Below, piece by piece: positions 1-35,846 of a stretch of 35,846 nucleotides of DNA. The position numbers and the translations under genes are program-made. Every line of letters begins with the position of its first letter. Positions within the stretch are counted from its first letter, which is position 1. The stretch is from the NCBI GenBank assembly GCA_012729675.1, contig JAAYCR010000093.1, positions 1-35,846 of the forward strand. The letters are read 5' to 3'. The DNA is from Phycisphaerae bacterium. Lineage in GTDB: Bacteria; Planctomycetota; Phycisphaerae; Sedimentisphaerales; Anaerohalosphaeraceae. Under the pieces are notes generated by a model, which ran no database searches, was not told the origin of the DNA, and worked only from the letters and a program-made list of their open reading frames with translations.

Positions 1-185
1 ACCAATCGCTCAGTGAAGAGCTGTTCAGTTTTTCATTTGCCGCCATACAGTATGTCAAGAAGTCTCGGGATTTTGACGCCTTTTCTGCGACGGCTGCCTT
101 TAATTCGTCCGCAATTCCGGAACCGGCGACACTGGCGATTCTGGGGCTGGGCGGTTTGGCCCTCTTGAGGCGTCGAAACAAATAA
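1..185 (+). CDS. PEP-CTERM sorting domain protein, C-terminal fragment
   Basis: Only the last 60 codons are inside the window; the reading frame enters at base 3 and stops with TAA at 183-185. The end of the protein reads IPEPATLAILGLGGLALLRRR followed by NK. This is a PEP-CTERM anchor: a P-E-P motif, a hydrophobic helix of about 15 residues and a terminal Arg cluster. In this family the tail directs export and is then processed by an exosortase, leaving the protein at the cell surface. What precedes the tail is polar and not recognisable, so the body of the protein cannot be assigned. Confidence is high for the sorting signal; the function of the protein is unknown. Confidence 0.85.
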   Translation, partial: QSLSEELFSFSFAAIQYVKKSRDFDAFSATAAFNSSAIPEPATLAILGLGGLALLRRRNK

Positions 186-187
186 GC

Positions 188-226
188 TTCTTCGTCATCT
201 TCTGAAAAGATGATTTTTACGAAGAG
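188..226 (+). terminator. possible hairpin terminator of the PEP-CTERM gene
   Basis: The stop codon is followed within a few bases by a two-part stem: CTTCGT (190-195) pairs with ACGAAG (219-224), and CATCTT (196-201) pairs with AAGATG (207-212) around a five-base loop. A six-base T-rich bulge lies between the two stems, and a T-rich stretch (231-240) follows. It is imperfect as an intrinsic terminator, but its position suits one. Confidence 0.4.
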
Positions 227-588
227 AGGTTCTTTTCTTTGAGGAGGAAAGGATCTCTTTTTTTGCGCGCTGCCGCTAACCAGTTCACAGATAAGCTCGA
301 CAAAAGGACCGCGTAGCGGATTTGAGTGACATCTCTCTCGTACCTCCTAAAACAGGACCGGTATCATCTTGAACCCACAAATCCAAGAAGACCGATCGCT
401 GATGATTGGAAGTATTAAACTGCCGCCCCGGATACTGTGATTCTATCATCCGCGGCCGAGCCGATGCCAAAGGCTTGCAGCAAATTCACCCAAAATAGAT
501 TCTGCCCCGAATTTCGTTGCATTCCCGTCTTTATTTGTTAAGGTAATAGGGTGTTTTGGGCAACACGGCGTCGATAATAGCGAATTCA
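227..588. other. gene-free stretch before the tRNA
   Basis: No convincing gene is seen. A 61-codon frame exists on the minus strand at 285-470, but it has no clear ribosome binding site and no recognisable domain. A GATAAT hexamer at 573-578 lies about 10 bases before the tRNA and may be its -10 element, although no good -35 box is visible. Confidence 0.4.
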
Positions 589-662
589 GTCCTCGTGGCG
601 CAATTGGATAGCGCGTTGGCCTCCGAAGCCAAAGGTTACAGGTTCGAATCCTGTCGGGGACG
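589..662 (+). tRNA. tRNA-Arg (anticodon CCG)
   Basis: The sequence folds as a complete cloverleaf. The seven-pair acceptor stem is GTCCTCG (589-595) with CGGGGAC (655-661), including one G-U pair. The anticodon stem TTGGC/GCCAA encloses the loop CTCCGAA, giving anticodon CCG, which reads the Arg codon CGG. The T arm carries the usual GGTTCGAATCC block. The discriminator base is G at 662, and no CCA is encoded. The gene stands alone between the PEP-CTERM gene and nth. Confidence 0.95.
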
Positions 663-733
663 TTTAACAACATCATCAATGCAGAAAAACAGCACACCGA
701 TCATTGTTTCCAAGGTTTCCTTTGCCGTCCTGC

Positions 734-1420
734 TTACCAGAGATCGGGGCGGTGGGCCGAGGGGCAAGCGTCGGCAATCGGGCAGGCGGGGCAGTTTGGT
801 TTGCGGGCGTTGCACTCCGCCCGGCCGTGAAACACAAGGCAGTGGCTGAACATCGTCCAGCCGCCGTATTTTTTGCGGGGGACGATCTCCATCAGATCAA
901 ACTCCAGCTTGGCCGGGTCGCTGTTGGCCGACAACCCCAGCCGCCGGCTCAGGCGAATGACGTGCGTATCGCACACGATCCCCTGCACGCCGAAGCAATT
1001 GCCCAAAATCACATTGGCCGTCTTGCGTCCGACGCCGTTGAGCGTCAGCAGTTCGTCCATCGTTTGCGGCACTTGTCCGTCGAACGTTTCGATAATCGCC
1101 GCACACGTCTTCTGGATGCTTTTGGCCTTGTTTCGAAAAAAGCCCGTCGAACGGATATCGTTCTCCAGTTCCTCCTGCGACACCGTCAGCCAGTCCTCGG
1201 CCTTGCGGTATTTTTGGAACAGGTCTTGGGTGACAATATTGACCCGCGCATCCGTACACTGCGCCGCCAATATCGTCGCCACCAGCAATTCCAGCGGTGT
1301 GGTAAAATCCAGCGACACCCGCGCATCCGGATACGCCTTTCGCAGAATCGGAAATATTTTCAACACACGGGCCTTCGCCTCGGCCGCATCGACGTTGGGC
1401 GTTTTCTTCTTCTTTGTCAT
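734..1420 (-). CDS. nth: endonuclease III (DNA glycosylase/AP lyase)
   Basis: This 228-residue protein removes oxidised pyrimidines from DNA and nicks the resulting abasic site in base-excision repair. It has the helix-hairpin-helix LNGVGRKTANVILGN, with Lys133 as the expected Schiff-base lysine, and DTHVIRL with the catalytic Asp151. Cys203, Cys210, Cys213 and Cys219 form the C-x6-C-x2-C-x5-C pattern that holds the 4Fe-4S cluster. The length suits the family, apart from a short Lys-rich N-terminus. No Shine-Dalgarno site precedes the ATG. Instead a -10 box ends seven bases before it, so the message is probably leaderless. The gene reads towards the tRNA and has no operon partner. Confidence 0.96.
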   Translation of the reverse strand: MTKKKKTPNVDAAEAKARVLKIFPILRKAYPDARVSLDFTTPLELLVATILAAQCTDARVNIVTQDLFQKYRKAEDWLTVSQEELENDIRSTGFFRNKAKSIQKTCAAIIETFDGQVPQTMDELLTLNGVGRKTANVILGNCFGVQGIVCDTHVIRLSRRLGLSANSDPAKLEFDLMEIVPRKKYGGWTMFSHCLVFHGRAECNARKPNCPACPIADACPSAHRPDLW

Positions 1421-1426
1421 ACCGTT

Positions 1427-1455
1427 ATTCTAATCAAGCGGACTAATCGCGTCAA
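1427..1455 (-). promoter_or_regulatory. promoter of nth, implying a leaderless mRNA
   Basis: Read on the minus strand, TTGACG (1455-1450) and TAGAAT (1432-1427) are separated by 17 bases. Only six bases lie between the -10 box and the ATG at 1420, so transcription should start at or next to the start codon. Confidence 0.7.
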
Positions 1456-1554
1456 CCAACTCCTGTTTTTTGTCGTAATGGTCGCTGACAGATTTGATTT
1501 GACAATGGATGACAAACAATGGCCAAGAAGGTGTCGGCGGGCTGAATAAGAGAC

Positions 1555-1580
1555 AGGGGCAGACACTCAGGTCTGCCCCT
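1555..1580. repeat. perfect 10-bp palindromic hairpin
   Basis: AGGGGCAGAC (1555-1564) is followed by a six-base loop and the exact complement GTCTGCCCCT (1571-1580). There is no T-run on either side, so it is not a canonical terminator. It lies downstream of the minus-strand gene ending at 1619. Hairpins of this type are often dispersed repeats, but only this copy is seen here. Confidence 0.6.
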
Positions 1581-1618
1581 ACAGATTTTATGAGTACCCC
1601 CCCCCTGTCGATGGACTG

Positions 1619-2236
1619 TCAATCGGGTGTCCAGCGGAGGGTGTGAATCCGGGCGGCGGGGACAATTCTGATGCTGCCGCCGGCGAAGAGGACATTGCAG
1701 CCTTTGCCCCGGTGGTGTTCCGTGGTGATGGATTCCGGGCCGCCGGACGGATTCCAGCGGCGGGGGCCGGGGGAGACTTCAAACAGCAGTACCATATCGG
1801 CAGGCAGGTCGCGGAGACGTTTTCCGGCGGCGTTGCGGTTAATGGCATAGGAGGATTGGCCCTCAACGGCGTCGCTTGACGGGCAGATGAACGATTTGGG
1901 CGAGACATCCGCTTCGCTTACCAGGACATCGCACCAAACATCGGCGTTGGGTATTATTCCTTCATTCTCTATGGCTGCATAAACAATCAATGCAGTGTTA
2001 AGACCGGAAAGATTGCTGCTGCATACGATTACATTTCTGTGTGTTATTAGTGTGGGTAACACTGCTGCAAGAATAACCCCGATAATTGAAGGAACTGCAA
2101 TACCTGTAATTGCAAGGCCTTTCCCCTTGAGTATTCCATTTGATCGGTTAATTTTCAATAATGCGGCCACACCGCAGATAATTGCCGGAAGAAAAAGGAA
2201 CGGCCAGTATCCACTTAAGCTTGCCAGCCCCATCAC
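1619..2236 (-). CDS. DUF4190-type membrane protein with prepilin-like C-terminal domain
   Basis: The function is unknown. Two hydrophobic helices (about residues 8-28 and 42-64) around a KINRSNG..KGKGLAITG hinge resemble the DUF4190 membrane domain. The remaining ~140 residues resemble the body of planctomycete prepilin-like proteins: SEADVSPKSFICPSS almost repeats READVSPKSFVCPSS in the protein at 34401-35348, and the end has HHRGKGCNVLFAGGS, like the H..G.N..F.DGS block of that group. The conservative start is GTG at 2236, which lacks a ribosome binding site. The frame stays open 32 codons further upstream, encoding PPKTSSLAIAS, a typical DUF4190 lead-in. There a strong AAAGGAGA site sits 8 bases before an ATC codon (2332-2330). 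The true protein probably begins there or has lost its ATG. Confidence 0.7.
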   Translation of the reverse strand: MMGLASLSGYWPFLFLPAIICGVAALLKINRSNGILKGKGLAITGIAVPSIIGVILAAVLPTLITHRNVIVCSSNLSGLNTALIVYAAIENEGIIPNADVWCDVLVSEADVSPKSFICPSSDAVEGQSSYAINRNAAGKRLRDLPADMVLLFEVSPGPRRWNPSGGPESITTEHHRGKGCNVLFAGGSIRIVPAARIHTLRWTPD

Positions 2237-2457
2237 AAAAGAGGCAATGGCCAGACTGCTGGTTTTGGGAGGCGCTGCGGCGGCGAAGGTCGGAGGTTGG
2301 GTGGATTCGGATGCGTTGTTTGACTCGTAGATGTGAAACTCTCCTTTCGCGTTTCATTTTATGCGGCCGATATTATTATGAGACGAAAACTATCTAAAAT
2401 TACAGGAAGCATGCGGGATAAATCAAGACAATTGTTGTTTTTCATCTTGTTCGATTT

Positions 2458-2491
2458 CCCATCGGTCTGCTGCGCAGAGCCGATGCCACCC
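2458..2491 (-). repeat. 3'-end hairpin repeat, copy 1 (downstream of dsbD)
   Basis: This is a 34-base element whose exact sequence recurs, inverted, at 29291-29324 and in diverged form at 14991-15022. Read in the direction of dsbD it folds as CATCGG-C-TCTGC, loop GCA, GCAGA-CCGATG, an 11-pair stem with one bulged C. It starts 10 bases beyond the dsbD stop codon and has no T-run after it. Confidence 0.75.
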
Positions 2492-2501
2492 GTCTCTCGT
2501 C

Positions 2502-4277
2502 TTAATCATCCCTTTCAATCGCCTCAAACAATTCCTGCTTGTCGTAGATGCCCGACAACCGCACCGGCTCGTCTTTCCACGGCAGATGCAGGATTGTCAT
2601 CGGCACCGTCCCCGGCACGCCATAGATCGCCTGCAAGTCCTTCGACGCCGCAAAGTCGGCCAGCGTCGTATCCGCCTTGACCGGAAGGACATCGTTGGCC
2701 TTCAAAAACGCCGCCACTTCGGGGTCATAAAATACCCGGCTTTCCAAAATCTTGCAGTTGGTGCACCAATCCGCCGTAAACTTCACCAGCACCGGCCGCT
2801 CCTCGGCCACCGCCGTCTGAATCAGGCCGCGATCATAGTCGTACCAATCAATGATATCCAACTTTTCCGGCAGGAGCCACAACCCCGACACCACCGCCAG
2901 CAGCACCGCCGCCCCGCGCACCAGCCATTTTTTGCCCGCCGACGCCGAGTACGACACCCACGTCCCCCACATCCACGCCGCAAACGCAACAATCACCGCA
3001 AACGTCGCCACATCCAGCATCCGCTCCTTCGGCAGCCCCGACATCGGCTTGATCGCCAGCAGCAGTATCGCAAACCCCATCGCCTTTTTGAACATATCCA
3101 TCCAGTGACCGGGCTTGGGAATTTTACTCAGCAGCGACGGCGCCAGCACCAGCGCCGCATACGGCAGCGCCATCCCGACCCCCATCAGCACAAACACCCA
3201 AAACCCCATCAGCCAGTGCTGCGCCTGCACCCAGATCAGCACCGCCGCCAAAATCGCCCCACTGCACGGAATGCTCAATATCGCCGCCAGAAACCCCATC
3301 CCGAACGACCCGCCAAAGGTGCTTGCGTCCGACGACTTGCCCGATACCTTCGACGGCAGCGTCAGCGGCAGCACATCGAACATAAACATCGCAAAGACCA
3401 CCAGAAACACCGCCATCACAATATTGAACGTCGGATACCGGTACGGGTCGCTCAAGTTGAACACCGCCCCGGTCGTCAGCCGCACCACCGACGAAAACAC
3501 CCCCACCGCCGCAAAAAAGGCAATTATCCCGACGCAAAACGTCAACCCCAACGCAATCCGCCGCCGGGGATTTTCTTTGGCAATGTTAATCATCCGCGAC
3601 GCAATCAGCGGCAAGACCGGCAGCACACACGGCATCACATTAAACGCCAGCCCCGCCAGCACCGCCAGCAGCAGCATCAATACCACCTCAACGGCAGACG
3701 CCGCCGGCTGCACCGCCGCGGTCACCGCACGCGGCTCCGTCGCGGCCGCGGCACGCCTTCCTTCCGAAAACTCAATGGCCGGCCACATCTCGGTATCGAA
3801 TAAGTCGATCTCCGCCGTCAACTCCCGCTCAAACGGAGGCAGACACAATTTACTCGTACAGGCGATTCCTGTCAGTTCCACCGCAACCGTCCGCACGCCC
3901 CCCTCATGCGCCTCGATGGGCAGCACCACCGCAAACTCCTCCGCATACACCTCAATTTCCATGCCAAGCGAGGGCTCGAAAAACATTGCCTCTTGCGGAT
4001 ACCGTGTCGGCCCAAACCGCACCCCTTCCGCACTGCCGGCCGCCGTCAGTTCCAGCCCCGGCGCAGGGGCCGTGACCGGATCGGCATAATAATGTAAATC
4101 GTCTGTACCGCTGAATTTAAGTGCAATCGCCGGCTTGCCGTCCACCCGCACCCCCACGATCCGGGCCGATGAATGTTCCTCCTGATGCCGTGCGATCTCG
4201 ACCGGCTCAGCAAAGAGAACGACCGAAACCAAAGCCAAACACGACAAAAATAGGAGTTTTTTTTGGGTTCGTGTCAT
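2502..4277 (-). CDS. dsbD: thiol:disulfide interchange protein DsbD
   Basis: This 591-residue inner-membrane protein carries electrons from cytoplasmic thioredoxin to periplasmic thiol proteins. All three DsbD modules are visible. A signal peptide (about 1-23) precedes a periplasmic alpha domain with the Cys140/Cys145 pair in CTSKLCLPP. A multi-helix membrane domain follows, with Cys217 in NVMPCVLPVLP and Cys338 in SIPCSGA. A C-terminal thioredoxin fold carries WCTNC (Cys505, Cys508). The start was placed at ATG 4277 because AGGAGA lies just upstream; a longer frame reaches 4361 but adds a non-signal-like leader. hisS ends 127 bases upstream on the same strand. The hairpin repeat follows the stop. 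Confidence 0.95.
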   Translation of the reverse strand: MTRTQKKLLFLSCLALVSVVLFAEPVEIARHQEEHSSARIVGVRVDGKPAIALKFSGTDDLHYYADPVTAPAPGLELTAAGSAEGVRFGPTRYPQEAMFFEPSLGMEIEVYAEEFAVVLPIEAHEGGVRTVAVELTGIACTSKLCLPPFERELTAEIDLFDTEMWPAIEFSEGRRAAAATEPRAVTAAVQPAASAVEVVLMLLLAVLAGLAFNVMPCVLPVLPLIASRMINIAKENPRRRIALGLTFCVGIIAFFAAVGVFSSVVRLTTGAVFNLSDPYRYPTFNIVMAVFLVVFAMFMFDVLPLTLPSKVSGKSSDASTFGGSFGMGFLAAILSIPCSGAILAAVLIWVQAQHWLMGFWVFVLMGVGMALPYAALVLAPSLLSKIPKPGHWMDMFKKAMGFAILLLAIKPMSGLPKERMLDVATFAVIVAFAAWMWGTWVSYSASAGKKWLVRGAAVLLAVVSGLWLLPEKLDIIDWYDYDRGLIQTAVAEERPVLVKFTADWCTNCKILESRVFYDPEVAAFLKANDVLPVKADTTLADFAASKDLQAIYGVPGTVPMTILHLPWKDEPVRLSGIYDKQELFEAIERDD

Positions 4278-4388
4278 CGTGATTTCTCCTGATTGCAAGT
4301 GACCGTTTTTCCCTGAATATACGCTTGGACGACAGGAAAGTTTGCCCTGATTGTCCTTCAAGCTTCAGCTTGTTCCTTTTAACACAAA

Positions 4389-4402
4389 CACACTAAAGTG
4401 TG
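4389..4402 (-). terminator. short hairpin after hisS, possible weak terminator
   Basis: CACACT and AGTGTG form a six-pair stem with a two-base loop, starting three bases after the hisS stop codon. On the minus strand it is followed by a loosely T-rich stretch (TTTGTGTT). A second small palindrome, CAAGCT-GA-AGCTTG, lies at about 4359-4372. Either may limit read-through into dsbD. Confidence 0.35.
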
Positions 4403-4404
4403 AA

Positions 4405-5700
4405 CTACAAACGGTTTAAAAGCATCTCTTCGGACACCAGCGACTGCTCTCCCGTCGCCATTTCTTTGACCACGACTTTCCCCCCGTCCTGATATTCCTG
4501 CCCGACGATCAAACAGCGCATCGCCCCGCAGGCGTCGGCCTGCTTAAGCTGCTTGCCCAGATTACCAGTCTTGTAGCTCAGCTCCACCGACGCCCCGCCG
4601 GCGCGCAGTCGGGCCGCGATCGCCAGCGCCGCCGAGGTCAGCGCCGCATCCGTACACGCCACAAAATAATCCAGCTTCCGCTTGAATGTCTCATCGGTCA
4701 GCAGTCCACGCTCGCGCAGCAAAATCTCCAACACGCAATCGCCCATCCCCATCCCCGTCGCCGACAGCGCCGGTCCGCCGAAGTCCTTCAACAGATTATC
4801 ATACCTCCCCCCGCCGCAGACCGCCCGCAGGTCGCCGACCACATCGTGCACCTCAAAGACCATCCCCGTATAGTACGCCAGCCCGCGCACGATACTCATA
4901 TCGAACCGGCAGTACTCGGCGACCCCCATCGCCTTCAGATAGCCGAATACCCGCTGCAGCTCATCCAACGCCGTCTGCGCCGTCTCATTGGCCGCCACAT
5001 CCGGCACAATATGCAGAATGTCATCGGCCGAGTGCGCCGCCATCAACTCCAATATCGTCTTCACCGTCGCAGACGACTCCACCGCCTTGGCCAGCATCTC
5101 CTCAAACGCCTCGGCGGGCAGCTTGGCTTTTTTATCCAGAATCGGATACAGCGTCTCCAGCCTGTCGGCGGCAATCCCCAGATGCAGCAACAGCGCCGCC
5201 AGCAGCTTTCGGCTGGAAATCTTGGCAATCACATCCTTGCTCGTCAGCCCTGCCGACCGCAGATAATCCAGTGTACAAAAAATCACCTCCGCGTCGGCCA
5301 GCACATCCTCAACGCCGAGAATATCGATATTCCACTGAAAAAACTCCCGCAGCCGCCCCTTTTGCGGCCGCTCGGCCCGGCACAGCCGCGGCATCGAAAA
5401 CCACTTGATCGGACGCGGCAAAGCGTTAACTTGCTGATTGACCATCCGCGCCAGCGTCGGCGTAATCTCCGGCCGAATCGCCAACTCGCGCCCCCCGCGG
5501 TCGGTCAAGTGAAAAAGCTGCTCGACAATCTCGTCGCCGCTCTTGATCTGATACATCTGAAGATGCTCAAAAATCGGCCCGTCATACTCGACAAACCCGC
5601 TGCGCAGCGACGCCGCCTTCCATCCGTCACAGATAAAATTCCGCACCGTCATCTGCGGCGGATAAAAATCCCGCGTTCCTTTGACCGGCAAAATCTTCAT
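4405..5700 (-). CDS. hisS: histidyl-tRNA synthetase
   Basis: This class II aminoacyl-tRNA synthetase (431 residues, a normal length) charges tRNA-His. The N-terminus MKILPVKGTRDFYPP is typical of HisRS. The motif 2 region reads RPQKGRLREFFQWNIDILG, and the two histidine-specific blocks are present as RGLAYYTGMVFEV and GGRYDNLL. The C-terminal 90 or so residues form the anticodon-binding domain. The ATG follows the upstream gene's stop codon after five bases, with only AAGG close in front, so translation may be coupled to that gene. Both are transcribed from the promoter at 6210-6238. Confidence 0.97.
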   Translation of the reverse strand: MKILPVKGTRDFYPPQMTVRNFICDGWKAASLRSGFVEYDGPIFEHLQMYQIKSGDEIVEQLFHLTDRGGRELAIRPEITPTLARMVNQQVNALPRPIKWFSMPRLCRAERPQKGRLREFFQWNIDILGVEDVLADAEVIFCTLDYLRSAGLTSKDVIAKISSRKLLAALLLHLGIAADRLETLYPILDKKAKLPAEAFEEMLAKAVESSATVKTILELMAAHSADDILHIVPDVAANETAQTALDELQRVFGYLKAMGVAEYCRFDMSIVRGLAYYTGMVFEVHDVVGDLRAVCGGGRYDNLLKDFGGPALSATGMGMGDCVLEILLRERGLLTDETFKRKLDYFVACTDAALTSAALAIAARLRAGGASVELSYKTGNLGKQLKQADACGAMRCLIVGQEYQDGGKVVVKEMATGEQSLVSEEMLLNRL

Positions 5701-5705
5701 AGGCC

Positions 5706-6155
5706 TTACGCTTTTTTCTTTTTCTTCTTCTTCTTTTTCGGCGTCTCCAGCTTGTCAAACACCTTGTCGCCAAACTTGATGCGCATATACTCTTCCATCT
5801 GCGTATCGGTGGTAAAATGCAGCTCATAGCCGTAATCGCCGCCGGTCAAATCGCAGTTGTCCGTATCATAGCCGCGGCAGATCTTCGGCCGCATGCTGTA
5901 CAACTGACAGCGATGATCCCGCTCGGACAGATACCGGCACTTAGTGTTGACATTCAGATACCACTCGCCGTCCTCGACAAACACCGACGTATGCTCATGG
6001 CACAGATACCAGCGGATATCGTCAAAATCCTTCCACTCCTCCGGCTTATCCAGCGGCAGGGCAAAATACCGGCAGCACAGCCCCGTACATTTTGTGCAGG
6101 CCGGCGTCACTTTGGGCGCAGCTTTCGTCTTGGTCTTGGCAATCACTTTGGTCAT
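5706..6155 (-). CDS. YkgJ family cysteine cluster protein
   Basis: This 149-residue protein has the Cys-rich signature of the YkgJ (UPF0153, CxxCxxCC) family: CTKCTGLCC near the start, then TKCRYLSERDHRCQLY and RPKICRGY. Such proteins are thought to bind zinc or an iron-sulfur cluster; their cellular role is not settled. Start choice: ATG 6155 has GGAG about ten bases upstream, whereas the longer frame would need TTG at 6173. The C-terminus is odd: nine consecutive Lys and a final Ala, encoded by an A-rich purine run directly before hisS. It is the first gene of a two-gene unit with hisS, five bases apart. Confidence 0.85.
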   Translation of the reverse strand: MTKVIAKTKTKAAPKVTPACTKCTGLCCRYFALPLDKPEEWKDFDDIRWYLCHEHTSVFVEDGEWYLNVNTKCRYLSERDHRCQLYSMRPKICRGYDTDNCDLTGGDYGYELHFTTDTQMEEYMRIKFGDKVFDKLETPKKKKKKKKKA

Positions 6156-6209
6156 CCTGTTAAAACTCCACAAAAATTCGTGTTTTCGTAAAACCGCTCA
6201 AACAGACGC

Positions 6210-6238
6210 ATTATAGAGAAAACTACCCCCGTCGTCAA
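6210..6238 (-). promoter_or_regulatory. sigma-70-type promoter for the ykgJ-like/hisS operon
   Basis: On the minus strand, TTGACG (6238-6233), a 17-base spacer and a perfect TATAAT (6215-6210). The predicted start of transcription near 6203 gives a leader of about 48 bases. This is one of the cleanest promoters in the window. Confidence 0.8.
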
Positions 6239-6291
6239 CCCATTCGGTCCCCTTTTATTTGCCCCCATCCTTTTTGCGTGAGGCAATGATC

Positions 6292-6334
6292 AAAAAAAAA
6301 GGACAACGGAGACGTTGAATATGACCCGTTGTCC
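6292..6334 (-). terminator. intrinsic terminator of the uvrB-nadC operon
   Basis: GGACAACGG (6301-6309) pairs perfectly with CCGTTGTCC (6326-6334) around a 16-base loop. On the minus strand the stem is followed by nine consecutive T (the A-run at 6292-6300). It lies about 270 bases beyond the nadC stop codon and also insulates the ykgJ/hisS promoter. Confidence 0.85.
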
Positions 6335-6601
6335 CTGTGTTTTATAGAGTAGATTTTTTCATTGTCTTGTCCTTTCACATCAATTTGCATTGCTGACATT
6401 AGGCCATAGCCAGACCCTGCGCAAGATGAGCTTTAGCCCATCTCCTTCTAAAACGTAAAACGCAAACATCCAAATTGCCAAAGAGAAACATGGTTGACTC
6501 AGCCAACAGGTTTTCCGCATTTCGAAAAATTGCTCGTCTTCGGTATCGACCTTAGAAGTCCCTGTTCACATTCGTCCATCGTCAATTGTCCTTCGTCAAT
6601 C
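6335..6601. other. untranslated stretch between nadC and its terminator
   Basis: No gene, RNA fold or known repeat is recognised here. It would form a long 3' untranslated region of the nadC message if the terminator at 6292-6334 is the real end. Confidence 0.4.
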
Positions 6602-7536
6602 CTATCGATCCAGCCCGATATCGACGGCTACTGCCGAATGCGTGATCGCGCCGACGGCGATGCGGTCCACCCCGCAACTGGCCACGGTCAGCACGTTGTT
6701 GAGCGTGATGCCGCCGCTGGCCTCCAGCAGCGGGCGTTTGCCGCACATCGCGTTGCGCATCTCGACGGCGTGCTTGAGCTGCCACTGCCCCATATTGTCC
6801 AGCAGAATCACATCGATGCCCGGAATGGTCAGCACCCGATCCAACTGGTCGTCGACGTGATCGACTTCGACCACGACAAACATAACGCCCGGCTTGCGGC
6901 GCGCCTCGGCCACCAATCGCTTGAGTCGCGGCATAAACCGGCTGCCCAGCTCGGCGATATGGTTGTCCTTGAACATCACTGCCTCGCCCAGGTTCATCCG
7001 GTGGTTGTAGCCGCCGCCGCAGCGCACGGCGTACTTTTCCAGTTCGCGCCAGCCGGGAATCGTCTTGCGCGTGTCATAAATCTTCGCTTTCGTCCCGCGC
7101 GTCGCGCTGACAAACTTCCACGTCATCGTACTGATACCGCACAGCCGCTGCAAAAAGTTCAGCACCACCCGCTCGGCGCTGAGCATCGACCGCAGCGGCC
7201 CCTCAATCGTTCCCAGCTTGTCGGCCACGCTGGCGCGCTGCCCGTCGACAACCAGCGGCTTGAGCCGCAACCGCTTGTCATAACGCTTCAAAATCTCGGC
7301 GGCCACCTCCATCCCGCACACCACAATCTCCTCGCGCGAAACCAAATGCCCGCGGGCGATCTCATCGGCGCCGACGGTAATCTCGCTGGTCGGATCGCCC
7401 TGACCGAAATCCTCATACACCGCCATCTCAATCAGCGGCAATACCTGCTGCATATCCAACTTTTTAATCGTGCGGGCCACAAACACAGCGTCCTGCAGCA
7501 GGGGTATACGGGCCACTTTTTTCGTTTTGGTTTTTT

Positions 7537-7540
<4 letters not shown>
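6602..7540 (-). CDS. nadC: quinolinate phosphoribosyltransferase (nicotinate-nucleotide pyrophosphorylase)
   Basis: The enzyme makes nicotinate mononucleotide from quinolinate and PRPP in NAD synthesis. The 312-residue protein has the expected blocks: [12 protein letters not shown] near the N-terminus, [38 protein letters not shown] with the substrate-binding Arg and Lys residues, [17 protein letters not shown], and the C-terminal [11 protein letters not shown]. It is about 30 residues longer than usual because of a Lys-rich leader (MKKTKTKK...). The start overlaps the uvrB stop as ATGA, with AAGG eight bases before it, which indicates translational coupling. No nadA or nadB is in view. Confidence 0.95.
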
Positions 7541-9564
<2,024 letters not shown>

Positions 9565-9573
9565 AGACCCATC

Positions 9574-9601
9574 ATTTTACCACGATTCGCATCCTATTCA
9601 A
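9574..9601 (-). promoter_or_regulatory. promoter of uvrB, implying a near-leaderless mRNA
   Basis: On the minus strand, TTGAAT (9601-9596), a 16-base spacer and TAAAAT (9579-9574). Nine bases separate the -10 box from the ATG, so the leader would be about 2-4 bases. No LexA-like box is recognised. Confidence 0.6.
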
Positions 9602-9662
9602 TCACTTTATAAAGCAGATATAACTTGTCGCTATAAATTTTATTTATTTTTCGAAATTTCTC

Positions 9663-9702
9663 TTGACTCCTGCCGATATACTGTTATAGTTATATATAAC
9701 AG
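9663..9702 (+). promoter_or_regulatory. promoter and dyad operator of the GntR/ABC operon
   Basis: TTGACT (9663-9668), a 16-base spacer and TATAGT (9685-9690) form a good promoter. Its -10 box lies inside a perfect inverted repeat, CTGTTATA (9681-9688), six bases, TATAACAG (9695-9702). A dyad of this shape is typical of operators for YtrA-type GntR repressors, so the regulator encoded immediately downstream very likely binds here and shuts off its own operon. Confidence 0.8.
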
Positions 9703-9729
9703 AAATGGTGCTCAAAACAGGAGTAAGAC

Positions 9730-10155
9730 GTGTTTATTCGAATAGAGCCATCATCATCCGTTCCGATTTATCGGCAGATCATTGACCAGATACGGTACCA
9801 GGTCGCCGCCGGAATCCTGAAAAAAGGCGATAAAGTCCTCAGTGTAAGGGAGTTAGCCTTACAACTGGCCGTCAATCAAAACACGATACTAAAAGTATAC
9901 AATGAACTTTGCCGGGAAAACGTCCTCAAGATCGAACGCGGCGAGGGGACATACGTTTTAGCCGAACAACACACCATCTCTACGCAGGAAAAACGCGACA
10001 TGCTCGCTGGCCCCCTGCGCCAAGCCGCCGCCCTGGCCATCCAACTGGACATCCCCCTCGACCTGGCCGCTCAACTTTTGCACTCCGAGTACGAAACAAT
10101 CCTCGCCCAGCGCAACTCCCTCTCCGGCGGCAGCAAGGAGTCCCCCCATGTTTAG
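9730..10155 (+). CDS. GntR family transcriptional regulator, YtrA subfamily
   Basis: This 141-residue DNA-binding protein has a winged helix at about residues 10-75, with the GntR hallmarks PIYRQIIDQIRYQVAAG, LSVRELALQLAVNQNTILK (recognition helix) and IERGEGTYVL (wing). The C-terminal part is a short helical stretch, too small for the usual GntR effector domain, which places it in the YtrA group that controls ABC transporter operons. The start is GTG at 9730, with AGGAG six bases upstream. It is the first gene of a four-gene operon and overlaps the next gene by eight bases. It probably represses its own promoter through the dyad at 9681-9702; the inducing signal is unknown. Confidence 0.9.
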   Translation: MFIRIEPSSSVPIYRQIIDQIRYQVAAGILKKGDKVLSVRELALQLAVNQNTILKVYNELCRENVLKIERGEGTYVLAEQHTISTQEKRDMLAGPLRQAAALAIQLDIPLDLAAQLLHSEYETILAQRNSLSGGSKESPHV

Positions 10156-10840
10156 ACAACTGCTCTGGAAAGAATGGCGTGAAAACCTCTGGAAGCTCGT
10201 CTTTTGCGGCACGGTCAGAGTGGCCTTTGCGGCCTTGCTCTTCCGCATCCGTCTGTTTCCGGATGCAGCCAACGGCGTCATTATCTCCTTTGTCCAGATG
10301 CTGGTGGTGCCGGTTGTGTACGCACTCGATATCTTCTCCGGCGAGATGAGCAATCGAACCATTCACCTCCTGTTTAAGTTCCCCGTCCCGCGATGGAAAA
10401 TCTTCTTCAGCAAATACCTCGTCTGTGTCCTGGGCATGAGCCTCGTATTTGCCGCGACAGGCCTGTCGATGGCAATCTTCGGACACGAGCGGGAAGCGCC
10501 AACTGGACTTTTGGTAAATAACACCTTATTATTCGGCGTAGTGGCCGTGATATTATTTACATGGTTCTGCGCATTTGCCGTACAAAGCCGCAGCGAGGCG
10601 GGTTCACTCGTTGCCGTGTTCGGCGTCATGATCGGCTGGGGAATCATCTTTTTCTGGTCGTTGGTCTGCGAAGTGCCGTGGGCAAATCATTTTACGCCCT
10701 ATTCAATATTCTTCTGGGCGTTTCGTGAGGTGCCCGAATGGTTTAGGTTGTCTTCTCTCATCACTTCTCACATCATTGCGCTGACGGCGGCAATCGCCGT
10801 CGCCTGCTATCGCTTCGTCAAAGTCAGGAGGGTGCTATGA
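10148..10840 (+). CDS. ABC-2 type membrane protein (YtrC-like permease)
   Basis: This 230-residue integral membrane protein has about six hydrophobic segments (near residues 20-35, 45-60, 95-112, 123-140, 150-175 and 205-222). The sequence FSGEMSNRTIHLLFKFPVPRWKIFFSKYL between the second and third is the amphipathic loop typical of ABC-2 permeases. The ATG is preceded by AAGGAG and lies inside the end of the regulator gene; its own end overlaps the next gene as ATGA. It is inferred to form the membrane channel together with the following protein and the ATPase. The substrate is unknown; homologous Ytr systems respond to cell-wall stress. Confidence 0.75.
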   Translation: MFRQLLWKEWRENLWKLVFCGTVRVAFAALLFRIRLFPDAANGVIISFVQMLVVPVVYALDIFSGEMSNRTIHLLFKFPVPRWKIFFSKYLVCVLGMSLVFAATGLSMAIFGHEREAPTGLLVNNTLLFGVVAVILFTWFCAFAVQSRSEAGSLVAVFGVMIGWGIIFFWSLVCEVPWANHFTPYSIFFWAFREVPEWFRLSSLITSHIIALTAAIAVACYRFVKVRRVL

Positions 10841-12687
10841 AGCTCGGCCCGGTTATCCATCAGCAGATCGTTCAGCTCAAATGGCATGTCCTGGCCTGTC
10901 TGGGTCTTGTCATGGCGATGCCGCTGGAAGAGGCCGTGATGAACGCATGGCAGGGGGAAGGCTTTTATGCAGGAAGATTGTCGCTCTTCATCCCCATCAT
11001 TGCCGCACCGCTTCTGGCCGGACTCATCGCCTGCGCAAATGTCCAGGCGGACTTGGACGATAAGCGCTATCTGTTTTGGCGATCCAGGCCGGCGGGAGTC
11101 AAAACGTTTATGTCGATTAAATTCCTGATCGGTATGGTCACGGCCTTGATTATTATTGCATGTCCTTTTGTGTTTGCATTTGTCACTTGTCAAATCGTCC
11201 AGACTGAAAAAAACGAACGAGAGTTCTTTGTCGTAATCGCTGTATTTCAGTTGATTTCTCTCTTGACGTATTCCGTTTGCTTTTTCTGCAATGTGCTGAT
11301 ACGAAAGACCGCCCGCGCCTGGCTGGTCGGGATGGCGGCGGCATGCCTTATGATGGTTCTTCCTTTTATCCTGCCTTTCCATTTCAAAGATATTGTCGGC
11401 GATGTTCTGGTTGTTACCTCAGCGGTGTATCTGTCCATAACGATAGGGTCTTCCGCTCTGGCGTTTGCCCTCTCCCTGGTTGCCGCCGACCGCAACTGGC
11501 ATCTGCACACCAATCTCAAAGGCCTTCTCTGGGCCGGCGCCGCTATCGTCTTTCTGCTGGCCATGCTCTTTAGCCGTCAGGTTGCCAATATCAAGGTGCT
11601 GGATGAGATTAAACTTGAATCCGGTTGGGGGTGGGATGCTCCTTTTTATCGCATTGACGACCGCTTGTATTTTCATGGCCGTCAGGAAATACAAACCTCT
11701 GACGGTCGAATCAAGGTATTTGAAGCCGCCGACTGGTTTAAGACCGAAAGGTCGTGGACAGTCAATGATCACAACCGCCCTGACCATAGCGAGCAGAAGT
11801 TGGAATTGAGGACCTATCCCGCGCTGCATGCTATTTATCGCAGAATCAACGGACAGCTTTATGCGTTCGCCCTGCATATCTATTCCAAAAGAGGAATGAT
11901 CGAGTACAAACATGCCTATTTGAGAAGTTTTAAGGTACTCAATGACGAATTATTTCCCGTTTCAACACTTGACGTTTCCGAATGTCTGGCGAGCGAAGAA
12001 GACTCTTTCAATCGCTTTGCGATACGGTTGATCGATGACAAGATCATCGCCTTTGTCGGAAACCAGTGTCTCTCTGCGGCCGTAAACGAGTCCGGCGAAA
12101 TAGAACTGCTTGACCGCGAACCTCTGACGCGATATCATATTTTGCAGAAAGACCGCAATCGCATCATTCAGATTCCTCTCATTAAAACCGACACGATTGA
12201 CTTTCAGGAACGCATTCGGTTTGCGCTGGATTATACCTATAAACCCTCATGGATTGTCGGCGATTCGATCGTGGACATTCACAACAATACCATCCGTTAT
12301 TATCTGGTCTCGGATCAAGACGTCGCCCGATACGAGGTGCTCCGTTGGGATGACGACTATATCTATTGCAGATTCCAAAGCGCCCGGCCCTTTACGTTTC
12401 TTGAACAGCTTGATCGCGGCCGGTCTTTGAGGCTTGAACGGTATTTTATTCGCAACGGGAAACTCTATGCCCATGGCATGCAGAAGCTGATGGTGTTTGA
12501 TGTCCGCTCCGAACGCATTCGCAAATTGGGACATTGGGAGAGGTTGACCGATAATTTTGGAATCACGGATATGGAAGTACTGGAAGACGGCAATCTTGTG
12601 ATGGCAGTCAGTACCGGATGGCACCAACACACCGACGGTGTCCATTATGCGACATTTACTATGTACGTGTTAAAAAATCCCGAATGA
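10837..12687 (+). CDS. ABC permease-like membrane protein with a large soluble C-terminal domain
   Basis: This 616-residue protein has two parts. Residues 1-250 hold about seven hydrophobic helices and a DLDDKRYLFWRSRPAGVKTFMSIKF loop, matching the ABC-2 permease pattern of the preceding gene. Residues ~255-616 are soluble and rich in Tyr, Asp and Arg, with recurring strand-turn blocks such as RIDDRLYFHGR, RLIDDKIIAFVGNQ, RYEVLRWDDDYIYCRF and YFIRNGKLYAHGMQKLMVFDVRSER. These look like blades of a beta-propeller (inference from pattern only). The soluble part follows the last helix and would probably lie outside the membrane. It is translationally coupled to the gene before it through ATGA. 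The function of the extra domain is unknown. Confidence 0.7.
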   Translation: MKLGPVIHQQIVQLKWHVLACLGLVMAMPLEEAVMNAWQGEGFYAGRLSLFIPIIAAPLLAGLIACANVQADLDDKRYLFWRSRPAGVKTFMSIKFLIGMVTALIIIACPFVFAFVTCQIVQTEKNEREFFVVIAVFQLISLLTYSVCFFCNVLIRKTARAWLVGMAAACLMMVLPFILPFHFKDIVGDVLVVTSAVYLSITIGSSALAFALSLVAADRNWHLHTNLKGLLWAGAAIVFLLAMLFSRQVANIKVLDEIKLESGWGWDAPFYRIDDRLYFHGRQEIQTSDGRIKVFEAADWFKTERSWTVNDHNRPDHSEQKLELRTYPALHAIYRRINGQLYAFALHIYSKRGMIEYKHAYLRSFKVLNDELFPVSTLDVSECLASEEDSFNRFAIRLIDDKIIAFVGNQCLSAAVNESGEIELLDREPLTRYHILQKDRNRIIQIPLIKTDTIDFQERIRFALDYTYKPSWIVGDSIVDIHNNTIRYYLVSDQDVARYEVLRWDDDYIYCRFQSARPFTFLEQLDRGRSLRLERYFIRNGKLYAHGMQKLMVFDVRSERIRKLGHWERLTDNFGITDMEVLEDGNLVMAVSTGWHQHTDGVHYATFTMYVLKNPE

Positions 12688-12700
12688 AAGGGTTAGAAAA

Positions 12701-13609
12701 ATGACCGACACGGCAATCGAAATCAAAAACCTGCATTTTTCCTACGGCCGCAGGAAGGTGCTCACGGGCGTCAACCTGAATGTCCCCAAAGGCTCGATCT
12801 TCGGCTTTCTGGGCCGCAACGGCGCCGGCAAGACCACGCTGATCAAGACGCTGCTGGGCCTGCAGAAGTCCTCCGCCGGCACGGCGACTATTTTGGGGAT
12901 GGATTGTTTTGCGCACGCCCTTGAGGTTCGCAAACGCATCGGCTACATGGCCGAAGACCAGCAGATGTACGGCTGGATGACCGTCGGCCAGATCATCCGA
13001 TGGGTCGGCGCGTTCTACCCGAACTGGGACAACGCTTTCACAGACAGACTGGTCGACATGCTCCGCCTCTCAAAGCAGACCAAAGTCAGGGCGCTCTCCA
13101 AAGGCCAGAACTCCAGCCTGGCCCTCCTCCTGGCCCTGGGCCACCACCCCGAACTGGTCATCCTCGACGACCCCACGCTGGGCCTGGACCCCATCGCCCG
13201 AAAAGACTTCCTCCGCCGCGTCATCGACCTCCTCCAAAGCAATGGCGTTACGGTCTTCTTTTCCAGCCACCTGCTCTACGAGATCGAACCGGTCGCCGAC
13301 CACATCGCCATTCTCGACGACGGCGTCATCCGCAAATGCGGCAAAACCGAGATGCTCCGTGAAACCGTTCGCAAATTCATCTTCACCCCGAAACCGGAGG
13401 CAGACCTTGCCTCGCTGCCCGGCCTGCTCGATCTGACCGTCGCCGGAGACAATATAGCCGTCACCCTCGAACAGTGTGACGCCCAAACCCGCCATAAAAT
13501 CCGTGAGCTGTCACAGACCGCAATGGAAGAATCCGCCCTGAATCTCGATGAAATCTTCGAGGCCTGCGTCATCGGCAACAAAACCCCAGCCCCGCAACCG
13601 GCCGGATAA
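12701..13609 (+). CDS. ABC transporter ATP-binding protein of the Ytr-like operon
   Basis: The 302-residue ATPase would drive the two membrane proteins encoded upstream. Walker A is GRNGAGKTTL, the signature is LSKGQ, Walker B is LVILDDPTLGLDP, and the H-loop His lies in FFSSHLLYEIE. Two details depart from the norm: the usual catalytic Glu after the Walker B Asp156 is an Asp (Asp157), and the signature has Lys where most have Gly. Both may slow ATP hydrolysis, but a DDP variant may simply be normal for this subfamily. The last ~80 residues form a small C-terminal domain. AAGGG precedes the ATG, 13 bases after the previous stop. It ends the operon. Confidence 0.9.
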   Translation: MTDTAIEIKNLHFSYGRRKVLTGVNLNVPKGSIFGFLGRNGAGKTTLIKTLLGLQKSSAGTATILGMDCFAHALEVRKRIGYMAEDQQMYGWMTVGQIIRWVGAFYPNWDNAFTDRLVDMLRLSKQTKVRALSKGQNSSLALLLALGHHPELVILDDPTLGLDPIARKDFLRRVIDLLQSNGVTVFFSSHLLYEIEPVADHIAILDDGVIRKCGKTEMLRETVRKFIFTPKPEADLASLPGLLDLTVAGDNIAVTLEQCDAQTRHKIRELSQTAMEESALNLDEIFEACVIGNKTPAPQPAG

Positions 13610-13653
13610 CCCCCGGCAACCAGCTGTCAGCAGACAGAAGACAGAATTTCAAA

Positions 13654-13674
13654 TCTCAAATTTGAAATTTGAGA
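13654..13674. repeat. 21-bp perfect palindrome of the ATTTGAG low-complexity family
   Basis: TCTCAAATTT, a central G and AAATTTGAGA form an uninterrupted palindrome just after the ABC operon. The same AT-rich word (CAAATCT/ATTTGAG) recurs at 14961-14975 and as a tandem array at 29375-29400. It could act as a weak terminator hairpin, but no clear T-run follows. Confidence 0.55.
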
Positions 13675-13684
13675 CAATCAATAA

Positions 13685-13861
13685 TCAATCGCCAAACGAC
13701 AAGCCGTGGTGCGATGCCAAACGCGCGGTTTTACTCCGGCATAGTCTTTGAGCCGACCCTGTACGCCGTCGCGACCGCCGTTTGATTTTTGCTTTGGGCA
13801 ACGCTTCAACACATGTAATGCCTTCCGTTATATCCGATACATATTCACCGGGTTCTGCCAT
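13685..13861 (-). CDS. small ORF of unknown function (58 aa)
   Basis: The frame starts at an ATG (13861) that lies eight bases after a good AGGAG site and encodes MAEPGEYVSDITEGITCVE, then a strongly basic stretch (KAKIKRRSRRR). I do not recognise it. The ribosome binding site and the protein-like acidic N-terminus favour a real gene; the short length, the Arg-rich tail and the repeat-rich surroundings argue against it. It could be the remnant of a longer gene that has shifted frame. It stands alone, convergent with the ABC operon. Confidence 0.35.
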   Translation of the reverse strand: MAEPGEYVSDITEGITCVEALPKAKIKRRSRRRTGSAQRLCRSKTARLASHHGLSFGD

Positions 13862-14193
13862 AGCCATCTCTCCTGAAAACATGGGCTAAATCAATTCGTT
13901 CAGGAGTTTTTTCGGCTAAACAGCTACGACTTCATTAAAATATCCCGGTATCTATGCCACAGTCTCGAAAATTCCATCAAAATAGGAAATTGGGAAATTG
14001 AAAATCGAAAATAAACCCTGTTCCACCCAATCATCAGTCGCAATCCCCCCGGCCTGAAAGGCCAGCCTTTATCCGACTTCTGATTTCAATGTCGTGCAAG
14101 GTAAAACAAGGAACGAGATGATTTCGTTGTTTTTACTGGGACGTTTTAAAAATAATCTTGGCGAGCAGTCAAAACAGGAATATTATAACAGCT
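13862..14193. other. AT-rich gene-free stretch before the PLD gene
   Basis: No gene is seen. The stretch includes low-complexity text (GGAAATTGGGAAATTGAAAATCG-like, around 13984-14010) of the kind found in the other repeat patches. No clear promoter for either flanking gene was identified. Confidence 0.4.
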
Positions 14194-14730
14194 ATGATAA
14201 GATTCATAACAGATATTGAAATTTACCAAGAGGTCATTTGTCAGAAGATTCCCTTGGCCAAAAAGCTCTTATGGATTGCTACTTCTGATTTAAAAGACCT
14301 GCATGTTGATAAAGGAAACAGGGTCGTACCTTTTCTTGAGGTACTATCTGGATTAATAGGCAAACATGTTGAGATAAGGCTATTGCATGCAAAAGAGCCG
14401 GGACAGGCATTTCGAAGGGATTTTGATAAGTATCCCAATCTGATAACTGGAATGGAACGAATCTTATGCCCCCGTGTCCATTTAAAAACGGTGATCATTG
14501 ATGGCCAGTTTGCCTATACCGGCAGTGCTAATTTGACGGGGGCAGGAATGGGTATGAAATCTCAACCCAAACGAAATTTTGAATCGGGAATTATCACTGA
14601 TGACAATGGTCTTGTGAATGAAATCATGGCACAGTTTGATGACATTTGGAGTGGTGTGCATTGTCGGAAATGCCAACGGAAAAAGTTTTGTGCAGACTAT
14701 AAGGATATGCTGGGCAGTCGGAATAGTTAA
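14194..14730 (+). CDS. stand-alone phospholipase D-like (PLDc) protein
   Basis: This 178-residue protein has one HKD motif: HLKTVIIDGQFAYTGSANLT, the H-x-K-x4-D pattern of the phospholipase D/nuclease superfamily, with the following G-S-A-N. One motif per chain implies a homodimer, as in the Nuc-type nucleases. The C-terminus has a C-x2-C-x5-C cluster (CRKCQRKKFC) that could bind a metal. Start: ATG 14194, with AGGAA some 14 bases upstream; the frame also opens from TTG 14158, but that has no better signal. The gene is clearly more AT-rich than its neighbours, alone and flanked by repeats, which suggests horizontal acquisition. A nuclease or DNA-processing role is likelier than lipid hydrolysis (inference). 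Confidence 0.75.
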   Translation: MIRFITDIEIYQEVICQKIPLAKKLLWIATSDLKDLHVDKGNRVVPFLEVLSGLIGKHVEIRLLHAKEPGQAFRRDFDKYPNLITGMERILCPRVHLKTVIIDGQFAYTGSANLTGAGMGMKSQPKRNFESGIITDDNGLVNEIMAQFDDIWSGVHCRKCQRKKFCADYKDMLGSRNS

Positions 14731-15057
14731 GGGGACATTTCCTTTTTACACGGTTTAAAAACACAATTTCTCCTAACGATATCGATAATTTTACAAAATT
14801 CTCCCCGGCAAGGTCAAGAATAGTCGATCCCATGCCCGGTTTTCCTCAAAATCCCGTAAATGGACACTTTTTGCACGGATTTTCTTGGGAAATCCGGGAA
14901 AGAATTGAGAATCAAGAATGAAGAACATTAAATTCGAATCATTTTGATGATTCGAAATTCCGGATTTCAGATTTGAGAGTGAAGGTTTTTCATCGGTCTG
15001 CTGTGCAGCGCCGATGCCCCCCCGTCGCGTTGCAGGGGTGGAATTTTTTTGTTTAGA
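14731..15057. other. repeat-bearing gap between the PLD gene and the ABC uptake operon
   Basis: No gene is seen. The gap holds a perfect 10-pair hairpin, TTCGAATCAT (14933-14942), loop TTTG, ATGATTCGAA (14947-14956); one ATTTGAG word (around 14971); and the hairpin repeat described separately. GGGGACATTTCCTTTTTAC (about 14731-14750) and AAATGGACACTTTTTGCAC (about 14857-14876) resemble each other loosely and could be remnants of one inserted element, but this is weak. Confidence 0.4.
14991..15022 (-). repeat. 3'-end hairpin repeat, copy 2 (downstream of the uptake ATPase)
   Basis: This is a diverged copy of the element at 2458-2491. Read on the minus strand it keeps CATCGGC, CAGCAGACCGATG and the G-run before them, with changes inside the stem (GCTGCACAGC for TCTGCGCAGC). 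It lies about 35 bases after the stop of the minus-strand ATPase gene, in the same orientation to transcription as the other copies. Confidence 0.7.
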
Positions 15058-15855
15058 TTATTGAACGCCGTTGTGTCGATCTGCGATGCCGGTGGGGACG
15101 AAGACCTTTCGGCCGGCGAGGGTTCCTTCGACGCCGGTGACGCCGAAGAAGGATTCGATGGTTGCCGCCGGCAGTCCGCCGCCGTCGCGCTGGTACAGGG
15201 TTCGCCCGTCGTCGGCGAGCAGCAGATACATCTCGGCGTAATGCTGCACGAGATTGAGGTCGTGGCTGACGACGATGACGGTCTTGCGCTCGTTGTGCCG
15301 GAGGTTTTTGAGCAGTTCGAAGATGCCGATCTGATGTTTTAAGTCCAGATGGCTGGTCGGCTCGTCCAGCAACAGCACGGGCGTCTGCTGGGCCAGGGCG
15401 CGGGCGATAAAGACCCGCTGCCGCTCGCCACCGCTGAGGGCGTGGAGGGGGCGGTCGGCAAACCGGCGGGTATCGGTCATCTCCAGCGCCTGCTCGACGA
15501 TCGCGCAGTCCTGCCGGGTCTCGAACAGGTTTCGCCCGCCCGCAAAGTACCGCGCCATCATCACCGTTTGCCGCACGGTGAATCCGAATGTCGGCGTTGT
15601 GCCCTGCCGCACCATTGCGATCTTGCCGGCCAGTTCGGCGCGACTGTATGCGCGGATGGATTTGCCGTCGATCTGAATCCGCCCGGACTGCGGCTTCAAC
15701 AGGCCGGCCAGCAGATGGACCAGCGTGGTCTTGCCCGCGCCGTTGGGGCCGAGAATCGCCAGAAAGTCATTTTCCTGCACCGAAAACGACAGCTTGTCGA
15801 GCACCTTTTGCGTGCCGTAGGCGAACGAAACGGATTTTATCTCAATTAAGCTCAT
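15058..15855 (-). CDS. ABC transporter ATPase, B12/iron-siderophore uptake type
   Basis: The 265-residue ATPase of the BtuD/FhuC/FecE group powers import through the permease encoded just upstream. It shows Walker A GPNGAGKTTL, Q-loop VRQGTTP, signature LSGGERQRVFIARALAQ, Walker B PVLLLDEPTSHLDL and the H-loop VIVVSHDLNLVQHYAE. It overlaps the permease gene by four bases (ATGA), so the two are coupled. It is the last gene of the mutL-uptake operon. Whether the substrate is cobalamin, haem or a ferric siderophore cannot be decided from the sequence. Confidence 0.93.
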   Translation of the reverse strand: MSLIEIKSVSFAYGTQKVLDKLSFSVQENDFLAILGPNGAGKTTLVHLLAGLLKPQSGRIQIDGKSIRAYSRAELAGKIAMVRQGTTPTFGFTVRQTVMMARYFAGGRNLFETRQDCAIVEQALEMTDTRRFADRPLHALSGGERQRVFIARALAQQTPVLLLDEPTSHLDLKHQIGIFELLKNLRHNERKTVIVVSHDLNLVQHYAEMYLLLADDGRTLYQRDGGGLPAATIESFFGVTGVEGTLAGRKVFVPTGIADRHNGVQ

Positions 15856-16883
15856 TTGACCTGCCAGTGCAGATTTCGCATATAGCGCACCAAAAGAATC
15901 AGGAAGAACGGCCCGCCGACCATGGCCGTCACGACGCCGACGGGCAGCATCGCCGGGGCGACCACGACCCGCGCGACCGTGTCGGCGATGACGACAAACG
16001 CCGCGCCGACCAGCGCGCTGACCGGGATCAACTGGCGATGATCCGGCCCGGCGACCAGACGCACGGCGTGCGGGACGATCAGCCCGACAAACCCGACCAG
16101 CCCGCCCAGACAGACGGCCAGCGACGTCATCAGCGCCGCAACGGCAAACGCCGCCGCACAGGTGCGAGAAACGGACAGCCCCAGCGCCGCGGCCTCATCG
16201 GCGCCGAAGCTGAGCATATTCAGCGACGGCCCCAGCCGCAGCAGCACGCCCACGCCGGCAGCCGTGAGCAGACCGGAGGCGGCGATGACCTCGACTTGCT
16301 GCATCTCGGAGATGCTGCCCATCAGCCAGAACATCGTCGTCTGCACCTGATCGGCGCGGGCAATCGAGGTCAGAAACATAATGACCGACGAGAGAAAAGC
16401 GTTGACCACGACACCGGCCAGCAGCAGCCCGGTGATGTTGGCGCGTCCGGCGGCGCGGCCGACGCCCCAGACCAGCCACGTCGTCGCCAGCGCACCGGCA
16501 AAGGCGGTCAGCATCATCGCGCTCATTCCGAAGACCGTCCACGACCAGCCCAGCAAGACCGCCGCCAGCGTGCCCAGCCCGGCGCCGCTGGAGATGCCGA
16601 GGATGTAGGGGTCGGCCAGCGGGTTGCGCAAGATCGCCTGAAAGACACAGCCGGAGGCCGCCAGCGCTGCCCCGATAATCGCCGCCAGCACCATCCGCGG
16701 CAGGCGGTAGTGAACGATGATCTCGTAGGGGATGTTGGATTGCCCGTCGTGTGTCGGGCCGCGTAAGGCATCGAACAGCGACACCGGTACCGAACCGATC
16801 AACAGGCAGACCGCGATGGCCGCGAACAAAAAGGCCGTCGCCGCCAGTATGCGTATCCATAATTTATTAGGTGTTAAGTCCAT
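15852..16883 (-). CDS. FecCD/BtuC family ABC permease
   Basis: This is a 343-residue inner-membrane permease with the roughly ten hydrophobic helices of the FecCD family. Family signatures are visible: YEIIVHYRLPRMVLAAIIGAALAASG near the start, RNPLADPYILGISSGAGLGT, and GLVGFVGLIVPHAVRLVAGPDHRQLIP near the C-terminus, which contacts the ATPase. It begins three bases after the stop of the binding-protein gene and overlaps the ATPase gene, so all three are one transcript. It imports a metal complex or B12; the ligand is not determined. Confidence 0.94.
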   Translation of the reverse strand: MDLTPNKLWIRILAATAFLFAAIAVCLLIGSVPVSLFDALRGPTHDGQSNIPYEIIVHYRLPRMVLAAIIGAALAASGCVFQAILRNPLADPYILGISSGAGLGTLAAVLLGWSWTVFGMSAMMLTAFAGALATTWLVWGVGRAAGRANITGLLLAGVVVNAFLSSVIMFLTSIARADQVQTTMFWLMGSISEMQQVEVIAASGLLTAAGVGVLLRLGPSLNMLSFGADEAAALGLSVSRTCAAAFAVAALMTSLAVCLGGLVGFVGLIVPHAVRLVAGPDHRQLIPVSALVGAAFVVIADTVARVVVAPAMLPVGVVTAMVGGPFFLILLVRYMRNLHWQVK

Positions 16884-16886
16884 TGT

Positions 16887-17807
16887 TTAATCCTGCCGCA
16901 GACAGCGGGCGATCTCGGCCAGCGACTGATCCAGCCGGGGGCTAAGCCGCGAGACCAGGTCGCCGTCAATGACATACACCCGTTTGTTCCTGACCGCCGG
17001 CACGGAGCGAAAGGCGGCGTAAAATTCACCGGCCGAACGGGTCTGCGCCTCCCGGCTGTTCGGCATATTGGCCGGCTCGATGATCACGTCCGGCCAGGCA
17101 GCGATGACATCTTCGGCGCTGATGGGCGGATAGACATTCACCGTCGGGCCGATGGCGTTGACGCCGCCGACGGCCTCGATCATCTCATTGATGAACGTCT
17201 TTGTGCCGGCCACACGCAGCGGCTGACGCTGAATGACCCAGAGTACCTTGAGCGGCGGCTGGTCTGCGATGCTCGTCTGCAGCACGTCTTGGGCGGCCTT
17301 CAATCGGCTGATCAATGTCTGCGCCTGCTCGATGCGACCGACGGCCTGACCGATGGAGAGAATCCCGTCATAGAGCTGGGCAATCGTCTCGATCTTGACC
17401 GTCAGCGTCGCACAGCCGAGACGTTCAAGCTGCTCGGTCAATTGACGCTGCTGGGCAAAGTCCTCGGCGATCACCAGCGTTGGGCGACCGGCCAACACCG
17501 CCTCCACGTCCGGCTGCCAGAAGGTGCCGATTTTGGGTTTGGTCAGCGCCTGCGGCGGATAATTGCAGTGGCGCGTGACGCCGACGACCTCGTCATCCAG
17601 GCCCAATGCGAACAGAATCTCCGTCAGATTCGGCGCCATTGAGACGATGCGCATTGCCCCATCGGCAACCGGTTCAGTCGGGTTGGTTTGTTCTCTGCAT
17701 CCGAACAGCAATACAATCGACATCACCGCCAGCACCCACACACTGCGCTTGAAGGCGTCTCCCGTCGTCTCCCCCACATTTAACATTTTACATTTAACCT
17801 TTAACAT
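16887..17807 (-). CDS. periplasmic binding lipoprotein, BtuF/FecB type
   Basis: This 306-residue lipoprotein captures the substrate for the permease encoded downstream. After a hydrophobic segment there is a lipobox ending LLFGC, with the lipidated Cys37. The mature part opens with MRIVSMAPNLTEILFALGLDDEVVGVTRHCNYPP, the classic start of the two-lobed helical-backbone binding proteins, and ends with LSPRLDQSLAEIAR. The ATG at 17807 is two bases after the mutL stop. The first dozen codons (MLKVKCKMLNV) are an AT-rich low-complexity run and may be untranslated; a start further in, such as the GTG codons before WVLAVM, is possible. B12 is a reasonable guess for the ligand, but a siderophore is equally open. 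Confidence 0.88.
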   Translation of the reverse strand: MLKVKCKMLNVGETTGDAFKRSVWVLAVMSIVLLFGCREQTNPTEPVADGAMRIVSMAPNLTEILFALGLDDEVVGVTRHCNYPPQALTKPKIGTFWQPDVEAVLAGRPTLVIAEDFAQQRQLTEQLERLGCATLTVKIETIAQLYDGILSIGQAVGRIEQAQTLISRLKAAQDVLQTSIADQPPLKVLWVIQRQPLRVAGTKTFINEMIEAVGGVNAIGPTVNVYPPISAEDVIAAWPDVIIEPANMPNSREAQTRSAGEFYAAFRSVPAVRNKRVYVIDGDLVSRLSPRLDQSLAEIARCLRQD

Positions 17808-17809
17808 CC

Positions 17810-19648
17810 TTAAAAGCCCGTTCGCTTGAACTGCTTTTCCAATTCTTTACGCGAAAAGACCAGCGTCGTCGGCCGTCCGTGCGGGCAGCGGCTGCTTCGC
17901 TGCACCACGTCTTTGCTGTCCAGCAGGTGCGCGATCTCCGCATCCGACAGGGCCTGCCCGGCCTTGATCGCGGCCTTGCACGCGGCCATATCCAAAATCT
18001 CGTGCAGCAGCCGCTCTTCGCTGCTGTGGCCGTCGTCCTCGGCCAGTTTGTCCAGCAGGTCGATGACAAACGCCGTCGGCTCGGCACGCTCGAGCATCTG
18101 CGGAAATGCCTGCACCGCCAGCGTATTCGGCCCGAACGGTTCGATCTCGATGCCGATCTTTTCGACCAGCGCCCGCTGCTTTTCCAGCGCCTCGATCTGC
18201 ACGGCCGTCGCCTCAAAGGTATGCGGCATCAAGAGCCGCTGCGACGGCAGCCGTCCGTCGCGCAGCCGCACGCACATCTGCTCATACAGAATGCGTTCGT
18301 GCAGGGCGTGCTGGTCGATGACGACAAAACCGTCCTCGCCCGGCACGACCAAATAGCTGTTATCGACTTGAAGGTACGTTTTGGGATTCCAGGCGGCCTT
18401 GTCCGAAAGGTTGTCCGTATCCATATCCGACGGCGGCTGCGTCTGTCCAAAAGCTGTATGCGGCGGCGATAATGGCCGTTTGGCCGAGTGGCCGCCGTGA
18501 AAATTAAATGACCGCTGCGGCGCGGCGGGTTGGGCCGTCTTGAAAAAATCTTCCATCGCCCGCTCTATCCGATGCTGCCGGTCGCCGGTTTTCACGTCCG
18601 CAAAATGCTCACTCGGCACGAAGACCTCCGGCGGCGTGGCGCTGAAGCCGACATCCAGATTCGTCCCCAAGAGCTTGTCGCGCAAGACGGCCAGCACCTC
18701 CGAATACACCAGATTCGGATTGTCAAACCGCACCTCGACCTTGGTCGGGTGCACGTTCACGTCGAAATCTTCCGACGGCATCTCGATAAACACAAACACC
18801 ACGGGAAACTTGTTCGGCTCCATCAGCCCGCGATACGCCTCTTTGACCGCGTGCAGGATGAACCGGTCGCGGATGAAGCGGCGGTTGAGGAAGACATATT
18901 GATACTTTCCGCTGGAACGCGCGCCGGTGGGACGACCCAAGAGCGTCCGCAGCCGCATCCCGCGTTCCTGACGGCTGGTTTCGAGCAGGTCCTCGGCCAC
19001 CGCCGCCCCGAACAGTACGTTGATCCGCTCGCGCACGCCCTGGCCGCCGAGCAGGCGATGCACCTGCCGGTCGTTGTGGGTCAGGGTTAAATCCAGCGCC
19101 TCCTGTGCCAGCGCGATGCGGGTAAAATGCTCGGTGATGTGGCCCATCTCGGTGTTGGCGGTGCGGAGAAACTTGCGGCGGGGCGGCAGCTTATAGAACA
19201 GGTTGCGGACTTCAATCGTCGTGCCGACATCGCCGGAACAGGGTACAATCTCGCTCCTTTGCCCGCAGTCGATCTCGATGCGATGCGCTCCGATGGCGTC
19301 GGGCGTGCGGCTGGTGACCGTGACTTTGGCGACCGAGCCGATACTGGCCAGCGCCTCGCCGCGAAAGCCCATCGTCCGAATGCCCGACAGGTCGTCCATC
19401 CTCCGCAGCTTGCTGGTGGCGTGCGGCTCAAACGCCAGGGCCAGATCGTCGGCGTCCATCCCGCCGCCGTCGTCGATGATGCGAATCAGCCGACGCCCGC
19501 CGTCCTCGACTTCGATGGCGATGCGCTGCGCCCCGGCGTCGATGCTGTTTTCCAGCAGTTCCTTGACGACGCTGGCCGGGCGCTCGATCACCTCGCCGGC
19601 CGCGATCATATTGACCATATTGTCGTCAAGGACGGCGATCTTGCCCAT
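17810..19648 (-). CDS. mutL: DNA mismatch repair protein MutL (endonuclease type)
   Basis: MutL links MutS mismatch recognition to strand incision. The 612-residue protein has an N-terminal GHKL ATPase: ELLENSIDAGAQ, DDGGGMDADDL, TMGFRGEALASI and GDVGTTIEVRNLFYKLPPR. A variable linker (~340-420) leads to the C-terminal dimerisation and nuclease domain. The metal-binding DQHALHERILYE (D-Q-H-A-x2-E-x4-E), ACKAAIKAG and CPHGRPT show that this is the nicking type found in bacteria without MutH. GGAG lies eight bases before the ATG. The B12/iron-type uptake genes follow after two bases, an unusual operon partner. Confidence 0.96.
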   Translation of the reverse strand: MGKIAVLDDNMVNMIAAGEVIERPASVVKELLENSIDAGAQRIAIEVEDGGRRLIRIIDDGGGMDADDLALAFEPHATSKLRRMDDLSGIRTMGFRGEALASIGSVAKVTVTSRTPDAIGAHRIEIDCGQRSEIVPCSGDVGTTIEVRNLFYKLPPRRKFLRTANTEMGHITEHFTRIALAQEALDLTLTHNDRQVHRLLGGQGVRERINVLFGAAVAEDLLETSRQERGMRLRTLLGRPTGARSSGKYQYVFLNRRFIRDRFILHAVKEAYRGLMEPNKFPVVFVFIEMPSEDFDVNVHPTKVEVRFDNPNLVYSEVLAVLRDKLLGTNLDVGFSATPPEVFVPSEHFADVKTGDRQHRIERAMEDFFKTAQPAAPQRSFNFHGGHSAKRPLSPPHTAFGQTQPPSDMDTDNLSDKAAWNPKTYLQVDNSYLVVPGEDGFVVIDQHALHERILYEQMCVRLRDGRLPSQRLLMPHTFEATAVQIEALEKQRALVEKIGIEIEPFGPNTLAVQAFPQMLERAEPTAFVIDLLDKLAEDDGHSSEERLLHEILDMAACKAAIKAGQALSDAEIAHLLDSKDVVQRSSRCPHGRPTTLVFSRKELEKQFKRTGF

Positions 19649-19690
19649 CTATCGACTCCGCGTTCTTATTAGCTCAGCAGATACATCCTT

Positions 19691-19758
19691 GTCATTCCCG
19701 CGAAGGCGGGAATCCAGTCGTTTCACTGCCTCCGGATCCCCGCCTTTGCGGGGATGAC
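19691..19758. repeat. two-hairpin inverted-repeat element
   Basis: This 68-base element has two hairpins, ATTCCCGC-GAAG-GCGGGAAT and ATCCCCGC-CTTT-GCGGGGAT. The whole is also an inverted repeat: the ends GTCAT and ATGAC and the inner GGAATCC/GGATCC match outward-in. It has the look of a REP/MITE-like dispersed element of a kind known from many bacterial genomes. It lies in the gap between gpmI and mutL and may attenuate read-through from gpmI. Confidence 0.8.
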
Positions 19759-19803
19759 GTTGTTGAGTGTAATCCGTGGTTTCTTTTAATACCAATAGAC
19801 TCT

Positions 19804-21372
19804 TTATACCAAAAGACTTTCGCCGGTCATTTCTTCGGGCTTTTCCAGTCCCATCACTTCCAGGAACGTCGGCACGACATCGGCCAGTCGGCCGTTCTTC
19901 ATTGAGCGGCCTTTGAAGGCTTCGTCGAACACGATCAGCGGCACGTCGCCGACGGTGTGGGCGGTGTGCGGCATATCGTTTTCAAAGTCCCACATCTTTT
20001 CGAAATTGCCGTGGTCGGCCAAAATCACCGCGCTGCCGCCGAGCGATTTGACCTTGTCCAGCACCTTGCCGACGCAGGCGTCCACCGTCTTGCAGGCCGT
20101 CACCGCCGCTTCCAGAACGCCGGTATGGCCGACCATGTCGGGGTTGGCGAAGTTGCAGATAATCACGTCGTCTTTGCCGGTGTCCAGCCGGTCGCAGATG
20201 ACATCACACACTTCCGGTGCGCTCATCTCCGGCTTAAGGTCGTAGGTCTTGACTTTCGGCGAGGGTACGATTTGGCGTTCTTCGCCGTCAAACGGTTTTT
20301 CCTGCCCGCCATTGAAGAAAAACGTGACATGGGCGTATTTTTCCGTTTCGGCACAGCGAAACTGCGTCAGCCCCAGTTTGCTGAAATACTCGCCGGCGAT
20401 GTTGGGCATGTGCCGTTCGGGTCGAAACGCCACCGGCGTCTTGATCGTCGCGTCGTATTCGGTCATGCAGACATAATACACATCGGGCTTTGTCTTGCGT
20501 CCAAAGCCGTCAAACGGGTCGTCCACAAACGCGCGGGTAATCTCGCGCGGGCGGTCGCCGCGGAAGTTGAAGAACACGACGCTGTCGCCGTCTTCGACCA
20601 GCGCCAGTGGCTTGTTGTCGTCGCCGGTGATGTTGACCGGCATGACAAACTCGTCGGTTTCCTTGTTGTCATAGCTGGCCTTCATCGCCTCAGCCGCCGA
20701 TGCGGCGCGGTTGCCGATACCCTGCGTCAGGCACTCGTAAGCCGTCTGGACGCGCTCCCAGCGTTTGTCGCGGTCCATCGCGTAAAACCGCCCGGCAATC
20801 GAAGCGATTTTGCCTGAGCCGATCTCGGCCATTTTTTTCTCGATATCGGTGATATACCCGGCCCCGCTGGTTGGCGGCGAGTCGCGGCCGTCGGTAAAGG
20901 CGTGCAGGTAGACATCCTTTAGCCCCTTGCGTTTGGCCAGTTCCAGCAGGCCGTACAGATGCTCCAAAAGCGAATGCACCCCGATATCGCTGCACAACCC
21001 CATCAGGTGCAGCTTGCCACCGGTCTTGAGCGCATGGTCAACGGCCTTGTTCAGTTCCGCGTTGTCAAAAAACGAACCGTCCCGAATCGCAACGGTAATC
21101 CGTACCGAATCCTGATAGACAATCCGCCCGGCCCCGATGTTCTGGTGGCCGACCTCGCTGTTGCCCATCGTCCCTTCCGGCAGGCCGACATCTTCGCCGC
21201 ATGTCCGCACCAGACAATTCGGATACTCGGCCATCAGTTTGGTATCCACCGGCGGCTGGGCGACCTTGATGGCATTGGTTTTGTCTTCTTTCGGATCGGG
21301 GTTGTATCCCCATCCGTCACGAATAATCATCACGCACGGCCGCGTCCGCAATTTTACGCTGTTTTTGCTCAT
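19804..21372 (-). CDS. gpmI: 2,3-bisphosphoglycerate-independent phosphoglycerate mutase
   Basis: This cofactor-independent, metal-dependent enzyme interconverts 3- and 2-phosphoglycerate in glycolysis and gluconeogenesis. The 522-residue protein carries VMIIRDGWG (metal site Asp), PEGTMGNSEVGHQNIGAGR with the phosphorylated Ser, HAFTDGRDSPP, FFNFRGDRPREI, NFANPDMVGHTG and VILADHGNFEKM. It belongs to the alkaline-phosphatase superfamily. The start was set at ATG 21372, because AGGAAGG lies five bases upstream; a frame reaching 21399 lacks such a site. The promoter at 21419-21447 gives a leader of about 40 bases. Confidence 0.96.
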   Translation of the reverse strand: MSKNSVKLRTRPCVMIIRDGWGYNPDPKEDKTNAIKVAQPPVDTKLMAEYPNCLVRTCGEDVGLPEGTMGNSEVGHQNIGAGRIVYQDSVRITVAIRDGSFFDNAELNKAVDHALKTGGKLHLMGLCSDIGVHSLLEHLYGLLELAKRKGLKDVYLHAFTDGRDSPPTSGAGYITDIEKKMAEIGSGKIASIAGRFYAMDRDKRWERVQTAYECLTQGIGNRAASAAEAMKASYDNKETDEFVMPVNITGDDNKPLALVEDGDSVVFFNFRGDRPREITRAFVDDPFDGFGRKTKPDVYYVCMTEYDATIKTPVAFRPERHMPNIAGEYFSKLGLTQFRCAETEKYAHVTFFFNGGQEKPFDGEERQIVPSPKVKTYDLKPEMSAPEVCDVICDRLDTGKDDVIICNFANPDMVGHTGVLEAAVTACKTVDACVGKVLDKVKSLGGSAVILADHGNFEKMWDFENDMPHTAHTVGDVPLIVFDEAFKGRSMKNGRLADVVPTFLEVMGLEKPEEMTGESLLV

Positions 21373-21418
21373 TTTAGCCTTCCTGTCAGCAGTATTCATA
21401 ACTCACTATAATCCCGAG

Positions 21419-21447
21419 AGTTTATGGGAACCGGGCCAAAAAGTCAA
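21419..21447 (-). promoter_or_regulatory. promoter of gpmI
   Basis: On the minus strand, TTGACT (21447-21442), a 17-base spacer and TAAACT (21424-21419). The -10 box matches the consensus at four of six positions. Confidence 0.55.
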
Positions 21448-21550
21448 TTTCTTATTGGCTGCGACGGTGGAGCGGCAATCAGATAAAAAAGATGTATCTA
21501 TATAGGAAGTAGATGATCTTGGTGTTTTAGTTGCTGTAATATGAAATCTT

Positions 21551-21578
21551 TTGACATTTTGCGTCGCGTTGCTATACT
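21551..21578 (+). promoter_or_regulatory. near-consensus promoter of the TPR lipoprotein/lspA operon
   Basis: A perfect TTGACA (21551-21556), a 16-base spacer and TATACT (21573-21578). Transcription should start near 21585. The leader then holds a short GC hairpin, GCGGC-GAG-GCCGC (21607-21619), followed by TTTT. The promoter position rules out the longer reading frame that opens at 21541. Confidence 0.8.
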
Positions 21579-21654
21579 TCGGCCTAAAGATGTACTTTAT
21601 GGCAAAGCGGCGAGGCCGCGTTTTATGCGTTATGGATCGGAAAGGGCCTTATTT

Positions 21655-22680
21655 ATGAGTCTTCACTATGTGCGAACTTTCGTGATCGGCGGGTTGTGCT
21701 GTGCCGTGTTGACGCTGAGCGGTTGCGCCTGGTTGAGGGAGGTGGAAACGGCGGACGGGGGCCAGATGACGGATGCCGAGGCGCTTGAGCAGCGTCGTCA
21801 GCAGGCCGTGAGTCTGTATGTCGATGCGATGATGCTCAACGAGATCAACGAGTATGCTGCCGCCCTCGACAAGCTCGAAGAGGCGACCGAACTGGACGGT
21901 GAATTTGCCGTAGCTTTTTCAATGAAAGGCGATCTGTGTCAGCGTGAACAGCGATACGAACAAAGTGCAGACGCCTATGAACGGGCGACGGTTCTCGACC
22001 CGTGGTCGTTCAAAGATTTCTTCCAACTCGGCAATGTCAGCCGCGTTCTGAATCAATTCTCCCGCGCGGCCAACGCCTATGCGACCGCGGCCAAACTGGA
22101 CCCCCGGCATTATGACGCCCATCTCGGCGCAGCACAAAGCTTTTTTGAGTTGAAGGACCTGAAACAATCTCGCCATTATGCCGAGATAGCGAAAGGAATC
22201 GACCCTGTCCAGGCCGACCCCGAGCTGCTGCTCGGCGATATTTTTGAGGAAGAAAGTGACCACGTCGAGGCCATCAATGCCTATCGCCGCGCCCTTGAAT
22301 TAAGGGGCAACGATCCTCAAATTATGATCGCCCTGGCACGCTCGTATCTGCGCATGAACCGGTTCAGTTCAGCCATAGAATTGCTGGTCGACGTCGTCGC
22401 GCGAGAGCCGAACAACGGGCTGGCATATCAATACATCGGCTTTGCCCAACTGAAGCTCAAAGAAACCGAACAAGCGATTGACAGCTACAAGCAGGCCGTC
22501 CAACTCGGCCATGACGACTGGATGGCCCACAAAAGCCTTGGCGTCGCCTATATGCTCCTGGCGATGCAGAACGGCAACGATGAACGTCTCAGGGCGTTGG
22601 CTATCGAGCAGTGGAATATCTCACTGCAAATTAACCCCGACCAGCCGCAACTGCGCGACCTGCACTCAAAATACGACTAA
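21655..22680 (+). CDS. TPR-repeat lipoprotein
   Basis: This 341-residue protein starts with a lipoprotein signal peptide ending in LTLSGC (lipidated Cys24). About eight 34-residue TPR units follow (residues ~55-335), with typical phrases such as YAAALDKLEEATELDGEFAVAF, YEQSADAYERATVLDP, VEAINAYRRALELRGNDPQ and IDSYKQAVQLGHDDW. Such proteins are scaffolds for envelope complexes; no specific partner can be named. The start ATG 21655 was chosen because it begins the signal peptide and lies downstream of the promoter. A longer frame from 21541 would start upstream of the promoter. lspA, whose product processes lipoproteins like this one, follows after 11 bases. Confidence 0.85.
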   Translation: MSLHYVRTFVIGGLCCAVLTLSGCAWLREVETADGGQMTDAEALEQRRQQAVSLYVDAMMLNEINEYAAALDKLEEATELDGEFAVAFSMKGDLCQREQRYEQSADAYERATVLDPWSFKDFFQLGNVSRVLNQFSRAANAYATAAKLDPRHYDAHLGAAQSFFELKDLKQSRHYAEIAKGIDPVQADPELLLGDIFEEESDHVEAINAYRRALELRGNDPQIMIALARSYLRMNRFSSAIELLVDVVAREPNNGLAYQYIGFAQLKLKETEQAIDSYKQAVQLGHDDWMAHKSLGVAYMLLAMQNGNDERLRALAIEQWNISLQINPDQPQLRDLHSKYD

Positions 22681-22691
22681 ACCCCGGCGGC

Positions 22692-23216
22692 ATGAACCCA
22701 GCGACTCGGCATTCTGAAACACGCAGCAAGCGGCCGAACGGCGGCGATGTTGCCCTGTTCGCGTCGATTACGCTGCTGGGGACGGCGCTGGATCTGGGGT
22801 CCAAATACGCCGTCTTCAACTGGCTCCGGAACAAGCCCGTGCCGGAGGTTTCCATCATCGACGGTTTTTTGCGGTTTATTTTGGCCGAGAATGTCGGCGC
22901 AGCGTTTAGCCTGTTTGCCGGGCTGACGTGGATATTTATCGCGATCTCCATTGTCGCCCTGATTGTCATCAACACCCTTTTCCTGCTGGGCAGACTCACG
23001 CCGCGGCTGACGCTTGCGGCGCTGGCCTGTATGCACGCGGGCATCATCGGAAATCTCTACGACCGCTTCTTTAACGACGGTCGCGTGCGGGATTTCATCG
23101 ACGTTTATGTCGGCAGTTACCACTGGCCCACCTTTAACGTCGCCGACTCGCTGCTGTGTATCGGCGTCGCCATCCTGTTCTATGTCAGCGTTACGGCCGA
23201 GGACGCCAAACAATAA
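22692..23216 (+). CDS. lspA: lipoprotein signal peptidase (signal peptidase II)
   Basis: LspA is the inner-membrane aspartic protease that cuts signal peptides from prolipoproteins. The 174-residue protein has four hydrophobic helices and the family motifs: LDLGSKYAVFNWL after the first helix, ENVGAAFSLF, then GIIGNLYDRF with catalytic Asp124 and FNVADS with catalytic Asp152. A Lys/Arg-rich N-terminal leader precedes the first helix. The ribosome binding site is weak. It shares the operon with the TPR lipoprotein, and the BtuF-like lipoprotein in this window would be another substrate. Confidence 0.95.
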   Translation: MNPATRHSETRSKRPNGGDVALFASITLLGTALDLGSKYAVFNWLRNKPVPEVSIIDGFLRFILAENVGAAFSLFAGLTWIFIAISIVALIVINTLFLLGRLTPRLTLAALACMHAGIIGNLYDRFFNDGRVRDFIDVYVGSYHWPTFNVADSLLCIGVAILFYVSVTAEDAKQ

Positions 23217-23222
23217 ACAACC

Positions 23223-23276
23223 GCGGCCGGGATGGACTGTATTGGGTCGATCCCTATACAATCCTGCCCCGGCCGC
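23223..23276. other. long structured hairpin between convergent genes
   Basis: A 54-base region folds almost completely on itself. GCGGCCGGG (23223-23231) pairs with CCCGGCCGC (23268-23276); inside it GGA/TCC, TGTAT/ATACA and GGG/CCC pair around the loop TCGAT, with single mismatches between. It lies between the ends of lspA (+) and the MuiA-like gene (-) and may terminate both, although no T-run follows on either strand. Confidence 0.7.
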
Positions 23277-23312
23277 TACGTGGTCTTGGTGCGTCAGCGT
23301 GTTACGCCTGTC

Positions 23313-25112
23313 TTATTGCCCGGCAGACACAACCGACAGCGATTTATCATACTGCATCGTATAAACATATGTCAGCACCGTTGCGGTTTCGCCGCTGGTG
23401 TTCGGCGCCAGTTTCATATCCCACCGCAGAATACCCTTGGGCTTTTCCGTCCGTACATAGTCGGCCGTATCGCTGAGCGGATGCGAGGTCTCCTTCAGTG
23501 CGATGGCCAGGGAGGCATTTTCCGTCCACGGTATCCGATCCAGCACACGGAGCGCCACCGGCGTACTCTTGTAGTTGCTCATCGCGATGCGGTAATGCTG
23601 TTCATTGGTGCGGCTGCCGAGCTGCATGTCCGTTCGGGTGTCGGCAAATTCACGCACCACCTGAATCTGCGAATCGATGCCGAAGCTGGCGACAAAGGTC
23701 TGGCCGCTGGTGACCAGTTTCATCTCAGACCGTCCTACAAATTCGCCGTTGCGGAACATCGACGCCGGCCCCGGAAGCAGGATCGTCTCGCTGGTGTTGG
23801 TGATATCGGCCTGCAGATAGACATAATCGGTCAGCAGGGGGCTGGCCACAAACACAAACTCGGCCGGACACTCAAACGAAGCGATATTGATAATCTGCTG
23901 TTCGGTGCGGCTGGGCAGCGTCAGCTTGCCGTTGAGGTTATACATCACGCTGACCCCTTCCGTCTGCCGCACGGCGACCGACTGTTCCCTCATCTCCAGC
24001 AGCTGCCGCCGGTCGGCCTCCAGTTCGATAAACTGATTATGGATGGCGATGGTGTTCAGTGCCTCCTCGGCCTTGATGCCTTTGGCGATGTTTGCGTTGC
24101 GGCTGCGGGCCAGCGATTCAAACGCCGCGCTCTGGTTGGCAAAACCTCCTGCCTGAATCCCCAATTGCAATGATTGCTGCTGGGCTTGTTGCTGGGCTTG
24201 CTGCTGAGCTAGCAGCTGAGCTTGTGCGCCTGTGCCGAGCGTCACCTTCATCGGCGTCATCCCCGGAGGCGCCGAGACCATCATCGGCTCGGCGGTACTC
24301 AGCGCCAATTGCGCATTGAGCCAGTCTTCGCCGCTGGCCTGATGCACCACGGCGTTGTATTCCACCAGCGTCCTCTTTCGGTCGGCGGCCGCTCTGAGGT
24401 TATACTGCGGCTGCCAATTGGCGTCCCGCACCAGGTAACTGAGCAAAATCTGCCCGCTTGCGTTTTCGCCGCGGGTAATATACACCAGCGCCTGACGATT
24501 GACCCTCTGCCGCCCCTGCGCCATGACCGCAAGCTCTTTTTCCAGTTCGGCAAGCCGCTTTTCGAGGTCCTGTTTTTCGTTCGCCAAACGAACCGTCTCC
24601 TTGTGCAGTTCGATGCTTTTGCGTTCGAGAAATTCCGTCAATTGTTGGACAGCCTCCGGCTGCAGGATGCCGCGATTCAGGTCGGCATTGGCCGAATCGA
24701 CGGACAGTTTCCACTGCTCGCGATAGCGGCTGGTCCGATCCCCGACGTTCTCAATATCGTAAACACGGTTTTGAATGTCACGCCGCACGGCTTCGATCTG
24801 CTGCTGCAGCGTTGTCACCTCTTCGCGCGTGTCCTCTCTGACGACCCGTTCCCGATATCGCACGCTCAAGACCGAAAACGTGCCGTCCGACTGTGCGTAC
24901 AGGCTTTCCGGCAGAATTTTTTCGGGCAGATTCTCCACCAGCAGTTCCAATTCGCCGCCGGCCTGCGGAATCGTCAGGCTCCGCGTCACCAGCGCCTGCC
25001 CCCGATACACAATCACCGACGTGACCGGCCCGGTTGCGGGCACAGGTTCCGCCTGCGCCCCTGCCGCCGCCAGACACAACATCAACATCATTGCCCCTAA
25101 GACTCGTTTCAT
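23313..25112 (-). CDS. MuiA-like protein (DUF4140/DUF4139)
   Basis: This 599-residue exported protein belongs to the mucoidy-inhibitor MuiA family, whose biochemical role is not known. A signal peptide (1-21, ending AGAQA) is followed by an N-terminal domain (SVIVYRGQALVTRSLTIP..GGELELLVENLPEKI), a long coiled coil (about 95-215), and the DUF4139 barrel (VYITRGENASGQILLSYLVRDANWQPQYNLRA to the end). A Gln-rich insert, LAQQQAQQQAQQQ (~residues 297-312), interrupts DUF4139 and is encoded by a 12-bp tandem repeat. AAGGAG precedes the ATG. It is the last of three co-directional genes with a second DUF4139 protein and a VWA protein. Confidence 0.88.
   Translation of the reverse strand: MKRVLGAMMLMLCLAAAGAQAEPVPATGPVTSVIVYRGQALVTRSLTIPQAGGELELLVENLPEKILPESLYAQSDGTFSVLSVRYRERVVREDTREEVTTLQQQIEAVRRDIQNRVYDIENVGDRTSRYREQWKLSVDSANADLNRGILQPEAVQQLTEFLERKSIELHKETVRLANEKQDLEKRLAELEKELAVMAQGRQRVNRQALVYITRGENASGQILLSYLVRDANWQPQYNLRAAADRKRTLVEYNAVVHQASGEDWLNAQLALSTAEPMMVSAPPGMTPMKVTLGTGAQAQLLAQQQAQQQAQQQSLQLGIQAGGFANQSAAFESLARSRNANIAKGIKAEEALNTIAIHNQFIELEADRRQLLEMREQSVAVRQTEGVSVMYNLNGKLTLPSRTEQQIINIASFECPAEFVFVASPLLTDYVYLQADITNTSETILLPGPASMFRNGEFVGRSEMKLVTSGQTFVASFGIDSQIQVVREFADTRTDMQLGSRTNEQHYRIAMSNYKSTPVALRVLDRIPWTENASLAIALKETSHPLSDTADYVRTEKPKGILRWDMKLAPNTSGETATVLTYVYTMQYDKSLSVVSAGQ
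24176..24223 (-). repeat. 12-bp tandem repeat inside the MuiA-like gene
   Basis: Four consecutive 12-base units with few differences: GCTGCTGGGCTT, GTTGCTGGGCTT, GCTGCTGAGCTA and GCAGCTGAGCTT on the plus strand. They encode the Q-Q-A-Q repeat of the MuiA-like protein. Adding or losing units keeps the reading frame, so the length could vary between strains. Confidence 0.85.
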
Positions 25113-25180
25113 TGCATTCTCCTTAAAAAAGTGTTTTCAGTTTGTTTTCTCAGTTCATACGTTTACGAATAATAGCCGCG

Positions 25181-26929
25181 TTATCCCCAGAAATAATGCC
25201 AGTGGTAGTCCAGGGTTATCGTTTGGCCCGGGGCCAATTCAACCGTCCACTCGGCCTGCCCGATGGAGTTAAGCTGGAACCACCACGACGGCCAATTGCA
25301 CCAGTTCCACCACACCGGCTGGCCGTCTTCAAGCACAATTCCGTCATAGCTGTTGCCCAATTGTTTGATCACCGCGTCATGGCTGCCTTCGGTCATCGTT
25401 CCCAGCACCGAACGGCGCACGGCAAGGGACACCGGCTTGTCGCTGAAGTTGGTAAGCGTGACAGCACCCCGCATGTCAATTTTGGACAATGAATTGTTGT
25501 TCCACTTGGCTGCGTTGGGGGTCTGGCCGATCTGTTCATTGGCATTTTTGACGCCGATATTGACGGCCGTGGTCAGCTTGATGTCGCCCTTATTGCCAAT
25601 GGCGGTATAGGTCATCATCCCCTGCGCCAGCACTCTGCCGTCCTTGAGAATTGTTGCCGGGGCCGTCGTCAATGGAGAGTCCGACGTATTGGTGAGGCGG
25701 ATTTTGTGAACGGCAGACGGCGCGTGAAACATCTTGGCCAACTGCATCTGCCGGTCGTTATTGAAGTTCCGGCTCAACTCCAGCGGCGGCGCAAAGGCAA
25801 GATCGAGCCAATAAACATCCTCATACGCCAGCGTAAACTCCGCCAGCGGCATCACCATACGCTGTCCTTTTTTCAGCGTAATTTGATCGACGGTGAAGAC
25901 AAACAAATCTTCGCTTTGCGCCGTCCCCTCCTGGTCGGCCCCCTGATTCAGATTGACAATCTCGGCCGCAGAGACCGCGCGATTTTCAATCGAAGATACG
26001 CTCTGGCTCATAATCGCATTGGAAAACGCGTTGGCTGTTCTGTTATCGGTCCTGAAATATCCGGATAGAGATGCTGTAATCCCCTGAAACGAAATCGGAT
26101 CAAGTACATCCTGGAATGCAAATGTGGGAACTCCGACAACCAGATGCATCTTAACGTCGTTCAGATCGGCCAGCTCATTGATGATATAGGCCTGAAGTTT
26201 CAGGATCGCCTTGCCTTTGCCGTCGATCTCCACGCGATAGCTCGGAATCCATCGAACGCCCCGCTGGACGTAGGCCATCCCCACCGCCGCCTTCGGTTCG
26301 GGCTGCCTGCCCTTCCAGTCCAGTTGCAGCGTCAGGGTGTCTTTCTGCTGTTTGCGGCGGACTGTGTCGTTGACCTCGTCCAGAAAGGTGATCGCCTGGA
26401 TTTGATTGACAGGCAGGGCACGGGTGCCGTCGGGGGCTTTCAGCAGGACGATTCGGTTCTGCGCCTGGCTCGATACCAACGACGAAGGCGCCGTCGGCTC
26501 TTCGAGGACACGCAGGATCGTCGCCTGGTAGGTCTCGTTTTTGTAGCTTTCTTTGATCAGAATTGTTTTGCCGATATTGCCCTTGATGAGGTCTTCAATG
26601 CTCAGGCTGACCTGTTCGACATCCAGCATATCCCGGCTGGACACGACGCTGGACAGGGCAACCTCCGGCCGGGCGCTGTACGCCCAGAACGTCCCCATCA
26701 CCGGGCTGGGCAGCGTATCCAGCAGCACGTTGCCCTTGGCGTCTGTACTCAGTGCCCCTTCGTGCAGGACATAAGCGTGTCCGTCCTTAAAGACGGTGAC
26801 TTCCTTAACGGGCAGCTTGTCATAGACAGCAGGCTCCGCGGCCTCTTGTTCGGCTCTCGCTACTGCGCCGGCAAGCAAACCGGCGCAGACGACCAACATT
26901 ATTCGTGTAAAGGGTACGTGTGTTTTCAT
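25181..26929 (-). CDS. DUF4139 domain exported protein
   Basis: This 582-residue protein has a signal peptide (about 1-26, ending AVARA). It then follows the DUF4139 plan: VKEVTVFKDGHAYVLHEGAL, AYVQRGVRWIPSYRVEI, AYIINELADLNDVKMHLVVGVP, and a C-terminal beta-rich half ending WTVELAPGQTITLDYHWHYFW. It is a diverged cousin of the MuiA-like protein downstream, without its coiled coil. A Ser/Asn-rich linker (around residues 300-345) splits the domain at the place where the MuiA-like protein has its Gln-rich insert. ATG 26929 was chosen over an upstream GTG-type start because GGAGA lies seven bases before it. It sits 65 bases after the VWA gene, in the same transcript. The molecular function is unknown. 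Confidence 0.8.
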   Translation of the reverse strand: MKTHVPFTRIMLVVCAGLLAGAVARAEQEAAEPAVYDKLPVKEVTVFKDGHAYVLHEGALSTDAKGNVLLDTLPSPVMGTFWAYSARPEVALSSVVSSRDMLDVEQVSLSIEDLIKGNIGKTILIKESYKNETYQATILRVLEEPTAPSSLVSSQAQNRIVLLKAPDGTRALPVNQIQAITFLDEVNDTVRRKQQKDTLTLQLDWKGRQPEPKAAVGMAYVQRGVRWIPSYRVEIDGKGKAILKLQAYIINELADLNDVKMHLVVGVPTFAFQDVLDPISFQGITASLSGYFRTDNRTANAFSNAIMSQSVSSIENRAVSAAEIVNLNQGADQEGTAQSEDLFVFTVDQITLKKGQRMVMPLAEFTLAYEDVYWLDLAFAPPLELSRNFNNDRQMQLAKMFHAPSAVHKIRLTNTSDSPLTTAPATILKDGRVLAQGMMTYTAIGNKGDIKLTTAVNIGVKNANEQIGQTPNAAKWNNNSLSKIDMRGAVTLTNFSDKPVSLAVRRSVLGTMTEGSHDAVIKQLGNSYDGIVLEDGQPVWWNWCNWPSWWFQLNSIGQAEWTVELAPGQTITLDYHWHYFWG

Positions 26930-26994
26930 TTTTGTTTCTCCAGACAATAAGGGTTTCGTTTATGCGACGGTTTACGGGTTTGCATCCTCTTTCT

Positions 26995-28335
26995 TTATTG
27001 CTGTGTTCTCCGCGCGGCCTGGCCCTCGACCATCCCCTTGCGGCTCTCGCCCCAGTTGGCCTCGTCAAGCTGACCGGCCTGGCTTCTGTTTTCCGCGGCA
27101 AACCGTTCCAGTCCCGGGCTGTTCAGCGCAGCGGCGTTTAGACGCAGATAGTCGGCATTGTCATTCAGTACCTGACGGGCCTGTTCGATCTTGCCTTCGT
27201 CGCGCAGGGCGGTGGCGCGTTCGTTCTCCAGAACGCCGATCTGCTCGACGACATCGGCCGCGACGCGCGTATTGATGCTTTTTTCAACTCTGTCCGCATC
27301 GCCGGTCAGGATGGCCGTAATATGTGCATTTTGTGTCTGAAGCTCGGTTGTTTTCAGGTCTCGATATCGAATCTTCACGTCTGCAATCGGCAAGGGCCGA
27401 CTCAATGACGACGCCACACTCTCTGGTCCGGGGCCCACTTCCGTTTCGATCAGAACATACTTTTCATGCTCGCTGAAGACGCTGCCCATATCGACCAGGA
27501 TGGTTTGATTGTCGATATGCCCTTCGCGACCAAGCACGCGAACCGGCCTGACATAGGCCGGCAGATGAATCTCGATGCGGATTTCCTGTGCGACCACCGA
27601 CAGTGCCCGGTCAAATTCGCGGTCAAAGACCGACGCCAGGTCGTTGGGAGACTTGGCGAAATAATGTCCCCCGTCGCTCTTGAGGGCCAAGCGGCTCATC
27701 AGGTCCTCGTTGTAGCTTAGTCCCAGACCGATGGTCGTAACCGTCAGGCCTTTCTCTGCCTGTTGCCCTCCGAGTCTGCCCAGTTCTTCCGGTGAGCTTG
27801 GCCCGACGTTGGCATGGCCGTCGCTGAGCAGGATGACCCGGTTGACCCGGCCGGGCGACTGGAACTTTTCAACTTCCTTCGCCCCGGCCTGCACCCCGGC
27901 ATACAGCGCCGTCGTGCCTGAGGCCTGGATCTGCCCGATTTTGCGGATGACGTCTTCACGGTTTGTCATCTTGGTCGCCGGCACCAGCACCTGCACGCTG
28001 GAATCATACGTCACCACCGACACAATATCGTCGGCGTTGAGCCGCCGCAGCGCCAATATCGCCGCCTCGCGGGCATGCTGGATGCGTTCGCCGCTCATCG
28101 AGCCGGACTTGTCGATCACCAGTGCGATGTTGACCGGGGAGCGTTTTTGAACCGCTTCCAACGGGTAGCCCGTCAGTCCGATGCGAAGGTAGGCGGTCTG
28201 TATCTTTTGCTCCAGCATCAGGGGTTTGTCCAGTTCCGCGGTCAGGGTAATGGTGGACGCCTCCGCGGGACTGACGGTCATGATAGCAAAAACGCACAAT
28301 ACCGCCAGTAACAGGATTGAAAATGTCGTTTTCAT
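26995..28335 (-). CDS. exported von Willebrand factor A (VWA) domain protein
   Basis: This 446-residue protein has a signal peptide (1-26, ending SPAEA), a beta-rich stretch with the sequence AELDKPLMLEQ, then a VWA domain (about 67-240) with an intact metal-binding MIDAS motif DKSGSMSGER, the Thr of SGTTALYAG and the Asp of ILLSDGHANVG. VWA domains of this kind bind protein ligands through a divalent metal. A beta-sandwich (~245-340) and an Arg/Gln-rich helical tail follow; the layout resembles YfbK-type proteins. It is the first gene of the leftward operon with the two DUF4139 genes and diverges from the two-component system. AAAGGA precedes the ATG. Confidence 0.88.
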   Translation of the reverse strand: MKTTFSILLLAVLCVFAIMTVSPAEASTITLTAELDKPLMLEQKIQTAYLRIGLTGYPLEAVQKRSPVNIALVIDKSGSMSGERIQHAREAAILALRRLNADDIVSVVTYDSSVQVLVPATKMTNREDVIRKIGQIQASGTTALYAGVQAGAKEVEKFQSPGRVNRVILLSDGHANVGPSSPEELGRLGGQQAEKGLTVTTIGLGLSYNEDLMSRLALKSDGGHYFAKSPNDLASVFDREFDRALSVVAQEIRIEIHLPAYVRPVRVLGREGHIDNQTILVDMGSVFSEHEKYVLIETEVGPGPESVASSLSRPLPIADVKIRYRDLKTTELQTQNAHITAILTGDADRVEKSINTRVAADVVEQIGVLENERATALRDEGKIEQARQVLNDNADYLRLNAAALNSPGLERFAAENRSQAGQLDEANWGESRKGMVEGQAARRTQQ

Positions 28336-28424
28336 TTGTGTTTCCTTTCGTTGGCCTTAGGATTTTGATAAAACAGTTAATGATCTTCGCTGTATATAAT
28401 GTACTCGCCAAACTCAAAAAGGGG

Positions 28425-28463
28425 TGTAAAAGGTCTGTAAAATAAAAGTCGTACAGTTTTACA
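28425..28463. promoter_or_regulatory. TGTAAAA boxes, candidate response-regulator site
   Basis: TGTAAAA occurs at 28425-28431 and again at 28436-28442, exactly 11 bases (one helical turn) apart, and in inverted form (TTTTACA) at 28457-28463. OmpR/PhoB-type regulators bind direct repeats with this spacing. The boxes lie between the divergent VWA operon and the response regulator gene, just upstream of the latter's promoter, so either or both sides may be controlled. Confidence 0.5.
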
Positions 28464-28475
28464 AAAAAGTTACAA

Positions 28476-28502
28476 TTGAAAAGGGGGGTTTTAGACTATA
28501 AT
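28476..28502 (+). promoter_or_regulatory. promoter of the two-component system
   Basis: TTGAAA (28476-28481), a 15-base spacer and a perfect TATAAT (28497-28502). The short spacer suggests that an activator is needed, which fits the boxes directly upstream. Confidence 0.55.
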
Positions 28503-28554
28503 GTAAGAGGAACGGAATGCAGGGATGCAGCACGATGAGGTAAGATAAGCAGCA

Positions 28555-29253
28555 ATGAAAGTCGGACAACACATTTTGGTGGTCGAAGATGAGCCGAAGA
28601 TTCGGGACGGCCTGAGGGATTTTCTGGAGTTCCAGGGGTTTTCGGTTATTTGTGCCGAGGACGGGCTGGCGGCCGAGCGGCTGGTGGCCGAGAGGCGGTT
28701 CGACCTGATTTTGCTGGATTTGATGCTGCCCAAGATCAGCGGTGAGCAGCTTTGCCTCAAGTGGCGTCAGCAGGGGCTGCGGCTGCCGATTTTGATGCTG
28801 ACCGCCAAGGGGCAGGAAAATGAAAAGATCGCTGGCCTGGATTTGGGGGCGGACGATTACATCACCAAGCCGTTTTCGCTTGAAGAATTGCTTGCCCGCA
28901 TCCGCGCGGTGCTGCGGCGCACTGACCCGACCTGTTCGGTCGGGCAGGCGTTTGCCTTCGGGCCGTTCACGGTGGATATGGAGCGGCTGGTCATCCGGCA
29001 CAATGGCAATGAAACCGTTGTAACCCGGCGGCAGGCGCAGATACTTCATTTGTTCGCCGCCAACCCCGACCTCGTCGTGACGCGCCAACAGCTTTATGAA
29101 AACATCTGGAAGGAGTCGCTGGAAGGCATCGAGACACGCACCATCGATATGCACATCATGCGATTGCGCGACCTGCTCAAACAGGCCGGCAGCGACAACG
29201 AGCTTATACAAACGGTACGCGGCGAAGGCTACCAATATAAATGTAAAAGTTAA
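28555..29253 (+). CDS. OmpR/PhoB family response regulator
   Basis: This 232-residue protein has a receiver domain (1-120) with the acidic pair in VVEDEP, the phosphorylated Asp55 in LILLDLMLP, the Thr of LMLTAKG and the Lys of DYITKPF. A winged-helix DNA-binding domain (130-230) includes VVTRRQAQILHLFAANPDLVVTRQQLYENIW and TIDMHIMRLRDLL, ending TVRGEGYQYKCK. It should be phosphorylated by the kinase encoded 150 bases downstream. Its likely DNA targets are the TGTAAAA boxes just upstream, which would make it autoregulatory and link it to the VWA operon (inference). Confidence 0.95.
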   Translation: MKVGQHILVVEDEPKIRDGLRDFLEFQGFSVICAEDGLAAERLVAERRFDLILLDLMLPKISGEQLCLKWRQQGLRLPILMLTAKGQENEKIAGLDLGADDYITKPFSLEELLARIRAVLRRTDPTCSVGQAFAFGPFTVDMERLVIRHNGNETVVTRRQAQILHLFAANPDLVVTRQQLYENIWKESLEGIETRTIDMHIMRLRDLLKQAGSDNELIQTVRGEGYQYKCKS

Positions 29254-29290
29254 AATCTAAAATGCAAAATGACAGATTACAACCCGGCCT

Positions 29291-29324
29291 GGGTGGCATC
29301 GGCTCTGCGCAGCAGACCGATGGG
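29291..29324 (+). repeat. 3'-end hairpin repeat, copy 3 (downstream of the response regulator)
   Basis: This is identical over 34 bases to the reverse complement of 2458-2491. It begins 37 bases after the response regulator stop codon, again in the direction of transcription, and folds into the same bulged 11-pair stem. It lies inside the RR-kinase intergenic region and could lower kinase expression. Confidence 0.75.
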
Positions 29325-29374
29325 ATACTGATTCAAGCATCAGAGATAACAGGAAAACGTTATCCACATTAAAC

Positions 29375-29402
29375 ATTTGAGATTTGAGATTTGAGATTGA
29401 AA
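29375..29402. repeat. ATTTGAG heptad tandem repeat at the kinase start
   Basis: Three exact ATTTGAG heptads in tandem (29375-29395) and a decayed fourth (ATTGAAA) run right up to the ATG at 29404. They replace any proper Shine-Dalgarno site. The same word occurs at 13654-13674 and near 14971. Confidence 0.7.
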
Positions 29403-29403
29403 A

Positions 29404-31416
29404 ATGTATAGACGTTTCTGGATAATTTGTTTGGTCATTGGCGCCGCCCTTCTGGTGCTCAGCGGGCTGGGGCTGTCCTCCCTGCGCCTGCACGAACGCA
29501 GTCTGCGCGCCGAGCGACAGGGTCAGTTCTCCGATGTCGCCGAGCAAGTCAGGATGGACGTCAAAACCAAACTTGACGACTTTCTCCAGATCGAGCAGGA
29601 GCGTCCCTATACCGATTATCAATACGATTATATCCCCGAAACCCTCAACGCGATCGAGGCCTTGGTTCGTAGCCCCTTGGCCGATTCCCTGACGCACGGC
29701 CTGGCCTTCGGGCACTTCCAGATCGATGCCCAAGGCAACATAATGACGCCCTATGTGCGTCCCGGTCTGCCCGCACAGGAGATGGGTCCCGTGCTGGCCG
29801 CTTATCTGGACACCGTGAAAACGAAGGTGCTGGAGCCGCTCAATGGCCCGGCAATCGCCCGCGCCCACCATCCGGAGCTTGGCATTGCGGACGCGGCTGT
29901 CACGAAGGAAGATGAACAACAGCAGCAGTTGGCGTTTCAAAACTTGGATGTTTTGGCGCAGGCTAATCCCAAACAAGATGTCCTGCTGCCGCAAAAGTCG
30001 CAACCGCTACAGCCACAGCAGCAACAGGCGCAGCAGCGGCTGCAGGCCGCACCCGAACGACAGATGGCCCAGCAGCGGGGTGCGAACCAAAGCCAGATTT
30101 ACAACATCGAGAGCATTCAGCAATCGCAGGCTTCCAATACGGCAATACTGACAAGAGAGAACTTTGCTCGGAATTACGACAATACGCAAAGTCAGATGAC
30201 GGCCGCGGCCGGCGGCATGGGGATCCCGAAGGGGATGGATGAGGCAGCTACCAATATCCAAGGCGACATTCCACAGGATCAGCGGCAGTCTGCCGCAGCC
30301 ACTGTTCAGGTTCGCATCGAGCCATTTGTCCCGCTGGTGATCCGAGATGGCACGGATTCGGAGACCGTCTTTCCCGGCGAGATTTTTCTGGTCCGCCATG
30401 TCCAGATTGAAGGCGTGCATCTGTTGCAGGGCTTTCGTCTCAATGAGACCGAGCTGGCCGAGCAGGTCGAGGAGTCTGCGCGGCGTCTGTTACGCGAAGG
30501 GATGGCGGCCGAGCTGACTCAGGCCTCGCACCACGAAGCCGCTCACGCCGCGATTCTGGACTTTGGCTTCGGCGAATTGGTTCTGAATTTGTTTGAAATC
30601 GACCCCGGCTGGATTGCGGTGCGGGTCGCCCGGCTGAATGCGTGGATGGCGACGATTCTGGCAGTCGTCTGGCTGGCCGTTCTGTTGGCGTTGCTGGCCC
30701 TGTGGCGAAATCTGTGTGAACAGGACAAACTGGCTCATAAAAAAGATGACTTCATCTCCGCTGTCTCGCACGAACTGCGAACACCGCTGACCAGCATCCG
30801 AATGTACACTGAAATGCTCGAAAAAAACTGGGTCAAAGATGAGACCAAACGTCTCGAATATTATGGGACGATGCGACAAGAGACCGAGCGACTGACCCGT
30901 CTGGTCGAAAATGTGCTCGATTTTTCGCGTCTGCAACGAGGCAAAAAGAAATTAGAATTCACGATAGGCGATGTCAATGAGTGCATTGCCAACGTGGTCG
31001 AAATGATGCAGCCCTGTGCCGAGCGAATGGGATTTGTCATTGAAACCGAATTTTCTTCCATCGAGCCGTTTGCATTTGACCGCGATGCGGTGATGCAGAT
31101 TGCGATTAATCTGATTGACAATGCCTTTAAGTATGCAAAAGAAGCTCACGAAAAACGTATCTTCATCCGGACACATTCCGTGAATGGAGCAGCCGTGATC
31201 GAAGTTGAGGACCACGGCCCCGGCGTGCCGAGATCCCAACAGAAGAAGATATTTGAGGCCTTTTATCGGTGCGGCGACGAAGCCACCCGCCAATGCGTCG
31301 GAACCGGCTTGGGGTTGGCCCTGGTCAAGAGTTTTGCCGAAGCCCATCGCGGCGGCGTCGAAATCCTCAACGCCAAACCCGCCGGCGCGCTGTTCCGCGT
31401 TCGCATCGCCCGATAA
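29404..31416 (+). CDS. membrane sensor histidine kinase with Gln/Asn-rich sensor region
   Basis: This 670-residue kinase has a transmembrane helix at 5-27, a very large extracytoplasmic region (28-412), a second helix at ~413-435, then the catalytic core. The core has the H-box VSHELRTPLTSI with His456, the N-box INLIDNAFKYAK, G1 VEDHGPGVP, the F-box KIFEAFY and G2 GTGLGLALVKS. It should phosphorylate the response regulator encoded upstream. The sensor region is unusual: residues ~173-240 are dominated by Gln (PQQQQAQQRLQ), followed to ~300 by an Asn/Gln/Ala-rich stretch with no visible fold. A compact domain (303-412) joins it to the second helix. No HAMP domain is seen. There is no ribosome binding site; an ATTTGAG array abuts the ATG. 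Confidence 0.93.
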   Translation: MYRRFWIICLVIGAALLVLSGLGLSSLRLHERSLRAERQGQFSDVAEQVRMDVKTKLDDFLQIEQERPYTDYQYDYIPETLNAIEALVRSPLADSLTHGLAFGHFQIDAQGNIMTPYVRPGLPAQEMGPVLAAYLDTVKTKVLEPLNGPAIARAHHPELGIADAAVTKEDEQQQQLAFQNLDVLAQANPKQDVLLPQKSQPLQPQQQQAQQRLQAAPERQMAQQRGANQSQIYNIESIQQSQASNTAILTRENFARNYDNTQSQMTAAAGGMGIPKGMDEAATNIQGDIPQDQRQSAAATVQVRIEPFVPLVIRDGTDSETVFPGEIFLVRHVQIEGVHLLQGFRLNETELAEQVEESARRLLREGMAAELTQASHHEAAHAAILDFGFGELVLNLFEIDPGWIAVRVARLNAWMATILAVVWLAVLLALLALWRNLCEQDKLAHKKDDFISAVSHELRTPLTSIRMYTEMLEKNWVKDETKRLEYYGTMRQETERLTRLVENVLDFSRLQRGKKKLEFTIGDVNECIANVVEMMQPCAERMGFVIETEFSSIEPFAFDRDAVMQIAINLIDNAFKYAKEAHEKRIFIRTHSVNGAAVIEVEDHGPGVPRSQQKKIFEAFYRCGDEATRQCVGTGLGLALVKSFAEAHRGGVEILNAKPAGALFRVRIAR

Positions 31417-31456
31417 ACACGCCGCCGATGCCTATTTGCGTTCGCACTGACTGCTA

Positions 31457-31485
31457 TTGACTTTCGCCCGCAATTGTTTTCTAAT
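31457..31485 (+). promoter_or_regulatory. promoter of the flippase/glycosyltransferase pair
   Basis: TTGACT (31457-31462), a 17-base spacer and TCTAAT (31480-31485), close to consensus. The start of transcription would be near 31492, giving a leader of about 57 bases that contains the dyad described next. Confidence 0.7.
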
Positions 31486-31495
31486 GAACCCATGG

Positions 31496-31517
31496 CTTTT
31501 ATAAGTCGATATAAAAG
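31496..31517. promoter_or_regulatory. operator-like dyad in the flippase leader
   Basis: CTTTTATA (31496-31503), six bases, TATAAAAG (31510-31517): a perfect inverted repeat just downstream of the predicted transcription start. It has the same arm length, spacing and inner TATA bases as the dyad at the GntR promoter (CTGTTATA-N6-TATAACAG). Confidence 0.5.
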
Positions 31518-31548
31518 CGATATATAACGGATTTGACGCGAGCGTGCG

Positions 31549-33069
31549 ATGCAAGAGGCTATTGAACCTCAAAACAATAACATTAAGACCAAAGAGCACC
31601 CCGATCTTTATCGAAAGTCGATAAAAGGCGGTTATTGGGTTATCGCTATGCGGGTGGTTCTTTTCGTCCTCGGCTTTGCCAAGTCGATCATCATCGCCAA
31701 CTTCTTTATCCTCGAAAATCTCGGCCTTATCGCAGTCGCCGCGATGATGATGGAAATCCTATCCACCTTCACCCAGACCGGATTCGAGACCGCACTTATC
31801 CAAAAAAAAGGCGACGTCGAGGATTATCTCGACACGGCATGGACGGCCGGGGTCATCAAGGGCGTCTTTCTGTTTCTGGTATTGTTCACCGCGGCCCCGC
31901 TTGTCGCGTCCATCCGCGTTCCTGAAGACAAAGTCCCGCTGGCCGTGGGAATCCTCCGGGCAATGAGTGTCTGTTTTTTGATCAGCGGAATCCGAAACAT
32001 CGGCACGATCTTCTTCCAAAAGGAACTGGACTTCCGTAAAGTGTTCACGCTGAACGTGGTGACCACATTGACCAATATCATTCTGTCCCTATCCCTTATG
32101 TATATTTTAAAAAGTATCTGGGGCATTATCATCGCCCAGATCATCGCCGCAATCGTAAGCAGCCTGGGCAGCTACATCCTCTCGCCCTACCGCCCGCGGC
32201 TGCATTTTGAACCCGCCAAAGCCCGCGAGCTTTGGCGCTTTGGCAAATGGATTTACGGCCAGACCCTTTTGTGCTACGCCTTGCAGATGGGCGATAACTT
32301 CTTCGTGTGGCTCTCCCTCGGCCTGCCCCAACTGGCGCTTTATAAAAACGCCTACAACTTCGCCAATATGCCGGCCACGGAAATAGGCAGCGCGATCGCC
32401 GCGGTCTCCTTTCCGGTGTATTCCAAGATTCAGGACGATATCCCCCGCCTCCGCGAGGCCTACCTGAAAACACTTAAATTTACGACGTTCGTTACTATCC
32501 CGATCTCTTTCGCGATTTTTATTCTCGGCCCGGATTTCGTTAAACTTGTCCTAAAAGAACACCTCTATCCGATGATCCCCGCGCTTCAGATTTTGGCGTT
32601 TGTGGGATTGATCGCATCAACAGGCGCGGCCAGCGGCGCGTTCCTGACGGCCCTTAGGAAGCTCCATACGATTACATTCCTTCTGTCCCTGCGTTTGTGT
32701 TTCCTGATCGCTATGATCTACCCTTTCACAACAAGATGGGGTATCGAAGGGACTGCTGTTTCGGTTTTGTCTTCGCAGCTTCTGATGTATCCTATCGGGC
32801 TTTTTTTCGCGTGTAAGTATTTAAAGTGCCGCCCTTGGAAAATACTGGAAAATTATGTTTATCCCGTGCTCGCCTCGCTATGCATGTACCTGGTTATCGC
32901 GGCCGTCCGCAGTCATTTGTTGACTGATACAACTATTTTCAATTTTCTTGTGATGGGCGCTATCGGCTGCGGCATTTACGTCTCCATTGCGTGGGCCATG
33001 GATACCGTTTTGTCACTCGGCGTGAGAACGATTGTCAACGACCAGTTAAAGGTCCTAAAGATGCGATGA
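31549..33069 (+). CDS. polysaccharide flippase (Wzx/MOP family)
   Basis: This 506-residue membrane protein has 12-14 hydrophobic helices and the N-terminal signature of the oligosaccharide flippase family: SIKGGYWVIAMRVV..., then NLGLIAVAAMMMEILSTFTQTGFETALIQKK. These proteins move lipid-linked sugar units across the inner membrane. The internal segment RLHFEPAKARELWRFGKWIYGQ and the pattern around YKNAYNFANMPATEIGSAI match the same family. The ribosome binding site is poor. It lies 16 bases before a WecF-like transferase gene, which suggests that the pair builds and exports one glycan. No polymerase or ligase gene is in view. Confidence 0.9.
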   Translation: MQEAIEPQNNNIKTKEHPDLYRKSIKGGYWVIAMRVVLFVLGFAKSIIIANFFILENLGLIAVAAMMMEILSTFTQTGFETALIQKKGDVEDYLDTAWTAGVIKGVFLFLVLFTAAPLVASIRVPEDKVPLAVGILRAMSVCFLISGIRNIGTIFFQKELDFRKVFTLNVVTTLTNIILSLSLMYILKSIWGIIIAQIIAAIVSSLGSYILSPYRPRLHFEPAKARELWRFGKWIYGQTLLCYALQMGDNFFVWLSLGLPQLALYKNAYNFANMPATEIGSAIAAVSFPVYSKIQDDIPRLREAYLKTLKFTTFVTIPISFAIFILGPDFVKLVLKEHLYPMIPALQILAFVGLIASTGAASGAFLTALRKLHTITFLLSLRLCFLIAMIYPFTTRWGIEGTAVSVLSSQLLMYPIGLFFACKYLKCRPWKILENYVYPVLASLCMYLVIAAVRSHLLTDTTIFNFLVMGAIGCGIYVSIAWAMDTVLSLGVRTIVNDQLKVLKMR

Positions 33070-33085
33070 CCCAAAAGGGTGTTTT

Positions 33086-34333
33086 ATGTTTTTACACTTA
33101 GTCGATGACGATAAATTTACAGATGGAAGTATCGCCCTGTTTGAGGCGTGTGACCCCGGCAATCATCGTTATGTCGCTGTCCAGACGGAATCGGAGACTT
33201 CTTTTGTCTATATCCGGAGCACGCTTGTCACGGTTGTCCAAAAGGATTCCGCCGCCTACAAGCAAATCGTGGCCGAGCTGTCCGAGTATACAGCAGTCTT
33301 TGTCTATAGTCTGTATAACCGATACCATCTGGACATTGTCAACAAGGCGCCGGCGAATGCCGTTTTTGTCTGGTTTTTCGGCGGCGGCGAATTGCTGACA
33401 ACAAAGAAATATTGGACGTCGGTAATGTTGCCGAGAACCCGACTGTTATATTATAAGCATCGGCAGTTGGATTTCCAGGACCGAGCGGCAACATGGATCA
33501 AGACAAATGTTAACAAGTATGGAAAGTTGCTGCGGCAAGGTCAGTTTTCGGCTCTGGCACAACCCTTTCGAAAACAGTGGGCCTCCGTCGGAGAGTCGGC
33601 AGGCTCTCCGCTTGACACCCGCCTGGAAAAGGCGATTGCACGGATGGACTATATCGCCCCGGTCATTCCGGAAGATTTTGACCGGCTTAAGTCAATGGTC
33701 TCCTGCAACGCGAAATTGTTAAGCTGGAATTATGCAACAGAGTTTTGGCTTGAAAATATGAAGGACTGGCGGATTACCGGTAACAACTGGCTTGTGGGCA
33801 ATGCCGCCCGCTACGCACTGAATCATATTGAAATGCTCAGAATGCTTCGGAAGGTTAAAGGGCATCACGGGAAGCTGATTACGCCGCTCAGCTACGGGGA
33901 CAGCACACGATATACCAGGGATGTTCTTCGAACGGGCTATAAATTGTACGGCGAGCAGTTTTGTCCAATAGTGGAGTTTATGCCGATTGAAAAATACCAT
34001 GCAATGATCGGTACCTGCTCGGCGGCTTTTCTTAATACACCAAGACAACATGCTATGGGAAATATTTTGGGTTCAATGTATTTAGGGGCCAGGGTTTTCC
34101 TGAGAAGTGAAAACCCTGCGTACCATTTCCTGAAGCGAAGCGGCGCGGTTGTGTTCTCCATTCAGACAGATATTCCACAATATGCCGAGGCGATTGATAA
34201 ACCGTTGGACGAAGAATGCATTCAGAAAAACAGAGAGGTGGTAATGAAAATTGCTTCCAAACAAGCATTTTTGGATAAAACAATTGCAACCTTGGATGTG
34301 TTGAAAAAAGAAAGACGCTCAAAATTAAAATAA
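33086..34333 (+). CDS. WecF-like 4-acetamido-4,6-dideoxygalactose (Fuc4NAc) transferase family protein
   Basis: This 415-residue soluble protein resembles the WecF family, which adds Fuc4NAc to a lipid-linked sugar in enterobacterial common antigen synthesis. Points of resemblance, from memory of the family: the opening HLVDDDKFTDGSIALFE, NNWLVGNAARYALNHIEML, the block LITPLSYGDSTRYTRDVLRTG, EFMPIEKYHAMIGTCSAAFLNTPRQHAMGN with the characteristic R-Q near invariant Gly-Asn, and GARVFLRSENPAY. It is longer than WecF, with extra residues near 110-180. The true donor and acceptor cannot be inferred. It forms a two-gene unit with the flippase and ends at a hairpin. Confidence 0.7.
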   Translation: MFLHLVDDDKFTDGSIALFEACDPGNHRYVAVQTESETSFVYIRSTLVTVVQKDSAAYKQIVAELSEYTAVFVYSLYNRYHLDIVNKAPANAVFVWFFGGGELLTTKKYWTSVMLPRTRLLYYKHRQLDFQDRAATWIKTNVNKYGKLLRQGQFSALAQPFRKQWASVGESAGSPLDTRLEKAIARMDYIAPVIPEDFDRLKSMVSCNAKLLSWNYATEFWLENMKDWRITGNNWLVGNAARYALNHIEMLRMLRKVKGHHGKLITPLSYGDSTRYTRDVLRTGYKLYGEQFCPIVEFMPIEKYHAMIGTCSAAFLNTPRQHAMGNILGSMYLGARVFLRSENPAYHFLKRSGAVVFSIQTDIPQYAEAIDKPLDEECIQKNREVVMKIASKQAFLDKTIATLDVLKKERRSKLK

Positions 34334-34363
34334 AAAAGGCCTTGGGGGTTGTACCCAAGGCCT
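34332..34363 (-). terminator. terminator of the prepilin-like gene, possibly bidirectional
   Basis: AGGCCTTGGG (34337-34346), a seven-base loop and the exact complement CCCAAGGCCT (34354-34363). On the minus strand the stem runs into six T and further T-rich sequence, a canonical intrinsic terminator for the gene ending at 34401. It also starts three bases after the plus-strand WecF-like gene. Confidence 0.85.
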
Positions 34364-34400
34364 GTTATCTATCCGGATCAAATAGTTGTTACCAATTTGA

Positions 34401-35348
34401 TTACCATTTCCCATCGTTAACCAATACAGAATCGTCACTACCTCTTCCATAACTCGCCAAGGGGCTTGCCAAATCGCCGCGTCGCCGATCCGCTTCTGTC
34501 ACGGCTGGCGTAGCCGCCCAATGGGAATAAATATTATCATTTCGGCTGCCTGAGTCTGGGCGTGTTTCATACCGCGTGCTCCCATCGGCATACACAATAT
34601 TTTGACCTTCGCGGTCATGCGGCCCGGAATTGGCAGCGTGAAGGACCTCCCTCGCAATAGAGCCCCAGTCGGCCGCAGCAGGCAACGCAGGCAACAGTGA
34701 GACCAGACTCATGTAGTTGCCCTGCTCTGGCGTCCCGGGTGTAAGTCTGGGATCAAACCACGGGTTCCTGTCAGCCATCACAGCAAAGGATGATGACCGC
34801 TGCCCATCGGCGGCGAATCGTGCTTTTTTCCCGCTATTCCCAGTAACCGCTTGATCACTTCCCTTATACGGCATATGATAGGCGTAGCTTACAGTTTCGA
34901 TGGGAGCAAGACCGAAATCCCACAACTGGACCAGATCCAGAAGATTGGTGTTTTTGCCGTCAAACACAGTCTGGTTGCTGGAAGGACATACGAAAGACTT
35001 TGGACTCACGTCGGCCTCTCGAACCAACAGATACAGACTGGAACCTACCGTTACAACTCCTGGGCCGTTCACGGTGGACCATGGGAGAGTCACCGCGTCC
35101 CAGTTACCTGCCCCCATAGAGTTAGCCAAGGTGGCATTCGTTCTACCGCCTTGGACGGTGTACTGGCCATTGTAGTCATGGGCATAGACGGTCTGGGCGG
35201 TGCCGAGGCCTTTGAGGTTGGTGCCGCAGACGACGCGCTGGGCGATCTTCTTGACTTTCGTCAGCGCCGGCATGAGGATGGCCAGCAGCATCGCAATGAT
35301 CGCGATCACCACCAGCAACTCGATGAGTGTAAAACCTTTCTTTTTCAT
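34401..35348 (-). CDS. prepilin-type N-terminal cleavage/methylation domain protein
   Basis: This 315-residue protein begins MKKKGFTLIELLVVIAII, a textbook class III signal: prepilin peptidase cuts between Gly5 and Phe6, leaving a methylated Phe and the conserved Glu at position 5 of the mature protein. The hydrophobic helix runs to about residue 30. The body has the planctomycete pattern GTNLKGLGTAQTVYAHDYNGQ, VREADVSPKSFVCPSS and a final GPHDREGQNIVYADGS block. Such proteins are pseudopilins or surface filaments; Planctomycetota carry many copies. ATG 35348 was chosen over a frame open to 35432 because AAAGGAGA lies seven bases upstream and the signal starts there. It shares its READVSPKSF block with the DUF4190-type protein at 1619. 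Confidence 0.92.
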   Translation of the reverse strand: MKKKGFTLIELLVVIAIIAMLLAILMPALTKVKKIAQRVVCGTNLKGLGTAQTVYAHDYNGQYTVQGGRTNATLANSMGAGNWDAVTLPWSTVNGPGVVTVGSSLYLLVREADVSPKSFVCPSSNQTVFDGKNTNLLDLVQLWDFGLAPIETVSYAYHMPYKGSDQAVTGNSGKKARFAADGQRSSSFAVMADRNPWFDPRLTPGTPEQGNYMSLVSLLPALPAAADWGSIAREVLHAANSGPHDREGQNIVYADGSTRYETRPDSGSRNDNIYSHWAATPAVTEADRRRGDLASPLASYGRGSDDSVLVNDGKW

Positions 35349-35846
35349 TCTACTTCTCCTTTCCTGCATTCGTTCGGCCAAAAACCACATTGTCTTCGGT
35401 CTGTTATACCTATTAGTGCGGGGGGCTCCCACGCAGAGCCTGTTATCGCAACTTTGGCCGAATCCTGCACGGAAAATTGTCGGCCGAAGACGTTCGCTAA
35501 TCTGTCGGTTTGTTGGCTGCCGTACTCAACAGCCGCAGCGCGGGAAAGGAGGAAAGGCAAAATGGCGGGTTCACACAAATAAAAACACAAAAAATATTAT
35601 AATGGCTATAGAGATATAACTATTTAATTGTGAATCCGGCATTACAGCACTTCCACGCCTATTTTCCATATGTCAATTTACCACGGCCCGATAGTCATGT
35701 CAAGAAAAAAAATGAAATTAATTGTAAGATTTTAGCCGTTTGAAGCAAAAAAAGTAAAAATTCTTTGAAAAATTCATATTTTAGACTTGCGCCATCTTGT
35801 ATTCTTGGTATTGTTTCGTGTAATGGAACAATACCCGGAACAACCC
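35349..35846. other. gene-free right end with an operator-like dyad
   Basis: No gene is supported here. A TATAAT on the minus strand (35601-35596) could be the -10 box of the prepilin-like gene, although no good -35 box is found. Near the edge GGTATTGTTTC (35807-35817), a seven-base loop GTGTAAT and GGAACAATACC (35825-35835) form an 11-pair dyad with one G-U pair. It looks like an operator or hairpin belonging to a gene beyond the window. The stretch 35690-35780 is markedly AT-rich. Confidence 0.45.

Follow-up and report, generated by a model that had tools for sequence, protein, structure and literature searches.

A predicted bidirectional operator joins a two-component system to exported VWA and DUF4139/MuiA proteins in Sedimentisphaerales-like Planctomycetota

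The window analysed here, a stretch of 35,846 nucleotides forming the entire contig C85 of a 2.8 Mb genome in 96 contigs, contains three genes for exported proteins lying back to back with a two-component system. Its best-matching named relatives are Phycisphaerae/Sedimentisphaerales MAGs in Planctomycetota. In the literature searched on MuiA, DUF4139 and bacterial VIT-VWA proteins no function was described, and the locus raises the question of whether the two halves form one circuit and which proteins it would serve. The genes of the locus are as follows.

23313..25112, minus strand: MuiA family protein with signal peptide, DUF4140, coiled coil and DUF4139 with a Q-rich loop
25181..26929, minus strand: DUF4139B, a distant DUF4139 protein with signal peptide; TTG at 26947 is an alternative start
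26995..28335, minus strand: exported protein with a VWA domain whose MIDAS is intact; opens the leftward operon
28555..29253, plus strand: PhoB/OmpR-type response regulator
29404..31416, plus strand: histidine kinase, two transmembrane helices flanking a periplasmic sensor modelled as dCache-like, with HisKA and HATPase_c
29851..30300, plus strand: disordered Q-rich insert of the kinase sensor (21% Q in the window kinase)

The ORF listing agrees with the initial annotation on the positions and strands of the five genes, with the leftward trio facing the regulator and kinase. For DUF4139B, the ATG at 26929 matches homologues better than the TTG at 26947. The gaps separating the three leftward genes are about 65-70 bp, which is consistent with a single transcript. 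All three leftward proteins have signal-peptide-like N-termini, and a sequence check revealed neither LPXTG nor lipobox in them.

Most of the domain assignments were confirmed by family models. The MuiA protein scored 48.7 bits for DUF4140 and 137 bits for DUF4139 in Pfam, and its whole-protein score of 272.3 bits passed the curated TIGR02231 cut-off of 112.6. The VWA protein exceeded the cut-off of PF00092 (73.5 bits, E 3e-20), and its MIDAS residues of the DxSxS...T...D pattern (DKSGSM, T142 and D172) were unchanged across 10 orthologues. Response_reg and Trans_reg_C were found in the regulator, and HisKA and HATPase_c in the kinase, in line with the proposed OmpR-type regulator and sensor kinase. 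The middle gene had also been called DUF4139; it scored 22.0 bits (E 1.5e-4) against PF13598, below the gathering cut-off of 31.8, and what is left of this call is a partial and weak profile alignment with MuiA (E 0.01, probability 4%). We consider DUF4139B only a remote relative of DUF4139/MuiA, and no closer kinship is claimed.

DUF4139B has a W-rich C-terminus (WWNWCNWPSWW...HYFW), a loop that is disordered, and an insertion at residues about 104-189 that forms an SH3/Sm-like domain, its clear part in fold comparison (Z 8). The disordered or Q-rich loops in MuiA and DUF4139B resemble the insert of the kinase sensor. Ribophorin I and PIG-T were the best Foldseek matches of DUF4139B (E 4e-4), yet the TM was about 0.12, so they are a mere lead for its fold. 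A hidden VIT domain in DUF4139 was rejected, since comparing the DUF4139B and VIT-VWA profiles yielded nothing (E 0.12 over 19 columns). Sequence searches against solved structures gave no significant relative for MuiA, for DUF4139B or for the kinase sensor. DUF4139 also scored in the control genomes of Caulobacter, Deinobacterium and Methanosarcina.

Is the facing of the two halves conserved? Of 78 relatives, about a dozen carry a close DUF4139B homologue at 43% identity or more, and in most of these the gene adjoins the same divergent regulator-kinase pair. With the kinase sensor as query the set of linked loci was widened. The genomes compared were related, so their counts are not independent; they were mostly MAGs, many of them incomplete, and genes in the compared loci were called by a simple ORF finder. 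The slot facing the regulator contains all three genes in the window and at two other loci (L040 and L044), DUF4139B and VWA at two, DUF4139B and MuiA at one, VWA and MuiA at three, VWA only at one, MuiA only at two and DUF4139B only at two. Three loci have VIT-VWA and VWA genes after the kinase instead, and the VIT and VWA domains were verified by Pfam at L046, one of these, and at L270. At another locus the slot is occupied by a sigma factor and three small DUF4139 genes.

A fixed co-occurrence of the five genes is thus ruled out, subsets being common among the relatives. Nor did the trio on one transcript prove to be a fixed set: VWA, DUF4139B or MuiA can each be absent, and VIT-VWA can replace VWA, in some cases accompanied by a second VWA gene and in others not. 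The co-occurrence search in relatives found no unlinked halves where the genes occur together. Beyond the clade DUF4139B is mostly solitary, across many phyla, and its tie to the regulator and kinase is therefore a clade-level recruitment. DUF4139B and MuiA were also found without the regulator-kinase system (G009, for example), indicating that partnership with VWA is not obligatory.

What joins the two halves is found in the 219-bp intergenic region, which contains two back-to-back copies of TTTTACA-N6-TTACA.

28398..28403, minus strand: TACATT, candidate -10 for the exported-protein operon, spaced 21 bp from the left box
28425..28442, minus strand: left regulator box TTTTACAGACCTTTTACA, pointing to the exported-protein operon
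28457..28474, plus strand: right regulator box TTTTACAAAAAAGTTACA, pointing to the regulator gene and separated from the left box by 14 bp
28497..28502, plus strand: -10 of the regulator promoter, exact TATAAT, 22 bp past the right box

Each box is composed of two TTTTACA-like repeats with an 11-bp period and ends about 22 bp ahead of the -10; the left -10 of the window is weaker than the TATAAT/TATACT of relatives. Both boxes were present in all 19 curated divergent intergenic regions, with at most one mismatch in the right box and two in the left, against means of 0.01 (right) and 0.68 (left) loci in shuffled controls. The gap between the boxes was 13-14 bp in 30 of 30 divergent loci, irrespective of which exported gene occupies the slot. 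The bases of the boxes hardly vary (mostly 1.7-2 bits), and the sequence of the 14-bp gap, at 0.29 bits, is unconserved. Where the exported genes are absent or co-directional, at five loci, the right box alone lies ahead of the regulator.

The sequences thus support a strongly conserved bidirectional operator, predicted from the DNA, that joins the divergent halves, and this double-box switch is a new element added to the earlier observation. The facing of regulator-kinase and exported genes is confirmed by comparison of genomes as no chance arrangement, because the pair diverges from the same gene subsets in many relatives and the operator is common to them. The dedicated circuit that the initial annotation had suggested is strongly supported by this conserved double operator together with the linkage of the halves in relatives where the genes co-occur.

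The regulon is predicted to extend past the divergent locus. The box with N22 and TATAAT gave 102 matches at up to two mismatches in the 78 relatives, versus 39 for the reversed pattern; across 161 genomes belonging to the order, with no more than one mismatch allowed, the figures were 110 versus 6. Box and kinase were both present in 63 genomes, the kinase only in four and the box only in seven (p 1.7e-31); this concordance in 150 of the 161 genomes is partly built in, because the regulator's own promoter was counted. Nine of 11 regulator-linked DUF4139B genes have the full pattern at up to three mismatches, and none of the 53 homologues without an adjoining regulator has the full box/-10 pattern, all showing at least five mismatches. 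When up to one mismatch was allowed, the 12-base box by itself was not enriched in the window genome (18 versus 15 in the control), and the analysis used boxes only if they were exact or came with a -10.

The informative matches are those away from the regulator. Predicted members include VIT-VWA operons, often containing a further VWA gene, which the box precedes in trans or downstream in 15 genomes or more. Genomes G052 and G148 are among the box-bearing genomes with VIT-VWA operons. The box was also found ahead of MuiA alone (L322), of DUF4139 genes at two loci and, with two mismatches, at a third, and of a sigma factor (L274). In the window genome it lies ahead of an LRR protein and of several other exported proteins on four further contigs, each time with a TATAAT/TACAAT-like hexamer 20-22 bp downstream. 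Co-regulation of exported VWA/DUF4139 proteins with the regulator and kinase is well supported by these predicted promoters. Through the literature search we found nothing comparable to this regulon described in Sedimentisphaerales-like Planctomycetota.

The type IV pilus gene pilM was rejected as a broad member. In seven genomes matches lie about 650-695 bp upstream of it with 21-bp spacing; they appear inside the neighbouring MtaB-like gene, as directly seen at two loci, and were set aside as coding conservation because, by inspection, the TATAAT falls on CIIP codons. Four genomes of two families have a box upstream of pilM outside the MtaB-like gene, and this was kept as a lead.

Which exported protein is the constant part of the module? 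The window VWA has no VIT domain, and its homology to VIT-VWA is limited to the VWA region (E 3e-17 in profile comparison). The window-type VWA was found in 16 genomes and VIT-VWA in 35, never together in one genome (p 4e-5 among kinase-bearing genomes, a value that ignores phylogeny). In genus g51, the slot with the double box contains VWA-MuiA at two loci and VIT-VWA...MuiA at three, so that the swap leaves MuiA in place. Of the 67 kinase genomes, 21 gave no match to either VWA type at the thresholds used. The simplest reading of these sequences is that the regulated unit would be an exported VWA protein, which MuiA/DUF4139 would usually accompany as a partner; that the two VWA types exclude each other, and exchange in place while MuiA stays, argues for one functional unit.

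From the gene arrangement, the conserved double box with its spacing, the predicted members, and the way VWA and VIT-VWA exclude and replace each other, all read from the genomes, we think it probable that an exported VWA-type module, usually with a DUF4139/MuiA partner, is driven by an autoregulated two-component system, and that its role is most likely at the surface or in the envelope. The kinase, through its periplasmic dCache-like sensor, would phosphorylate the PhoB/OmpR-type regulator, which would bind both direct-repeat boxes of the back-to-back pair, whose centres lie near -43 of their respective promoters, and switch on its own operon and the exported-protein operon jointly. Copies of the box elsewhere in the genome would recruit more exported proteins. 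The regulated core would be a MIDAS-bearing VWA protein, alone as in the window or VIT-fused, and the DUF4139/MuiA protein may be its physical partner, serving it in the periplasm or on the cell surface as a chaperone, an anchor or a scaffold. Going by what MIDAS VWA proteins generally do, the most likely role would be in surface attachment or in scaffolding of the envelope. A broader idea, that DUF4139/MuiA are general partners of exported VWA proteins, that in Sedimentisphaerales-like Planctomycetota one two-component regulon runs an exchangeable surface machine of VWA or VIT-VWA plus DUF4139/MuiA, and that the Q-rich insert of the dCache-like kinase sensing it joins in the contact along with the Q-rich loops of the DUF4139 proteins, appears improbable to us.

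The signal of the kinase may be approached from its sensor, which matched no Pfam or NCBIfam model. Apart from the insert, its periplasmic region is modelled with good confidence (mean pLDDT 80). The insert that splits the sensor has 151 residues here and 127-276 in orthologues (6-23% Q), is largely disordered in the model, and is Q-rich in most members. Fold matches spanning the sensor were mainly double-PAS/dCache domains (LuxQ, CqsR, KinD, Mcp), including LuxQ 3c30 (Z 6.8, rmsd 3.9, 167 aligned), CqsR (Z 6.2) and KinD (Z 5.8), all three below Z 8. The sensor models as dCache-like, with matches that agree with one another at Z 5-7, a level below that proving a shared fold. The dCache fold usually binds small ligands, and LuxQ works via a partner protein. 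Stress feedback is therefore only one option, and from the model, ligand sensing seems at least as likely as sensing of the exported proteins.

It is a real possibility, if short of an even one, that a small molecule at the dCache-like sensor turns on surface VWA adhesins and perhaps type IV pilus genes. The dominance of LuxQ/CqsR/KinD/Mcp domains among the sensor-spanning matches and the boxes upstream of pilM point this way, but the Z values stay below 8 with no Pfam sensor match, most relatives lack the pilM link, and a single genus accounts for three of the four genomes that have it. It is rather unlikely that the exported proteins have unrelated jobs and merely share an envelope regulator; the LRR protein and other unrelated exported proteins in the predicted regulon, and the subsets of the trio that occur alone, are consistent with it, but the exclusion of VWA and VIT-VWA and their exchange beside a kept MuiA are not what it would lead us to expect. 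Envelope-stress feedback, in which the kinase would directly monitor a VWA/DUF4139 complex and raise its synthesis when the complex is missing or strained, is unlikely: the kinase and these genes adjoin and are autoregulated, and disordered or Q-rich loops occur in its sensor and the DUF4139 proteins alike, but the payload varies (VWA, VIT-VWA, MuiA only, DUF4139B only) beside a conserved sensor, making direct contact awkward and mildly disfavoured, the sensor models as dCache-like, and the regulator falls under the CpxR (131.9 bits, cut-off 341) and BaeR (151.5 bits, cut-off 380) models.

Among known systems, the arrangement nearest to the autoregulated VWA module preferred here is the proteobacterial dedicated sortase system (TIGR03784/03785/03787/03788), in which a two-component system is dedicated to an exported VIT-VWA protein. 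The pairing with such a target is alike, and the VIT-VWA proteins of the regulon are partial relatives of the target TIGR03788 (214-218 bits, cut-off 551.65). However, the window regulator scored 129.4 bits against TIGR03787, far under the cut-off of 335.7, LPXTG is absent from the window proteins and from two VIT-VWA proteins checked, the kinase sensor matches none of the NCBIfam models, and no sortase was recognised among the listed window genes. With PhoBR/OmpR the locus shares a receiver and winged-helix regulator and two direct repeats of 11-bp period upstream of the -10, but the repeat is TTTTACA instead of the Pho box, sensor and targets are different, and the PhoB equivalog TIGR02154 was missed (211.5 bits, cut-off 296.2). 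The third protein of the leftward operon is a full member of the MuiA/DUF4139 family (TIGR02231, PF13598), here tied to a predicted regulon and VWA proteins. Inter-alpha-trypsin-like VIT-VWA proteins are likewise exported with a MIDAS and occupy the slot in sister species; unlike them, the window VWA lacks the VIT part.

A predicted regulon is thereby defined for Sedimentisphaerales-like Planctomycetota, and the orphan DUF4139/MuiA families gain a testable regulatory context in these uncultured bacteria. DUF4139/MuiA proteins are widespread orphans, and here they are placed in a predicted regulon with a precisely defined operator and beside a candidate partner that is swapped in place, so that function, partner and signal become directly testable.

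The Q-rich disordered insert in the sensor of the kinase (29851-30300) and a loop of the MuiA protein (within 23313-25112) were found to have a Q-rich stretch and an SR-x-N-like motif in common, the motif reading QSRxNV in the kinase orthologues and RSRRANI in MuiA; this pairing could be due to chance. The C-terminus of DUF4139B (25181-26929) carries a W-rich motif, WWxWxxWPxWW...WHYFW, which is kept in close homologues with or without the regulator and is missing from distant paralogues. On one contig of a relative (G025:C287; loci L050/L016/L029) the DUF4139B gene is broken into two overlapping frames, reflecting either a frameshift or an assembly error.

In locus L308 (G081), genes for VIT-VWA and VWA proteins are followed by a MoxR-type AAA ATPase gene, called by inspection of the sequence. 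The predicted regulator box, TTTTACA-N6-TTACA, was also found upstream of the type IV pilus assembly gene pilM in four genomes of two families (L263, L264, L271 and L276). Within the window's own genome, the surroundings of two boxes, G000:C14:880-897 and G000:C20:18088-18105 (L091, L092), are near-identical over at least 56 bp, possibly a duplicated promoter, and the boxes on contigs C2 and C13 precede related exported proteins with a TETETDxEMTFRYLT-like start.

The same genome has a second DUF4139 gene group on short contigs, G000:C3 (L035, L002, L003) and G000:C92 (L036), in which no box was detected, either exact or with one mismatch. In locus L342 (G132:C6), a sigma factor gene and three small DUF4139 genes occupy the slot opposite the regulator; therefore DUF4139 arrays can also be considered predicted members of the regulon.
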